A model generated the notes under the pieces. It made no database searches. It was given only the letters and a program-made list of their open reading frames with translations, and was not told where the DNA came from. The position numbers and the translations under genes were made by a program. 64,000 bases of DNA from Betaproteobacteria bacterium (lineage in GTDB: Bacteria; Pseudomonadota; Gammaproteobacteria; Burkholderiales; Burkholderiaceae_C): positions 1-64,000 of the forward strand of contig RGCL01000007.1 in assembly GCA_009919175.1 (NCBI GenBank), given 5' to 3'. The stretch's first letter is position 1; every line of letters starts with the position of its first letter. Below, piece after piece: positions 1 to 64,000 of this stretch.

Positions 1-725
1 GCAAGGTTTTGGCCAACGGCCCTGCTGATCGGGCCGGCTTGCTCGAAGGGGACTGGGTTCAAAGCATTGATGGGCAGGCCACCCCCGATGCGGTGACATT
101 GCGCCGCGTGATCCGCCAAAGTGGATCCAAGACTTCGCTGGGCGAACAAATTTGGCAAATCCAGAGGAATGGCCAAACCCTGCGGCTGCCGCTCATGCCC
201 GAGCAGGTGGTGGTGGATGGCGTTGCTCAGACTCGGGTCCAGATCATGGTGGGGTCGCCACCTCAGCAACAGGTGATTCAGCTGGGGATGTTGGAATCCA
301 TTCACCATGCCTTTTCCCGGCTGATTAAGGGCACACAAGAGATGGGTCAGGCCTTGACAGGCCTCTTTGACGTGGGACCCGCTGACCAAGCAGGGGGGCA
401 GGCTCAAATCCAAGCTCAATTGGTGGGTCCCGTGGGTTTGGCTCAAATGGCCCGCCAATCTGCCGATCTAGGGGTAGAACCTTGGTTGCTGTTTGTGGCC
501 TCCCTGAGCCTCAGCCTGGCCTGGCTGAACTTGTTGCCCATCCCGGTCCTTGACGGCGGGCAGGCCGTGTTGCTGGGCGTGGAGGCGGCCATTGGCAAAA
601 CCTGGGTCGATCGCATCCGGCCGTTGCTCCATCGAGTGGGTGTCTTCTTGCTGCTTGGACTGATGGCCTGGGCTATCTACAATGACGCCACCCGATGGAT
701 GTCAGGTGCTGTTCTTCCTCGTTAA
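1..725 (+). CDS. rseP: RseP site-2 zinc metalloprotease, C-terminal part (truncated by window start)
   Basis: This is the C-terminal part of the inner-membrane site-2 protease that cleaves anti-sigma factor RseA in the envelope stress pathway and clears remnant signal peptides. The open frame runs in from base 3, so the N-terminal half with the HExxH zinc motif lies outside the window. Visible are the end of a PDZ domain (NGPADRAGLLEGDWVQSIDG) and, at about 531-560, the LLPIPVLDGG motif that supplies the third zinc ligand of this family, followed by a last membrane segment. It ends 14 bases before bamA. The order rseP-bamA-skp-lpxD is widely conserved in proteobacteria and supports the call. 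Confidence 0.95.
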   Translation, partial: KVLANGPADRAGLLEGDWVQSIDGQATPDAVTLRRVIRQSGSKTSLGEQIWQIQRNGQTLRLPLMPEQVVVDGVAQTRVQIMVGSPPQQQVIQLGMLESIHHAFSRLIKGTQEMGQALTGLFDVGPADQAGGQAQIQAQLVGPVGLAQMARQSADLGVEPWLLFVASLSLSLAWLNLLPIPVLDGGQAVLLGVEAAIGKTWVDRIRPLLHRVGVFLLLGLMAWAIYNDATRWMSGAVLPR

Positions 726-739
726 GAAAAGGTCAATTC

Positions 740-3046
740 ATGAGTCACTCTTTTTCTCGATTTTGCGCTGTCTTGCTGGGCTTGGTGACTTGTCTTGCCT
801 TGGCCGCTGATCCTTTTAAATTAGAGGACATCCGCATTGAAGGCCTCCAGCGCGTGGAGCCCGGCACCGTACTGGCCAATTTGCCCTTCAGGGTAGGGGA
901 CACCTACACCGATGAAAAGGGGGCTGTGGCCATCCGCCGACTGTTTGACTTGGGCCTGTTCAACGACGTGAAGTTGACCGCCGAGGGCAATGTCATCAAG
1001 GTCCAGGTTCAGGAGCGTCCCACCATCGCCCTGGTGGACTTTTTGGGAACGGTGGAATTTGACAAGCAGGCCTTGAGCAAGTCGCTGACCGACATTGGCC
1101 TGTCGATCGGCCGACCCTATGACAAGTCACTGGCTGATCGTGCCGAACAAGAGCTCAAGCGCCAGTACATCAACAAGGGCTACTATTCTGCTCAAGTGGT
1201 GGCCACGGTGACACCCGCTGAGAAAAACCAGGTGTTGCTGACCTTCAACGTGGTGGAGGGCGACATCGCCAAAATCTCCAAGGTCCAGATCAACGGTGCT
1301 TCTGCTTTCAAGCAGCAGGAGTTGCTTGAACTGTTCAACCTCACCGAACCCAACTGGCTCACCTGGTACACCCGAAACGACCGCTACTCCCAGGTGAAAT
1401 TGAACAGTGACTTGGAAGCCCTCAAGTCCTTCTACCTTGCCCGCGGCTATCTTGAATTTGCCGTGGATTCCACCCAGGTCACCATCTCGCCAGACAAACA
1501 GAAGATCACCATCTCCATTTCCATCACCGAAGGCCGTCGCTACGTGGTGTCCGACATCGTGATGGATGGCAACTTCCTGGGGCAGGACAAGCCCTTTCAG
1601 TCCGCCATCAAATTTTCAGCGGGGCAGGTCTACAACGCTGAGTTGGTGACTGAAACGGTCAAGGCCTTTCAGGATCTGTTTGGTGACTTTGGTTATGCGT
1701 TTTCGCGCGTGACCCCGGTGACCGATCTGGACCGGGCTTCTGGCTTGGTCAAGGTGTCTTTGCGGGCTGAGCCAGGACGACGCGTCTATGTCAGAAAGAT
1801 CGTGTTGTCTGGCAACTCCCGAACCCGCGACGAAGTCATCCGCCGCGAGTTCCGTCAAACAGAAGCCTCCTGGTATGACGGCCAACGGGTACGGCTCTCC
1901 CGCGACCGCTTGAATCGTTTGGGGTATTTCACCAGCGTGAGCATTGATCCCCAGGAAGTGGCTGGCACCCCTGATCAGGTTGACCTGATGGTCAAGGTGG
2001 AAGAAAAGCCCACCGGCGCCCTGCAAGTGGGGGCAGGTTTTTCATCAGCAGAAAAGCTGTTTTTGAGTGCTGGCATCAGTCAGGACAACTTTTTTGGTTC
2101 TGGCAATTACCTGGGTGTGCAGATCAACACCAGCCGCTACAACACCATGTACAGCATTGAGACGACGGATCCTTACTTCACCAAGGACGGGGTATCGCGG
2201 ACCTATTTCCTCAACCATAAGCTGTCTCGCCCTTACACGGTGGATCTGGGCAGTTATTCCCTGGTCACCCAGTCGCTGGGCCTCAAGTTTGGTTTGCCCA
2301 TTGCCGAGACTGACAAGATCTTCGTCGGCGTTATGACCGAGATGACCGAAATCCGTACCGGCGACAACATGCCCAAGACCTACACGGATTACATCAATGA
2401 CTATGGCAGCAAATCCAGGGCATTGCCCTTGAGCGTGGGTTGGTCCAGGGATCGGCGGGACAGCTATTTGGCACCCACCAAGGGGTACATGACGCGCATC
2501 AACTCCGATGTGTCAACCTTCGGTGATGTGAAATACGCCCGTCTGACCGCCCAGTACCAGCTCTACTACCCTGTTGCCCCCAAGCTGACGTTGGGTCTGA
2601 ACACGGAGCTTGGCTACGGCAAAGGCATGGACAACAAACCCTTCCCCATCTTCAAGAACTATTTCTCTGGGGGCTTGAGTTCTGTCAGGGGCTATTCACA
2701 AGGCTCCATTGGCCCGACCACCACTGCCACCAACTCAGCAACCGGTGCCACCACCACGGTGTATGTGGGTGGCTCCAAGATGTTCCTGATGAACTTGGAA
2801 ATGATCACGCCTATGCCAGGCTCGGGCAATGACAAGACGCTGCGTCTGTTTGCTTTCCTGGACGCTGGCGCTGCATTCAGTGATTCTCAGACCATCAATT
2901 TCAGTGATCTGCGCTATTCGACCGGCATTGGCTTGAGTTGGATATCACCGGTTGGTCCTCTGAAGTTCGGTTGGGCTCAACCCTTCAACTCGAAAACAGG
3001 CGATAAAATCGATCGCATTCAATTCCAGATTGGATCGGCCTTTTGA
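740..3046 (+). CDS. bamA: BamA outer-membrane protein assembly factor
   Basis: Core of the BAM complex, which folds and inserts beta-barrel proteins into the outer membrane. The 768-residue protein starts with a signal peptide (cleavage expected after A22, ALA|AD). About 400 residues of POTRA repeats follow, then a barrel domain with the VRGY motif in the lid loop (SSVRGYSQGS) and a C-terminal phenylalanine (QIGSAF) typical of outer-membrane barrels. The ATG at 740 is chosen because it begins a clean signal peptide; an in-frame start further upstream lies inside rseP and adds charged, non-signal residues. The stop overlaps the skp start by one base (TGATG), implying translational coupling. 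Confidence 0.97.
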   Translation: MSHSFSRFCAVLLGLVTCLALAADPFKLEDIRIEGLQRVEPGTVLANLPFRVGDTYTDEKGAVAIRRLFDLGLFNDVKLTAEGNVIKVQVQERPTIALVDFLGTVEFDKQALSKSLTDIGLSIGRPYDKSLADRAEQELKRQYINKGYYSAQVVATVTPAEKNQVLLTFNVVEGDIAKISKVQINGASAFKQQELLELFNLTEPNWLTWYTRNDRYSQVKLNSDLEALKSFYLARGYLEFAVDSTQVTISPDKQKITISISITEGRRYVVSDIVMDGNFLGQDKPFQSAIKFSAGQVYNAELVTETVKAFQDLFGDFGYAFSRVTPVTDLDRASGLVKVSLRAEPGRRVYVRKIVLSGNSRTRDEVIRREFRQTEASWYDGQRVRLSRDRLNRLGYFTSVSIDPQEVAGTPDQVDLMVKVEEKPTGALQVGAGFSSAEKLFLSAGISQDNFFGSGNYLGVQINTSRYNTMYSIETTDPYFTKDGVSRTYFLNHKLSRPYTVDLGSYSLVTQSLGLKFGLPIAETDKIFVGVMTEMTEIRTGDNMPKTYTDYINDYGSKSRALPLSVGWSRDRRDSYLAPTKGYMTRINSDVSTFGDVKYARLTAQYQLYYPVAPKLTLGLNTELGYGKGMDNKPFPIFKNYFSGGLSSVRGYSQGSIGPTTTATNSATGATTTVYVGGSKMFLMNLEMITPMPGSGNDKTLRLFAFLDAGAAFSDSQTINFSDLRYSTGIGLSWISPVGPLKFGWAQPFNSKTGDKIDRIQFQIGSAF

Positions 3047-3555
3047 TGAGACATTTCTTCACCCCCTTGATCGCGTTTGCGCTGACGGCGTCGCTTCCTG
3101 CGCATGCGCAGAACAACGAATTCAAAGTTGGATTCATCGATACCAATCGCATTTTTCAAGAGGTGACCCTGGCCAAGACGGCGCAGACTAGGCTGCAGCA
3201 GGAATTCTCCAAGCGTGAAAAACAGCTGGTGGATCTGGGCAATGCCTTGAAAACCTCCTCCGATCAGTTTGATCGTGATCAGCCGACTTTGAGCGAACAG
3301 CAAAAACTCTCCCGCCAAAAGCAACTTGTTGAAATGGACAGGGATTTGCAGCGCAAGCGCCGCGAGTTCCAAGAAGACCTCAATGCCCGCAGGAACGAAG
3401 AGCTCGAGCAGGTTCGCAGCAAGGCCAACCGGGTCATCAAGCAATTTGCGACCGATGAGAAATATGACCTCATCCTTCAGGACGCGGTCTGGATTGCGCC
3501 CAAGCACGACATCACGGACAAGGTCATCAAGGCCATCAACGCCAACGCCAAGTGA
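3046..3555 (+). CDS. skp: Skp/OmpH periplasmic chaperone
   Basis: Periplasmic holdase that binds unfolded outer-membrane proteins on their way to BamA. The 169-residue product has a signal peptide ending AHA|Q at about residue 21, then the family motif VGFIDTNRIFQE and a long, highly charged helical region rich in K, R, E and Q that would form the tentacle arms, then a conserved hydrophobic end (YDLILQDAV). The ATG at 3046 shares one base with the bamA stop. Length and context match the OmpH family. Skp homologues diverge strongly in sequence, but the position between bamA and lpxD makes the assignment firm. Confidence 0.95.
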   Translation: MRHFFTPLIAFALTASLPAHAQNNEFKVGFIDTNRIFQEVTLAKTAQTRLQQEFSKREKQLVDLGNALKTSSDQFDRDQPTLSEQQKLSRQKQLVEMDRDLQRKRREFQEDLNARRNEELEQVRSKANRVIKQFATDEKYDLILQDAVWIAPKHDITDKVIKAINANAK

Positions 3556-3561
3556 ACTGGG

Positions 3562-4548
3562 GTGGCCGTCCTACTTTCCCAAATCAACGGTGAGTTAAAC
3601 GGCAAGCTTGTCGGCCAGCCTGACCTACCTATCTCGGGCATTGCCTCGTTGAAGGAAGCCACCAAGGGCTGCATCAGCTTCATCAGCCATGGGCGCTACC
3701 AGCATTTGCTCAAGGACTTCAAGGGCAGTGCGCTGATCGTGAGCGAGGCACTTCAAGGTTTTGTACCTCCCGAGGTGGCCTTGATCGTGGTGGATGATCC
3801 GTATTGGGCTTATGCCCGGCTCACACAATTTTGGCGCCGTGCTCACCCCAGACCCCAAGGACCTCTGATCCACCCCAGCGCCGTGATCCACCCAGATGCC
3901 TGGCTGGACAGCGATGTGGAGGTCGGGCCTTTGTCGGTCATCGAGGCGGGGGCAAGGATCGGTGCCGGCACCCGCATTTTGGCGCGCGTCACGGTGATGG
4001 CCGACGTCATCATGGGCAAGCGTTGTGTGCTTCATCCCGGTGTGGTGGTGGGAGCCGATGGATTTGGTTTTGCACAGCATGAGTCCGAGTGGGTCAAGAT
4101 CGAACAACTGGGCAATGTGGTGCTAGGCAACGACGTGGAACTTGGAGCCAACACCTGCGTCGATCGGGCGGCCTTGGGTTCAACCACCCTGTGTGATGGC
4201 GTAAAGATCGACAATCTGGTCCAGATTGGTCACAACGTCCACATCGGTCCTCATACGGCCATGGCTGGTTGCGTGGGGGTGGCGGGCAGCGCCAGGATTG
4301 GTGCGCGCTGCACCTTCGGCGGCGGCGCCATTGTGCTGGGGCACCTAGAAGTGGCCGATGATGTGCATGTCTCGGCGGCCTCCGTCGTCACCAAATCCAT
4401 CAAATCAGCGGGCCAGTACTCGGGCCTTTTCCCCCTGGACGACAACCAGTCCTGGGAAAAGAATGCGGCGAGTCTGAAACAATTGCACGCGCTGCGCGAG
4501 CGGATCAAATCGCTAGAAAGCCAATTCCAGAAGAAAGCATCACCATGA
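3562..4548 (+). CDS. lpxD: UDP-3-O-acylglucosamine N-acyltransferase LpxD
   Basis: Third enzyme of lipid A synthesis: it transfers a hydroxyacyl chain from ACP to the 2-amino group of UDP-3-O-acylglucosamine in the cytoplasm. The 328-residue protein has an N-terminal uridine-binding domain, then left-handed beta-helix hexapeptide repeats from about residue 100, and a C-terminal helix ([11 protein letters not shown]). The segment QIGHNVHIG holds the expected catalytic histidine at residue 224. Translation starts at GTG 3562, six bases after the skp stop. The stop overlaps fabZ by ATGA. Confidence 0.96.
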
Positions 4549-4991
4549 GCATGGACATCCACGGCATCCTCAAGCAATTGCCACATCGTTACCCCATATT
4601 GTTGGTAGATAGGGTCATCGAGATCGTCCCGGGTGAGCGGATCAAGGCGCTCAAAAATGTCACGATCAACGAACCTTTTTTCAATGGTCATTTTCCGCAC
4701 CGTCCTGTCATGCCTGGTGTTTTGATGCTCGAAGCGCTGGCGCAGGCTGCCGCCTTGCTCGCCTTTGCCACACTCAATGTGGTGCCGGATGATCAAAGCG
4801 TGTATTACTTTGCAGGGATTGATGCGGCCAGGTTCAAGCGCCCAGTGGAGCCTGGGGACCAACTCACTCTGGATGTGAAACTGGACCGCATGAAAGCCGG
4901 CATTTTCAAATTCAAGGCACAGGCCAGTGTGGCTGAGGCCTTGGCGGTGGAGGCGGAATTGATGTGCACCATGCGCAGCATCGAGGCCTGA
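4545..4991 (+). CDS. fabZ: 3-hydroxyacyl-ACP dehydratase FabZ
   Basis: Dehydrates 3-hydroxyacyl-ACP in fatty acid elongation, competing with LpxA and LpxD for the hydroxyacyl pool. This 148-residue hot-dog-fold protein carries the active-site segment [19 protein letters not shown], with His49 and Glu63 spaced as in known FabZ enzymes. It sits between lpxD and lpxA as in most Gram-negatives, overlapping lpxD by four bases and ending two bases before lpxA. That arrangement keeps phospholipid and lipid A synthesis balanced. Confidence 0.97.
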
Positions 4992-4993
4992 AC

Positions 4994-5791
4994 ATGTCGG
5001 CAGGCATTCATCCCAGCGCGGTCGTTGACCCTGCGGCACGCCTTCATCCTTCTGTGACTGTGGGTCCCTTCACGGTGATCGGACCCCATGTCAGCATTGG
5101 TGCAGACACGGTGATTGGTTCGCATTGCGTGATCGAAGGCAAGACCACGATCGGCCAGAGGAATCACATCTTCCAATTCAATTCGCTGGGCGGTGCACCC
5201 CAGGACAAAAAATACAAAGGCGAATTGACGGAGTTGGTGGTCGGCAATGACAACACCATCCGCGAGTTTTGCACCTTCAACACTGGGACCGTGCAGGATG
5301 CTGGGGTGACCCGCATTGGTGATCACAACTGGATCATGGCCTATGTGCACCTTGCCCATGATTGTCAGGTGGGCAATCACACCATCTTTGCCAACAACAC
5401 CCAACTGGCTGGTCATGTGCATGTGGGCGATTGGGCCATTTTGGGTGGCTTCACGGTGGTCCATCAGTTTTGTCGCATTGGCGCTCATGCCTTCACGGCC
5501 ATGAACACCTTGCTGTTTGCCGATTTGCCCCCCTTTGTGATGTGCCAGGGGCAACCTGCCTCAGCGCGAAGCATGAACTTTGAGGGCTTGAAGCGACGTG
5601 GTTTTTCCCCCGATCGCCTGCAAGCTGTCAAAGCCATGCATCGCTTGCTGTACCGGGAAGGCCTGACCCTCAAGCAGGCCATGTCCGAGCTGGCTCAATT
5701 GCCCCAGGCGCATCCTGAAGCTGGGGCGGATGTGCAGATGATGTTGCAGTTTTTGAGTGAAGTGCATGAGCAGCGAGGCATTGTTCGCTGA
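4994..5791 (+). CDS. lpxA: UDP-N-acetylglucosamine acyltransferase LpxA
   Basis: First enzyme of lipid A synthesis: it acylates the 3-OH of UDP-GlcNAc using hydroxyacyl-ACP. The 265-residue protein is dominated by hexapeptide repeats of a left-handed beta-helix, and the segment [10 protein letters not shown] contains the expected catalytic His122. The helical C-terminal domain ([20 protein letters not shown]) is typical. The ATG at 4994 gives the canonical start; an earlier in-frame ATG inside fabZ would add ten unlikely residues. The end overlaps lpxB. Confidence 0.97.
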
Positions 5792-6944
5792 CGACTCCTT
5801 CATGGCCATGGTGGCTGGAGAAGCCTCTGGCGACCTCCTGGCCAGTGGGTTTTTGTCTCATCTGAAGTCCTCGCATCCTCAATTGAGCGTGGAGGGCGTT
5901 GCGGGTCCTCGCATGACAGCCCAAGGCATGCTGGCCCTCTACCCCAGTGACCGCCTGGCCGTGCGTGGCTACTGGGAAGTCTTGCGCCATTACCGGGGCA
6001 TCGTGAACATCCGTGCCGACTTGATCCGTCGTTGGCAAGATGCGCATCGCAAACCGACCTGTTTCATTGGTGTGGATGCACCTGACTTCAACCTTGAATT
6101 GGCTCTGGCCTTGAAAAGCAAGGGCATTCCCACCTTTCAATACGTTTGTCCGGCCATCTGGGCTTGGCGTGCCGAACGCATTCATCTGATGAAGCAGGCG
6201 CTGGACCATGTGTGGTGTCTGTTTCCTTTCGAGGAGCGCTTGCTCAACGACCAGGGCATGAAAGCCACCTATGTCGGACATCCCTTGGCGCATTGGATTC
6301 CTCCAGCCGTGGATCGTGATGCCGCTGTGCAGGCTTTGGGCTTGTCGGCTTCCCAACCAGTGGTCGCCCTCATGCCGGGTAGCCGCAAGGCAGAGATCGA
6401 TGGATTGCTGGATCGGTTTTTGAAGACCGCTCAACAATTGCTCAAACACCATCCTGGGCTGCAACTGGTGCTGCCTGCCTTGCCTGTCTTTGTCCAGCGC
6501 ATCACGCAATCCATTGAGTTGGCTGGCCTGGACAAACACATTCTGGTGCTCAAGGGGCGCTCGCACGAGGCCTTGGCCGCTGCCGATCTGGTGCTGGTGG
6601 CCAGTGGAACGGCCACCCTAGAGGCAGCGTTGTTCAAAAAGCCCATGGTGATTGCCTATCACATGCCTTGGCTGACCTGGCAGATCACACGCCGGAAAAA
6701 GCAATTGCCCTGGGTGGGGCTGCCCAATATCCTGTGCCAGGAATGGGTGGTCCCGGAATTGCTGCAAGACGATTGCTCCGTCGAGGCCTTGACCCGAGAG
6801 TCCTTGCGGTTGCTGTCTGACCCTCAGGCTGTGGCGCACATCGTCCAGCGGTTTTCATCGCTGCACGAACTGCTCAGGCGGCCTACGCATGAATTGATGG
6901 TCCAAACCCTTTCCTCACACCTGAACCATGCAGCAGCAGTTTGA
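5766..6944 (+). CDS. lpxB: Lipid-A-disaccharide synthase LpxB
   Basis: Membrane-associated GT-B glycosyltransferase (family GT19) that condenses UDP-diacylglucosamine with lipid X into the tetraacyl disaccharide. The 392-residue product has the N-terminal [13 protein letters not shown] motif, the [16 protein letters not shown] segment and the C-terminal donor-binding region with [17 protein letters not shown]. The ATG at 5766 is favoured because it puts the GEASGD motif at the usual distance from the N-terminus; it lies 26 bases inside lpxA. The end overlaps rnhB by 17 bases. Confidence 0.96.
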
Positions 6945-7536
6945 TTGGGACGTTTCTGGTTTGACCGCCGGCGTGGATGAGGCGGGACGCGGCCCATTAG
7001 CCGGTCCCGTGTTTGCGGCAGCGGTCATCCTTGATCAGCGCAAAACCATCAAGGGTTTGAAGGACTCCAAATTGCTCACCGCCAAACGCCGAGCCCACCT
7101 CTTTGACGAAATCATGGACAAGGCCTTGTGTGTGCAAGTTGCCCAGGCCAGTGTCGAGGAAATTGATTCGCTCAACATCCTTCATGCCAGCATGCTGGCC
7201 ATGAAACGAGCCATTCTTGGCCTGCGACTCAAGCCGCACTGGGTCAGGGTGGATGGCAATCGCGTCCCTCAGGTGGATGTGCTGATTGAAGCCGTGGTCA
7301 AAGGCGATCAAATTCATCCCGACATTTCTGCCGCCTCCATTGTGGCCAAGGTGTCGCGCGATGCCTGGTGCGAGGAGGCCGAACGCTCATTCCCGGGATA
7401 TGGGTTTGCCGCCCACAAAGGCTATGCAACGGCTGAACATTTGGCCGCGCTCCATCGACTGGGGCCGTGCGAGCTGCATCGACGCTCGTTTGAGCCGGTG
7501 CGACGTGCATGGGTGGAGCATGGTCATGCACGCTGA
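6928..7536 (+). CDS. rnhB: Ribonuclease HII
   Basis: Removes RNA from RNA-DNA hybrids, including single ribonucleotides misincorporated in DNA. The 202-residue protein shows the RNase HII signature [14 protein letters not shown] with acidic residues D17 and E18, a VDGN motif, and the SIVAKVSRD segment before a conserved YGFAAHKGY motif. It starts inside the end of lpxB, and the order lpxB-rnhB is common in proteobacteria. Its own end overlaps the downstream methyltransferase. Confidence 0.97.
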
Positions 7537-8305
7537 TCAGCCCACCTGGATCGAGTCCAAGGCCAATCCATGGTTCAAGCAACTGCGGCAAACCGCACTC
7601 GACAACGCCCGCTACAAGTCATCGGGTTTGATCTGGGTTGAGGGTGATCATCTGGTGCATGCTGCCTTGCAGCGAGGCCTGCAGCCCGAATTTGTGGTGG
7701 TGTCCCATGATGCACTGGCGTCTCATCCTCAGCAGTGGCAGGGCAGCTGGCCTGTGAAAGTCTTGGCCAACGCCTTGTTCGACCAGATCAGCCAGTTGCC
7801 TTCGGCCACGCAGGTGGCAGCCCTGTTCAAGCGACCTGCACCTCAGGGCATTTCATCCCAACACCCCACGGTGGTGTTGGATCGCATTCAGGATGTGGGC
7901 AATGTGGGCTCGATCTTGCGTTCTGCCGCTGCGTTCGGTTTTCGCCAAATCATTGCCCTCAAAGGAACTGCTGCCCTGTGGGGACCCAAGGCGGTGAGGG
8001 CGGGCATGGGTGCTCATTTCGCCTTGGATTTGCACGAGGACGTGGAGCCCTCCCGGTTGGTGGAACTCCAGGGCTTGCCCAGACTCGCCACGTCCTCACA
8101 TGGTGGGCAAGCCTTGTTGAAATCTGGCTTCAAGTTGCCCTGGCCATGCGCATGGTTCATGGGCAACGAAGGTCAGGGGTTGGCGGCGGATCTGGAGGCA
8201 AGTTGCACGCTCAAGGTCCGCATCGATCAGCCAGGAGGGCAGGAGTCACTGAATGTGGCCTCGGCCGCCGCGATTTGCCTGTTTGCTTCCAGCCTGTCTC
8301 GTTAA
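7526..8305 (+). CDS. TrmH/SpoU-family RNA 2'-O-methyltransferase
   Basis: A 259-residue SPOUT-superfamily methyltransferase expected to 2'-O-methylate a ribose in tRNA or rRNA using S-adenosylmethionine. It has an N-terminal substrate-binding domain (residues about 1-100), then the three SpoU motifs: [26 protein letters not shown] and [17 protein letters not shown] 7526 is chosen because GGAG lies seven bases upstream; ATG 7520 is too close to that site. It overlaps the rnhB stop and is the last gene of the lipid A operon. The exact target cannot be read from the sequence (RlmB-like and TrmH-like proteins share these motifs), so no symbol is given. Confidence 0.88.
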
Positions 8306-8329
8306 GAGTCACAGTGGGTGGCAAGGGCT

Positions 8330-8361
8330 TTGGGGGTGAGGCACAGACAGGCATTTATAAT
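8330..8361 (+). promoter_or_regulatory. Putative sigma70 promoter of carAB
   Basis: A perfect -10 hexamer TATAAT lies at 8356-8361. The best upstream match, TTGGGG at 8330-8335, leaves a long 20-base spacer, so the -35 is weak and may depend on an activator. It lies in the 189-base gap before carA, which is otherwise non-coding. Confidence 0.55.
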
Positions 8362-8423
8362 GCCGAAACTTCTGCAATTCCCCAGTACTTAACACCCAAT
8401 CCATCTGATCCCTGCGGTCCGAA

Positions 8424-8442
8424 CAGTGGTCCTGCGCCACTG
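8424..8442 (+). promoter_or_regulatory. Hairpin in carA leader
   Basis: CAGTGG (8424-8429) pairs perfectly with CCACTG (8437-8442) across a seven-base loop, within the presumed 5' untranslated RNA of carA. A second small inverted repeat, AGTT/AACT, lies at 8471-8482 just before the ribosome-binding site GGAG (8485-8488). There is no T-run, so this is not a classical terminator. A regulatory role is a guess. Confidence 0.4.
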
Positions 8443-8494
8443 AAAGAGTTGACGTGCCATTCGCACTGGGAGTTGCCCAACTACGGAGAACTCA

Positions 8495-9667
8495 GTGCTT
8501 TTGTCCCTCAAAAGTTCGTTTCCTCGCGCCATTTTGGGGTTGGCCGATGGAACCACTTTCATTGGCCACGCCATCGGAGCCCCTGGCCACACCACAGGAG
8601 AGGTGGTTTTCAACACCTCCATGACGGGCTATCAGGAAATCCTGACTGATCCCAGTTATTGCCAGCAAATCGTCACACTCACTTACCCCCACATTGGCAA
8701 TTACGGGGTGAACGAAGAAGATGTTGAAAGCGACAAGGTTCATGCGGCTGGCCTCATCATCAAATCCTTGCCCCTCCAGCATTCCAATTTCCGAGCCACG
8801 CAAGATTTGTCGGCCTACCTCAAGGCGCAAAAGATGGTCGCCATCGCCAACTTGGACACCAGGGCCTTGACGATTCACTTGCGCCGCACCGGGGCTCAAA
8901 ACGGCGCGATCTTGGCCTTGGCCGCTGATGAGCCCATCACCCAAAAACAACTGGACGAAGCTGTGGCGCTGGCCAAATCAGCGCCGGCCATGGCTGGTTC
9001 AGACTTGGCCAAGGTAGTGACCACCCCCAAGGCCTATGAATGGCATCAAATGGAATGGGTGTTGGGTCAAGGCTATCCCCAAAGCCAAACCTCCCGTTTC
9101 AAGGTGGTTGCCCTGGATTTCGGAGTCAAGAAAAACATCTTGCGCATGCTGGCTTCACGTGGATGCGCAGTCACGGTGCTGCCTGCCCAGTCGTCCATTG
9201 AGGACATCATGCGTCACAAACCCGACGGGGTCTTTCTCTCCAACGGTCCTGGTGATCCTGAGCCGTGTCACTACGCCATTGAGGCCACTCAGGCTTTGCT
9301 CAAGCAAAAGACCCCGGTCTTTGGCATTTGTCTGGGGCACCAGATCCTGGCTCTGGCCAGCGGTGCCAAAACTTTCAAGATGAAGTTTGGCCACCATGGT
9401 GCCAACCACCCGGTGAAGGACTTGCAAAGTCAGCGGGTGAGCATCACCAGCCAGAACCATGGGTTTGCCGTTGACATGAACCAACTGCCCGGCCACCTCA
9501 AGGCCACCCATGTGTCGCTCTTTGATGGCACTTTGCAGGGTCTGGCCCATACCGAGTCGCCTGCGTTTGGTTTTCAGGGGCATCCTGAAGCCTCCCCTGG
9601 GCCACACGACATTGCCTACCTCTTCGATCAATTCATCGCCCTGATGGAGGGTCGTCACCATGCCTAA
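8495..9667 (+). CDS. carA: Carbamoyl-phosphate synthase small subunit (glutaminase)
   Basis: Hydrolyses glutamine and channels ammonia to CarB for carbamoyl phosphate, the shared precursor of arginine and pyrimidines. The 390-residue protein has the N-terminal CarA-specific domain ([21 protein letters not shown]) and a C-terminal class I glutaminase with nucleophile Cys279 in GICLGHQ and the His/Glu pair in [11 protein letters not shown]. It starts at GTG 8495, six bases after a GGAG site. It overlaps carB by eight bases, consistent with a 1:1 subunit ratio. Confidence 0.97.
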
Positions 9668-12600
9668 GCGTTCAGATCTCAAAAGCATCCTCATCATTGG
9701 TGCGGGTCCCATCATCATTGGTCAAGCGTGCGAGTTTGATTACTCTGGCGTTCAAGCCTGCAAGGCCTTGCGCGAGGAGGGCTATCGGGTCATTCTGATC
9801 AACAGCAACCCAGCCACCATCATGACCGACCCGGCCACGGCCGATGCCATCTACATCGAGCCCATTCACTGGACCATGGTCGAGCGCATCATCGAAAAAG
9901 AAAAGCCCGATGCCATCCTGCCCACCATGGGTGGACAGACTGCGTTGAACTGTGCCTTGGACCTGTGGCACAACGGTGTGCTCGAGAAGCATGGTGTTGA
10001 ACTCATTGGTGCAAGCCCCCAGGCGATTGAGAAGGCGGAAGACCGACTCAAGTTCAAAGATGCCATGACCCACATAGGTTTGGGCTCAGCCCGCTCCGGC
10101 ATTGCCCACTCCATGGAAGAGGCCTGGGCAGTCCAGCACACCGTGGGCTTTCCAGCTGTCATCCGACCCAGCTTTACCCTGGGTGGAACGGGGGGCGGCA
10201 TCGCCTACAACTCAGAAGAATTCGAAACCATTTGCAAGCGGGGTCTGGAGGCATCGCCCACACGCGAGTTGCTGATTGAAGAATCGCTGCTGGGTTGGAA
10301 AGAATTCGAAATGGAGGTGGTCCGCGACAAGGCAGACAACTGCATCATCGTGTGTTCCATTGAAAACCTTGACCCCATGGGCGTGCACACGGGCGATTCC
10401 ATCACCGTGGCTCCTGCACAAACCTTGACGGACAAGGAATACCAAATCATGCGCAATGCTTCGATTGCGGTCTTGCGTGAGATTGGTGTGGACACGGGGG
10501 GATCCAATGTTCAATTCGCCATCAATCCCAAGGATGGCCGAATGATCGTGATCGAAATGAACCCCAGGGTCTCTCGCTCGTCCGCATTGGCCTCCAAGGC
10601 CACAGGATTTCCCATTGCCAAAGTGGCCGCCAAGCTGGCCATTGGCTACACCCTGGACGAGTTGCGCAACGACATCACCGGCGGCGCAACGCCAGCCAGT
10701 TTTGAGCCCAGCATCGATTACGTGGTCACCAAGATCCCACGTTTTGCATTCGAAAAATTCCCTGCGGCAGACAACCGCCTGACCACTCAAATGAAGTCGG
10801 TGGGGGAGGTCATGGCCATTGGGCGTACTTTCCAGGAATCCTTCCAGAAAGCCTTGCGCGGCCTGGAGGTGGGTGTGGATGGACTCAATGAAAAAACCCA
10901 GGACCGGCAAGTGCTCGAGCGCGAATTGGGCCAACCGGGTCCGGAGCGGATCTGGTATGTGGGTGATGCCTTTGCTCAAGGCATGAGCATCGACGAGGTG
11001 CATGCTCTGACCAAGATTGATCCCTGGTTCTTGGCCCAGATTCATGACATCGTCAAGATCGAACTCGATGTGGAGCGCCACACCCTCAAAGACATCGATG
11101 CCGCCAGCCTGAGTGCGCTTAAGTCACGTGGCTTTTCGGACCGTCGATTGGCCAAGCTCTTGAAGACCACCGAGCAAGCGGTTCGCTCCCATCGCCGCAA
11201 TCTGGGCGTGCGCCCGGTTTACAAGCGGGTGGATACCTGTGCTGCCGAATTTGCATCGGATACGGCCTACATGTATTCCACCTACGAGTCCTCCTGCGAG
11301 TCCGAACCGACCGACCGACGCAAGATCATGGTCTTGGGAGGCGGTCCCAACCGCATTGGTCAGGGCATTGAGTTTGATTACTGTTGTGTGCATGCAGCCC
11401 TGGCCTTGCGTGAGGATGGTTACGAAACCATCATGGTCAACTGCAATCCCGAGACGGTCTCCACCGATTACGACACCAGCGATCGCCTGTATTTCGAGCC
11501 CCTGACCCTGGAAGATGTGCTTGAAATCGTGGACAAGGAAAAGCCAGAGGGTGTGATCGTCCAATACGGTGGCCAGACCCCATTGAAATTGGCCCTGGGC
11601 TTGGCAGAGGCGGGCGTGCCCATCATTGGCACCTCACCGGACATGATCGATGCGGCTGAAGATCGCGAGCGTTTCCAAAAGCTGTTGCATGAACTGGGCT
11701 TGAGGCAACCCCCCAATGCCACCGCCCGCACGGAATCTGAAGCCTTGGCCAAGGCTGAAGCCTTGGGTTATCCCCTCGTGGTTCGCCCCAGTTATGTTCT
11801 GGGTGGGCGTGCCATGGAAATCGTGCATGAGCAGCGTGACCTGGAGCGCTACATGCGTGAAGCAGTCAAGGTCAGTAACGATTCGCCTGTCCTGCTGGAT
11901 CGCTTCCTGAGCGATGCCATTGAATGCGATGTGGATTGTTTGAGTGATGGCGACCAGGTGTTCATCGGGGGGGTGATGGAGCACATCGAGCAAGCGGGTG
12001 TCCATAGCGGTGACTCCGCCTGTTCCTTGCCCCCGTACTCGTTGTCGGCTCACACCATTGACGAACTCAAGCGCCAGACTGCAGCGATGGCCAAGGCCTT
12101 GAAGGTGATTGGTCTGATGAACGTGCAATTTGCAATCCAGCGCAACGACGGACAAGACATCATTTATGTGTTGGAAGTCAACCCGCGTGCATCCCGCACC
12201 GTGCCTTTCGTCTCCAAGGCCACCAGCATTCCTCTGGCCAAGGTGGCCGCTCGCTGCATGGCAGGTCAAACCCTCGCCCAGCAAGGCATCACCAAGGAAA
12301 TTCATCCCAGCTACTTCAGTGTCAAAGAGGCGGTCTTCCCCTTTGTCAAATTCCCTGGCGTGGACACCATCCTGGGTCCCGAGATGAAATCCACGGGTGA
12401 GGTCATGGGTGTGGGCAAGACCTTTGGAGAGGCCTTCATCAAAAGCCAGATGGGCGCTGGCACAAATTTGCCCAAGCCCACCGATGCTGTTCGCCGTGTG
12501 TTTTTGTCTGTGAAAAATTCTGATAAGCCACGCGCCGTGGTGGTTGCCAAAACTCTGGTTCAGATGGGCTTTGATTTGGTGGCAACCCGTGGTACTGCAT

Positions 12601-12893
12601 TCGCCATCGAGGCGGCTGGCTTGCCAGTGACCACTGTCAACAAGGTCACCGAGGGGCGCCCCCATGTGGTGGACATGATCAAGAACAATGAAATTGCCTT
12701 GGTCATCAACACGGTGGAGGAGCGCCGCAACGCCATCGCCGATTCACGACAAATCCGCACCACGGCCTTGATTGCACGGGTGACCACGATCACAACGATT
12801 GCAGGCGCTGAAGCGGCCGTTGAAGGCATGCAGCATCTGCAAAACCTCGAGGTGTATTCCTTGCACGAATTGCATCAACTCCTTCCCGTCTGA
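9660..12893 (+). CDS. carB: Carbamoyl-phosphate synthase large subunit
   Basis: Carries out the two ATP-dependent steps of carbamoyl phosphate synthesis. The 1077-residue protein is an internal duplication. Each half begins with a nucleotide-binding segment ([19 protein letters not shown] and [18 protein letters not shown]) and contains an ATP-grasp domain. An oligomerization domain lies between them, and the C-terminal MGS-like allosteric domain ends the chain. A strong GGAGG site at 9646-9650 lies nine bases before the ATG, inside the end of carA. The stop codon lies in a 14-base palindrome (12888-12901). Confidence 0.98.
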
Positions 12894-12901
12894 GCTCAGA
12901 C
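12888..12901. repeat. Perfect 14-bp palindrome over the carB stop codon
   Basis: GTCTGAGCTCAGAC is self-complementary and contains the carB TGA (12891-12893). As RNA it could form a five-pair stem with an AGCT loop. No T-run follows, so it is not an intrinsic terminator. It might protect or delimit the carAB transcript end, but this is inference. Confidence 0.5.
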
Positions 12902-12939
12902 CCGGTATTGATTCAATTGATTTCATGAAAAGGTGATTC

Positions 12940-13416
12940 ATGAGCACTGTTCCCATGACCAAACGCGGCGCCGAGCTGCTCAAGGCTGAACTCCACCAGC
13001 TCAAGACGGTTCAGCGTCCGGCTGTCATCACTGCCATTGCAGAAGCCCGCGCGCAGGGTGATCTGAGTGAAAACGCTGAATACGATGCCGCCAAGGACCG
13101 TCAAGGCTTCATCGAAGGTCGGATTCAGGAGCTTGAAGGCAAGCTGTCGGCTGCCCAGATCATTGACCCGTCCTCCCTGGATGCAGGGGGCAGGGTGGTG
13201 TTTGGCGCAACAGTGGAACTGGAAGATTTGACGTCTGGTGACCCGGTGACCTACCAGATCGTCGGGGATGATGAGGCGGACATCAAGCTGGGCCTGATCA
13301 GCGTGAGTTCCCCCATTTCAAGGGCGCTGATTGGCAAGGAAGAAGGGGACGAGGTCAAGGTACAAGCCCCTGCCGGCGTTAAGACTTATGAAATCATTTC
13401 GGTCAAGTACCTGTGA
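12940..13416 (+). CDS. greA: Transcription elongation factor GreA
   Basis: Binds the RNA polymerase secondary channel and stimulates cleavage of backtracked transcripts. The 158-residue protein has the N-terminal coiled coil with the acidic tip ([20 protein letters not shown]) and a C-terminal FKBP-like domain ending in YEIISVKYL. An AGGTGA ribosome-binding site precedes ATG 12940. It lies 46 bases after carB and faces the minus-strand YhbY gene with only two bases between the stops and no visible terminator. Confidence 0.97.
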
Positions 13417-13418
13417 TT

Positions 13419-13892
13419 TCAACCCAATCCTTTTTTCTTAACCGAGGTTGTTCTGCTCTTAGCGCGCTTGATTTTTCCTGAGGCGGTGAGGCGTTGATTG
13501 CCCAGTACCTTGACCCGCTTGACCTCGGGACGCTGACCGCCTCGCGAGCTGTTCTGGATCACTTTGACCGTCTTGGGACCCGGCTTTTTGAGGGGATCAA
13601 TGACTTTTTCCTTGATCGGCAGTGGCCGCCACAGGACCAGCAATTTGCCAATGTGCTGCACGATGCCGGCACTCAATTCATCGGCCAACTGCTGCAGCAT
13701 GGTGGCTCGGGTGTCGCGGTCATCGACATGGGCGCGGACTTTGATGAGGCCATGGGCGTTGAGGGCTGCATTGACTTCGCGGATCACGGCGGCCGTCAAG
13801 CCATCAGATCCAATGGAAACCACAGGTTGCAGGTGGTGGGCTTGGGCGCGAAACTCGCGGCACTCGGCGGTGGTTAATGGCAATGCACTCAT
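13419..13892 (-). CDS. yhbY: CRS1/YhbY-domain RNA-binding protein with basic tail
   Basis: A 157-residue protein. Residues about 1-100 form a CRM (CRS1/YhbY) domain with the motifs LRxxAHHLxPVVSIG, GLTAAVIREVNAAL and IGKLLVLWRP; this fold binds precursor 50S ribosomal RNA. The remaining third is a lysine/arginine-rich tail (KPGPKTVKV to KSRTTSVKKKG) that extends well beyond the E. coli YhbY length of about 97 residues. It is divergent from rlmE, as in many proteobacteria. A GGAGG site and a GATAAT hexamer both precede the ATG; see findings. Antisense reading frames over this region are not supported. Confidence 0.9.
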   Translation of the reverse strand: MSALPLTTAECREFRAQAHHLQPVVSIGSDGLTAAVIREVNAALNAHGLIKVRAHVDDRDTRATMLQQLADELSAGIVQHIGKLLVLWRPLPIKEKVIDPLKKPGPKTVKVIQNSSRGGQRPEVKRVKVLGNQRLTASGKIKRAKSRTTSVKKKGLG

Positions 13893-13922
13893 GACTGCAT
13901 TATCCTCCCTAGCTAAGCGACC

Positions 13923-14591
13923 ATGAAAATCCAAAGCAAGAGCAAGAAAATCAACAAGGCTTGGTTGAACGACCATGTCAACGACCCCTATGTGCGGATG
14001 GCACAAAAGGAGGGTTTTCGCTCGAGGGCAGCCTTCAAACTCAAGGAAATTGACGAGACACTGGGCCTCATCCGTCCTGGTCAGGTGGTGGTGGATTTGG
14101 GCAGTGCCCCTGGCGCTTGGTCTCAATATGTGCGTCGCAAGCTCTCGCCGCAGGGGGCAGCGGTGGGTGAGCTCAATGGCACCATCTTGGCCCTGGACCT
14201 GTTGCCCATGGAGCCCATCGAGGGGGTTCACTTCATTCAGGGCGATATCCGAGAGCAGGCCGTCTATGACCAGTTGACGGCCCATCTGGAGGGGCGGCAA
14301 GTGGATGTGGTGATCTCAGATATGGCTCCCAATTTGTCTGGTATCGAGTCCTCTGACTCGGTGAGGATTGCTCACCTGGTCGAATTGGCCGTCGATTTCA
14401 CCCAAAAGCACGGCCACAAGAATGCCGCTCTGGTGGTCAAGCTCTTCCATGGCAGCGGCCACAGCCAACTGGTTCGCCTTTTCAAAGATCATTTCAGGGT
14501 GGTCAAACCCTTCAAACCCAAGGCCAGCCGGGACCGGTCAGCAGAGACCTTTTTGGTGGGCATAGGCCACAAATCGGCTCCTGCCTCTTGA
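13923..14591 (+). CDS. rlmE: 23S rRNA (uridine-2552) 2'-O-methyltransferase RlmE (RrmJ/FtsJ)
   Basis: Methylates the ribose of U2552 in the A-loop of 23S rRNA late in 50S assembly. The 222-residue Rossmann-fold protein has the SAM motif [14 protein letters not shown] and the expected K-D-K-E catalytic residues (in [26 protein letters not shown] and SAETFLVG). The N-terminal [18 protein letters not shown] segment is typical. ATG 13923 lies 30 bases from the divergent yhbY start. Next comes ftsH, the classical rlmE-ftsH order. Confidence 0.97.
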
Positions 14592-14742
14592 TTTCGCCCA
14601 TATTGCTACCAAATCCCCTTTGCATGTCCCTTAAATCCTCATGGCTGCTCCAGTTCCCGCTCGGGAAACGCCCTTGTAGCCATAAAATGATTTACGAACT
14701 TGGTTTTGCCTTGTCCCGCTACCGAAAAGACTGGAGTCGATC
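14592..14742 (+). promoter_or_regulatory. ftsH upstream region, likely promoter-bearing
   Basis: A 151-base gap between rlmE and ftsH. It has an AT-rich stretch with a TAAAAT hexamer at 14683-14688 that could act as a -10, but no convincing -35 at normal spacing. I looked for a heat-shock (sigma32-type) promoter because ftsH is often heat-induced and did not find a clear one. GGAG at 14733-14736 serves the TTG start. Confidence 0.3.
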
Positions 14743-16653
14743 TTGAACAATCAGTGGTTTTCTAAACTGGCCATTTGGATGGTGATTGCCTTGGTCTTGT
14801 TCACGGTGTTCAAACAATTTGACACCCGTACCGGCTCAGGCATGACCTACATGGCCTATTCCGACTTTCTGGATGAGGTGCATGCCAAGCGCATCAAATC
14901 GGCCACCATTCAGGAGGGTCAAACCGGGACAGAAATCGTTGCGGTCACCGCAGACGATCGCCGCATCCGCACCAACGCCACCTACTTGGATCGTGGCTTG
15001 GTTGGCGACCTCATCAATAACAACGTCAAATTCGATGTCAAGCCCCGCGAAGAAGGCTCTTTGCTCATGACGCTGTTGGTCAGCTGGGGTCCGATGTTGC
15101 TGCTGATCGGTGTGTGGATTTATTTCATGCGCCAGATGCAAGGCGGTGGAAAGGGCGGGGCGTTCAGCTTTGGCAAAAGCAAAGCCCGCATGCTGGATGA
15201 AAACAACAACCAGGTGACCTTTGCCGATGTGGCTGGCTGTGACGAGGCCAAGGAAGAGGTCAAAGAAGTGGTGGATTTCCTCAAGGACCCACAGAAATTC
15301 CAGAAGCTTGGTGGCCGAATTCCCCGAGGTCTCCTGCTGGTGGGTCCCCCGGGTACTGGCAAAACTTTGTTGGCCAAGGGCATCGCAGGCGAGGCCAAGG
15401 TGCCTTTCTTCAGCATCTCTGGATCAGACTTTGTGGAAATGTTTGTGGGTGTGGGCGCTGCTCGTGTGCGCGACATGTTTGAAAACGCAAAGAAAAATGC
15501 CCCCTGCATCATCTTCATCGATGAAATCGATGCCGTGGGTCGCCAACGTGGCGCAGGCCTTGGTGGTGGCAATGACGAGCGCGAACAAACCCTCAACCAG
15601 ATGCTGGTGGAAATGGATGGTTTTGAGACCAACCTGGGTGTGATCGTGGTGGCTGCCACCAACCGGCCTGACATTTTGGACTCTGCCTTGTTGCGTCCTG
15701 GCCGCTTTGACCGTCAGGTTTATGTGAGCCTGCCCGACATTCGCGGTCGCGAGCAAATCCTGAATGTGCACATGCGCAAGATCCCTGTAGGCCAGGATGT
15801 GGAGCCCGGAGTGATCGCCCGTGGCACGCCCGGTATGAGTGGCGCAGACCTGGCCAATCTGACCAACGAAGCTGCACTCATGGCCGCCCGCCGCAATGCT
15901 CGCGTGGTGGAAATGCAGGACTTTGAGAAAGCCAAAGACAAAATTCTCATGGGTCCTGAGCGCAAGAGCATGGTCATGCCGGAAGAAGAGCGCAAGAACA
16001 CGGCCTATCACGAGGCCGGACATGCCCTCATTGGCAAGCTTTTGCCCAAATGTGATCCGGTTCACAAGGTGACCATCATCCCGCGTGGCAGAGCGCTGGG
16101 GGTCACCATGAGCTTGCCCGAAAAGGATCGCTACAGCTACGACAAGGAATACATGCTCAACCAGATCAGCATGCTATTTGGTGGTCGCATCGCTGAGGAG
16201 GTCTTCATGAACCAGATGACCACGGGCGCTTCGAATGATTTTGAGCGGGCAACTCAAATTGCTCGCGACATGGTGATGCGCTATGGCATGACCGAAGCAC
16301 TGGGTCCCATGGTGTATGCCGAAAACGAGGGTGAGGTCTTTCTGGGTCGTTCGGTCACCAAGACCACGCACATGAGTGAATCCACCATGCAAAAGGTGGA
16401 CTCCGAGGTCAGAAAGATCATTGATGGCCAATATGACTTGGCACGTCGACTCATCACCGAACATTCTGAGCAGATGCACGCCATGGCCAAGGCCTTGTTG
16501 GAGTGGGAGACCATTGAAATCGACCAAATCGATGACATCATGCAAGGCCGCCCACCCCGTCCTCCCAAGGATTGGACACCTCGCACCCCGCCTTCCGGTG
16601 ATGGTTCCGGGGGCGCTCCCCTCAACGGCGAACCCTCACCGAGCACGGCTTGA
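14743..16653 (+). CDS. ftsH: ATP-dependent zinc metalloprotease FtsH
   Basis: Membrane-anchored AAA+ protease that degrades misassembled membrane proteins and short-lived regulators such as LpxC and sigma32 in other bacteria. The 636-residue protein has two N-terminal membrane segments (about 7-24 and 108-127) flanking a periplasmic domain. The AAA domain has Walker A GPPGTGKT (201-208), Walker [12 protein letters not shown] and the second region of homology, and the zinc motif HEAGH is at 423-427. The start is TTG 14743 with GGAG six bases upstream; it places the first membrane helix correctly. The low-complexity proline/glycine tail is common. The lipid A genes upstream fit its role in LPS control. 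Confidence 0.97.
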
Positions 16654-16657
16654 GCCT

Positions 16658-17542
16658 GTGAGTGAGAACTTTGAACCTGTGGGGCGTGAGCCCCACTTTT
16701 CTTTGTGGAGGGCGGGTCGATTCACCCTGGATTTGACAGCGCCCCACATCATGGGCATCTTGAACGTGACCCCGGATTCCTTTTCCGATGGGGGCTCTCA
16801 TGATTCACCGCATCGCGCCATAGAGCATGCCGAGCACTTGCTCCAGTCTGGGGCCGCAATCCTTGATGTGGGCGCTGAGTCAACCCGGCCAGGTGCGATG
16901 CCTATCTCCGACCAGGAAGAATGGTTGAGGCTTGAGCCAGTCTTGACTGAACTGATGAAATGGGATTGCCCGCTATCCTTGGACACCTATAGACCCGCAA
17001 CCATGCAAAAAGCCTTGGACTTGGGTGTGGACATCATCAACGACATCTGGGCTTTGCGCCAACCTGGTGCCATGGAGGTCGTTGCATCAAGCCATTGCGG
17101 GCTTTGCCTCATGCACATGGAGGGCGAGCCACAAACCATGCAGCTCAATCCCCTCCAATCCGGTGTCATGGAGGCGGTGCTGTCATTTTTTGAGCAGCTG
17201 ACCTTGCGATTGGTCGAGGCGGGGGTGGACAAGGAGCGTTGGGTTCTGGATCCAGGCATTGGCTTTGGCAAAAGCCCAGATCAGAATTTGACCCTTTTGG
17301 CGCGGCAGTCGGAACTGCTGAACTTGGGGCAACCCCTTTTGGTGGGATGGTCCAGAAAATCTACACTGGGGCATGTGACAGGCTTGGCGGCAGGCCAGCG
17401 GATCATGCCCAGCGTGGCTGCTGCCCTGATGGCTGTCGAGCGAGGCGCGCGGATTGTGAGGGTGCATGATGTGGCAGCCACCCGTGAGGCCCTGCAAATC
17501 TGGCAGGCCGTGATGGGATTGAAGGAAGAATCAACACCATGA
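16658..17542 (+). CDS. folP: Dihydropteroate synthase
   Basis: Condenses p-aminobenzoate with dihydropterin pyrophosphate in folate synthesis; it is the sulfonamide target. The 294-residue TIM-barrel protein has MGILNVTPDSFSDGG, the DVGAESTRPGA loop, IINDIWA, LDPGIGFGK and GWSRKSTLG. The start is taken as GTG 16658, four bases after ftsH; the reading frame is open further upstream but only inside ftsH. The N-terminal HFSLWRAGRFTLDL strand fits the family. It overlaps glmM by ATGA. Confidence 0.95.
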   Translation: MSENFEPVGREPHFSLWRAGRFTLDLTAPHIMGILNVTPDSFSDGGSHDSPHRAIEHAEHLLQSGAAILDVGAESTRPGAMPISDQEEWLRLEPVLTELMKWDCPLSLDTYRPATMQKALDLGVDIINDIWALRQPGAMEVVASSHCGLCLMHMEGEPQTMQLNPLQSGVMEAVLSFFEQLTLRLVEAGVDKERWVLDPGIGFGKSPDQNLTLLARQSELLNLGQPLLVGWSRKSTLGHVTGLAAGQRIMPSVAAALMAVERGARIVRVHDVAATREALQIWQAVMGLKEESTP

Positions 17543-18882
17543 GCAGGACTTTTTTTGGCACAGATGGCATCCGTGGGCGCGTAGGCATTGAACCGATCAC
17601 GCCTGAATTTTTCATGAAATTGGCCCAGGCGGTTGGCCATCATCTGCTGGCGCATCAAGCCCAGGCAACAGTGGTCATTGGCAAGGACACCCGCAACTCG
17701 GGTTATATGCTGGAGTCTGCATTGGAGGCGGGCTTCAATTCGGTGGGTGTGAATGTGGTCTTGCTGGGACCCTTGCCCACGCCGGCTGTGGCGCATCTCA
17801 CGCGGGGCATTCGTGCAGATCTGGGCGTGGTCATCAGCGCCAGCCACAACGCATTCGAGGACAACGGGATCAAATTCTTTGGCCCTGCGGGCGAAAAGCT
17901 CGACGATGCATGGGAGATGGCTGTGGAAGCCCGTTTGGCTCAACCCAAGGCTGGCGTGAGCACCCAAGCGATTGGCAAAGCCAGGCGTCTCGATGATGCG
18001 GCAGGACGCTACATCGAGTTTTGCAAATCCACCTTCCCGGCGGGTTCCGACCTCAAAGGTTTGCATGTGGTGGTAGATGCCGCTCACGGTGCGGCTTATC
18101 AAGTGGCGCCCACTTTGCTCAAAGAATTGGGGGCCAAGGTCACGGTCATGGGCAATGCCCCGGATGGCCTGAACATCAACCTAGATTGCGGTGCTACGCA
18201 TCCAGAGGTCATGGCCGACATGGTCAGGGCCAGTGGCGCGGATTTGGGTCTGGCTCTGGACGGCGATGCAGATCGTCTGATCATGGCTGACCACAAGGGA
18301 CGCATCCGCAGTGGCGATGAACTGTTGTATGCCATTGCCAAACACCGTCGCCCTGGTCAGTCTGCTGGGAGCGCGGGTGTGGTTGGAACCCTGATGTCCA
18401 ACTTTGGCCTGGAACAAGCCCTCATCCAACGGGGGTATGAGTTTGTTCGAGCCAAAGTGGGGGATCGATATATCCTTGAGTTGCTCAATGAAAAGGGCTG
18501 GCTGCTCGGTGGGGAGTCCTCAGGCCATTTGCTGTGTCTGGATAAGCATTCAACCGGCGATGGTTTGATCAGTGCTCTGCAGGTTCTCGCGGCTTTGATC
18601 GAGCATCAGTCATCCCTGGCCAATTGGCTTGCTGACCTACACATGCATGCGCAGCATCTGGTCAATGTGCGCGTTCCCCAGGGATTCCCATGGGCGGATC
18701 ACCCGCCTTTTGTGAAAGTTCGCGATGACTTGACCCCGCAACTCCAGGGCGTGGGTCGCATGCTGATTCGCCCCAGCGGCACTGAGCCTCTGTTGCGAAT
18801 CATGGTGGAGCATCCCGACCCTACGTTGGCTGAGCAAATGGCCATTGCCATGGCGGTCACATTCCCAACCGAGAGTCATTAA
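17539..18882 (+). CDS. glmM: Phosphoglucosamine mutase
   Basis: Interconverts glucosamine-6-phosphate and glucosamine-1-phosphate, feeding UDP-GlcNAc for peptidoglycan and lipid A. The 447-residue protein has the alpha-D-phosphohexomutase layout: N-terminal FGTDGIRG, phosphoserine loop ISASHNAFEDNG with Ser102, metal loop DGDADR, sugar loop GGESSGH and phosphate loop RPSGTEPLLRIM. It is translationally coupled to folP (ATGA), as in E. coli. Confidence 0.97.
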   Translation: MSRTFFGTDGIRGRVGIEPITPEFFMKLAQAVGHHLLAHQAQATVVIGKDTRNSGYMLESALEAGFNSVGVNVVLLGPLPTPAVAHLTRGIRADLGVVISASHNAFEDNGIKFFGPAGEKLDDAWEMAVEARLAQPKAGVSTQAIGKARRLDDAAGRYIEFCKSTFPAGSDLKGLHVVVDAAHGAAYQVAPTLLKELGAKVTVMGNAPDGLNINLDCGATHPEVMADMVRASGADLGLALDGDADRLIMADHKGRIRSGDELLYAIAKHRRPGQSAGSAGVVGTLMSNFGLEQALIQRGYEFVRAKVGDRYILELLNEKGWLLGGESSGHLLCLDKHSTGDGLISALQVLAALIEHQSSLANWLADLHMHAQHLVNVRVPQGFPWADHPPFVKVRDDLTPQLQGVGRMLIRPSGTEPLLRIMVEHPDPTLAEQMAIAMAVTFPTESH

Positions 18883-18883
18883 A

Positions 18884-18901
18884 TTGTCACAAATCAGTTT
18901 T
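18884..18901 (+). promoter_or_regulatory. Possible Pho-box-like repeat before phoU
   Basis: TTGTCAC AAAT CAGTTTT matches the layout of a PhoB box (two 7-base repeats, 4-base AT spacer; consensus CTGTCAT), with about 5/7 and 4/7 identity. It sits in the 61-base gap before phoU. The match is weak but well placed for PhoB autoregulation. Confidence 0.3.
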
Positions 18902-18943
18902 ATTCTGGTCAGATAGAAGCATTGAAGCATCAAGGGGAGCCGT

Positions 18944-19648
18944 ATGCCCGACAAGCACTTGTCCACACAGTTTGATAGTGAGTTGAATGCCGTTTCTTCC
19001 AAAGTCATGGAACTTGGAGGCAAGGTGGAGTCACAAATTCGTCAGGCCATCTTTTCATTGGCAAACTGGCGCGCTGATGTGGCCGACCAGGTGATAGAGG
19101 AGGAAAACCAGGTTGATCGATTCGAGATCGAAATTGACCGTGACATTTCGTCCATCATTGGCCGGCGACAGCCCACTGCACGAGATCTTCGCCTCTTGAT
19201 GGCCATGTCAAAAATCACGGCCAACCTAGAGAGGGTGGGAGATGAAGCTGAAAAAATCGCCCGTATGGTGCTGGCCATCTTGAAGTCAACAGAGCCCAGA
19301 ACCCTGCCTGCATCTGAGCTTCAAATTGAAGCCGAGCTGGCCAGTGGCTTGTTGCGAAAGGCATTGGATGCTTTTGCCCGCCTGGACACCAAAACCGCTT
19401 TGGCCATCATGAAAGAGGATCAGCTCATTGATCGGGAGTTCGATGGGTTTGTTAGAAAACTCATCACCTACATGATGGAAGATCCTCGAACGATTGGAGC
19501 CAGCTTGGACTTGTTGTTCATTGCCAAAGCCATCGAACGCATTGGTGACCATGCCAAAAACATTGCCAATTTCATCATCTATGTGGTTCATGGGGCGGAC
19601 ATTCGTCACATTGAAATCGAGCAAATCGAGAGCAAACTCAACGGTTGA
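18944..19648 (+). CDS. phoU: Phosphate signalling regulator PhoU
   Basis: Negative regulator of the Pho regulon, linking the Pst transporter to PhoR. The 234-residue all-helical protein has the repeated PhoU domain: KVMELGGKVESQIRQA and, in both halves, the metal-binding ANLERVGDEAEKIA and ERIGDHAKNIANF motifs. A strong AGGGGAG site precedes ATG 18944. It is followed by phoB after three bases and by phoR. The pst genes are not adjacent; in many Burkholderiales they lie upstream of phoU, so glmM upstream here is a local variation. Confidence 0.96.
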   Translation: MPDKHLSTQFDSELNAVSSKVMELGGKVESQIRQAIFSLANWRADVADQVIEEENQVDRFEIEIDRDISSIIGRRQPTARDLRLLMAMSKITANLERVGDEAEKIARMVLAILKSTEPRTLPASELQIEAELASGLLRKALDAFARLDTKTALAIMKEDQLIDREFDGFVRKLITYMMEDPRTIGASLDLLFIAKAIERIGDHAKNIANFIIYVVHGADIRHIEIEQIESKLNG

Positions 19649-19651
19649 GTC

Positions 19652-20338
19652 ATGCAACATAACCCCAAAGTGCTGGTGGTCGAGGATGAGGCCGACCTCG
19701 CTGAACTCATGGCTCTGAATTTGCGACACAACGGATTTTCCCCACAGGTGGCATTGGATTCAGCAACGGCTCAAAGCCTGGTGGCGCGTGCGTTGCCTGA
19801 CGTGATTTTGTTGGATTGGATGCTGCCTGGTGTGAGCGGTGTCGAACTGGCCAAATCCTGGCGATCAGACGCCAGGACCAAGCACATTCCCATTCTCATG
19901 GTCACAGCCAAAAGTGAGGATGCCGACAAGATCAAAGGCTTGGACATGGGGGCAGACGACTACATCACCAAGCCCTTTTCCATGCAGGAACTCATGGCCA
20001 GGATACGTGCCGTTTTAAGACGGCGTGCGCCAGAACATTTGGGGGCGCCAATTCGGATTGGCGAGTTGGAAATCGATGCGGCGCTTCACTCTGTGAAGCT
20101 TGGCGGTCTGCCCATCAAAATGGGGCCAACTGAATTCAAGCTGCTCAACTTTTTCATGCATCATCCCGAGCGGGTACACACACGGGCTCAATTGCTCGAT
20201 CGTGTGTGGGGTGATCATGTTTTCATTGAAGAGAGGACAGTGGATGTGCACATCAAGCGCCTCAGGGAATTGCTGGGGAGTGCTGGTTCAATGATCGCCA
20301 CGGTGCGTGGTGTGGGGTATCAATTCACGGCCAAATGA
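19652..20338 (+). CDS. phoB: Phosphate response regulator PhoB
   Basis: OmpR/PhoB-family response regulator that binds Pho boxes when phosphorylated. In 228 residues it has an N-terminal receiver domain with phospho-acceptor Asp55 (ILLDWMLPG), the VEDE acidic pocket and conserved Lys in ITKPFS, and a C-terminal winged helix (VWGDHVFIEERTVDVHIKRLR). It lies three bases after phoU and 16 bases before phoR, so the three form one operon. Confidence 0.96.
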   Translation: MQHNPKVLVVEDEADLAELMALNLRHNGFSPQVALDSATAQSLVARALPDVILLDWMLPGVSGVELAKSWRSDARTKHIPILMVTAKSEDADKIKGLDMGADDYITKPFSMQELMARIRAVLRRRAPEHLGAPIRIGELEIDAALHSVKLGGLPIKMGPTEFKLLNFFMHHPERVHTRAQLLDRVWGDHVFIEERTVDVHIKRLRELLGSAGSMIATVRGVGYQFTAK

Positions 20339-20354
20339 CGGACGCCTCATCTCG

Positions 20355-21704
20355 ATGACCCTCTTCTCATTGATCTTCACGACATTGATTTTTTCAGCGA
20401 TCAGCCTCACGCTGGTGCCTGAATGGGGGGTGCTTGGGGCATTGCTGGTGGGCACCTGGTTGGGTTGCCTGACCTGCCTTTTTTTGCAATGGCGAAGCCA
20501 TCAAAAGTTCATGAGGTGGCTGAGGTCTCCTTCAGAAGACACCGAGGGGGTCACTTCCCAACCATGGCGAGAGGTCAGTGAGCGAATCCTAAGACTTCGT
20601 AGAGACCACAAGCAGCAGATTCAGGCCAGCGACGATCGAATCCACCATTTCTTTGAAGCAATCCAAGCCTCGCCAAATGGTGTGGTGTTACTGGATGAGC
20701 AAGGTCGCATTGAATGGTGCAACCTCATGGGCGCAGAGCATTGGAGCATCGATCTTCATCGTGATCACCAGCAATTGATTGGCAATCTACTGCGAGACCC
20801 ACAATTTCTCAAACTGATTCAATCCAACGCCAGCGAGCCTGTCATCATGCAAGCAAGGGGGTCGGCTTTGAATTCTCGCCGCCGGATCTCTGTCCAAAAA
20901 TTTGCTTATGGAGCGGGTCGCGTATTGCTTTTGAGCACAGATGTCACTCAAATCGAATTGGCAGAGTCCATGCGCCAGCAGTTTGTTGCCAATGTGTCCC
21001 ATGAGATTCGAACGCCGCTGACAGTCATTCTTGGCTTGATTGAGTCTTTGAGAAATTTACCGTTATCTCAAGAGGAAAAAAATAAATATCTACTGATGCT
21101 TCAAGAGCATGCTTCAAGGATGAATTTGCTGGTCACAGACTTACTGACCCTGTCAAAGCTCGAAGGTACGCCGATTCCCACCCCCAAGGAGCAATTTGAT
21201 CTCAAAGCGATGTTGCAGGAGGCCATGTCACTTGCGAACTCTTTGACGCAGTCCCAGTTCTCTCAAAATCCGCACTCCATTCAGTTTGAATGGGCATGGC
21301 CGGCAGAAAGCGCTTTATTCTGGGGTAATCGCAGTGAGATGCTCAGCGCGGTGACCAATCTACTGAACAATGCCATCCGTTATTCGACCCCAGGAACAGC
21401 CATTCGTCTATCTGTTCACGCCATGCCTGAGGACTTAGTTGGTATTGCCGTGATGGATCAAGGCGTTGGCATTCCGCCTGAGCACATCCCTAGGCTTAGC
21501 GAACGCTTTTATCGAGTGGATTCCAGTCGATCCAGAGAATCCGGCGGTACTGGTCTGGGTCTGGCCATTGTCAAGCACATTGTTCAACGGCATGAGGGTC
21601 AACTGGTCATCACCAGCCAATTTGGCGTTGGCTCATGTTTTACGCTGTGTTTTTCCAAGAGCAGATTGGTCAATAGCACGAATGAGCAGCCCTCCAAGGG
21701 CTAA
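20355..21704 (+). CDS. phoR: Phosphate-sensing histidine kinase PhoR
   Basis: Sensor kinase for PhoB. The 449-residue protein has two N-terminal membrane segments (about 1-45) with little periplasm between them, a linker and PAS-like region (GVVLLDEQGRIEWCN), then the kinase core: H box VSHEIRTPL with His216, N box NLLNNAIRYS, G1 DQGVGIP, F box ERFYRVD and G2 GGTGLGL. ATG 20355 is chosen because the hydrophobic segment starts directly after it. Its last 72 bases overlap the end of the opposite-strand MATE gene. Confidence 0.94.
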   Translation: MTLFSLIFTTLIFSAISLTLVPEWGVLGALLVGTWLGCLTCLFLQWRSHQKFMRWLRSPSEDTEGVTSQPWREVSERILRLRRDHKQQIQASDDRIHHFFEAIQASPNGVVLLDEQGRIEWCNLMGAEHWSIDLHRDHQQLIGNLLRDPQFLKLIQSNASEPVIMQARGSALNSRRRISVQKFAYGAGRVLLLSTDVTQIELAESMRQQFVANVSHEIRTPLTVILGLIESLRNLPLSQEEKNKYLLMLQEHASRMNLLVTDLLTLSKLEGTPIPTPKEQFDLKAMLQEAMSLANSLTQSQFSQNPHSIQFEWAWPAESALFWGNRSEMLSAVTNLLNNAIRYSTPGTAIRLSVHAMPEDLVGIAVMDQGVGIPPEHIPRLSERFYRVDSSRSRESGGTGLGLAIVKHIVQRHEGQLVITSQFGVGSCFTLCFSKSRLVNSTNEQPSKG

Positions 21705-22997
21705 ACCAGAGATCATCATGGCGATGGCACTGCAATACCAAAATGAGCTGGGATCATTGGAGAGTGCCGTTTGCTGGCTTCCATAAGCCAGTTGGTAACC
21801 CCCCATCAAGCCCACTCCCCAAAGTGTTGCGGTATAGACCAGCATGGGAGTCCAGGTGACGCGAAGCGAGCGAAGCAAGAAAAACCCCATCACTTGCAAT
21901 GCGTCTCCTAGGTGAAAGAAACCCACTAACACAAGCATTTCCGAGGCTTTTGAGGTAACCATGTCCTGCGATGAAAAAAGCTGGGCAATGAGGGTGCTCC
22001 CCAACCAGAAAATTGACGCTGTCGCCAGGCCAAGACGGATGATCCAAGCGTAGGCAATGTGCAAAACCTCACGGGCATGCCCTGTCTCCTTGGCGCCTAT
22101 CCAGTAACTGAAGCGTGCACTGGCAGCAACCGACAACGCCATGGGGATCATGAAAATGAAGGCGGCCATGCTGGCTGCAATTTGATGGCTGGCCGTTGCG
22201 CTGGGCCCCATGCGAGCAATGAACAAAGCCATCATGGTGAACGAACTGACCTCAACCGCAGAGGTGATGGCGTTGGGGATGCCCAGGCGAATGATTTCAC
22301 GGATGCCAGACCAATCAATCCTCCATTTCTGCTTGAAAAAATCAAACTGAATGAATGCCTCGTGATGCGTGAAAGCCCACGCTGCAAAGGCAAGCATGAT
22401 GGATTGAATCAGCAGGGTTGACAATGCGCAACCCATCAATCCCATTGGGGTGAGTCCCCAGCCGCCAAATGTGAACCACATGGCGAGCGGAACTTTCAAT
22501 ATCAGCGCCAAGATTTGAATCTTGGTCACCAGCTGGGGGGTTCCAAGGCTTTGGCAGAGCGAAGCGAACAATCGAAAGAGCAACACCAAGGGCAGATTCA
22601 TGGCCATGAAGAGGAGGTAGTCTTTGGCCAAGGCTTGAGGTTGCTCAGGCACTTGCGTTAATCGCATCAGGGCATCTGGAAAGCATAAGGCCAGCGCACC
22701 TGCTATGGATAAAGCCAGCCAGATCCAGCAAGACTGTATGACCAATTGGGCCAATTTGGATTGACGGCCTGCACCCAGGTGCTCGGAAAAAATGGGCAAG
22801 GTGACCTGGAGTACGGCCATCAAGGTCACGTAAATGGTGATGTAAATCGATGTCCCGATGGACAAGGCAGCCAGCGCATCCGTGTCATATCTGCCAGCAA
22901 CAGCTGCATCAATCAAACCAAAGGACATCACCGCCCATTGACCCCATAAGATGGTCATGGCATGTTTGAGAATGCTTCGACTCTCGGACTTCATCAT
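21633..22997 (-). CDS. MATE family efflux transporter
   Basis: A 454-residue membrane protein of the multidrug and toxic compound extrusion family (MOP superfamily), probably a cation-coupled exporter in the inner membrane. About 12 hydrophobic segments are visible. Landmarks are WGQWAVMSFGLIDAAVAGRYD in segment 1, the related repeat of the second half (LGIPNAITSAVEVSSFTMMALF) and the loop ASHQIAASMAAF. The start overlaps the upstream GT-C-like gene by one base (TGATG), so the two are coupled. The substrate is unknown: it could export a drug, a metabolite or, given its partner, a lipid-linked product. Confidence 0.88.
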   Translation of the reverse strand: MMKSESRSILKHAMTILWGQWAVMSFGLIDAAVAGRYDTDALAALSIGTSIYITIYVTLMAVLQVTLPIFSEHLGAGRQSKLAQLVIQSCWIWLALSIAGALALCFPDALMRLTQVPEQPQALAKDYLLFMAMNLPLVLLFRLFASLCQSLGTPQLVTKIQILALILKVPLAMWFTFGGWGLTPMGLMGCALSTLLIQSIMLAFAAWAFTHHEAFIQFDFFKQKWRIDWSGIREIIRLGIPNAITSAVEVSSFTMMALFIARMGPSATASHQIAASMAAFIFMIPMALSVAASARFSYWIGAKETGHAREVLHIAYAWIIRLGLATASIFWLGSTLIAQLFSSQDMVTSKASEMLVLVGFFHLGDALQVMGFFLLRSLRVTWTPMLVYTATLWGVGLMGGYQLAYGSQQTALSNDPSSFWYCSAIAMMISGLALGGLLIRAIDQSALGKTQRKT

Positions 22998-24700
22998 CAG
23001 CGGCGACGGAAAATCACCACATCATCATCGGTGCTCGTGAGGCTGCCTGCCAGTGTTTTGTCCTTGACCCAGACGGCGGCATCAATAGCGGATTCATTGT
23101 TATTCAGCCCATTTCGATTGGCGATGAGCAATGAGCAGGTATCGTTTTGATCCATGACCAGGGTCGACTCAATTCGATGGACGGCACCATAGTAAAGCAG
23201 ACTGGAAATTTGCTCAGCAGAGAGATTCCAGTCATATGCACATTGATGGTCGGGCATGGAGCTGGCCGCTTGCACTCCCAGTTCAGCCATGCTTCTTGAC
23301 TGGTTCAAATAGGGCAACCACAGTGTCGTCAAAAGAACCCAGCAAGTTGCTGCACCGCCAGCGGGGAGCGCCAAGCTCTTCCAGAGTGCCTCGCGGTGTC
23401 GCCCAGTTCTCCAATGAACAAGCCATAGCCAACCTACCGAGGCGAGTAATGCAATCAGAAATTGGAAAAAATGAAATTGGAGATTGAATTCAGGAATCAG
23501 TTGCTGCAGGCGATGAGAAATGACAATTGGCCACCCGGTTAGACCTGCCAGCCAAAATAACCAGATCAAAACACCTGATCCGGTGAACAACAGCATGGTG
23601 AACCAGTCAATGATGGATGACACCGAACGAGTCAGAGTGGGAAGTGCCATGGCAGCTAGGAGTGACAAAGCCGGCAAGCTTAGAAAATACCAACGATCAT
23701 TGAGACCCAGGAAGAGGGCATGAATCAATGTGCCAAGACTCATTAAGATGGGCGACAGGAGATGAACACTGGCATTCCTTGACCACCAGTGGCTACGCCA
23801 TTTCCACATGGTCCACAAAACCATGGGCCAAATAGGCCACGTGAACCAGATCAAGAGCTGTGATGCTTTGACTAACCCATGAGATTGACGCCCATAAAGT
23901 AATTGCATCAGATCGTCGTAGGACAAGGTCAACACAATCGCGATGACCGCCAGCATCAAAATTAAATGCAATAAAAATTCTTTACTTCGTTTGCCAGCAG
24001 ATCTTGACAGTGCAGATTGAAGGACAAGCATCACGGCCATCACAATGGCCAACAGGGGGGCACCAATGAAAGCCATCATCAATAAGGGGATCAAACGGCT
24101 TGCCAGCCGCGCGAGCCCGTTACCTTGAATATAGGCGGTGGAGAGCATCAGAAGACTGACGCAAAAAATCAAGGCCAAAAAAGAAGAGAACTCGTGTCCA
24201 AATTGAGAAAACCCCAATGAAGCAATCAAGGCCAGGACACTTGAATCGGCAATGGTGGTGGCATAGGAACCAGGCTTGGCTTCTCCGCCAAATGCGAACG
24301 AAACAGGCTGGGCAGAGGTGAGGCTTGCAAATCGGCGAGCTGCAAGCCAGGTCATCAACAGTGTCCCCATTAATATGAGCGCAGAGGCACACCGATAAAC
24401 GAAAAAAGCAGCGTCTGCAGTCAAATGCTTCAAGGGCAATGCAATCAACTGTGTGAAGCCAGCGGGGAATAGCAGCTGATCAAAGCCTGGATGGTTGAGT
24501 AAATCAGTCGCCGGGTGTGCTTGAGTCAGTATGAAAACCCAACCCAATTGAACAATTTCTAGTGGCTTGAAGGGCTCTCGGTCAATTAACCCGGCTAGAC
24601 AATAAACCAACGCCAATCCAATCAGAGCAACGCGAGGAAGCGTCTGCGCGGCCTGCTCAGTGACGATGGCGGGATTGGTACGAGGAAACTGGGTTTTCAC
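22997..24700 (-). CDS. Multi-pass membrane protein, GT-C/ArnT-like glycosyltransferase (tentative)
   Basis: A 567-residue protein with roughly 10-12 hydrophobic segments and a C-terminal soluble part (about 480-567). The overall plan resembles GT-C enzymes of the ArnT/PMT group (family 39), which use polyprenyl-linked sugar donors. After the first segment comes GLIDREPFKPLE, where members usually have an acidic pair (DE) in loop 1; here the pattern is divergent. The start is set at GTG 24700, because the longer reading frame would run through the bL31 gene and its terminator. It is coupled to the MATE gene. Function is inferred from architecture only. Confidence 0.6.
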   Translation of the reverse strand: MKTQFPRTNPAIVTEQAAQTLPRVALIGLALVYCLAGLIDREPFKPLEIVQLGWVFILTQAHPATDLLNHPGFDQLLFPAGFTQLIALPLKHLTADAAFFVYRCASALILMGTLLMTWLAARRFASLTSAQPVSFAFGGEAKPGSYATTIADSSVLALIASLGFSQFGHEFSSFLALIFCVSLLMLSTAYIQGNGLARLASRLIPLLMMAFIGAPLLAIVMAVMLVLQSALSRSAGKRSKEFLLHLILMLAVIAIVLTLSYDDLMQLLYGRQSHGLVKASQLLIWFTWPIWPMVLWTMWKWRSHWWSRNASVHLLSPILMSLGTLIHALFLGLNDRWYFLSLPALSLLAAMALPTLTRSVSSIIDWFTMLLFTGSGVLIWLFWLAGLTGWPIVISHRLQQLIPEFNLQFHFFQFLIALLASVGWLWLVHWRTGRHREALWKSLALPAGGAATCWVLLTTLWLPYLNQSRSMAELGVQAASSMPDHQCAYDWNLSAEQISSLLYYGAVHRIESTLVMDQNDTCSLLIANRNGLNNNESAIDAAVWVKDKTLAGSLTSTDDDVVIFRRR

Positions 24701-24711
24701 ACGCTTGGGGC

Positions 24712-24743
24712 AAAAAAAAAGCAGCCAGGACGAGCCGGGCTGC
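24712..24743 (-). terminator. Intrinsic terminator of rpmE2
   Basis: On the minus strand, GCAGCC (24743-24738) pairs with GGCTGC (24726-24721) across an 11-base loop, followed by nine Ts (24720-24712). It lies between the bL31 stop and the GTG start of the membrane gene, only 11 bases from that start. Confidence 0.85.
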
Positions 24744-24764
24744 CGGGCACGAATGCCTTGAATC

Positions 24765-25022
24765 TTACTTGCTGGTGTTGCGGTTGTAACGATTGCGGAA
24801 TTTCTCAACACGACCGCCCAAAGAGTCAACAGACTTCTGGGTGCCCGTATAGAAGGGATGAGATTCGCTGGAGGTATCCAGCTTGAACAAGGGGAGCTCG
24901 CGACCATCGTCCAGTTTGATGGTTTCCTTGGCATTGACGCAAGAGCGCGTCACAAACTGGAAACCGTTAGACAAATCGACAAAGCAGACGTCGCGGTAAT
25001 TGGGGTGAATGCCTTCTTTCAT
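24765..25022 (-). CDS. rpmE2: 50S ribosomal protein bL31, type B
   Basis: An 85-residue ribosomal protein bL31. MKEGIHPNYRDVCFVDLSNGFQF and SSESHPFYTGTQKSVDSLGGRVEKFRNRY are typical of the longer type B form with the internal insertion. Two cysteines remain (12 and 28), but the full four-cysteine zinc ribbon of type A is absent, so it should be zinc-independent. GGAG precedes the ATG. The leader carries a boxA-like element (see findings). It follows rho on the same strand. Confidence 0.95.
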   Translation of the reverse strand: MKEGIHPNYRDVCFVDLSNGFQFVTRSCVNAKETIKLDDGRELPLFKLDTSSESHPFYTGTQKSVDSLGGRVEKFRNRYNRNTSK

Positions 25023-25068
25023 GGTGACTCCTGATGAGTAGCCAGCGCATGCTCTGCGCCACTTTCTC

Positions 25069-25090
25069 TGTTAAAGAACAATACATTATG
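25069..25090 (-). promoter_or_regulatory. -10-like hexamer and boxA-like element in rpmE2 leader
   Basis: On the minus strand, CATAAT (25090-25085) is followed by TGTTCTTTAACA (25080-25069), one base different from the E. coli rrn boxA antitermination element TGCTCTTTAACA. It lies about 50 bases upstream of the bL31 start. If CATAAT is the -10, transcription would begin within the boxA copy, so an upstream start or read-through from rho would be needed to include all of it. Confidence 0.45.
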
Positions 25091-25106
25091 CCACTTTTTG
25101 AGGCAT

Positions 25107-26369
25107 TTAACCTCCGCGTCGCATCAAATCAAAGAAGTCCACATTGTTTTTGGTCGACTTCATGTTTTTGAGCATCAATTCCATGGATTCAATTTCATCC
25201 ATGTTGTAGATGAATTGGCGAAGAATTCGGGTCTTTTGCAGTATTTCGGGAGCCAGCAAGAGTTCCTCTCGGCGGGTACCGCTGCGGTTGAGTTGGATGG
25301 CAGGGAAGACTCGTTTTTCATAGAGTCGGCGATCCAGGTGGATTTCGCTGTTACCGGTGCCCTTAAATTCTTCAAAAATCACTTCGTCCATGCGGCTACC
25401 GGTGTCAACAAGCGCAGTAGCAATGATGGTCAAGGAACCCCCTTCTTCCACATTGCGAGCCGCACCGAAAAAGCGTTTGGGGCGTTGCAGGGCGTTGGAA
25501 TCCACCCCACCGGTGAGAACTTTGCCAGAGCTTGGGACGACATTGTTGTAGGCGCGCGCAAGTCGAGTGATGGAGTCCAAAAGAATCACGACATCCATTT
25601 TTAATTCAACCAGCCGTTTTGCGCGTTCGATCACCATTTCGGCCACATGGACATGGCGTGCGGCAGGCTCGTCAAAGGTCGAAGCAATGACTTCGGCCCT
25701 CACACTGCGTTGCATTTCTGTCACTTCTTCAGGACGTTCGTCCACCAGCAAGACCATCATGTGGCAGTCGGGGTAATTTGCTGTGATGGCATGGGCAATG
25801 TGCTGCATCATGACTGTTTTGCCACTCTTGGGTGGAGCGACCAGCAAGGCACGTTGACCCTTACCGATAGGAGCAATGATGTCGATGATTCGACCAGTGA
25901 TGTTCTCTTCGCTCTTGATGTCGCGTTCCAACTTCATCTGCTCTTTGGGAAAGAGCGGGGTGAGGTTTTCGAACATGATTTTGTGTTTGTTCTGCTCAGG
26001 CAAATTGCCATTGACCTTGTCGAGTTTGGTCAGCGCAAAATAACGCTCGCCATCCTTGGGGATACGCACTTCCCCTTCAATCATGTCGCCTGTGTGCAAG
26101 TTGAAACGACGCACTTGGCTGGGACTGATGTAAATGTCGTCGGTGCTAGCGGTGTAACTTGTATCTGGGCTTCTTAAAAAGCCAAATCCATCTGGAAGGA
26201 TTTCCAGCACGCCGTCCGCAAAAACTTGCTCCCCGGCACGAGCGCGTTTTTTGATGATGGCAAACATCAACTCTTGCTTGCGCATGCGACCCGTGTTTTC
26301 GATCTCTAGCGCTTCAGCTTGAATAAGCAACTCAGAGACGTGCAAAACTTTCAGTTCGTTCAAATGCAT
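25107..26369 (-). CDS. rho: Transcription termination factor Rho
   Basis: Hexameric RNA helicase that ends transcription at C-rich unstructured RNA. The 420-residue protein has the N-terminal helical and cold-shock-like RNA-binding domains ([20 protein letters not shown]), Walker A APPKSGKT, Walker [17 protein letters not shown], the Q-loop/R-loop region ([21 protein letters not shown]) and the conserved end [12 protein letters not shown] precedes the ATG by seven bases. Its leader is strikingly C-rich and G-poor on the coding strand, which suggests Rho-dependent autoregulation. Confidence 0.98.
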
Positions 26370-26384
26370 GTCAACACTCCGGGG

Positions 26385-26430
26385 AGGGAAAAGGTGAGGG
26401 TAGTAGAGAAAAGGCGACGGAGGTGCCTAA
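26385..26430 (-). promoter_or_regulatory. C-rich, G-poor rho leader (rut-like)
   Basis: Read on the minus strand, this segment of the rho 5' region is almost free of G and rich in C and T, with blocks such as CCTTTTCTC, ACCCTCACC and TTTTCCCTCC. That is the composition of a Rho utilization site. It ends about 15 bases before the rho start codon. A small hairpin, GCCC/GGGC (26437-26448), lies just upstream. Confidence 0.5.
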
Positions 26431-26471
26431 AGAAGTGCCCAGGTGGGCTAATTAAGTTCGAATATTACCGC

Positions 26472-26499
26472 AAAAAAAGCAAGATGCCCAGGCTGGGCA
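26472..26499 (-). terminator. Intrinsic terminator of trxA
   Basis: On the minus strand, TGCCC (26499-26495) pairs with GGGCA (26489-26485) around a short AGCCT loop; six bases later comes a run of seven Ts (26478-26472). It begins seven bases after the trxA stop codon and separates trxA from rho. Confidence 0.75.
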
Positions 26500-26505
26500 C
26501 CCTGT

Positions 26506-26838
26506 TCAAGAAAGATGAGCGTCAATGAATTCGGTGAGCTGCGGTTTGCTAAGAGCGCCCACTTTCGTGGCGGTCAACTGACCATCCTTGAACAGCATCA
26601 ATGTTGGGATGCCGCGAATGCCGAATTGGGCTGGGACGTTGCGGTTGTCGTCAACATTTAATTTTTTTACCAACAACTGGCCTTGCTTGCTCTTTGCCAA
26701 GTCATCTAGGGCAGGGGCAATCATTTTGCAGGGACCGCACCATTCAGCCCAAAAATCAACCAAAACAGGGATTTTTGACTGAAGAACTTCCTGTTCAAAA
26801 TTGCCATCGGAGATGTGTTGAATCAATTCGTTGGACAT
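26506..26838 (-). CDS. trxA: Thioredoxin 1
   Basis: Cytoplasmic disulfide reductase and general electron donor. The 110-residue protein has the active site WCGPC (Cys34, Cys37), the buried Asp28 in VLVDFWAEW and the cis-proline segment IRGIPTLMLFKDG. A GAGGTGAT site lies before the ATG. It lies directly upstream of rho, an arrangement also seen in E. coli, and is divergent from dnaE across 91 bases. Confidence 0.97.
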   Translation of the reverse strand: MSNELIQHISDGNFEQEVLQSKIPVLVDFWAEWCGPCKMIAPALDDLAKSKQGQLLVKKLNVDDNRNVPAQFGIRGIPTLMLFKDGQLTATKVGALSKPQLTEFIDAHLS

Positions 26839-26929
26839 GGATCACCTCGGGTTAGTCAGATTGCATTTTGTCAGAATTTGATCGGTCTGGCTTGGCAACG
26901 GTGCCTGGCGGCCATGACACAATTTGGTT

Positions 26930-29900
26930 ATGTTTGTGCATTTGCGGGTTCATTCCGAATTTTCAGTTTCTGACGGTGTCAATCGCATCGACGATTTGGT
27001 TGAGCACGCCAGCAAGTCATCACAACCTGCTCTGGCTGTCACTGATCAGTTCAATCTTTTTGGTGCTATCAAGTTTTATCAATCAGCCAGAAAAATGGGA
27101 GTCAAGCCCATTGTGGGTGCAGAGATATTGGTCCAGTCTCCTCTGAATCCATCGCTGCAAAGCCGTTTATTGCTCTTGGTCACCAGCCATCAGGGCTATT
27201 TGAATCTCTGTCAACTCCTGACCTTGCTTTGGGAGCATGCCTTGCCCTCAGGGCCGCAAGGCGTCCCTTGGTCAGAGTTGATCCTGCATTCTGACGGATT
27301 GATCGCACTCAGTGGCTTTTCAGCAGGGTGGCAGGGTGAGGCCTTGTTGAGCGAGGATCCAGCTCATGCAAAAGCAATGGCATTGGAGTTGGCCAGCACA
27401 TTTCCTCATCGGTTTTATTTAGAGGTTCAACGTGCGGGCCGTTTATCCGATGAGGCTTTGGTTGCTGCCAATGCCAAATTGGCTCAAGAATTGGGCTTGC
27501 CTTTGGTTGCCACACATCCAGTTCAATTCGGAACTCCCGAAGATCACGAGGCTCATGAAGCTCGGATATGCATCGCAGATGGGGAAATATTGGGCAACCC
27601 CAGAAGGATCAGGCGTTTTACGTCGGAAATGTACTTCAAGACCTCGCAAGAGATGCAGCAACTCTTCGAGGACTTACCTGATGCCCTCGATAACACTGTT
27701 CTCATTGCCCAGCGATGCAACCTGACCTTGTCGCTTGGAAAGCCACAGTTGCCTGACTATCCAACGCCACTCATTAATGGCAGTCCCATGCCCATCGAGG
27801 AATATTTCCGGCAGGAGTCGCATGCTGGACTTGAGCGACGATTGAATGAGCGATTCCCTTCGGTCGCTGAGCGTGACCTTGTACGGGCTGACTATCATCA
27901 GCGCCTTGATCATGAAATCTCCACCATCATCCGGATGGGATTTCCAGGCTACTTTCTCATTGTTGGCGATTTCATTCAATGGGCAAAAAACCATCATTGT
28001 CCTGTGGGTCCAGGAAGAGGGTCAGGTGCCGGATCCTTGGTGGCATATGCCTTGGGTATTACCGATTTAGATCCCATTCAATACAACTTGCTTTTTGAGC
28101 GTTTTTTGAACCCTGAGCGTGTATCAATGCCTGACTTTGACATTGATTTTTGCCAGGCTAATCGCGATCGTGTCATCGATTATGTGAAATCAAAATATGG
28201 CTCAACTGCCGTGAGCCAGATTGTCACGTTTGGCACCATGGCCGCGAGGGCTGCCATCCGCGATGTGGGCCGTGTATTGGACATGAGCTACACCTTTTGC
28301 GATGGCATTTCTAAATTAATTCCCAATAAGCCGGGTCTGGCCATGACGATTGCCAAGGCCATGGAGGTTGAACCTGAACTCAAGTCCCGCTATTACAGGG
28401 AAGATGAGGTCCGAACATTGATCGATCTCGCTCAGAAATTGGAGGGCTTGACGAGGAATGTGGGCATGCATGCAGGTGGTGTGTTGATTGCTCCAGGCAA
28501 GTTGACAGATTTTTGTCCGCTCTACAAGCAACCAGGCAGTGATTCTGTCGTGAGTCAATTTGACAAGGACGACGTCGAAGCTGCAGGCTTGGTGAAATTC
28601 GATTTCTTGGGATTGGCGACGCTGACCATCCTAGAGATGGCTAAAAACATGATCACTGATCGCCATCCTCAAGGCCAGGAGTTCCGACTAGAAAATATTC
28701 CTCTGGATGACCCCCATACCTATGAATTGTTTGCAAAGGGGATGACAGAAGCTGTATTCCAGTTTGAAAGTCGGGGTATGCAATCCATGCTCAAGGATGC
28801 CAAGCCTTCAAGACTCGAAGACTTGATTGCATTGAATGCCTTGTATCGCCCAGGTCCAATGGATCTGATTCCAAGCTTCATCGCAAGAAAGCACGGTCGT
28901 GAAGCGGTAACCTATCCGCATCAAATGGTAGAGACTGTGCTTTCAGAGACCTACGGCATCATGGTCTATCAAGAGCAGGTCATGCAAACAGCCCAAGTCC
29001 TTGGTGGTTATTCTTTGGGTGGTGCTGATTTGCTCAGGCGAGCCATGGGTAAAAAGAAGCCTGAGGAAATGGCGCAGCACCGTGAGATTTTCAGAGCAGG
29101 TGCCTTGAAAAATGGGTTGTCGGTTGCGCAAGCTGATGAGGTGTTTGACCTCATGGAGCGTTTTGCAGGATATGGATTCAATAAGTCCCATGCTGCTGCG
29201 TACTCGCTACTCGCCTATCAAACGGCATGGTTGAAAGTTCATCACACGGCAGAATTTTTTGCTGCCAACATGACTGTGGAGATGGACAACACCGATAAGC
29301 TCAAAGCCCTTCATGACGATGCTTTGCGTATGGGTATCTCTTTTGAACCACCTGATGTCAATCGATGTGAGCCTGGGTTTGTGCCGGTATCAAACACTGT
29401 TATTCGATATGGTTTGTGTGCCATCAAGGGCTCCGGCGCACAAGCCATTGATGCGGTGATTGAGGAACGTAAGAGTGCTGGTCCATTCACCAGTCTTTTT
29501 GATTTCTGTGCGCGTGTAGATCGAACCAAAATTAACAAAAGAACCATCGAGGCCATGATCCGTGCGGGAGCATTTGATTCCTTGCACCTTAATCGTGCGG
29601 CACTGATTCAGTCCGTTGACCTGGCTATAGCCTTTGCGAATCAAAAGCAATCGGATCTCAATCAGGGAGGTCTCTTCGATGACGTGGGTCACGACGAATC
29701 GATCAACCGTGAACCTGATCTACCCAGCGTTGCGCCTTGGAGTTTCAGGACCCAGTTGGAACAAGAAAAAGCAGCCCTTGGATTTTATTTTTCAGGCCAT
29801 TTGTTTGATGAATACGAGAAAGAGGTGCGTCGATTTGTCAAACTCAAAATCAGCGACCTGATCGAATCTAGAGAGGCTGTTGTGGTGGCTGGCATTGCCT

Positions 29901-30403
29901 CGGATTTCAAAACCATTCAATCTCAGCGAGGCCCAATGACCTTGTTCAAGTTGGATGACCTTTCAGGATCCATGGATGTGGTGGTGACTGATGGCGATGC
30001 TCATTCACGGTTTCGCGCTGACTTTCAAGAGGATGCCTTGCTGGTGGTTAAAGGTAAGGTTCAACCTGATCGCTTCAGTGGGGGCTACCGCTTGAATGTG
30101 TCAGAGGTATGGAGCCTTCATCGCGCGCGGAGTGCTTTTGCAAGGCGCATCGAGTTGTCTCTATATGATCGAAGGCCTGATTTGTCAGAGCAGATACGGG
30201 TCGTGCAAGGTGCCGAGGGTGACCATGCGGACGAGGGCCTGGCAGTTCGATGTGTTTTGAATATCCGTGATGTTTGCGTGAGTCTGGACTTATCATCCAG
30301 ATTGCCGCCAACTGATGAAAAAATTGCCGCCTTGCAATTGATGTGCGATCTGGAAGAATCTGTAGATTCCTCTCAACCTGCCATTCAGATCATTTACCAA
30401 TGA
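26930..30403 (+). CDS. dnaE: DNA polymerase III alpha subunit
   Basis: Replicative DNA polymerase. The 1157-residue protein starts with a PHP domain ([15 protein letters not shown]), then the C-family polymerase core with catalytic Asp402 and Asp404 in PDFDIDF, the fingers, a helix-hairpin-helix region ([24 protein letters not shown]) and a C-terminal OB fold ([20 protein letters not shown]) with the tau-binding tail. ATG 26930 gives the standard N-terminus. No ribosome-binding site is visible, and an extended -10-like sequence ends six bases upstream; see findings. The stop overlaps pgsA by ATGA. Confidence 0.97.
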   Translation: [1157 protein letters not shown]

Positions 30404-30972
30404 GCACGTTTTTGACTCTCCCAACTTTGCTGACGTGGACACGCATTGCCGCGATTCCGTTGCTCGTTTGGGTCTACGAATGGCCTATTCCGATTTTCGA
30501 GAGGAACCTGATCGCGACGGCCATGTTCATTCTTTTTGCCCTCACAGATTGGCTGGACGGGTTTTTGGCCAGGAAACTCAATCAAACCTCGGCATTTGGT
30601 GCATTTTTGGATCCTGTCGCTGACAAGTTTTTGGTGTGTGCCTGTCTGTTGATTTTGGTGTCATTGGGTAGGACTCCAGCCTATATCGGTCTCATCATCA
30701 TCGGCCGAGAGATTGCCATTTCTGCCCTTCGCGAATGGATGGCCACCATTGGGGCGTCTAAAAGTGTGGCGGTGAATATGGTCGGAAAGATGAAGACCAC
30801 GGTCCAAATGGTGGCGATCCCGTTCTTGCTGTTTGATGCGCACTTGGGTGAATGGCTTGATGCTCGCTGGTGGGGCAATGTGTTGATCCATGTTGCGGCC
30901 TTCTTGACGGTGTGGTCCATGTTGTTTTATCTGAATAAAGCCATTCCCCACATCAGAGAGCGTTCGCGTTGA
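30400..30972 (+). CDS. pgsA: CDP-diacylglycerol-glycerol-3-phosphate 3-phosphatidyltransferase
   Basis: Makes phosphatidylglycerol phosphate, the committed step to phosphatidylglycerol and cardiolipin, in the inner membrane. The 190-residue protein has the CDP-alcohol phosphotransferase motif DWLDGFLARKLNQTSAFGAFLDPVAD (pattern DG(x)2AR(x)8G(x)3D(x)3D) at about residues 46-71 and several hydrophobic helices. ATG 30400 overlaps the dnaE stop. It overlaps the next gene by TTGA. Confidence 0.95.
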   Translation: MSTFLTLPTLLTWTRIAAIPLLVWVYEWPIPIFERNLIATAMFILFALTDWLDGFLARKLNQTSAFGAFLDPVADKFLVCACLLILVSLGRTPAYIGLIIIGREIAISALREWMATIGASKSVAVNMVGKMKTTVQMVAIPFLLFDAHLGEWLDARWWGNVLIHVAAFLTVWSMLFYLNKAIPHIRERSR

Positions 30973-31862
30973 ACGCCTCTGATCCCAACCAACGCTGGTT
31001 GATTGCCATGCCTGCGGTTTTCGTGCTGATTTGGAGCACTGGCTTCATCGTTGCGCGATTCGGGATGCCCCACGCTCCACCGTTCTCGTTTCTCGAGATC
31101 CGATACCTTTTATCTCTGCTTTTTTTTGCTGTTTGGATAGCTTTGGCAAGGGTTGCTTGGCCTCGGGAAGCAAAGCAATGGCTTCACCTCGCAGTGACAG
31201 GTGCTCTGATGCATGCGGGCTATTTGGGCGGTGTCTGGGCCGCAGTCAAGTTGGGTATGGGAGCTGGGCTTTCAGCCCTCATCGTTGGATTGCAACCGGT
31301 GCTGACTGGCATCTGGGTGTCTGCGCGGGGAGGAAGCATCCTGATGCCCCAGTGGTTGGGGCTGGCCTTGGGGTTCACAGGGGTTTGTTTGGTGCTGCTT
31401 CAAAAAATTGAATCCACTCTTGAGGTTTCATCAACTTCCCTGTTTTGGGCAGTATTGGCCCTGATCTCCATCACTTCAGGAACGATTTATCAAAAGCATC
31501 ATGTTAAGCCTTGTGATGTTCGGACTGCCAATTTCATCCAATTGGCTTCAGCTGCTCTGGTCACTCTGCCATTTGCTTGGTATGAATCAGAGCTCATTGA
31601 TTGGTCTCCTCAGTTTTGGGCTGCTATGTCGTGGTCAGTCATTGGATTGACCATGGGCGGTAGTTCATTGTTGTATTTGCTTATTCAGCGGGGGGCTGCT
31701 GCTTCCGTCAGTAGCCTCATGTATTTGGTGCCGCCTTGTACAGCCATGATTGCATGGCTGTTGTTTGATGAACCCATCACCCATCTCACTTTGTTGGGCA
31801 TTCTTGCGACTGCCATCGGGGTCGGAATGGTGGTGCGTTATTCAGGTCAGATCCGTCGATAA
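30969..31862 (+). CDS. EamA/DMT family transporter
   Basis: A 297-residue inner-membrane protein with about ten hydrophobic segments arranged as two EamA repeats (FVLIWSTGFIVARFGMPHAPP in the first; AVLALISITSGTIYQKH starting the second). Members of the drug/metabolite transporter superfamily often export amino acids or other metabolites; the substrate cannot be inferred here. The start is TTG 30969, overlapping the pgsA stop. It probably belongs to the dnaE-pgsA transcript. Confidence 0.88.
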   Translation: MNASDPNQRWLIAMPAVFVLIWSTGFIVARFGMPHAPPFSFLEIRYLLSLLFFAVWIALARVAWPREAKQWLHLAVTGALMHAGYLGGVWAAVKLGMGAGLSALIVGLQPVLTGIWVSARGGSILMPQWLGLALGFTGVCLVLLQKIESTLEVSSTSLFWAVLALISITSGTIYQKHHVKPCDVRTANFIQLASAALVTLPFAWYESELIDWSPQFWAAMSWSVIGLTMGGSSLLYLLIQRGAAASVSSLMYLVPPCTAMIAWLLFDEPITHLTLLGILATAIGVGMVVRYSGQIRR

Positions 31863-31873
31863 GGAGTTTTCCC

Positions 31874-32962
31874 ATGTCCAAACTACGCATTGCGGTCATC
31901 CCTGGTGATGGAATTGGCTGCGAGGTCATGCCTGAGGGTGTGAAAGTCCTTGACGCTGTGTGTCGACTGCGCGGAATTGACATCCACTTTGATCATTTTG
32001 ATTTTTGCTCTTGGCCTTATTTTGAAAAACACGGTGTCATGATGCCCACGAATTGGAAAGACTTGGTGGGATCTCACGATGCGATTTTTTTTGGAGCAGT
32101 AGGTTGGCCAGAGAAAATCCCTGATCACATATCTCTATGGAATTCCCTGCTGTTATTTCGAAGGGAGTTTGATCAATACATCAACTTGCGACCAGCCAGG
32201 TTGATGCCTGGCATTGTTTCTCCTGTTGTGAGGAAAGATGGCTCAAAGCGACTGCCGGGTGAGATTGACATGCTCATCGTGCGGGAGAACACCGAGGGCG
32301 AATACTCCAATGTGGGGGGCGTCATGTTTCCGGGTACTGAGCGAGAGATTGTGATGCAAGAGTCCATCATGACGCGTCATGGTGTGGACCGTGTTCTGAA
32401 ATTTGCTTTCGAATTGGCAACCAAACGCAACAGGAAGCACCTGACTAGTGCAACAAAATCGAATGGAATTTCTATCACCATGCCTTATTGGGATGATCGC
32501 GTGAAAGAGATGGCAAAGCAGTATCCGTCAGTGACATGGGATAAGTTTCACATTGATATCCTGACCGCGCACTTTGTTCAAAGGCCAGAGCATTTTGATG
32601 TGGTGGTTGCTAGTAATCTCTTTGGCGACATCCTGAGTGATCTTGGTCCTGCCTGTACAGGGACCATTGGCATTGCTCCCAGTGGCAATCTCAACCCCGA
32701 TCGAAAATTCCCATCCCTTTTTGAACCTGTCCATGGTTCAGCCCCAGACATTGCAGGCAAACGCATTGCTAACCCAATTGGTCAGATCTGGTCGGGCGCA
32801 ATGATGTTGGATTTCCTGGGGTATCGTGACGCTCACGATGATATTTTGAGGGCGATTGAAGCGGTGCTGGCTGTGGATTCAGGAGCACCCAAAACACCGG
32901 ATCTTTCAGGTCATGCTCACACACAAGATTTGGGAAACGCCATAGTAGAAGCACTGAGATGA
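31874..32962 (+). CDS. Tartrate/D-malate (3-isopropylmalate-type) dehydrogenase
   Basis: A 362-residue NAD-dependent beta-decarboxylating dehydrogenase. It has the N-terminal IPGDGIG motif, the substrate segment LRPARLMPG, RENTEGEYSNVGG, the catalytic Lys/Asp region (NLFGDILSDLGP) and the nucleotide-binding EPVHGSAPDIAGKRIANP. The segment around SLLLFRREFDQYINLRPARL fits the tartrate dehydrogenase/D-malate decarboxylase branch (TtuC/DmlA) rather than LeuB or Icd. An AAGGAG site precedes ATG 31874. Branch assignment is by similarity; activity on D-malate, tartrate or isopropylmalate remains open. Confidence 0.85.
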   Translation: MSKLRIAVIPGDGIGCEVMPEGVKVLDAVCRLRGIDIHFDHFDFCSWPYFEKHGVMMPTNWKDLVGSHDAIFFGAVGWPEKIPDHISLWNSLLLFRREFDQYINLRPARLMPGIVSPVVRKDGSKRLPGEIDMLIVRENTEGEYSNVGGVMFPGTEREIVMQESIMTRHGVDRVLKFAFELATKRNRKHLTSATKSNGISITMPYWDDRVKEMAKQYPSVTWDKFHIDILTAHFVQRPEHFDVVVASNLFGDILSDLGPACTGTIGIAPSGNLNPDRKFPSLFEPVHGSAPDIAGKRIANPIGQIWSGAMMLDFLGYRDAHDDILRAIEAVLAVDSGAPKTPDLSGHAHTQDLGNAIVEALR

Positions 32963-32970
32963 TTTGCTAA

Positions 32971-32992
32971 TGGGATTCAACCTAGAATCCCA
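32971..32992. repeat. Perfect 8-bp inverted repeat between the dehydrogenase gene and hup
   Basis: TGGGATTC (32971-32978) pairs with GAATCCCA (32985-32992) over a six-base loop, starting nine bases after the dehydrogenase stop. No T-run follows, so it is not a standard intrinsic terminator. It could be a processing or stabilizing hairpin, or an operator in the hup promoter region. Confidence 0.5.
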
Positions 32993-33042
32993 CCCTCGAA
33001 TCGAAACCCCAGATGATCCATTGTGTCCAGGAGTACCCGAAG

Positions 33043-33315
33043 ATGAACAAAGCCGAATTGATTGACCACATTGCCGAGCAGGCGGAATTGCCAAAGGCTT
33101 CTGCTGCGCGTGCACTGGATGCCATGATTGGGGCAGTTCAAATGACCCTTAAAAATGGAGGCTCTGTTTCTTTGGTGGGATTTGGTACTTTTGACACGTC
33201 CAAAAGAGCAGGGCGCACGGGCAGGAACCCCAGAACTGGCGAAGCCATTACCATCGAATCTGCTACAGTTCCTAAGTTTCGTCCAGGCAAAGCTCTTAAG
33301 GATGCATTGAACTAA
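33043..33315 (+). CDS. hupB: HU family nucleoid protein
   Basis: A 90-residue histone-like DNA-bending protein. [28 protein letters not shown] is the dimerization helix region, and [22 protein letters not shown] is the DNA-binding arm with the RNP motif, ending [17 protein letters not shown] lies nine bases before ATG 33043. tRNA-Val starts 11 bases after the stop, and ppiD follows, so hupB, the tRNA and ppiD appear co-transcribed. The symbol follows the hupB-ppiD neighbourhood known from E. coli. Confidence 0.96.
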
Positions 33316-33326
33316 GAGATTGAACT

Positions 33327-33402
33327 GGGTGCTTAGCTCAGTTGGTAGAGCGGCGCCCTTACAAGGCGTAGGTCGGCGGTTCGAACCCGTCAGCACCCAC
33401 CA
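33327..33402 (+). tRNA. tRNA-Val (anticodon UAC)
   Basis: A complete cloverleaf: acceptor stem GGGTGCT/AGCACCC, D arm GCTCAGTTGGTAGAGC, anticodon stem-loop with TAC at 33360-33362, T arm with GGTTCGAACCC, discriminator A and an encoded CCA end. It lies 11 bases after hupB and 48 bases before ppiD, with no promoter of its own visible. Confidence 0.97.
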
Positions 33403-33450
33403 CAAAAATTGGCGAGCCTTTGGTTCGCCATTCCTGTTTTAGAGGCATAT

Positions 33451-35349
33451 ATGTTTGATTTCGTGAGACAGCACAAGCGCATCATGCAATTGCTCTTGGT
33501 GATTCTCATCTTTCCATCGTTTGTTTTATTTGGAATTGATGGATATAAGCGCTTTACCTCTGACTCCGAGGTCGTGGCTGTGGTTGATGGGCACGATATC
33601 TCATTGGCTGAAGTTGAAAAAATTGCGCAGCAAGAAGCCGCTCGAATTACTCGCCAAAACCCTGGGATTGATCTGAAGGTTTTCGATACCCAGGCCTTCA
33701 AGTCTCAGGTACTAGATCAGTTGATCAATGATCGTGTTCTGCAATCTGCTGCCGCCAAGTTCAATATCCATGTGACTGATCAGCGCCTTGCCCTCGCCAT
33801 TCAAACGAATCCTCAGTTGCAGGCCGTTCGCGATCCTCAGGGCAACGTCCAAAAGGAGATCTATGCTGCTTTGCTGTCAGCTCAAGGAATGACACCTGAG
33901 ATGTATGAATCCAGATTGCGCTCCTCGCTCATGAGCGAGTCACTCATTCAGTCTATTTCTGCGACATATCTTTCTGAAGCAACCCGCGCTAGTCAATCAG
34001 CCTGGTCACAATCACGGCAGATTGCTTGGACTCGCATTGATCCTCTCAAGCTTGCTCCCTCCATTCAGATCAATGACACAGATTTGAAGGCTTATTACGA
34101 TAAGAACGCGGCGAAATTTCAAGCCCAAGAAACCATTCAAGGGGAGTGGGTCTCACTGGACGTTACCCAGATTGCCAGGCAAATCGAAGTCAAGCCTGAG
34201 GAGTCAAGGTCCTATTACCAACAAAATGTGCAGTCTTATTCAACGCCAGAACAGCGCCGTGCTAGGCATGTCCTGATCAATGCCCCCCGCGAGGGAACTT
34301 CAGCCGCAGACCTTGATAAAGCCCGACTCAAGGCTGAGGAACTGCGCGTTCGGATCCTAGCCAAACCTAGCACTTTCGAATCTGTTGCCAAATCAGAATC
34401 GCAGGACTCAGGCACTGCCAAGCAGGGAGGCGACTTAGGTTTCTTTGGCAAAAAAGACATGGTTAAGCCTTTTGCTGATGCCGCATTTGACCTCAAGGTG
34501 GGGGAGGTGTCGGCCGTTGTCCAGTCGGAATTTGGTTTCCACATCATTCAGGTGACCGAGATCAAACCAGGCCAAGTTCAGACTTTTGAATCGGTCAAGC
34601 CCGCCATTGACAAGCTCTTGCGAGAGCAGATGGCTCAAAAGCGTTTTGCCGAGCTCGCAGAGCAATTCACCAATCTTGTCTATGAGCAGCCAGATGGTTT
34701 GGCTCCCATCGCAAAGCAGTTGGGCTTGGAGTTGAAGACCTTTCCTGTCGTCTCGCGTGAGCAATTAGGCACTTTGCCAACTACCCTGCAGCACCCCAAA
34801 GTTATTGAAGCCTTGTTCAGTGCAGACAGCTTAGCCCAAAAGCGCAACACGGCAGCCATTGACGCAGGTTCATCCACATTGGTATCTGCACGAGTGACGC
34901 AACATCAAACCAAGCGTCAATTGGAATTCGACGAAGCTAAAGAGCTAGTCATCGCTCAATACAAATCGGAAGAAGCGATTCGCAAAGCCCAGACTGAGGC
35001 TCAGGGTCTCAAAGGCAATGGCAGCGCCTCTCTGAAGGATGAGGCTTTGGTCAGTCGTGTCAAAACTCGAGGTTTGAGTGCGCCAGTCATCAACGCTGTT
35101 TTAAGACATCCAGCCTCCCCATTGCCTTCACGGTTTATCGTGGATGAGGGGCAGGCTGGGGTGTTTGTAGTTGAACTTAAATCTGTGAGCGATTCACCAG
35201 AAACAAATACCCTCCAACTGTCTAAAAACTTGATGCAAAGGGCCTATTCAGATGCCCAGGCTCAGGCCTACCTCCAATCACTGAGGCAGCAACTGAATGT
35301 CAAGCTCAAGGCCGTTGATGCGTTCAAGTCTTCCTCATCTAAGGGTTGA
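33451..35349 (+). CDS. ppiD: PpiD/SurA-type periplasmic folding factor (peptidylprolyl isomerase D)
   Basis: An inner-membrane-anchored periplasmic chaperone near the Sec exit. The 632-residue protein has one N-terminal membrane anchor (about residues 11-32: RIMQLLLVILIFPSFVLFG), a SurA-like N-terminal domain and a parvulin domain at about 265-365 (RARHVLI, GGDLGFFGKKDMVKPFADAAF, VQSEFGFHIIQV). A second degenerate domain follows. ATG 33451 starts the MFDFVRQHKR sequence typical of the family. The gene is preceded by hupB as in E. coli and followed by tRNA-His. Confidence 0.93.
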   Translation: MFDFVRQHKRIMQLLLVILIFPSFVLFGIDGYKRFTSDSEVVAVVDGHDISLAEVEKIAQQEAARITRQNPGIDLKVFDTQAFKSQVLDQLINDRVLQSAAAKFNIHVTDQRLALAIQTNPQLQAVRDPQGNVQKEIYAALLSAQGMTPEMYESRLRSSLMSESLIQSISATYLSEATRASQSAWSQSRQIAWTRIDPLKLAPSIQINDTDLKAYYDKNAAKFQAQETIQGEWVSLDVTQIARQIEVKPEESRSYYQQNVQSYSTPEQRRARHVLINAPREGTSAADLDKARLKAEELRVRILAKPSTFESVAKSESQDSGTAKQGGDLGFFGKKDMVKPFADAAFDLKVGEVSAVVQSEFGFHIIQVTEIKPGQVQTFESVKPAIDKLLREQMAQKRFAELAEQFTNLVYEQPDGLAPIAKQLGLELKTFPVVSREQLGTLPTTLQHPKVIEALFSADSLAQKRNTAAIDAGSSTLVSARVTQHQTKRQLEFDEAKELVIAQYKSEEAIRKAQTEAQGLKGNGSASLKDEALVSRVKTRGLSAPVINAVLRHPASPLPSRFIVDEGQAGVFVVELKSVSDSPETNTLQLSKNLMQRAYSDAQAQAYLQSLRQQLNVKLKAVDAFKSSSSKG

Positions 35350-35376
35350 TGGCGTTACTTTGTAGACCGTTATAAT
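35346..35376 (+). promoter_or_regulatory. Promoter of tRNA-His
   Basis: TTGATG (35346-35351), a 19-base spacer and a perfect TATAAT (35371-35376) precede tRNA-His by ten bases. The -35 overlaps the ppiD stop codon. Confidence 0.65.
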
Positions 35377-35386
35377 TCTCTTCAGT

Positions 35387-35463
35387 GGTGGCTGTAGCTC
35401 AGTTGGTAGAGTCCCAGATTGTGATTCTGGTCGTCGTGGGTTCGAGTCCCATCAGCCACCCCA
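35387..35463 (+). tRNA. tRNA-His (anticodon GUG)
   Basis: A full cloverleaf with the histidine-specific extra 5' G (35387), acceptor GTGGCTG/CAGCCAC, anticodon GTG at 35421-35423, T arm GGGTTCGAGTCCC, discriminator C and an encoded CCA. It has its own promoter upstream and an intrinsic terminator ten bases downstream. Confidence 0.97.
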
Positions 35464-35473
35464 CTTGATTCTT

Positions 35474-35496
35474 AGCCCCATCTCGGGGCTTTTTTG
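35474..35496 (+). terminator. Intrinsic terminator after tRNA-His
   Basis: AGCCCC (35474-35479) and GGGGCT (35485-35490) form a six-pair stem with a five-base loop, followed by a run of Ts to 35495. Confidence 0.85.
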
Positions 35497-35505
35497 TTGC
35501 GAAAC

Positions 35506-35541
35506 TTGTTCAGCCATTCATTAGGGCCAATAATCATCCGA
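35506..35541 (+). promoter_or_regulatory. Promoter of surE, start point predicted at the ATG
   Basis: TTGTTC (35506-35511), a 17-base spacer and AATAAT (35529-35534). Six bases later lies the surE ATG. Standard -10 to start-site spacing puts +1 on the A of the ATG, and no ribosome-binding site is visible. Confidence 0.6.
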
Positions 35542-36296
35542 TGAAACGAATTCTGATTTGTAATGACGATGGTTACCAAGCGCCTGGCATTGTGCAGTTA
35601 TTCAATGCACTCAAGGCGTTCCATCACGTAGAGATGGTTGCTCCTGAGCAAAATAATAGCGCCAAGTCCAATGCGCTGACATTGCTTTCACCTCTGACTG
35701 TTCACGAAGCGTCTCAGGGCATACGCTTCGTGAATGGCACTCCGGCGGACTGTGTTCACATCGCTCTCACAGGATTGCTTGGTTACCGACCAGATTTGGT
35801 GGTTTCTGGCATCAACAACGGCGCAAACATGGGTGAAGACACGATTTACTCGGGTACTGTTGCTGCAGCCATGGAGGGCTACATGATGGGAATTCCAGCC
35901 ATTGCCTTTTCGCAAGTGAAGAAAGGCTGGGAACACCTGGCTGATGCAACTGGAATTGCAGTTCAATTGGTCAACGCCTTGTTGAGTAAACCATTGCAAC
36001 CTCATTTTTTGTTGAACATCAATATTCCCAATTTGCCTATGGGCGATATCAAGGGCATCAAGTCTTGTCGATTGGGAAGAAGGCATGCCGCCGAGCGTGT
36101 TCATACTCAAATCAATCCTAGGGGTGACACCATGTACTGGATTGGAGGTGCTGGTCCTGCAAAGGATGATGCACCGGATACAGATTTTTATGCGACGGCC
36201 AATGGGTTTGTCTCCATGACTCCGTTGATGGTGGATCTCACCGAGCATGCCAGTATTCCCCTGTGGGGGAAGGCGATCAAGGACCTTCAACTTTAG
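35541..36296 (+). CDS. surE: 5'/3'-nucleotidase SurE
   Basis: Metal-dependent nucleotidase/exopolyphosphatase linked to stationary-phase survival. The 251-residue protein has the metal-binding CNDDGYQAPGI, the NNSAKSNALT segment, RFVNGTPADCVHIAL, and SGINNGANMGEDTIYSGTVAAAMEG. It starts at ATG 35541, apparently on a leaderless transcript. pcm and nlpD follow, the order known from E. coli and other proteobacteria. Confidence 0.96.
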   Translation: MKRILICNDDGYQAPGIVQLFNALKAFHHVEMVAPEQNNSAKSNALTLLSPLTVHEASQGIRFVNGTPADCVHIALTGLLGYRPDLVVSGINNGANMGEDTIYSGTVAAAMEGYMMGIPAIAFSQVKKGWEHLADATGIAVQLVNALLSKPLQPHFLLNINIPNLPMGDIKGIKSCRLGRRHAAERVHTQINPRGDTMYWIGGAGPAKDDAPDTDFYATANGFVSMTPLMVDLTEHASIPLWGKAIKDLQL

Positions 36297-36298
36297 TC

Positions 36299-37090
36299 AT
36301 GCCCCAACGTCCTCGATTCCCCTCGAGATTGCCCCCGCTGGCTGGATCAAGTCCCGTTCAGCCCGATGAATCGACACCTGCTCACGCCCATGCTTGGGAC
36401 ATGAGAGCCATTCCCTATATGGGGGATTCTGTTGGCTTTTCCTCTGAACGCTATCGCCTCAGCATGATTGAGCAGATCAGGCTTTCAGGTGTTGAAGACC
36501 TGCGGGTCCTGCAAGCGATGCTGAAGGTGGAGCGGCATCGATTTGTCGACTCAGCCCTTCGCGTTCAAGCCTACGAAGACACAAGTCTGCCTATTGGTGC
36601 TGGACAAACCATTTCGAAGCCGAATGTGGTGGCCAGAATGTTGTCCTTGTTGCTTCAGGCACCCATCTATTTGCAAAAGGGATTGCATCAGCGTGTTCTT
36701 GAAATCGGTACAGGCTGTGGTTACCAAGCGGCGATCCTGTCATTGCTTTGCAAAGAGGTTTACTCCCTGGAACGAATCAAGGAGTTACACCTGAAGGCAA
36801 AGAGCAACTTGAGACCCTTGCGACTGCCAAATCTCCACCTGCTTTTGCGCGATGGTGCGCAAGGCTATGAAACTGGCTCCCCCTTTTCAGGTATTTTGTC
36901 GGCTGCAGGCGCGGAGCATTTGCCACGGATTTGGATCGATCAGCTTGATATCGGAGGTCGATTGGTTGCGCCAGTCCAAAATCAAGCAGGACGACAGAGC
37001 TTACTTGTGATTGACCGAACTCCTTCTGGTATCAAGGAAGTCATCATGGAGGATGTTCATTTCGTCCCACTAAAATCAGGCATTGAATGA
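36299..37090 (+). CDS. pcm: Protein-L-isoaspartate O-methyltransferase
   Basis: Repairs isoaspartyl damage in proteins using S-adenosylmethionine. The 263-residue product has the family motif TSLPIGAGQTISKP, the SAM loop LEIGTGCGYQAAIL and SGILSAAGAEHLP. About 55 residues precede the catalytic domain as a proline-rich, probably disordered extension, making it longer than the roughly 208-residue E. coli enzyme; such extensions are common in Burkholderiales. It starts three bases after surE and overlaps nlpD by ATGA. Confidence 0.94.
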   Translation: MPQRPRFPSRLPPLAGSSPVQPDESTPAHAHAWDMRAIPYMGDSVGFSSERYRLSMIEQIRLSGVEDLRVLQAMLKVERHRFVDSALRVQAYEDTSLPIGAGQTISKPNVVARMLSLLLQAPIYLQKGLHQRVLEIGTGCGYQAAILSLLCKEVYSLERIKELHLKAKSNLRPLRLPNLHLLLRDGAQGYETGSPFSGILSAAGAEHLPRIWIDQLDIGGRLVAPVQNQAGRQSLLVIDRTPSGIKEVIMEDVHFVPLKSGIE

Positions 37091-37962
37091 ATTTTCCTGG
37101 CCTCCTCATGCGATTGCTCTCAGGTTCATTGATGATTGTGCTACTGATGTCCGGTTGCACCATTGGATATCAGCACACGCCTGCTCCTGTCGAAGATCGG
37201 ACCAAATCGAGCCCAACCATGGCCACCCCTGGTCGCCCACAGGAACTCTCTCCTGGGCAGTATGTGGTACGTCCTGGCGACACGCTCATTCGCATCGGCC
37301 TGGAGCAGGGCCAAAATTGGCGTGATATTGCCCGGTGGAACAACATAGATAAGCCTGATCGGATTGAGGTTGGGCAGGTATTGCGAGTCCAACCTACGGC
37401 GGCTGAGTCCAATGCAGCAGATTCAAATGGGGTTGTAGTGACACCGGTATCGCGCACCAGCGTGATTGAACCCGCTGGCAATCTCAATAAAGCCGATCCG
37501 GTTCAGCAAGGTTCTAACCCTGCATCCAAGCCAGATACAGTACAGCAGGCTGAGAAACCCGTTAACAACGCTGTCACACAACCATCGGCATCGATTGAAT
37601 TGACTTTCACCATGCCAACCAAGGGCAAGGTCATCGGAACTTTCGATGGTCTCAAAAACAAGGGTATAGACATTGCAGGCAAGCTTGGAGACCCTGTTGT
37701 TGCAGCAGCCGACGGCAGGGTGGTGTATTCAGGCGCTGGTCTCAGGGGCTATGGCAACCTGGTGATCATCAAGCACAACAATACTTATCTGACCGCCTAT
37801 GCACACAATGACAAATTGCTGGTGAAGGAAGATCAGTTCATCAAGCAAGGACAAAAGATTGCAGAAATGGGCAGCACAGAGGCGGATCAGGTGAAGCTCC
37901 ATTTTGAAATTCGCAAAATGGGTAAACCTGTAGACCCCATGCCATTGATCACCAACCCATGA
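37087..37962 (+). CDS. nlpD: NlpD-type lipoprotein, LysM plus degenerate M23 (LytM) domain
   Basis: An outer-membrane lipoprotein that, in E. coli, activates the amidase AmiC for daughter-cell separation. The 291-residue protein has a lipobox LMSGC with Cys24, a LysM domain (about 59-103, YVVRPGDTLIRIGLEQGQNW), a low-complexity linker, and a C-terminal LytM domain (NKGIDIAGKLGDPVVAA to KLHFEIRKMGKPVDP). The usual first zinc-ligand His is Asn (NKGIDIAG), as in E. coli NlpD, so it should be an activator rather than an enzyme. It overlaps rlmD directly; no rpoS follows. Confidence 0.93.
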   Translation: MNFPGLLMRLLSGSLMIVLLMSGCTIGYQHTPAPVEDRTKSSPTMATPGRPQELSPGQYVVRPGDTLIRIGLEQGQNWRDIARWNNIDKPDRIEVGQVLRVQPTAAESNAADSNGVVVTPVSRTSVIEPAGNLNKADPVQQGSNPASKPDTVQQAEKPVNNAVTQPSASIELTFTMPTKGKVIGTFDGLKNKGIDIAGKLGDPVVAAADGRVVYSGAGLRGYGNLVIIKHNNTYLTAYAHNDKLLVKEDQFIKQGQKIAEMGSTEADQVKLHFEIRKMGKPVDPMPLITNP

Positions 37963-39365
37963 GTCGGGACTCTGCCACGGATATCCGTGTTCCACATCCC
38001 GATGCCTTGCGGGTTGAGTCTGTTGATCTGGACGCACAGGGTATTGCTCACGATGCGACAGGGAAAGTGGTATTTATTGAAAACGCTTTACCGGATGAGT
38101 GGGTGCTCTACCAGTCTACCCACAGAAAAGCCAAGTGGAGTAAAGGAATCGTTCTTGAGCGATTCAATGAATCCCATCTCAGGATTCAATCCAAATGCGA
38201 ACATTTCGGGTTTGAGCGTGGGGCTTGCGGTGGATGCAAGATGCACCATGTTGATCCTTGGGCTCAGGTTTCGCTCAAACAGCGCAGTCTCATGGATCAG
38301 CTCTGGCATTTGGGCAAATGCAAACCAGAGCAAATACTCAGACCACTCACAGGCCCTTTTTTAGGTTACCGCCATCGCGGTAGGCTTTCAGTGAGGTATG
38401 TGCAAAAGCGTGATGAGGTGTTGGTGGGTTTTCATGAGAGAAGCAGCCGCTATATTGCAGACATCCAGCGTTGCGCCGTGTTGCCTAAATGCTTGTCAGA
38501 TTTGTTGTTGCCTTTGCGGGCCTTGGTTCATGGCATGGATGCCAGGGAAACTATTCCTCAGATTGAATTTGCCATAGGCGGTAATGTTTTGGCTTTGGTC
38601 CTTCGACATCTTCAGCCTCTATCTGATGAAGATGTCCGAGCGCTCAATGCATTTGCCCGTCTCCATGGCGTGGAGTGGTGGCTTCAACCGTCAGGACCTG
38701 CATCGGTGCATCTGATGGCTGAGCACGAGGCCTCCAATTTGGCCTATGAAGTGCCAGAATTTGGCATCAAGATACCTTTTTTACCCACAGACTTTACGCA
38801 AGTGAATCACCACGTGAATCAATTGATGATTCATCAGGCACTCAATCTCATGGAGATTCAAGAGACCGATCGAATCATTGATTGGTTTTGTGGTTTGGGA
38901 AATTTCACCTTACCCATCGCGACACTTGCTAAACAAGTGATCGGCATAGAAGGCAATGACCAATTGGTGGATCGTGCAAAAAGCAACTGGGCATTCAACC
39001 AAACACGCGTTGTGCGCTTGGGGCTGCCTCCACTGGCCGAAGCTTCCTTTATCACGCGTAACCTCTTTGAATTTTCAGCGTCCGATCTGCATCAGTTGCC
39101 TCATGCCAGAGTCTGGTTGTGGGATCCTCCAAGAGAGGGAGCACTTGCTCTGTCAAAGGCATTGGCCGACTGGCACCAGGCGTCAACCGATGACTGGGTT
39201 CCTCCACAGAGAATTGTCTATGTCAGCTGTAATCCGGCCACACTGGCCAGAGACGCTGGCCTTTTGGTCAATCAGGCTGGCTACGTCTGTAAAAAAGCTG
39301 GCATTCTCGACATGTTTCCTCAGACTGCACATGTTGAAAGCATGGCTGTTTTTGAGCGGCAATAA
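37959..39365 (+). CDS. rlmD: 23S rRNA (uracil-1939-C5)-methyltransferase RlmD
   Basis: SAM-dependent m5U methyltransferase of the RumA group. The 468-residue protein has an N-terminal TRAM domain (about 15-75), the four-cysteine iron-sulfur motif (CEHFGFERGACGGCKMH plus Cys in IQRCAVL), the SAM motif DWFCGLGNFTLPIA and the catalytic cysteine region VSCNPATLARDAG. The ATGA overlap with nlpD ties it to the surE operon. A hairpin follows after four bases. Confidence 0.94.
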   Translation: MSRDSATDIRVPHPDALRVESVDLDAQGIAHDATGKVVFIENALPDEWVLYQSTHRKAKWSKGIVLERFNESHLRIQSKCEHFGFERGACGGCKMHHVDPWAQVSLKQRSLMDQLWHLGKCKPEQILRPLTGPFLGYRHRGRLSVRYVQKRDEVLVGFHERSSRYIADIQRCAVLPKCLSDLLLPLRALVHGMDARETIPQIEFAIGGNVLALVLRHLQPLSDEDVRALNAFARLHGVEWWLQPSGPASVHLMAEHEASNLAYEVPEFGIKIPFLPTDFTQVNHHVNQLMIHQALNLMEIQETDRIIDWFCGLGNFTLPIATLAKQVIGIEGNDQLVDRAKSNWAFNQTRVVRLGLPPLAEASFITRNLFEFSASDLHQLPHARVWLWDPPREGALALSKALADWHQASTDDWVPPQRIVYVSCNPATLARDAGLLVNQAGYVCKKAGILDMFPQTAHVESMAVFERQ

Positions 39366-39386
39366 AAAACCCTCCAAGTGGAGGGT
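39364..39386 (-). terminator. Terminator between rlmD and the BI-1 gene
   Basis: ACCCTCC (39369-39375) and GGAGGGT (39380-39386) form a seven-pair stem with a four-base loop. On the minus strand six Ts follow (39369-39364), so it serves the BI-1 gene; the same hairpin may also stop rlmD transcription. Confidence 0.75.
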
Positions 39387-39408
39387 CCTGGGCTAACCTA
39401 GTTACAAG

Positions 39409-40101
39409 TCAGTCGCGGTCACTACCAAAAATACCAAGTAAAGCCAGCAGGCTCTGAAATACGTTGACCAGGTCAAGGTAAAGAGCGAGCGTGGCACTGA
39501 TGTAGTTTTGCTCACCGCCATCTACGATGTTTTTCAAGTCGTACAGCATATAGGCACTGAAGATGAACATGCTAAGCACAGAAATCACCATCATGCCAAT
39601 GGTGGACCCGACAAAAATATTGACAATGCTGCCGATCACCAAAGCCATGACACCGACAAGAAGCCATTGGCTCATGCCAGAGAGATCCCGTTTGATCACT
39701 GTTGAGAGCGAGGCCATGGCAAAGAAAATGACTGCAGTTCCACCAAATGCCGTCATGATGAGGGAGGCGCCATTTGACATCCCCAGGATGTATCCAATCA
39801 TGCGTGAAAGCATGATCCCCATGAAAAAGGTGAATCCCAGCAGAATTGGAACACCCTTGGCGTTGTTTTTGTTCTTTTCAATGGCGTAAATGAATCCAAA
39901 AGCACCAACCAAGAAAACCACCAGTCCTAGGCCACCTGAAAGCGCTTTGCCCAAGCCGGAGGCCACACCAAACCAAGCACCCACCACCGACGGCACAAGT
40001 GACAATGCCAGAAGCATGTAGGTGTTTCTCAGTACTCGGTTGCGTTCTACTGAGCCGAGATCGGTCGTCTGATATGAAATCGTTTGAACTGGATCCGTCA
40101 T
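39409..40101 (-). CDS. Bax inhibitor-1 (BI-1)/YccA family membrane protein
   Basis: A 230-residue protein with seven hydrophobic segments after an N-terminal cytosolic stretch (MTDPVQTISYQTTD). The family fold is recognizable from RNTYMLLALSLVPSVVGAW, the glycine-rich middle and the final YMLYDLKNIVDGGEQNYISATLALYLDLVNVFQSLL, with the conserved acidic residues of the pH-sensitive calcium-leak channel group. E. coli relatives YccA and YbhL interact with FtsH or act in ion homeostasis; the role here is not known. An AAGGAG site lies before the ATG. Confidence 0.9.
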   Translation of the reverse strand: MTDPVQTISYQTTDLGSVERNRVLRNTYMLLALSLVPSVVGAWFGVASGLGKALSGGLGLVVFLVGAFGFIYAIEKNKNNAKGVPILLGFTFFMGIMLSRMIGYILGMSNGASLIMTAFGGTAVIFFAMASLSTVIKRDLSGMSQWLLVGVMALVIGSIVNIFVGSTIGMMVISVLSMFIFSAYMLYDLKNIVDGGEQNYISATLALYLDLVNVFQSLLALLGIFGSDRD

Positions 40102-40202
40102 GTTGATCTCCTTACAAGAAGTTCTTTGATTTTGTCATCTTCTTGACCATTCGAAAAGCTGATTTTGGGCAACCCTGTGAGGGGTAATGTTTTCAAGTCC
40201 CT

Positions 40203-41024
40203 TTAGTAAATTAGTCGATCAGGCTGAATGTCTTGCAAAATGGTCGTGGAGATTTCCTCGATGCTCTTGGTGGTGGTGGATAGCCATTTGATGCCCGCTC
40301 GTCGCATCATCACCTCGGCCTCTTTGACTTCATATCGACAATTTTCAAGGCTGGCATAACGTGAGTTGGGACGTCGTTCATTACGAATTTCGCTCAACCG
40401 TTCGGGCAGGATGGTCAAGCCAAACAATTTTTTGAGGTGCGGCATCAAAGCGGGTGGCAAGGCCTTGCGGTCAAAGTCTTCTGGGATCAGCGGGTAATTG
40501 GCCGCTTTCAGACCATACTGCATGGCTAGATAAAGGCTGGTTGGGGTTTTGCCGCTGCGGCTGACACCAACCAAAATGACATCTGCTGATTCAAGGTCAA
40601 CGTGCAGTTGTCCATCATCATGGGATAAGGAGTAGTGAATTGCATCAATGCGGTCGTTGTACGACTTGCTTTTACTGGCATCCGAAAAGCGACCAATTCG
40701 ATGATTGGATTTAATACCGAGTTCTGCTTCAAGGGGCGTCACAAAGGTCCCGAACATGTCCATCAAAAGGTAGTCATGTCCAGCCTGCAAGACCCTGAGG
40801 ACGTCTTCATTGACCAAAGTTGAAAACACAATCGGTCGCTTACCATCGATCAGGAAAGCATGTTCAATTTGCCGTTTAGCCTGGTGCGCTTTGTCAACTG
40901 AATCCGTGAAGGGCAGACGTACATGGCGAAACTTGTTTTCAAATTGAGCCAAGATGGCATTGCCAAACGTTTCAGCAGTAATGCCGGTTCCGTCAGAGAC
41001 AAAAAAAACGGTGCGGTTGGCCAT
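40203..41024 (-). CDS. ppsR: PEP synthase regulatory protein (bifunctional kinase/pyrophosphorylase, DUF299)
   Basis: Controls PEP synthase by ADP-dependent phosphorylation and Pi-dependent dephosphorylation of a threonine next to its catalytic His. The 273-residue protein begins [18 protein letters not shown], has the P-loop-like [16 protein letters not shown] and ends with a basic helical segment ([16 protein letters not shown]). ATG 41024 is preferred because it gives the family N-terminus [11 protein letters not shown]; an upstream in-frame TTG would add 12 residues. It is divergent from its target ppsA across 138 bases. Confidence 0.95.
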
Positions 41025-41162
41025 GGCAAGGTGAAAATTTAAACTCTTAGAATGAGTCAATTATGACGAATTTCCCTAGACCATTTGTTTACGTGGGCCT
41101 GAGATGGGGTTGATCGTCAAAGCTGCTATTGCAGTCGACATTTTTGAATCATCGGAGGCTTC

Positions 41163-43550
41163 ATGACAGATCTCAAACTGGCAAATGAATTGGTTATCCC
41201 ATTTGAGTCATTGCGAATGAAGCACGTGGACATCGTTGGTGGAAAGAATGCCAGTCTTGGCGAGATGATTTCGCAACTGCCCAATGGCGTCAAAGTGCCA
41301 ACGGGATTTGCAACCACTGCTCATGCATTTAGGCTTTTCCTCAAGCATGACCAACTGGATCAACGGATTCAAGAAGCACTGTCAACTTTGGATGCGGACA
41401 ACATCACCATGCTGACAGAGACCGGGGGCAAAATCCGTGCATGGATCGAAGCACAGCCTTTTCCTAAAGAACTTGAGCAGGCCATTCGGAATGCCTTCTT
41501 GGCACTGGATCAGAGGCATGACGGGTCCTACGCTGTTCGCTCATCAGCCACGGCAGAGGACTTGCCGGATGCTTCCTTTGCGGGCCAGCAAGAGACCTTC
41601 TTGAATGTCAGCGGGATCGAGCACGTACTGGCAAAAATCAAAATTGTTTTTGCATCGCTTTATAACGATCGTGCCATCAGCTATCGTGTTCACAAAGGCT
41701 TTACCCATGCCGAGGTGGCCTTGTCTGCTGGCGTGCAAAAAATGGTTCGTTCAGATTTGGCTTCGTCTGGTGTCATGTTCACCATGGATACCGAGTCAGG
41801 CTTTGACCAAGTGGTTTTCATCACCGCGAGCTATGGACTGGGTGAGATGGTGGTTCAAGGTGCCGTGAATCCGGATGAGTTTTATGTGCACAAACCCATG
41901 CTAGCGGCCAACAAAATGGCCCTCATCCGAAAGAACCTGGGTTCCAAACTCAGCCAAATGGTGTTTGCAACCTCTAACGAGCATGATGAAACTGGTCATT
42001 GGGTCAAAACCCTGGATGTGCCTGTAGAAATGAGGAACCGTTATTGCTTGTCGGACTCGGATGTTCTGGCATTGGCGCGCTTCGCAGTGACCATTGAGAA
42101 TCACTATGGTCGTCCCATGGACATTGAATGGGGCAAGGACGGAGCTGATGGCCAACTCTATATTCTTCAGGCCAGACCAGAAACGGTGAAGAGTCGTCAA
42201 GGTCAATCCGAGCAGCGCTTCAAACTCAAGGGTAAGGGTGAGGTGCTTACGCACGGGCGTGCGATTGGTCAGAAGATTGGCACTGGCAAGGTCAGACTAG
42301 TTCACGGCACTCACGAAATGGACAAGGTCCAGGCCGGAGATGTTTTGGTAACTGACATGACTGATCCGAATTGGGAGCCGGTCATGAAGAGAGCGAGTGC
42401 CATTGTGACCAACAGAGGAGGGCGAACCTGCCATGCAGCCATCATTGCGCGTGAACTCGGTATTCCTGCTGTAGTCGGTTGTGGCACTGCAACTGAGGCT
42501 TTGTCAGATGGTGCTTTGGTTACCGTGAGTTGTGCTGAGGGTGATACAGGCTTTGTCTATGAAGGGCTCATTGAGTCCGAAATAGTGACCATTGAGCGGG
42601 GACAAATGCCACCAATTTCCACCAAAGTCATGATGAATGTGGGTAATCCTCAATTGGCCTTTGATTTTTGTCAATTGCCCAATGAAGGAGTTGGATTGGC
42701 CCGATTGGAGTTCATCATCAACAACAACATCGGTGTGCACCCCAAAGCCATTCTTGACTATCCAGCCGTAGACTCTGATTTGAAAAAGGCTGTCGAATCG
42801 GTGGCAAGAGGTCATGCTTCCCCCAGAGCTTTTTACGTTGACAAGGTTGCAGAGGGTGTTGCTACGATTGCTGCCGCGTTTTGGCCCAAGCCTGTCATTG
42901 TTCGGCTATCAGACTTCAAATCTAACGAATACCGAAAACTGATCGGTGGCAGTCGCTATGAGCCTGAGGAGGAAAACCCGATGCTGGGTTTCAGGGGTGC
43001 AGCAAGATATATTTCTGACGATTTTGCTGAAGCATTTGCAATGGAATGTGAGGCTTTGCATCGCGTCCGTTTTGACATGGGGCTCACCAATGTACAGATC
43101 ATGGTACCTTTTGTTCGAACGCTTGATCAGGCGCGATTGGTCGTCCAGGCCTTGTCCAGGCATGGGCACACGCGTGGACAAAATGAACTCAAGCTCATCA
43201 TGATGTGCGAGATACCGAGTAATGCACTACTGGCTGATCAATTTCTTGAATTTTTCGATGGTTTTTCTATTGGTTCCAATGATCTGACGCAACTCACTTT
43301 AGGTCTTGATCGCGATTCCGGCATGGAGCTGCTTGCAAAAGACTTCGATGAGCGCGATCCAGCGGTCAAGGCGCTTCTGAAAATGGCAATCACTGCGTGT
43401 CGACAACAAGGAAAGTATGTTGGTATTTGCGGTCAAGGTCCCAGTGATCACCCGGACTTTGCAAAGTGGTTGATGGATGAGGGGATCGCATCGATTTCAT
43501 TGAATCCAGACACAGTCATGGAAACTTGGAATCGTTTGGCCGAGCATTGA
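41163..43550 (+). CDS. ppsA: Phosphoenolpyruvate synthase
   Basis: Converts pyruvate, ATP and water to PEP, AMP and phosphate for gluconeogenesis from C2/C3 substrates. The 795-residue protein has the N-terminal ATP-binding domain ([40 protein letters not shown]), the swivelling domain with catalytic His424 in [15 protein letters not shown] and the C-terminal barrel ([30 protein letters not shown]). GGAGG lies five bases before the ATG. The divergent ppsR supports regulation by phosphorylation. Confidence 0.97.
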
Positions 43551-43563
43551 TGTTTGCAACACA

Positions 43564-43749
43564 ATGCGCTTGACTCGAACATTGGTCTTCATCTGGGCGA
43601 TTTTTTCGCTAGTTCTTTTATTTGCTTCCTCTGCTTACTCGCAAGAGTCGCGTTTGCAATATTGGCTTAGCTTGATTGCGCCAATTGGTTTTTTTGCGCT
43701 CTCTGTTGTTGCCGCTTGGCTAGATGACCTTGGCAGACGGGACAACTGA
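43564..43749 (+). CDS. Small two-helix membrane protein, possible symporter partner
   Basis: A 61-residue protein with two hydrophobic segments (TLVFIWAIFSLVLLFASSA and LSLIAPIGFFALSVVAAW) and a charged end (LDDLGRRDN). It sits two bases before the large symporter and 13 bases after ppsA. Related symporters in other proteobacteria are often preceded by a small two-helix subunit (DUF4212 type); this protein has the same size class and position but no sequence match I can confirm. It could alternatively carry a signal peptide (SSAYSQ) and one anchor. Confidence 0.6.
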   Translation: MRLTRTLVFIWAIFSLVLLFASSAYSQESRLQYWLSLIAPIGFFALSVVAAWLDDLGRRDN

Positions 43750-43751
43750 AC

Positions 43752-45755
43752 ATGATCATTAAAAAAGCCGTTGCTTTTTTAGGCCTCTTCATGGTCATTG
43801 GCATTGCGTTGATCGGACTTGATCGTTTGGCGTTATCGCGAGAGTCAATCAATTTTCTTTTTTTGGCTGTTTCTATTTTGGGCTATGCGGTGGTTGGATT
43901 GGTATGCAGAACCACCAACATGGATCAATATTACGTAGCAGATCGATCTGTGAGTGCGGGCTATAACGGTCTGGCGACTGCAGCTGATTGGCTTTCCGCT
44001 GCGTCTGTGATCGGGCTTACCGGATTGCTCCTGAGCAATGGCTTTGTTGGTACTGAGTACGAAACTGGGGGGCTGGTTTACATCATGGGATGGACTGGTG
44101 GTTTTTGTTTGTTGGCATTTTGGTTTGCAGCCCCTATTCGACAGAGTGAGGCCATCACGATTCCAGATTTCCTGGCCAAGCGCCATGACAGCCATTGGGT
44201 ACGTTGGATAGCTGCTATTGGCACACTTGCTTGCTCGATTGTTTATTTGATTGCTCAAATTTATGGAATAGGTCTGGTGACCTCCATGCTCTCAGGTCTG
44301 ACTTTTGAGCTGGGCGTATTACTGGCCTTGGGCGGAGTTTTACTTTGTTCTTTTTTGGGTGGGATGCGGGCAGTGACCTGGACGCAGGTGATTCAGGCAT
44401 GTGTCATTGTTTTTTCTATGCTCGGATTGGTGATGGCCGTTTCATGGAAAACCAATGGGAGCTTGATATTTCCTCTTGCAGCTGATCAATCGCTGGCGCA
44501 TTTGGAAGTTTTGACACAGCGCCATGTTACTCAAGAGGATGAAGTCTCCACTCGCCAATTCATGATGCAACGCGTTGAGCGACTGCAGTCATTGCTCAGT
44601 CATCCAGTTGAGTCGTACGAGGAAGAGCGCAGAAGTGCCAGCATTCGGCTGGAATTTCTGCGAGCAATCAATGCACCACTGAGAGACATTCATCGGCTCG
44701 AAAATAGCCCATACCTCAGCAAGGATGGCTATGCGGAGGTCATCAGGTCTTGGACCGAAGAACTTCATATCCTTGAGCAGCAACTCAATCAGCCCACAGC
44801 CTTCACTATTCTGGAGCCACCAAGGAATTCCAATCTTTCACATTCCATAGGCCTGTTCTTTTGTCTTGCGTTGGGCACTGTTTCTCTGCCACATTTACTC
44901 ATTCGGTCCGGTACAACCGTTAATTCACGTGCAGCACGTCATTCCATGGTCTGGACATTATTGATCGTGGCTTTTGTTTATGTCTGTGCGAGCTCGATGG
45001 CGGTAATCATGAAAGACACGCTACTGACTGACTTAATTGGTCGATCTTTTTCAGCACTTCCGTCTTGGATGGATCAACTCAGATCATCTGGGCGAGCTTT
45101 AGTTCAGCTTACCGATTGGAATAATGATGGATGGGTTCAATTGGGTGATGTTCGGATCATCAATGACCACCTCATTTTGGCCATCCCAGAAATTCTTGGC
45201 ATTTCGCCCATCTTTACTGGTTTGATCGCAGCAGGAGCTTTGGCCGCTGCACTCTCAACTGCGGACGGACTGTTGTTGACCATCTCCAATGCATTGGTTC
45301 ATGACATGTATTTTCAGACTTTTCACCCCAATACCAATTCTTTAAGAAAAGTCATGGTGGGAAAAATTGTGTTGATGATCGTTGCATTGACGGTTGCCTG
45401 GATCACGACCCATAGACCAGTTGATATCCTTTATTGGGTAGCTTGCGCTTTTTCACTGGCGAGTTCCACGATTTTCCCAGCACTGTTTTTGAGTGTTCAT
45501 TGGAAAAGAGTGACTACAAGCGGTTTGATCGCCGCGATGACGTGTGGCATGTTGGCCGCAGTCCTGTACATTGGTATGAATCAACCTCAGGTCGGAAAGG
45601 CCCTGGGGCTTGCCCCAGGTGAACTGCGGATATGGAACATAGAGCCTATAGCCGCTGGCGTTTTGGGTGTTCCCATTGGCTTTATATTTGGCATTCTTAT
45701 TAGTTATTTGAGTTCATTTTGGAACCTTGGGAACAAGCAGGCAAAAGCCCTATAA
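43752..45755 (+). CDS. Sodium:solute symporter (SSS family, VC_2705-like) with large insert and EF-hand-like loop
   Basis: A 667-residue inner-membrane transporter of the sodium/solute symporter superfamily. ATAADWLSAASVIGLTGLLL and the later AGALAAALSTADGLLLTISNAL match the sodium-binding core helices of ActP/VC_2705-like proteins. Two features stand out. A charged, helical insert lies at about residues 244-350. At 455-466, DWNNDGWVQLGD has the spacing of a calcium-binding EF-hand or dockerin loop. The substrate is probably a short organic acid, which fits ppsA next door, but this is inference. Confidence 0.85.
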   Translation: MIIKKAVAFLGLFMVIGIALIGLDRLALSRESINFLFLAVSILGYAVVGLVCRTTNMDQYYVADRSVSAGYNGLATAADWLSAASVIGLTGLLLSNGFVGTEYETGGLVYIMGWTGGFCLLAFWFAAPIRQSEAITIPDFLAKRHDSHWVRWIAAIGTLACSIVYLIAQIYGIGLVTSMLSGLTFELGVLLALGGVLLCSFLGGMRAVTWTQVIQACVIVFSMLGLVMAVSWKTNGSLIFPLAADQSLAHLEVLTQRHVTQEDEVSTRQFMMQRVERLQSLLSHPVESYEEERRSASIRLEFLRAINAPLRDIHRLENSPYLSKDGYAEVIRSWTEELHILEQQLNQPTAFTILEPPRNSNLSHSIGLFFCLALGTVSLPHLLIRSGTTVNSRAARHSMVWTLLIVAFVYVCASSMAVIMKDTLLTDLIGRSFSALPSWMDQLRSSGRALVQLTDWNNDGWVQLGDVRIINDHLILAIPEILGISPIFTGLIAAGALAAALSTADGLLLTISNALVHDMYFQTFHPNTNSLRKVMVGKIVLMIVALTVAWITTHRPVDILYWVACAFSLASSTIFPALFLSVHWKRVTTSGLIAAMTCGMLAAVLYIGMNQPQVGKALGLAPGELRIWNIEPIAAGVLGVPIGFIFGILISYLSSFWNLGNKQAKAL

Positions 45756-45756
45756 T
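45727..45756 (+). promoter_or_regulatory. Promoter of the rpsF-rpsR-rplI operon
   Basis: TTGGGA (45727-45732), an 18-base spacer and a perfect TATAAT (45751-45756) that overlaps the symporter stop codon. It lies 64 bases before rpsF. Confidence 0.65.
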
Positions 45757-45820
45757 CTTCGATTCCCTTGCCGCATGACAACCAGACGCTGTCAGCGGCT
45801 TTCATCCACAAGGAGCTTTC

Positions 45821-46186
45821 ATGCGTCACTATGAAATCGTTTTGTTGATCCATCCGGATCAAAGCGAGCAGGTTCCGGCCATGCTTGAACGTTACAAAAA
45901 CATGATCACCACGGGTGGTGGACATGTTCACCGAGTTGAAGACTGGGGACGTCGCCAACTGGCCTACTTGATCAACAAGTTAGCCAAGGCGCATTTTCTT
46001 TGCTTGAACATTGAAGCCAGTCAGACCGTACTGACCGAATTAGAGTTGGCTTTTAAGTTCAATGATGCCGTATTGCGCCACTTGACAGTCCAGCGTAAAC
46101 GCGCAGAGACGGGTCCTTCCATCATGATGAAGTCTGTTGAACGCGAGGAAGCTCGCAAAGCTCAACAAGCTGATTCACAAGTCTAA
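45821..46186 (+). CDS. rpsF: 30S ribosomal protein bS6
   Basis: A 121-residue ribosomal protein bS6. [26 protein letters not shown] and [24 protein letters not shown] are characteristic, with the usual charged, variable C-terminus. It binds bS18 in the 30S platform. AAGGAG precedes ATG 45821. The next gene is rpsR after only 19 bases, so the priB gene often found between them is missing here. Confidence 0.97.
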
Positions 46187-46205
46187 GCAAATACTCGGAG
46201 CTTCC

Positions 46206-46487
46206 ATGGCTACTTTTAAAAAAACCACCAAAGACAAGCGCCCCAAGCGTAATGCCCAATCGCTTTTGTTCAAGCGCAAACGCTTTTGCCGTTTCACCGT
46301 TGCAGGTGTTGAAGAGATTGACTATAAAGATGTTGATACTCTGAGGGATTTCATTGCCGAAAACGGAAAAATCATTCCTGCTCGCTTGACAGGTACACGC
46401 GCAATTTATCAACGCCAACTCAATACAGCCATCAAACGTGCGCGTTTCTTGGCGTTGTTGCCGTTCACTGATCAACACAAGGTTTGA
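46206..46487 (+). CDS. rpsR: 30S ribosomal protein bS18
   Basis: A 93-residue basic protein with the conserved core [26 protein letters not shown] and [33 protein letters not shown], the partner of bS6. ATG 46206 is chosen since it begins the typical lysine-rich N-terminus ([16 protein letters not shown]). It lies between rpsF and rplI in the standard operon. Confidence 0.97.
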
Positions 46488-46499
46488 GGGGAACTCTAT

Positions 46500-46952
46500 A
46501 TGCAAGTCATTCTTCTCGATAAAGTGATCAATTTGGGGAATTTGGGCGATATCGTCAAAGTCAAAGACGGGTATGCACGTAATTTCCTGATTCCCTCTGG
46601 TCGTGCACGTCGTGCTACTCAGACTGCCATTGATGAGTTCCAGCATCGCAGGGCTGAATTGGAAAAGCAGGCAGCCGATAAGCTTTCCGCTGCTCAGGCT
46701 TTGGCCGAAAAACTCCAATCCGTCACCCTCAAGCTCACTCAGAAGGCTGGAGTTGATGGTCGTCTTTTTGGTTCAATTACCACTTTTGATATCGCTTCTG
46801 AGCTGGGTAAGCTGGGCTTTGAGATTTCTAAGTCTCAAGTCCGTTTGGTTCACGGCCTCATCAAAATGGTTGGTGACACCACTGTCCAACTGGTGCTTCA
46901 CACTGATGTAATTGTCGATTTGCCCATCGCCGTATATGGTGAGACAGCCTAA
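46500..46952 (+). CDS. rplI: 50S ribosomal protein bL9
   Basis: A 150-residue protein with the bL9 N-terminal RNA-binding domain ([32 protein letters not shown]), a long connecting helix and the C-terminal domain ([16 protein letters not shown]). A GAGGGGA site precedes the ATG. A strong terminator follows the stop by 22 bases, closing the operon. Confidence 0.97.
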
Positions 46953-46974
46953 TCGGTTTTCTTGCTACCATCAA

Positions 46975-47003
46975 AGCCGCTCTCGTCAGAGCGGCTTTTT
47001 TTT
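46975..47003 (+). terminator. Strong intrinsic terminator after rplI
   Basis: AGCCGCTCT (46975-46983) pairs perfectly with AGAGCGGCT (46988-46996) around a four-base loop, followed by eight Ts to 47003. It lies only 11 bases before the first possible dnaB start codon. Confidence 0.9.
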
Positions 47004-47014
47004 GATCCTTTTGC

Positions 47015-48433
47015 ATGTCAATGCCATTTGATTTACCCATGTCGGATTCCAACTCAGAGATTGACCCAGTTGACCTTCGCTTGCCTGAGCGATTGAAAAT
47101 CCCTCCCCACTCTTTGGAGGCGGAGTCCAGTATCTTGGGTGGACTGTTGCTGGATAACACGGCATGGGATCGAATGGGTGATGTTGTCGCTGAGGCTGAT
47201 TTCTATCGGTATGAGCACCGCCTGATTTTCTCAGCGATTCAAGCCCTTGTTTCTTCCAATCGGCCTGCAGATGTGATCACTGTATTTGAGCACCTTCAAT
47301 CGATGGGCAAGGCTGATGAAGTAGGAGGCCTTGCTCAGCTCAATGCTTTGGCACAGTTTGTCCCAAGCGCAAGCAATATACGTCGTTATGCCGAGATTGT
47401 TCGGGAACGATCCATACTCAGGCGCTTAGTCAGCGTGAGCGATGAAATTGCTACCTCCGCATTCAACCCCCAAGGCAAGCCCGTTGCAAGTGTGTTGGAC
47501 GAGGCAGAGCAAAAAATCTTCAACATTGGTGAAGAGGGCGCCCGAATGCGGCAGGGCTTTCAATCAATGGAGAATTTGGTGATCGAATTGCTCGATCGGG
47601 TTGAAGAGATGTCGCTTCATCCTAGCGACATCACCGGGGTCCCGACAGGTTTTCATGATTTTGATCGAATGACATCTGGCTTGCAGTCTGGTGATTTGGT
47701 CATTCTTGCTGCCAGACCTTCTATGGGTAAAACAGCCTTGGCCATCAACATTGCTGAAAACGTAGCCATCCGAGAAGGGTTGCCTGTTGCTATTTTTTCA
47801 ATGGAAATGGGCGCGGCTCAACTGGCAATTCGAATCGTCGGATCGATTGGGAGGATTGATCAGAGTCGATTGAGAACGGGCAAGTTGCAGGATGAGGAAT
47901 GGCCTCGCCTGAGTGAGTCTGTCGAGCGCTTGCGTGAAATCTCGTTGTTCATCGATGAAACGCCTGGATTGACTGTGAGCGAACTCCGGGCAAGTGCCAG
48001 GCGATTGGCCAGACGCTGCGGCAAATTGGGATTGATCGTGGTTGACTATTTGCAGCTCATGAGTGGCAGTGGTTCAGGTGATGGAGAAAACAGAGCAACT
48101 GAATTGGGTGAGATATCACGCGGTCTCAAGATGCTTGCCAAAGAACTGCAATGTCCTGTGATTGCACTTTCACAGTTGAATCGCAGTGTTGAACAAAGAA
48201 ATGACAAGCGACCCATGATGAGCGATTTGAGGGAATCTGGCGCGATCGAACAAGATGCAGATGTCATCATGTTCATTTACCGGGATGACTATTACAACAA
48301 GGACAGCAAAGAGCCTGGAGTTGCGGAAGTCATCATTGCCAAACAAAGGAATGGACCAACTGGGACAGTGAAATTGGCATTCCTCAAGCCCATCACTAAA
48401 TTTGAGTCTCTGGCTTCAGGTTCAGAGTACTGA
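47015..48433 (+). CDS. dnaB: Replicative DNA helicase DnaB
   Basis: Ring helicase that unwinds DNA at the replication fork. The 472-residue protein has the N-terminal collar domain (PPHSLEAESSILGGLLLDN), linker helix, and RecA-like domain with Walker A ARPSMGKT, LIVVDYLQLMSG, and the arginine-finger region EQRNDKRPMMSDLRESGAIEQDADVI. Start codons at 47015, 47021 and 47039 are all possible; none has a good ribosome-binding site, and 47039 gives an N-terminus closer to E. coli in length. It converges with the PhoH-type gene, nine bases apart. Confidence 0.96.
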   Translation: MSMPFDLPMSDSNSEIDPVDLRLPERLKIPPHSLEAESSILGGLLLDNTAWDRMGDVVAEADFYRYEHRLIFSAIQALVSSNRPADVITVFEHLQSMGKADEVGGLAQLNALAQFVPSASNIRRYAEIVRERSILRRLVSVSDEIATSAFNPQGKPVASVLDEAEQKIFNIGEEGARMRQGFQSMENLVIELLDRVEEMSLHPSDITGVPTGFHDFDRMTSGLQSGDLVILAARPSMGKTALAINIAENVAIREGLPVAIFSMEMGAAQLAIRIVGSIGRIDQSRLRTGKLQDEEWPRLSESVERLREISLFIDETPGLTVSELRASARRLARRCGKLGLIVVDYLQLMSGSGSGDGENRATELGEISRGLKMLAKELQCPVIALSQLNRSVEQRNDKRPMMSDLRESGAIEQDADVIMFIYRDDYYNKDSKEPGVAEVIIAKQRNGPTGTVKLAFLKPITKFESLASGSEY

Positions 48434-48442
48434 ACAACCCTA

Positions 48443-50095
48443 TCAAAGGGCTTCGCTCGCAAAGTCTGCAAGCCGTGAGCGTTCACCTCGGGCTAAGGTA
48501 ATGTGGCCGCTGTGGGGCCAGCCTTTGAACTTATCTACGGCGTAGGTTAAGCCAGAGGAGCCCTCTGTCAGATAGGGGGTGTCTATTTGCGCCAGATTGC
48601 CCATGCAAACAACCTTAGTCCCTGGGCCTGCACGGGTGATGAGGGTTTTGATTTGTTTAGGTGTCAGGTTTTGGGCTTCATCAATGATCACGTACTTGTT
48701 CATGAAAGTCCTGCCTCGCATGAAATTCAAGCTTTTAATCTTGACCTTAGATCGGATGAGTTCATTGGTCGCAGCACGCCCCCATTCCCCTGCACTGGTA
48801 TCTGTTTTGCCTAGTACTTCAAGGTTGTCATCCAGAGCCCCCATCCAGGGTCCCATCTTTTCCTCCTCAGTGCCCGGCAAAAAGCCGATGTCTTCACCCA
48901 CGCTGACAGTTGCGCGGGTCATGATGATCTCTGTATAACGTCGATCATCCAAGACCTGGGTCAGCCCTGCCGCCAGAGCAAGCAAGGTTTTGCCTGTACC
49001 TGCAGTTCCTGTCAACGTCACAAAATCAATCTCGGGATCCATCAATAAATTCAGAGCAAAGTTTTGCTCCTTGTTTTTTGCGGTGATGCCCCACACCGCA
49101 TACTTGTTGTGAGAGTGGTCCTTGAGGGTCTTGAGCGTGGCAAATTTCCCCTGAATCTCTGTGACCCGTGCATATAGATTTGGCTCATCGCCTGATTCAA
49201 AATAAACAAACTGATTGGGATGAAAGCTTGACACAATGGGGCCACCAAGCCTGTAAAAGGTTTGACTGCCAGATTGCCAGCTTTCAACTGATTTAGCGTT
49301 CTTGGACCAAAAATTCTGGGGGAGTGACAGGCTGCCTGGGTAGAGCAAATCTCCATCTTCCAGTGTGATGTCGTTTTGGTAATCTTCTGCCTCCAGTCCC
49401 AGCGCTTTGGCTTTGATGCGCATGTTGATGTCCTTAGACACCAGCACTACAGTCCTGTCCTTGTGCAATTGTCCAAGGCACTGAACCACTTCTAAGATCT
49501 GATTGTCAGCTTTACCGTTGGGCAGATTCAGAGGGGTATTGGCATTGAGGGCTTCAGTCTGGAAAAAAAGCTTCCCTGTTGACTCACGATGACCAGCTTG
49601 CTTGAGGGCCAATCCTTGATGAATACCGCCGACCAAATTAGCTGACAGCTGATCCAGTGTTCTACTGGTCTGACGCGCGTTTCTAGCGACCTCGGTCATC
49701 CCTTTTTTGTGATTGTCCAATTCCTCCAAAACAATCATGGGCAGATAGATGTCATGTTCCTCAAAACGAAACAGGCTCATGGGGTCATGGAGCAAGACAT
49801 TGGTATCGAGCACGAATAATTTAATAGCCAGACCATCTTTGGTTGATTTGACAGGTTTAGTGCGTGGCGTTGAATGGGATGGCATGGAAGTTGGTCGCGC
49901 TGAGTCGTTTTGTGATTGGACGGAAGAGGTCAGGCCTTTAGATGTTGCCTTTTGGGCATTCAACGGCTTTGTATCGCTCATTGCTTTATCGACTTTAGGC
50001 CGACTTATGCTCAATGAATTGGGCATCACCCTGATTGGAATTTGCTCGGGTTGAATGGCATCGGCCTTATGAGTTGGAGCTTTGGGTAAGGGCAT
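48443..50095 (-). CDS. PIN-PhoH family ATPase/nuclease (PhoH2-like)
   Basis: A 550-residue two-domain protein. After an 85-residue low-complexity N-terminus comes a PIN domain (KLFVLDTNVLLHDP with Asp97; VLEELDNHKKG; VSKDINMRIKAKALG), the fold of Mg-dependent RNases. Then comes a PhoH ATPase domain with Walker [14 protein letters not shown] and Walker B YVIIDEAQNLTPKQIKTLITR. This fusion is known as PhoH2 or YlaK type, proposed to couple RNA unwinding and cleavage. Several in-frame ATGs exist (50095, and one about 23 codons in). A hairpin lies between it and bcp. Confidence 0.92.
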   Translation of the reverse strand: MPLPKAPTHKADAIQPEQIPIRVMPNSLSISRPKVDKAMSDTKPLNAQKATSKGLTSSVQSQNDSARPTSMPSHSTPRTKPVKSTKDGLAIKLFVLDTNVLLHDPMSLFRFEEHDIYLPMIVLEELDNHKKGMTEVARNARQTSRTLDQLSANLVGGIHQGLALKQAGHRESTGKLFFQTEALNANTPLNLPNGKADNQILEVVQCLGQLHKDRTVVLVSKDINMRIKAKALGLEAEDYQNDITLEDGDLLYPGSLSLPQNFWSKNAKSVESWQSGSQTFYRLGGPIVSSFHPNQFVYFESGDEPNLYARVTEIQGKFATLKTLKDHSHNKYAVWGITAKNKEQNFALNLLMDPEIDFVTLTGTAGTGKTLLALAAGLTQVLDDRRYTEIIMTRATVSVGEDIGFLPGTEEEKMGPWMGALDDNLEVLGKTDTSAGEWGRAATNELIRSKVKIKSLNFMRGRTFMNKYVIIDEAQNLTPKQIKTLITRAGPGTKVVCMGNLAQIDTPYLTEGSSGLTYAVDKFKGWPHSGHITLARGERSRLADFASEAL

Positions 50096-50110
50096 GTGAT
50101 GAACTCAAAA

Positions 50111-50144
50111 AATAAAAAGGCCGTTCAAAAAAAGAACGGCCTTT
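50111..50144 (-). terminator. Intrinsic terminator after bcp
   Basis: An 11-pair perfect stem, AAAGGCCGTTC (50116-50126) with GAACGGCCTTT (50134-50144), loop of seven As on the plus strand. On the minus strand the stem is followed by a T-rich tract. It lies 44 bases after the bcp stop and 20 bases before the PhoH-type gene. Confidence 0.85.
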
Positions 50145-50188
50145 AAGCAATGGAATAGAAGAGGTGAAAGAGCCCCACTTGACTCGCA

Positions 50189-50674
50189 TCAAGCAGTGGC
50201 AGCAGCCTTTTTCAGGGCTTTGACGGCTTTCAAAACTTCATCAACATGGCCTGGGACTTTGAGCCCACGCCATTCCGCCCTCAAAACTCCGTCTGACCCA
50301 ACAAGAAAAGTGCTGCGTTCAATGCCTTTAACTTTTTTGCCGTACATGATCTTGTTTTTAACAACCCCAAACATATGGCATAGCTTTTCTTCTGTGTCAG
50401 CAATCAGTTCGAAAGGCAATTCAAGTTTTTCCTTGAAACCGTCATGAGAGCGCATGTTGTCTCTAGATACCCCCAAAATCACGGCACCAGCTTTGGCAAA
50501 GTCCTTGAATTTGTCACGAAACTGCATGGCTTCAGTGGTGCACCCAGGTGTGTTGTCTTTGGGGTAGAAGTACAAGACAACAATGCGGCCAAGGAGTGAC
50601 GAATTCGTCACTTTGATGCCGCCGGTTGCTTGGGCTTCGAATTCAGGTAGGGGTTTATTGAGAACGATGGCCAT
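50189..50674 (-). CDS. bcp: Bacterioferritin comigratory protein, thioredoxin-dependent peroxiredoxin
   Basis: A 161-residue peroxiredoxin of the BCP/PrxQ group that reduces peroxides using thioredoxin. The peroxidatic Cys45 is in YFYPKDNTPGCTTEA. The nearby resolving cysteine of E. coli BCP (five residues on) is replaced by Met50; Cys99 in EEKLCHMFG could take that role, as in other branches, or the enzyme may work as a 1-Cys form. The terminal Lys/Ala-rich helix is usual. It sits upstream of the PhoH-type gene on the same strand, separated by a terminator. Confidence 0.93.
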   Translation of the reverse strand: MAIVLNKPLPEFEAQATGGIKVTNSSLLGRIVVLYFYPKDNTPGCTTEAMQFRDKFKDFAKAGAVILGVSRDNMRSHDGFKEKLELPFELIADTEEKLCHMFGVVKNKIMYGKKVKGIERSTFLVGSDGVLRAEWRGLKVPGHVDEVLKAVKALKKAAATA

Positions 50675-50748
50675 GAGTCAAGCGAGCCTACGCTAAAGAT
50701 CAAAGTCGCATTTTACTCAAAACCAAGCCGTCACCTATAGAGGGCAAT

Positions 50749-51117
50749 TCAGAGCCTCGCCCAAAGAGCAACCCTGCGCCCCTCGAGTGACAACACGTTG
50801 AACGTCCGACAGGCTGCGGGGGTGGTCATGGATTCGATGCCAATGAGGGGGTTTTTCAACGTTTTCCGCCAAACGGGTGAGAAAAAAGCATGTTGTTCCC
50901 CTGTTCCGATGATGAGCACTTCAAGATTTTCCAATGGAAGCTGATTGAGTTGGTTCGCGATACCCTCTTCGAGCTCAGCGTGGGCAAGGAGAATAAAGAG
51001 CCCTTCGCCTGAAAGCATGACTCCAGTTTTAGCTCGGTGCCCATGACTGGTGAGCAAGACCCCGTCGCTCAAAGAGATCACAGACTGTTGAGGGCTTCGA
51101 TCAGGTTGTAATTTCAT
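50749..51117 (-). CDS. Mth938-like domain protein (DUF498 family)
   Basis: A 122-residue protein of the Mth938/NDUFAF3-like fold. Recognizable parts are MKLQPDR, SDGVLLTSHGHRAKTGVMLS, EVLIIGTGEQHAFFSP, GIESMTTPAACRTFNVLSLEGRRVALWARL. The family has no established bacterial enzyme activity; the eukaryotic relative assists complex I assembly. ATG 51117 is preferred over an upstream TTG at 51132. It diverges from the aminotransferase gene over 73 bases. Confidence 0.82.
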   Translation of the reverse strand: MKLQPDRSPQQSVISLSDGVLLTSHGHRAKTGVMLSGEGLFILLAHAELEEGIANQLNQLPLENLEVLIIGTGEQHAFFSPVWRKTLKNPLIGIESMTTPAACRTFNVLSLEGRRVALWARL

Positions 51118-51190
51118 GGCATTAAAAGTCAAATTGTCCCGTTAATCTATGATCAAATTATAGGTTTCACTGATTCTTTCGGAGTAAGGC

Positions 51191-52417
51191 TTGAAGCCAA
51201 TTCTCAAATCCACCAAGTTGTCTAATGTCTGCTATGACATCAGAGGCCCAGTCTTGGATCGCGCCCGCCAGATGGAGGAAGAAGGTCAAAAAATCATCAA
51301 ACTCAATATTGGGAATTTGGCGGTTTTTGGCTTTGATGCGCCCGAAGAGATTCAGCAAGACATGATCCGAAATTTGCCTAATGCGGCAGCGTACTCAGAC
51401 AGCAAGGGCATTTTTTCAGCTCGCAAGGCCGTGATGCACTACACCCAGCAACAGGGCATCCAGGGTGTTGGGTTGGATGACATTTATCTCGGCAATGGTG
51501 CCAGTGAACTGATTGTCATGGCCACCAACGCACTGTGCAATGAAGGCGATGAGTTGCTCATTCCCGCTCCTGACTATCCCTTGTGGACAGCGGCTGCTAG
51601 TCTTTCTGGAGCAACGCCTGTCCACTACCTATGCGATGAGGCTAATGACTGGATGCCGGATTTGAACGACCTCAGATCCAAGATCACGGCCAAAACAAAG
51701 GGCATCGTGGTCATCAACCCGAACAATCCAACTGGTGCGCTTTATTCCAATGAAACCTTGCTCCAAATCATTTCGATTGCCAGAGAGCATGGCTTGGTCA
51801 TTTTTGCTGATGAGGTCTATGACAAAGTCTTATATGACGACGTCAAGCACACGGCCATGGCTAGTCTTTCCACCGATGTCCTGACCCTGACCTTCAACTC
51901 CCTGTCCAAGTCTTACCGCTCGTGTGGGTACCGATCCGGATGGATGGTGGTATCCGGCGACAAAGCACTCGCACGGGACTACATTGAAGGCCTGAACATG
52001 CTCTCTTCGATGAGACTCTGTGCGAATGTGCCTGGACAGAGTGCGATACAAACCGCTTTGGGGGGATATCAAAGCATCAATGATTTGGTTCAACCAGGTG
52101 GCCGCCTGCGCAGGCAAAGGGACTTGGCTTATGAATTGCTCACTCAGATTCCCGGTGTGACCTGTGTCAAACCCAGTGCTGCGCTCTACATGTTCCCTAA
52201 GCTGGATCCCAAGATGTATCCCATCGAGGACGACCAGGCTTTCATTGAGGATTTATTGCAAAAAACCAAAGTACTGCTGGTTCAGGGTACAGGTTTTAAC
52301 TGGCCGCATGCCGATCACTTCCGGATCGTTTTCCTACCGCACGAGGATGATCTTAGGGAGGCGATTTCACGAGTAGCCCAGTACTTGGAACAATACAGAA
52401 AGAGGCAGAAATCATGA
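51191..52417 (+). CDS. PLP-dependent aminotransferase (AlaA-like)
   Basis: A 408-residue class I aminotransferase, probably glutamate-pyruvate type. It shows YDIRGPVLDRARQMEEEGQKIIKLNIGNL, GNGASELIVMAT, PDYPLWTAAASLSGA, NPNNPTGALY, DEVYDKVLYD and the PLP lysine in SLSKSYRSCGYRSGW, all close to E. coli AlaA. The start is TTG 51191, with GGAG and AAGG just upstream. It overlaps hom by ATGA, which suggests an operon supplying aspartate-family amino acids, so other substrates are possible. Confidence 0.9.
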   Translation: MKPILKSTKLSNVCYDIRGPVLDRARQMEEEGQKIIKLNIGNLAVFGFDAPEEIQQDMIRNLPNAAAYSDSKGIFSARKAVMHYTQQQGIQGVGLDDIYLGNGASELIVMATNALCNEGDELLIPAPDYPLWTAAASLSGATPVHYLCDEANDWMPDLNDLRSKITAKTKGIVVINPNNPTGALYSNETLLQIISIAREHGLVIFADEVYDKVLYDDVKHTAMASLSTDVLTLTFNSLSKSYRSCGYRSGWMVVSGDKALARDYIEGLNMLSSMRLCANVPGQSAIQTALGGYQSINDLVQPGGRLRRQRDLAYELLTQIPGVTCVKPSAALYMFPKLDPKMYPIEDDQAFIEDLLQKTKVLLVQGTGFNWPHADHFRIVFLPHEDDLREAISRVAQYLEQYRKRQKS

Positions 52418-53727
52418 ATCCCATCAAGGTAGGGCTGCTTGGATTGGGTACGGTGGGCTCGGGCACCTTTGAGGTCCTGACCCGAAATCAGGAGGAAATC
52501 GCAAGGCGCGCTGGGCGTGGTATTGAAATCACTGCGATTGCGATCAGAAATCTTGAAAAGGCCAAGGCTCTGGTCAAGGGTCATGCAAAGATCACCCAAG
52601 ATCCCCATTCCATCGTATCTGATCCAGATATTGATGTGGTCATCGAGTTGATCGGCGGCTATGACTTGGCTCGTGAATTGGTTCTCAAGGCCATCGAATC
52701 TGGCAAGCATGTGGTGACTGCGAACAAGGCATTGATCGCTGTCCATGGCACGGAGATTTTTGCTGCTGCCCAAAACAAAGGGGTCATGGTTGCTTTTGAA
52801 GCAGCAGTGGCTGGCGGGATTCCCATCATCAAGTCCTTGCGGGAAGGCCTCAGCGCCAACCGTATCCAATGGATTGCCGGCATCATCAATGGGACCACCA
52901 ATTACATCCTTTCAGAAATGCGATCACGCGCCCTGACATTTAATCAGGCGCTCAAAGAGGCGCAAGACTTAGGGTATGCAGAAGCCGACCCCACCTTTGA
53001 TATTGAAGGTATTGATGCAGGGCACAAGGCCACCATTTTGTCTGCCATTGCATTTGGTATTCCCGTGCAGTTTGACAAGGCTCATGTGGAGGGCATCTCC
53101 AAGCTCAATACCCAAGACATTGCTTATGCTGAGCAGCTGGGTTACCGCATCAAATTGCTTGGGATTACCAAGCGCGCAAAGCATGGTGTGGAGTTAAGGG
53201 TGCATCCTTGCCTCATCCCCAGTAAGCGGTTGATTGCCAATGTGGAAGGCGCGATGAATGCAGTCATGGTGCAAGGCGATGCTGTTGGGACTGCCTTGTT
53301 TTACGGCAAGGGTGCCGGCAGTGAACCCACCGCAAGTGCTGTGATTGCTGACTTGGTCGACGTCACGCGCCTGCTCACTGCGGATCCTTTGCATAGAGTT
53401 CCGCACCTTGCTTTCCATCCTGATTCCATGTCTGACATTGATGTGGTTCCCATGTCAGAGATCTTGACTTCTTACTATTTGCGGCTGAGGGTGAGTGACC
53501 GCGCAGGTGTATTGGCTGAGGTCACTGGTGTGCTTGCCAAGCACGGCATCAGCATAGATGCCGTATTGCAACGCCCCGCTGGTGAAGTGCTGAATCAGAC
53601 CGACCTCATCATCATGACGCATGAATGTCAGGAGGCACGGATGAACCAAGTATTGAACACCTTGACCTCTATTCAGTCTGTCCACGGAGAGATTGTGCGA
53701 ATTCGTAAGGAAGAGTTGAACGGATGA
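52414..53727 (+). CDS. hom: Homoserine dehydrogenase
   Basis: Reduces aspartate semialdehyde to homoserine for threonine and methionine synthesis. The 437-residue protein has the N-terminal NAD(P) motif GLLGLGTVGSGTFEVL, the catalytic region AAVAGGIPIIKSLREGL, NGTTNYIL and EADPTFDIEGIDAGHKATIL, and a C-terminal ACT domain (YYLRLRVSDRAGVLAEVTGVLAK) expected to bind threonine for feedback control. No aspartokinase fusion. It overlaps both neighbours by ATGA. Confidence 0.96.
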   Translation: MNPIKVGLLGLGTVGSGTFEVLTRNQEEIARRAGRGIEITAIAIRNLEKAKALVKGHAKITQDPHSIVSDPDIDVVIELIGGYDLARELVLKAIESGKHVVTANKALIAVHGTEIFAAAQNKGVMVAFEAAVAGGIPIIKSLREGLSANRIQWIAGIINGTTNYILSEMRSRALTFNQALKEAQDLGYAEADPTFDIEGIDAGHKATILSAIAFGIPVQFDKAHVEGISKLNTQDIAYAEQLGYRIKLLGITKRAKHGVELRVHPCLIPSKRLIANVEGAMNAVMVQGDAVGTALFYGKGAGSEPTASAVIADLVDVTRLLTADPLHRVPHLAFHPDSMSDIDVVPMSEILTSYYLRLRVSDRAGVLAEVTGVLAKHGISIDAVLQRPAGEVLNQTDLIIMTHECQEARMNQVLNTLTSIQSVHGEIVRIRKEELNG

Positions 53728-55172
53728 AATATCTCTCTACCCGTGGCGATCAGAGTCGGCGTCAATTCAGCGACATCTTGCTAGAAGGGCTGGCGCCCGA
53801 TGGGGGGCTTTACTTGCCCGAGCAGTATCCGCGCATTGATGCTGCTGCACTCGCCAGGTTGAGGGTCACTTGGAATGAGTTGGGTTATGCGGAACTGGCC
53901 TTCCAATTACTTAGCTTGTACATCGATGATGTTCCTTCTGAAGATTTGAAAGCCCTGTGTCAAGCTGCTTACCGAGCGGATGTTTTTTCAGATCCGCGCA
54001 TAGCGCCGGTTCGAGAGCTTGAATCTGGATTGCATGTATTGGGTTTGTCCAATGGGCCAACCCTGGCTTTCAAGGACATGGCCATGCAGTTGCTTGGTCA
54101 TTTGTTTGAATATGAACTTGAGCGAAAAAACGATTTCCTCAACGTGCTTGGAGCCACGTCGGGTGATACGGGAAGCGCTGCTGAATATGCCATGCGCGGT
54201 AAGTCCCGCATCCAGGTATTCATGACCAGTCCTCACGGCCGCATGAGCCCGTTCCAGCAGGCTCAGATGTTCACCCTGATGGATCCAAATATTCATAATT
54301 TATCTGTTGAGGGTGTTTTTGACGATTGCCAGGACATCGTCAAGGCAGTTTCCAGTGACCTTGAATTTAAGCGTGCACATCGCATTGGCACAGTGAATTC
54401 CATCAATTGGGCGCGCATGTTGGCGCAGGTGGTGTATTACTTTGCAGGTTATTTCCAGGTGACCCGGCAGGATGCTCAGTACATTGATGTGAGCGTACCT
54501 AGCGGTAACTTTGGCAACGTGTGTGCGGGTCATGTGGCTCGGATGATGGGCTTGCCCATTCGTCGGCTGATTGTTGCTACCAACGAAAACGATGTCCTAG
54601 ATGAATTTTTCAAGACTGGCGTCTATCAAGTCAGAGAAGCCGCGCGGACCCGCGAGACCTCCAGTCCTTCCATGGACATTTCCAAAGCCAGCAATTTCGA
54701 ACGCTTCATTTTTGATTTGCTTGACCGGGATGCTCAATCCACCCGCCAATTATTTGGCCCCGAGCTTTCTCGCACCGGGCGATTTGATTTGAGCCGGCAT
54801 CCCAATTTTTCTCATGTCCAGCAGCGTTACGGTTTCTTTAGTGGACGAAGCACGCATGCCAATCGTCTAGAAACCATCCGCATGGCACATGAAAAATGGA
54901 AGGACCTGATCGATCCCCATACTGCAGATGGACTCAAGGTTGCACTCGATCATCTTGAGCAAGGCGTTCCTATGCTGGTGCTCGAGACGGCATTGCCGGT
55001 CAAATTTGCCAAGACAATTCAAGAGGCCTTGGATTTTTCGCCGCCTTTGTCAGCATCGCTGTCCGACATGATGAATCTGCCCCGCCGATTCCAGGTCTTG
55101 CCCGCCGATGTCGACTTGATCAAGCAATTCATTGTGAAGCATCCGCTTCATGTTCAAGTCACAAAGGTGTGA
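53724..55172 (+). CDS. thrC: Threonine synthase
   Basis: PLP enzyme converting O-phosphohomoserine to threonine. The 482-residue protein has the N-terminal YLSTRGDQSRRQFSDILLEGLAPDGGLYLPE typical of the longer thrC branch, the PLP lysine in GPTLAFKDMAMQLLG and GATSGDTGSAAEYAMRGK. It is coupled to hom upstream, completing the last steps from aspartate semialdehyde together with an unlinked thrB-type kinase. It is followed immediately by moeA. Confidence 0.96.
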   Translation: MKYLSTRGDQSRRQFSDILLEGLAPDGGLYLPEQYPRIDAAALARLRVTWNELGYAELAFQLLSLYIDDVPSEDLKALCQAAYRADVFSDPRIAPVRELESGLHVLGLSNGPTLAFKDMAMQLLGHLFEYELERKNDFLNVLGATSGDTGSAAEYAMRGKSRIQVFMTSPHGRMSPFQQAQMFTLMDPNIHNLSVEGVFDDCQDIVKAVSSDLEFKRAHRIGTVNSINWARMLAQVVYYFAGYFQVTRQDAQYIDVSVPSGNFGNVCAGHVARMMGLPIRRLIVATNENDVLDEFFKTGVYQVREAARTRETSSPSMDISKASNFERFIFDLLDRDAQSTRQLFGPELSRTGRFDLSRHPNFSHVQQRYGFFSGRSTHANRLETIRMAHEKWKDLIDPHTADGLKVALDHLEQGVPMLVLETALPVKFAKTIQEALDFSPPLSASLSDMMNLPRRFQVLPADVDLIKQFIVKHPLHVQVTKV

Positions 55173-56423
55173 GTGGTGAACGCCATCAAAGCACCATTGG
55201 CCGAATTGGACCAAGCCCTAGAGTCCATATTGAGCGAGATCCAATCCCCCCTGGCGAGTGAGTGGGTCGATGTCCTTGATGCAGATGGCAGGGTGCTATG
55301 TGCTGATGTGCGAAGCGAAATCAACGTGCCCGCATTTGACAATTCATCGATGGATGGATGGGCTGTGCGTTCACAGGATCTCCATGAGCCCGGTGATGCC
55401 CTCAGGATTTCCCAGCGAATCACAGCAGGTGATGGTCTCAACCGCACCCTCGAGCCTGGGGAGGCTGCGCGCATCTTCACAGGTGCACCAATTCCAATTG
55501 GGGCTGACGCTGTCATCATGCAAGAGGTGGCCAAGCCTTTGGGTGAACAGCGGGTGTCCATTGAAACCCTCCCTCGGCCTGGTCAATGGATTCGACGGGC
55601 GGGTGAGGATATACAAAAGAATCAAGTGGTGCTGGCCAAAGGGCACCGCTTGAGTCCTGCCGATTTGGGTTTGCTGGCTAGTCTGGGCCTCTCGAAGGTA
55701 CAGGTTTCTAGGAAGCCCCGGGTTGCCTTGTTTTCAACGGGCAATGAGCTGGTTCAACCAGGCTCCATTGCCCCCAGTGAATTGCCCCTGGGTCGAATAT
55801 TCAATTCAAATCGTTATTTTTTGGCGGCGTTGCTGACAAGAGCAGGTGCGACGGTCACCGACCTGGGCTTGATCCCAGATCGTTTGGATGAGACATGTCA
55901 AGCTTTTGGAGATGCCAGGCTCAGCCATGATGTGATCTTGAGTAGCGGTGGCGTGTCGGTGGGGGAGGAGGATCATGTCAAGCCCGCCGTTGAGGCATTG
56001 GGTCGTCTCAAGCTTTGGGCACTGTCCATGAAGCCTGGAAAGCCTTTTGCGTATGGCCAGATGCCGACCTCAGTGGCCGAGGCACCCACCTGTCATTTCA
56101 TGGGTCTTCCGGGTAATCCAGTGTCCAGTTTTGTGACTTTCTTGCTGCTCGTCAGGCCATTTCTATTGCGGTTACAGGGGGCAACTCAATTGGAGAGCTC
56201 CTTCTTGTCCATGAGGGCAGATTTTGACTGGCCCAAGCCTGACCGGCGGCGTGAGTTCATTCGGGTTCGGATGAATGACCAGGGTGGTTTGGAGGTATTC
56301 CCCAACCAGAGTTCAGGCGTACTGACCTCGGTCAGTTGGGCTCAGGGACTTGTGGATGTCCCCAGTGGACAGGTGATCGCCAAGGGAGATATGGTTCGCT
56401 TCCTTCCGTGGAGCTTCATCTGA
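55173..56423 (+). CDS. moeA: Molybdopterin molybdenumtransferase MoeA
   Basis: Inserts molybdenum into adenylylated molybdopterin. The 416-residue protein has VPAFDNSSMDGWAVRS, GEAARIFTGAPIPIGADAVIMQE, the MPT-binding FSTGNEL region, SSGGVSVGEEDHVKP and FMGLPGNPVSSFVTF. Start is one of two adjacent GTG codons (55173 or 55176) right after the thrC stop. moaD and moaE follow, so the three form a molybdenum cofactor cluster. Confidence 0.95.
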   Translation: MVNAIKAPLAELDQALESILSEIQSPLASEWVDVLDADGRVLCADVRSEINVPAFDNSSMDGWAVRSQDLHEPGDALRISQRITAGDGLNRTLEPGEAARIFTGAPIPIGADAVIMQEVAKPLGEQRVSIETLPRPGQWIRRAGEDIQKNQVVLAKGHRLSPADLGLLASLGLSKVQVSRKPRVALFSTGNELVQPGSIAPSELPLGRIFNSNRYFLAALLTRAGATVTDLGLIPDRLDETCQAFGDARLSHDVILSSGGVSVGEEDHVKPAVEALGRLKLWALSMKPGKPFAYGQMPTSVAEAPTCHFMGLPGNPVSSFVTFLLLVRPFLLRLQGATQLESSFLSMRADFDWPKPDRRREFIRVRMNDQGGLEVFPNQSSGVLTSVSWAQGLVDVPSGQVIAKGDMVRFLPWSFI

Positions 56424-56424
56424 C

Positions 56425-56676
56425 ATGCAATTGACCTTGCGTTACTTTGCCGCGATTCGCGAGGGTTTGGGCATAGACACCGAGCCTTGGCAAACCCAAG
56501 TTCAGACTCTGGGGGAGCTTCGGCAGGAGTTGGCATCGAGGAATGCTCTGTACGGTGCGCATTTGGGGCATCAGCAGGTCTTGCGCATGGCCATCAACCA
56601 AGTGATGGCGAATGAAGAAGTCGTTTTGACAGATCAGGCGGAAGTGGCTTTTTTCCCTCCAGTGACCGGAGGATGA
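56425..56676 (+). CDS. moaD: Molybdopterin synthase sulfur carrier subunit MoaD
   Basis: An 83-residue ubiquitin-like protein whose C-terminal Gly-Gly (PPVTGG) is thiocarboxylated to carry sulfur for molybdopterin. MQLTLRYFAAIREGLG is the typical start. It follows moeA by one base and ends inside the ribosome-binding site of moaE. Confidence 0.95.
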   Translation: MQLTLRYFAAIREGLGIDTEPWQTQVQTLGELRQELASRNALYGAHLGHQQVLRMAINQVMANEEVVLTDQAEVAFFPPVTGG

Positions 56677-56678
56677 GC

Positions 56679-57146
56679 ATGGACATCGTCAGGGTTCAGG
56701 AAGAGGTGTTTTTGCTGAGTGAGGTGATCGACGAGCTGGTTCAGTCTGACCCCAGTGTGGGTGCTGTGGTGAGCTTTTTAGGGATCGCAAGAGACCGTAA
56801 CCAGGGGCAAACTGTGCACGACCTTTGGCTGGAGCACTACCCTGGGATGACCGAATCTGCCATCTGGGGTATGGTTCAGCAAGCCAAAACCCGCTTCGAT
56901 GTCTTAAAGGTCGCGGTGGTTCACCGCGTTGGGAAGTTCAAACCCACTGATCCCATCGTGGCGGTCGTGGTTGCGGGCGAGCACAGGACTCAGGCATTTG
57001 ATGCGTGTCAATTCGTCATGGACTACCTGAAGATCCATGCCCCCTTTTGGAAAAAAGAAATGACCCCCGGCGGAGCCAAGTGGGTCGATGCTAGGGTGAG
57101 CGATGATGCAGCTGCCGCCCGTTGGGGGCTTCCTCCCCAGTCTTGA
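56679..57146 (+). CDS. moaE: Molybdopterin synthase catalytic subunit MoaE
   Basis: Forms the heterotetramer with MoaD and converts precursor Z to molybdopterin. The 155-residue protein has GAVVSFLGIARDRNQGQTVHDLWLEHYPGM, VVHRVGKFKPTDPIVAVVVAGEHRTQAF and the catalytic lysine region PFWKKEMTPGGAKWVDAR. ATG 56679 is six bases after GGAGG (56668-56672); the earlier in-frame ATG 56673 abuts that site and is less likely. The stop overlaps the clpB promoter. Confidence 0.95.
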   Translation: MDIVRVQEEVFLLSEVIDELVQSDPSVGAVVSFLGIARDRNQGQTVHDLWLEHYPGMTESAIWGMVQQAKTRFDVLKVAVVHRVGKFKPTDPIVAVVVAGEHRTQAFDACQFVMDYLKIHAPFWKKEMTPGGAKWVDARVSDDAAAARWGLPPQS

Positions 57147-57170
57147 AATTTCGATTTGAACCCACACATC
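57142..57170 (+). promoter_or_regulatory. Sigma32-type heat-shock promoter of clpB
   Basis: CTTGAAA (57142-57148), a 12-base spacer and CCCACACATC (57161-57170) resemble the RpoH consensus CTTGAAA-N(11-16)-CCCCATnT. The -35 is perfect, the -10 partial. It overlaps the moaE stop codon and lies 26 bases before the clpB ATG. Confidence 0.65.
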
Positions 57171-57195
57171 TGCTGTTGTCATCGAAAGGTTCAAT

Positions 57196-59799
57196 ATGCG
57201 GATCGATCAATTCACCACCAAGTTCCAAGAAGCTCTGGCACAGGCACAGAGCCTGGCTGTGCGCACTGAGCATGCTTACGTCGAACCGGCACATGTTTTT
57301 CATGCCATGCTCAAGCAGGACGATGGACCCAAATCCATACTGGCTCGAGCTGGAGGCAATCTGAATCGGATTGAGGCTGCAGTGCAATCGGCCTTGGACC
57401 GCATTCCTCAGGTTCAGGGGCATTCTGAGGTTCAAATCGGACGCGAATTGATTGGCTTGTTGCAACAGGCAGAAAAAGAAGCTCACAAGCATCATGACCA
57501 ATTTGTAGCTTCAGAGTGGTTTGTTTTGGCCTTGATCGACAGCAAGACCGAATTGGGTCAGTCACTTCGGGATGCGGGTCTGAACAGGGCAACGCTGCTC
57601 AAGACTGTGGATCAAGTTAGAGGGGGGCAAAAGGTGGAATCTGCTGATGCAGAAGGTCATCGCGAAGCCTTGAAAAAGTATTGCCTGGATCTGACTGAAC
57701 GGGCTCGCGCAGGCAAGTTGGATCCTGTCATCGGTCGCGATGATGAGATACGCCGCGCGATCCAGGTCTTGCAACGAAGGAGCAAGAACAACCCCGTATT
57801 GATAGGGGAGCCGGGCGTAGGCAAGACCGCCATTGTGGAGGGGTTGGCGCAGCGCATTGTTGCGGGTGAGGTGCCCGACAGCCTCAAAGGCAAGAGGGTG
57901 TTGTCTCTGGACATGGCCTCTTTGCTCGCTGGAGCCAAATTCAGGGGCGAATTCGAGGAACGCCTCAAAAGCGTCCTCAATGAATTGGCCAAGGAAGAGG
58001 GGCAGGTTATTGTGTTCATTGACGAGCTGCACACCATGGTCGGAGCGGGTAAGGCTGAAGGTGCCATGGATGCAGGGAATATGCTCAAGCCTGCATTGGC
58101 CAGAGGAGAGCTGCACTGCGTAGGTGCGACGACCCTGGATGAATACCGAAAGTACATTGAAAAAGATGCTGCACTGGAGCGGCGCTTCCAAAAAATCATG
58201 GTGGGTGAACCCTCTGTGGAAGCAACCATTGCCATTTTGAGGGGGCTACAGGAACGCTATGAACTTCACCATGGTGTGGAGATCACGGATCCGGCCATCG
58301 TGGCTGCCGCCGAACTCTCTCACCGCTACATCTCAGATCGATTCCTACCCGATAAAGCCATTGACTTGATTGACGAGGCCGCAGCGAAAATCAAGATTGA
58401 AATCGATTCCAAGCCTGAATCCATGGACAAGCTGGATCGTCGACTCATTCAACTCAAAATTGAGCGTGAGGCTGTCAGAAAGGAAAAGGACGAGGCCTCA
58501 CAGAAGCGCATGGCATTGATTGAGGAAGAAATCCTTCGTCTGGAGCGGGAGTACGCTGACCTTGAAGAGGTCTGGACGGTTGAGAAATCTGCTGCTCAGG
58601 GTGGCGCCCAAATCAAGGAAGAAATCGACCGGGTGCGTTTCCAGATTGAGGAGTTGAAAAGAAAAGGGGATTTCAACCGCGTGGCTGAGCTTCAATATGG
58701 GCGTCTGCCAGAGTTGGAGAAGCAATTCAAACAGGTCAGTGAGAAGGATGCCTCTGGCGCTCATCCCAACCGCCTGCTGCGCACACAGGTGGGTGCAGAG
58801 GAAATCGCTGAAGTGGTTTCTCGATCAACTGGCATTCCCGTAGCCAAGCTGATGCAAGGTGAGAGAGACAAGTTGTTGGCCATGGAGGAGAAGTTACATG
58901 ACAGGGTGGTGGGGCAAGAGGAGGCCATTGTTGCTGTGGCCAATGCCATACGTCGCGCTCGTGCCGGCTTGAGTGATCCCAATCGGCCGACTGGCTCATT
59001 CCTTTTCCTGGGTCCAACAGGTGTTGGGAAGACCGAGTTGTGCAAAGCCCTGGCTGCCTTTTTGTTTGACAGTGAGGATCATTTGATCCGCATTGACATG
59101 AGCGAATTCATGGAAAAGCATTCTGTGAGCCGTCTCATTGGCGCTCCTCCAGGCTATGTGGGCTATGACGAGGGAGGTTATTTGACCGAGGCAGTTCGAC
59201 GCAAACCCTACAGTGTCATCTTGCTCGACGAGGTTGAAAAGGCTCATCCTGATGTCTTCAACATCCTTCTTCAAGTCCTGGACGATGGAAGGCTCACCGA
59301 TGGCCAGGGTCGAACCGTTGATTTCAAGAATTGCGTCATCGTCATGACTTCTAACCTGGGTTCAGCACGAATTCAAAGCATGGTTGGCAAAGATCCCCAG
59401 GAGATCAAGGACGCAGTATGGGAGGAGTTGAAGCAATTCATGCGGCCTGAATTCCTCAATCGCATTGATGAAACCGTGATCTTCCACGGCCTTGGATCTG
59501 AGCACATTGAGGCCATTGCCAACATCCAGCTCAAGATCCTCTCCGATCGCTTGTCGAGCATGGACTTGGAGTTGGAGGTCAAACCCAATGCAGTTGCAGA
59601 ATTGGCCAAGGTGGGGTTTGACCCGATTTATGGGGCACGGCCGCTTAAGCGAGCCATCCAGCAGCGCATTGAAAACCCATTGTCTAAGCTGATCCTTGAG
59701 GGACATTGCTTGCCTGGACAGGTCATTGGGGTGTCGGTTGACCCCATTCGCTCTCCGGGCGAGTTCTTCTTCACCGCCAAGGAAAAAGCTGATGTCTGA
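57196..59799 (+). CDS. clpB: ATP-dependent disaggregase ClpB
   Basis: Hsp100 chaperone that, with DnaK, pulls proteins out of aggregates. The 867-residue protein has the N domain ([21 protein letters not shown]), first AAA domain with Walker [16 protein letters not shown], the long coiled-coil middle domain (about 400-520) that marks ClpB rather than ClpA, and a second AAA domain with Walker [17 protein letters not shown] heat-shock-type promoter precedes it. Confidence 0.97.
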
Positions 59800-59847
59800 G
59801 CCGCGTCATCCTGGTGACTCTGGGCTCGCCCAGACTTGCTGGAAATG

Positions 59848-59883
59848 TTGAGCGCCTAAAAGTCAGGACGCATAATGTCCCGA
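59848..59883 (+). promoter_or_regulatory. Promoter of the MFS gene, start point predicted at the ATG
   Basis: TTGAGC (59848-59853), a 17-base spacer and CATAAT (59871-59876). Six bases later is ATG 59883, with no ribosome-binding site, which suggests a leaderless transcript. Confidence 0.6.
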
Positions 59884-61106
59884 TGAGCATTGCAACTGCA
59901 CTTTGGGCACCCGACAAGCGTCAGGATTGGCTGGTGATCACCCTGGTGGGGGTGGGGCATGCTGGTTCTCATTTTTCCCACCTGCTGCTTCCATTGATGT
60001 TTCCCATCTTTACGGAAGTCTTTGGTTTGGGTTATGCGCAACTCGGGCTCTGCGTCACCACTTTTTTTGTGGTCTCGGGGATTGGTCAGGCCATGAGCGG
60101 TTTTTTGGTCGACAGGGTAGGGGCGATATGGGTGTTGCTTTGCTCACTCATCTGCCTTGTTTTAGGCTGCCTGGTCGCCAGCTTTGCTGATGGGCTCTCT
60201 GGCCTGGTGGCGGCAGCTTTTTTGCTAGGTTTGGGCAATTGCTCATTTCACCCCATCGACTTCAGCATCTTGAATCAAAAAGTATCCAGTCACAGGATTG
60301 GGTATGCCTATTCTGCACATGGCTTGTGCGGAAACTTGGGATGGGCAGTTGCGCCTGTGTTCATGCTCACCATTGCACAGACTTTTGGCTGGCGCTGGTC
60401 CTACCTGGCAGCAGGGCTGGTTTTTGGACTTTTGTTGGTTTTGTTGTGGACGTACAGAACAGAGCTGGTGACGCCACGCTCATCGCACCATGATTCAAAC
60501 GATGTTCAAGGTTTTGAATTCATGATGCACCCCACGGTGTGGTGGTGTTTTGCCTTTTTCGTATTTTCGACGGTGACTTTGTCCGTGGTTCAAAGCTTTG
60601 GGGTGAGCATTTTGCAGCGCATGCACGAAGTCAGCCTGTGGGCTGCGAATGCATCATTGACGGGCTATATGGTCTGTGCCGCGGCAGGCATGTTGCTGGG
60701 GGGAATCGTCTCCACTCGCTATGCAAGTCAGAGCGATCGCGTGGTGGCTTCTTGCATGTTTGTTGGAGCCTTGCTGATCGCACTATGCGCTTCTGGTTGG
60801 TTGGGAGCAATGGGCTCCATGCTGGCATTGGCTTCCACAGGATTTGCCATTGGCATTGGGGGGCCGTCGCGTGATTTGCTCATTCGTGGAGCCACGCCCA
60901 AAGGCTCAACGGGGCGGGTCTATGGATTGGTCTATTCGGGATTGGACGTGGGCTTTGCAGTTGCACCTGTGGCTTTTGGTTTGCTCATGGACAGAGGGCT
61001 ATACGCAATGACCCTGTTGTTGGCTGCATGCACCTTGTTGTTGAGCATCGGCTTTGCCCTGGCCGTTGGACATTTTTCCAGATTGAAGGCGAACGCCGTT
61101 GGTTGA
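59883..61106 (+). CDS. Major facilitator superfamily transporter
   Basis: A 407-residue membrane protein with about 12 hydrophobic segments in two halves. ITLVGVGHAGSHFSHLLLPLMFPIFTEVFGLGYAQLG and GRVYGLVYSGLDVGFAVAPVAFGLLMDRG resemble the FSR-like (fosmidomycin-resistance) and related MFS groups. The loop after segment 2 (GFLVDRVGA) is the MFS-specific A-motif position in reduced form. ATG 59883 starts just before the first hydrophobic segment; an upstream in-frame ATG at 59814 would add 23 poorly hydrophobic residues and lies upstream of the promoter. It is followed after seven bases by a ThDP-dependent enzyme, so the two may work together. The substrate is unknown. Confidence 0.87.
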   Translation: MSIATALWAPDKRQDWLVITLVGVGHAGSHFSHLLLPLMFPIFTEVFGLGYAQLGLCVTTFFVVSGIGQAMSGFLVDRVGAIWVLLCSLICLVLGCLVASFADGLSGLVAAAFLLGLGNCSFHPIDFSILNQKVSSHRIGYAYSAHGLCGNLGWAVAPVFMLTIAQTFGWRWSYLAAGLVFGLLLVLLWTYRTELVTPRSSHHDSNDVQGFEFMMHPTVWWCFAFFVFSTVTLSVVQSFGVSILQRMHEVSLWAANASLTGYMVCAAAGMLLGGIVSTRYASQSDRVVASCMFVGALLIALCASGWLGAMGSMLALASTGFAIGIGGPSRDLLIRGATPKGSTGRVYGLVYSGLDVGFAVAPVAFGLLMDRGLYAMTLLLAACTLLLSIGFALAVGHFSRLKANAVG

Positions 61107-61113
61107 GTCAAAG

Positions 61114-62814
61114 ATGATGGATAACAAAGAAAGTCTTTCCCAGAATAAGGCGCAAACTTTGGGCGGGCACCTCTTGGTGGAGTGTTTGATCGAACAAGGT
61201 GTGACTCATGTGTTTGGTGTTCCAGGTGAAAGCTACCTGGCTGTGCTGGATGGATTCCATCAGCATCAAGGGAAAATTGAGTTCATTACCAACCGACAAG
61301 AGGGTGGTGCTGCATTCATGGCCGAAGCGGTTGGCAAGTTGACCCGCCGCCCTGGCGTGTGCATGGTGACTCGCGGACCCGGTGCCACCAATGCCTCGAT
61401 TGGTTTGCACAATGCGTTTCAAGATGGCACGCCCATGGTGCTATTTGTAGGCGATGTCGGTTCGGATTTCCGCGACCGGGAGGCCTTTCAGGAGGTGGAC
61501 TACAACAGCTTCTTTGGCCCCAATGCAAAGGGTCTGGCCAAGCATGTCGAACGCATTGATGATGTGAATCGCTTGCCGGAATACGTTTCAAGGGCCTTTG
61601 CCATGGCCATGAATGGGCGTCCAGGTCCTGTAGTGGTGGTGTTACCCGAAGACATGCTCACGCATGCAACGACTGCCGGACCTTTGCCTCGCGTTGAGCC
61701 AGTCAAATATGGTCCCAACGCAGATCAGCTGAGCCATGTCTTGCGCATGCTGTCTGATGCGAAACGACCCCTGATGATTGTGGGAGGCAGTGGCTGGTGC
61801 CCTGAATCTGCCAAGTTGCTGGAGCAGTTTGCTTTTGATTGGCACATGCCTGTGGCGAATGCGTTCAGGTTCCAGGATGTCTTCGACAACCACCACGAGC
61901 TCTATGCGGGTGATGTGGGAATCGGCATCAACCCAGCCTTTGCCCAATCCATCAAAGACGCTGACCTCATACTTGCCCTGGGTCCTAGACTGGGTGAGAT
62001 GACCACCGGTGGTTACACCTTGCTTAAAGCGCCTGAGCCACTACAAAAGCTGATTCATGCACATCTCAATCCGGAAGAACTCCATCGTGTTTACCGTGCT
62101 GACCTTGCTCTCGCTTCAGACATGAAGTCATTGATGCAGGGTTTGTGCTCCCTCAAGAGCCCGGCTAAGTGCGCATGGCAAGGATGGACTTCTAAATTGC
62201 ATCAGGACTATGTTCAGTGCAGGATTCCCTCACCTTCATCTGATGATGTTGATATCGCCCGCTTGGTTGAAATCGTCAGTCAATACGCACCTTCAGATAC
62301 AGTCTTCACGAATGGGGCAGGCAATTTTTCTGGTTGGTTGCATCGATTTCATCCCTACCATGGGCTAAGCCGTGGGCATAAGACGCAATTGGCCCCTACT
62401 TCTGGTGCCATGGGGTATGGCGTGCCTGCAGGCATTGCTGCTGCGGTGACTCAGAGACGTACCGTTGTGACTTTTGCGGGTGATGGCGACTTCTTGATGA
62501 CTGGACAAGAATTGGCCACGGCAACACAACACGGGGCCAAGACTATCGTGATCCTGCTCAACAATGGCATGTACGGCACCATTCGAATGCATCAAGAGCG
62601 CGAATACCCTGGGCGCGTGAGTGGATCCAACCTGTCCAATCCTGACTTCTGTTCGTTGGCGACAGCCTATGGATATGAGGCAGCCAGGGTATCCTTGACC
62701 TCTGAGTTTGAACCGGCATTCAAAGCAGCGCTGGCCTCCAGGTCTGGATTTCTGATTGAGGTGATGCAGAACCCTGCTTCCATCTCCACTCGCACCAGAT
62801 TGAAGCTAAGTTGA
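61114..62814 (+). CDS. Thiamine diphosphate-dependent enzyme (acetolactate synthase-like, uncharacterized)
   Basis: A 566-residue member of the acetolactate synthase/benzoylformate decarboxylase group. The N-terminal pyrimidine-binding domain has the catalytic Glu39 (FGVPGESYLAVLD) and TRGPGATNASIGLHNAFQDGTPM; the C-terminal ThDP motif is GDGDFLMTGQELATATQHG to ILLNNGMYG. It differs from IlvB in its flanks and has no small-subunit gene next to it, so it may be a decarboxylase, lyase or carboligase acting on another 2-oxo acid. No clear ribosome-binding site; ATG 61114 or 61117 are the plausible starts. A strong terminator follows. Confidence 0.85.
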   Translation: MMDNKESLSQNKAQTLGGHLLVECLIEQGVTHVFGVPGESYLAVLDGFHQHQGKIEFITNRQEGGAAFMAEAVGKLTRRPGVCMVTRGPGATNASIGLHNAFQDGTPMVLFVGDVGSDFRDREAFQEVDYNSFFGPNAKGLAKHVERIDDVNRLPEYVSRAFAMAMNGRPGPVVVVLPEDMLTHATTAGPLPRVEPVKYGPNADQLSHVLRMLSDAKRPLMIVGGSGWCPESAKLLEQFAFDWHMPVANAFRFQDVFDNHHELYAGDVGIGINPAFAQSIKDADLILALGPRLGEMTTGGYTLLKAPEPLQKLIHAHLNPEELHRVYRADLALASDMKSLMQGLCSLKSPAKCAWQGWTSKLHQDYVQCRIPSPSSDDVDIARLVEIVSQYAPSDTVFTNGAGNFSGWLHRFHPYHGLSRGHKTQLAPTSGAMGYGVPAGIAAAVTQRRTVVTFAGDGDFLMTGQELATATQHGAKTIVILLNNGMYGTIRMHQEREYPGRVSGSNLSNPDFCSLATAYGYEAARVSLTSEFEPAFKAALASRSGFLIEVMQNPASISTRTRLKLS

Positions 62815-62844
62815 GTTGTTGAGTCACGCTCAATAACGGACATA

Positions 62845-62871
62845 AAAAAGGCCGACAAAGTCGGCCTTTTT
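62845..62871. terminator. Bidirectional intrinsic terminator
   Basis: AAAAAGGCCGAC (62845-62856) pairs with GTCGGCCTTTTT (62860-62871) around a three-base loop. The A-run on one side and T-run on the other let it stop both the ThDP-enzyme gene and the convergent SWIB gene. Confidence 0.88.
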
Positions 62872-62891
62872 AGCTCCGGGGGAACAAGTTC

Positions 62892-63365
62892 TCAGTGAAG
62901 ATGCTTGCCGATCAGGCCAGCAAGTTCAAACATGGTGACTTGAGCTTTGCCAAAAATGGCTTTGAGCTTATCGTCAGCATTGATGTTGCGCTTGTTGACT
63001 TTGTCTTGCAGGCCGTGCTTCTTGATGTAAGTCCACAACTTGCTCACCACTTCAGTACGAGGGGAGGGAGTGGAGCCGATCACTGCAGCCAAAGCTGCGC
63101 TAGGCGTCATGGGCTTCATGAACGCTGCGTTGGGCGTACGCTTCTTCGCAGGAGCCTTGGCCTTCTTGGCAGGAGCCTTGGCTTTCTTCGCGGCTACCTT
63201 CTTGGGTGCAACTTTCTTGGCAGCGGGTTTCTTCGCTGCGACTTTTTTCGCGGCAGGTTTCTTCACCGCTGCTTTTTTAGCGACGGGTTTTTTTGCTGCT
63301 GCTTTTTTAGCTGCGGGTTTCTTGACGGCTGCCTTTTTGGCAGGTGATTTTTTTGCAGTTGCCAT
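62892..63365 (-). CDS. SWIB-domain protein with histone H1-like lysine/alanine/proline repeat tail
   Basis: A 157-residue protein in two parts. The first about 75 residues are repeats of the type KKPAAKKAA, as in eukaryotic histone H1 tails and bacterial H1-like proteins, and should bind DNA without sequence specificity. Residues about 80-157 form a SWIB/MDM2-type domain (FMKPMTPSAALAAVIG, LWTYIKKHGLQDKVNKRNINADDKLKAIFG, VTMFELAGLIGKHLH). Such fusions occur in Burkholderiales and chlamydiae; a nucleoid role is inferred. AAGGAAA lies before the ATG. Repeat length is likely to vary between strains. Confidence 0.9.
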   Translation of the reverse strand: MATAKKSPAKKAAVKKPAAKKAAAKKPVAKKAAVKKPAAKKVAAKKPAAKKVAPKKVAAKKAKAPAKKAKAPAKKRTPNAAFMKPMTPSAALAAVIGSTPSPRTEVVSKLWTYIKKHGLQDKVNKRNINADDKLKAIFGKAQVTMFELAGLIGKHLH

Positions 63366-63769
63366 GTGATTTCCTTTTCAAATGATGACTGAGAAAGGTC
63401 CTATCGACATCAGTCTGCGCGATGCTAAATGAGAATGGCCTTGTTTCCAAGCTTCTTTGAGGGGGAAATCGCTTTTTTTCTTGATATTTTTGTGACTCCA
63501 TCCACTGCGTTTTCATACCTGATGTGCATGCTTGGTCCCGCTGACCTTCACGGTGGATGGTTTGCCTTTTTGCAATATAAAAAATCACCATTCATTTGTC
63601 TCCGAGAATTTTCATTCGACGAATCTTTATTTTGAATTACAAAACGTATTCATTAAGTCATTGAAAATAAAATAAAAATTAAAATTCTTATATAAGACAC
63701 TTGAATGAAATAACTCTTATATAAGACATAGACTAGAGCCATTCTTTCACTCGTTCTCTAGGAGAAACC
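63366..63769. other. AT-rich intergenic region between the SWIB gene and aceA
   Basis: 404 bases without a supported gene. The half next to the SWIB gene should hold its minus-strand promoter. From about 63590 the sequence is very AT-rich compared with the rest of the window and carries two copies of TCTTATATAAGA, 29 bases apart. A 68-codon plus-strand frame at 63429-63635 has no ribosome-binding site or recognizable features and is not called. Confidence 0.8.
63686..63726. promoter_or_regulatory. Paired palindromic operators upstream of aceA
   Basis: Two identical perfect 12-bp palindromes, TCTTATATAAGA, at 63686-63697 and 63715-63726, both followed by CA. Their starts are 29 bases apart, close to three helical turns, so dimers would bind on the same face. 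They lie 44-84 bases before the isocitrate lyase ATG, where an operator for a glyoxylate/TCA regulator is expected. The regulator is not identified. Confidence 0.7.
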
Positions 63770-64000
63770 ATGCCTCAAAATATCACTGAGCAACTCAGCC
63801 GTGAGCAACAAATCGCCGCACTCGAAAAGGATTGGGCTACCAATCCCCGCTGGAAGGGCGTCAAGCGCAACTTCAAAGCTGAGGATGTGGTTCGACTCCG
63901 GGGTAGCGTTCACATTGAGCACACCCTTGCTCGTCGAGGTGCAGACAAACTTTGGCGACTGATCAATGGCGAGGCCAAGAAGGGTTACGTCAATTCCTTT
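63770..64000 (+). CDS. aceA: Isocitrate lyase, N-terminal fragment (cut by window end)
   Basis: First 77 residues of isocitrate lyase, which splits isocitrate into glyoxylate and succinate in the glyoxylate shunt. REQQIAALEKDWATNPRWKG, AEDVVRLRGSVHIEHTLARRGADKLWRLI and EAKKGYVNSF match the family N-terminus; the catalytic KKCGH-type region lies beyond the window. TAGGAGA precedes ATG 63770. Together with ppsA it points to growth on acetate or other C2 sources. Confidence 0.93.
   Translation, partial: MPQNITEQLSREQQIAALEKDWATNPRWKGVKRNFKAEDVVRLRGSVHIEHTLARRGADKLWRLINGEAKKGYVNSF

Follow-up and report, generated by a model that had tools for sequence, protein, structure and literature searches.

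Dx[DN]xDG loops are known outside EF-hands (Rigden et al. 2011, PMC3123361). According to the main text of that paper, the later ligand of proven sites lies 2 to 112 residues downstream of the core, and strand-loop-strand is one of the contexts, other than the EF-hand, in which such sites are found. The word 'symporter' is absent from the same main text. In PutP, closure of the outer pathway involves the loop between TM7 and TM8 (extracellular loop 4), as described in the review PMC7918813, whose main text is without the terms calcium, Ca2+ and EF-hand.

Here we describe a Dx[DN]xDG loop that by model lies in the same loop of the same fold as the PutP element, in a VC_2705-family symporter encoded in a 64,000-nucleotide stretch of DNA from a betaproteobacterium ('the window'). 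A sequence-only reading had singled the loop out as EF-hand/dockerin-like and had raised calcium gating of transport. We favour, at a probability of about two in three, a calcium site at the tip of a beta-hairpin that serves as a constant structural clamp of the periplasmic lid. The motif class is already known; the symporter context, the variation in loop length and the replacement of the motif by cysteines seem to be new, and no earlier description of a calcium site in the VC_2705 family was found in searches of open-licence PubMed Central papers.

The symporter and its gene neighbourhood

Features of the window discussed here are collected in Table 1. The symporter belongs to the VC_2705 family, with 481.1 bits against TIGR03648 (cut-off 320.75), and to the SSF family, with 159 bits against the Pfam model (cut-off 22.8). 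Its structure was modelled with AlphaFold2 from an alignment of the window protein and 49 relatives (mean pLDDT 83.9, pTM 0.84). Fold comparison, by re-alignment of the best Foldseek chains, gave CHT1 (9bim) as closest match (Z 42.4, rmsd 3.2, 487 residues aligned), a LeuT fold, followed by SiaT (Z 36.0), SGLT1 (Z 31.6) and NIS (Z 31.2). Pfam DUF2818 was weakly matched by 44 of the 50 members of the symporter alignment (best E 0.0028).

Table 1. Coordinates of the symporter, its parts and its upstream neighbours in the window
Feature	Position	Strand	Remarks
Phosphoenolpyruvate synthase gene (presumed)	41163..43550	+	upstream of symporter, same strand
61-aa ORF	43564..43749	+	two hydrophobic stretches; directly before symporter, in DUF4212 position
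VC_2705-family sodium/solute symporter	43752..45755	+	667 aa; TIGR03648, Pfam SSF, CHT1/SGLT-type fold
Extracellular loop 3, all-helical insert (model)	44469..44789	+	residues 240-346, about 107 residues
Extracellular loop 4 (model)	45036..45206	+	residues 429-485, between core TM7 (392-428) and core TM8 (486-521)
Parts of extracellular loop 4 (AlphaFold2)			helix 438-445, strand 451-453, metal loop, strand 467-469, helix 474-482
Dx[DN]xDG loop, DWNNDGWVQLGD	45114..45149	+	residues 455-466; predicted ligands D455, N457, D459, W461 backbone carbonyl, D466

The genome holds a second VC_2705-family copy (L081, G000:C69), which scores above the window copy (805.6 bits), is preceded by a DUF4212 gene and has the loop sequence DVNKDGILQLGE. 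The window copy differs from the family at large in belonging to a long-branched clade, in having Asp rather than Glu at loop position 12, and in the small upstream ORF, which falls under the DUF4212 cut-off.

That ORF matches DUF4212 at E 0.051 and MAP17 at E 0.39, both below cut-off; MAP17 is named in the titles of SGLT complexes among the fold matches. In three named plasmid records the symporter gene is immediately preceded by a DUF4212 gene. Small hydrophobic ORFs occur at the same place in five of the eight same-genus loci (L092, L094, L095, L144 and L145), and the three scanned (L095, L144, L145) gave no match to DUF4212; the scanned stretch before the symporter had no small ORF in L003, L019, L093, L096, L112 and L149. 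The ORF is possibly a diverged small subunit, to judge from its position and hydrophobic stretches; with its match below cut-off and no match among the scanned same-genus ORFs, its identity as a DUF4212 protein is not established.

The product of the next gene upstream, which we take from its sequence to be phosphoenolpyruvate synthase, has a homologue upstream of the symporter at all eight same-genus loci and at 38 of 80 loci gathered with a six-peptide search, several of which are too short upstream to tell. Acetate, pyruvate or a similar short carboxylate is the probable substrate of the symporter.

A conserved motif in extracellular loop 4

Translation places DWNNDGWVQLGD exactly at the residues given in Table 1, with Asp1, Asn3, Asp5, Gly6, Val8 and Asp12 as the sequence-only reading had them. 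The loop thus has an acid or Asn at the ligand positions 1, 3, 5 and 12 of a 12-residue EF-hand loop, and the core plus later acid of a Dx[DN]xDG loop. Shuffling the protein 20,000 times at constant composition produced the pattern D-x-[DN]-x-D-G-x5-[DE] twice, and among the 165 stop-to-stop open frames of at least 100 aa in the window it is found in the symporter alone.

In the window model the loop lies between two short strands. A second AlphaFold2 model, with a Rhizobacter relative (L029) as first sequence, has the same order of elements, with strands 431-433 and 447-449; pLDDT of the block at the loop is 85 in the first model and 92 in the second. Both models agree with an extramembrane location, and the loop is a buried helix in neither. 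The flanking helices (392-428 and 486-521) are presumably core helices 7 and 8 of the LeuT-fold topology, an assumption that, together with the account of the TM7-8 loop in PMC7918813, also sets the side of the membrane. Since the loop is flanked by these two helices by order, it falls in extracellular loop 4, which by the model is the lid of the outer gate, on the periplasmic side. The loops carry too few charges for the positive-inside rule to bear on the topology.

Conservation was assessed by searching 299 genomes of the phylum with the TIGR03648 profile and keeping matches at E 1e-100 or better. This draw matched 80 genomes at 82 places, of which the window's genome accounts for two, and the 81 places other than the window's own were aligned. 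Asp, Asn/Asp and Asp are found at positions 1, 3 and 5 in 77 of the 81. Among these 77, positions 1 and 5 are always Asp, position 3 is Asn in 76 and Asp in one, position 6 is Gly in 76, position 8 is always hydrophobic and position 12 is Glu in 76 and Gly in one; the ligand positions 1, 3, 5 and 12 are thus conserved in 77, 77, 77 and 76. At six non-ligand positions of the loop the commonest residue accounts for 40-75%. The place of Asp472, six residues past position 12, is also taken by an acid in 76 of the 77; this acid may be part of the site or may cap the helix that follows. In the remaining four members (L212, L213, L218 and L219) the motif is missing and the loop contains two cysteines.

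The loop has 12 residues in 18 of the motif-bearing members and 17 to 74 residues in the other 59, whose 5 to 62 extra residues align ahead of positions 11-12. Retention of the acid at position 12 through insertions of this size is hard to explain except by a shared ligand role. Extracellular loop 3 is long in 17 of the 81 members, all with a 12-residue metal loop; of the 64 with a short loop 3, 63 have the longer loop at the metal site (59 with the motif, 4 with cysteines), the exception being L211. The existence of two old clades could be enough to account for this correlation.

The motif is present in both deep bacterial subfamilies of VC_2705 in a FastTree tree (loop columns included; 15 of the 30 loci L113-L142; long-branch warning at the window). 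The pattern D-x-[DN]-x-D-G was found in none of nine SSF loci below the TIGR03648 cut-off. The six-peptide search, which included TDWNNDGW, leaned towards the motif, and so our claim of conservation rests on the profile-based draw. Left out before alignment were the window copies L082 and L143, the broken L096, and, below cut-off, L083, L084, L097-L101, L105, L107 and L109; six loci (L102-L104, L106, L108 and L110) had no match to the window protein. At position 6, Gly gives way to Arg, His, Lys or Asn in 13 of 80 and in 3 of 27 relatives.

The suspicion that the loop might simply be common in the VC_2705-like branch was therefore correct: across the sampled phylum the loop is a hallmark of this branch, and we reject the idea that it is a peculiarity of the window gene. 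A chance resemblance confined to the window protein is, in our estimate, almost certainly wrong, given its rarity among shuffles and, as the strongest evidence, conservation at the same family position.

The comparison with EF-hands and dockerins held in part. The loop shares with EF-hands the ligand spacing 1, 3, 5, 12 along with Gly6 and hydrophobic 8, but it is single (one core motif in the protein) and is flanked in the models by strands, in the window protein and in L029 alike, rather than by helices. Neither the full-length protein nor a 40-aa segment matched Pfam EF-hand up to E 1; EF-hand_5 matched two of seven segments at 13.4 and 10.9 bits, below its cut-off of 25.9; and EF-hand is absent among 25 of the 39 Pfam families matched by 50 relatives. 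With dockerin type I the loop shares D-x-N-x-D-G-x-V-x3-D, including Asp12. Dockerin type I was the sole Pfam match of a 41-aa window segment, at 12.8 bits against a cut-off of 22.9, and a 40-aa segment gave no match; the duplicated repeat of dockerins is also missing, and the loop sits in a membrane protein. Identity as a true EF-hand or dockerin was accordingly rejected on modelled flanking structure, profile score and pairing. The nearer likeness is to the Dx[DN]xDG loops described in the main text of PMC3123361, with which the window loop shares the six-residue core, the hydrophobic residue two after Gly, the downstream acid, the strand-loop-strand setting and a predicted extracytoplasmic site; calcium in the window loop is a prediction only.

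Within the same-genus group of eight proteins the window copy is on a long branch (FastTree). The seven readable orthologues, about 50% identical, all keep D, N, D, G and D, and position 12 is Asp in all eight, in contrast to the Glu of nearly all motif-bearing members of the phylum draw. In EF-hands, Asp at position 12 weakens or shifts binding. By analogy, this dockerin-like state may mean weaker or less selective binding in the window's clade. One further same-genus copy (L096, G020:C8), interrupted by three stop codons (one TGA, two TAA), was not counted.

Replacement and loss of the motif

Cysteine-type relatives were sought in 150 genomes of the order of G238, which is within the window's phylum, outside its class, and probably alphaproteobacterial; the best named plasmid matches of the query have about 40% identity to it. 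With a cysteine-type protein as query and a threshold of E 1e-100, 41 genomes matched at 44 places, all of which were read. The motif is found in 22 and exactly two loop cysteines in the other 22; because the query was itself of the cysteine type, this ratio gives no frequency and only the mutual exclusion is usable. None of the 44 has both motif and cysteine pair, a single cysteine, or neither. Among the motif-type members, L244 has Ser at position 3 and L253 has Asn at position 5. Both types occur together, in one copy each, in two genomes: G549 (L245 and L257) and G604 (L227 and L258).

A tree made without the loop columns requires a minimum of one change between motif and cysteines, with the motif on both sides; the long-branched L253, L254 and L261 were left out of it, though kept in the count of 22 and 22. 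The single cysteine group is weakly supported (44/77), and two changes were required by a rougher tree made earlier, in which the three long rows were included and two rows were mistranslated. With the motif on both sides of the cysteine group, it looks as if the motif was replaced by the cysteine pair. The two cysteines are probably disulfide-bonded, and on our best reading a disulfide can take the place of the calcium site. As disulfides are formed outside the cytoplasm, the swap is a further argument that the loop is periplasmic.

Loss without replacement was seen among the 80 peptide-search loci, of which 53 have D-x-[ND]-x-D and 27 lack it. Burkholderia (L033, for example) accounts for 26 of these 27, and only one of 27 Burkholderia loci retains the motif. 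The motif-less rows all keep Asp5 and Gly6, and 26 keep an acid at position 12; they have Ile, Leu or Val at position 3, and Glu replaces Asp1 in 17. A cysteine pair was found in none of the 27. Two haloarchaeal members of the VC_2705 family lack the loop altogether. The Burkholderia losses indicate that the site is dispensable, and together with the haloarchaeal absence that it is not essential to the fold everywhere.

Structural clamp or calcium sensor

The motif, its conservation, its position in the fold (by model) and its mutual exclusion with a cysteine pair are observations; metal binding by the loop, the identity of the metal as calcium, a bond between the replacing cysteines and a stiffening role in the lid are what we infer. 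One Ca2+ would be held by Asp455, Asn457, Asp459, the Trp461 carbonyl and Asp466, locking both ends of the hairpin together and so fixing the shape of the lid. In the calcium-rich periplasm the ion would probably be bound permanently, as a structural part. Evidence against the site comes from Asp12 in the window's clade, the loss in Burkholderia, the loop-less haloarchaeal members, the substitutions of Gly6 and the sub-threshold EF-hand and dockerin scores. That a cysteine pair stands in for the motif in a whole group of relatives makes a constant clamp likelier than a sensor.

Gating or sensing, in which Ca2+ would exchange in the physiological range to open or close the lid and uptake would track periplasmic calcium, was the possibility that drew attention to the loop. 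Binding could be weaker and exchangeable where position 12 is Asp, as in the window's clade, and the site is in the core helix 7-8 loop, whose PutP equivalent helps to close the outer pathway (PMC7918813); being located in the lid of the gate, it keeps gating in play. Against this, calcium and Ca2+ are absent from the main text of the same review, the site is single and so has no EF pairing, a cysteine pair, unable to sense calcium, replaces the motif in 22 of the 44 relatives, and two genomes have one copy of each kind. Gating thus has no direct support, and we consider it improbable: the cysteine replacement and the loss in Burkholderia fit a structural brace better.

The same loss, in 26 of 27 Burkholderia copies, speaks for a turn rich in Asp, Asn and Gly that binds no metal and is held by hydrogen bonds from side chains to backbone. 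Such a turn would not need the distant acid that is kept across insertions of 5-62 residues, nor near-invariant ligand positions in a loop whose six other positions vary, and we think it slightly more improbable than gating. Binding of another divalent ion in vivo is a choice we hold to be very improbable. In some EF-hands Mg2+ is favoured by Asp12, the residue of the window's clade, and the main text of PMC3123361 records manganese in one Dx[DN]xDG site that had been crystallised. Against this, Glu is at position 12 in 76 of the 77 motif-bearing members of the draw, with Gly in one, and the ion usually bound outside the cytoplasm is calcium.

The metal-site signature is near-universal in the draw (77 of 81 members) and belongs to the gate lid of sodium symporters from a widespread family; the favoured reading of it is a constant calcium clamp. 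In a wider form of this reading, which we regard as unlikely, Ca2+ would in most VC_2705-family symporters shape loop 4 and the opening and closing of the outer gate, carboxylate uptake would depend on calcium, and one bacterial lineage would have freed itself of this dependence by means of a disulfide. If the clamp is real, calcium, or the disulfide that replaces it, would be a cofactor to supply in purification, assay and structure work, and the natural swap between motif and cysteines would make it possible to learn if an ion is required by the lid or if clamping is enough.
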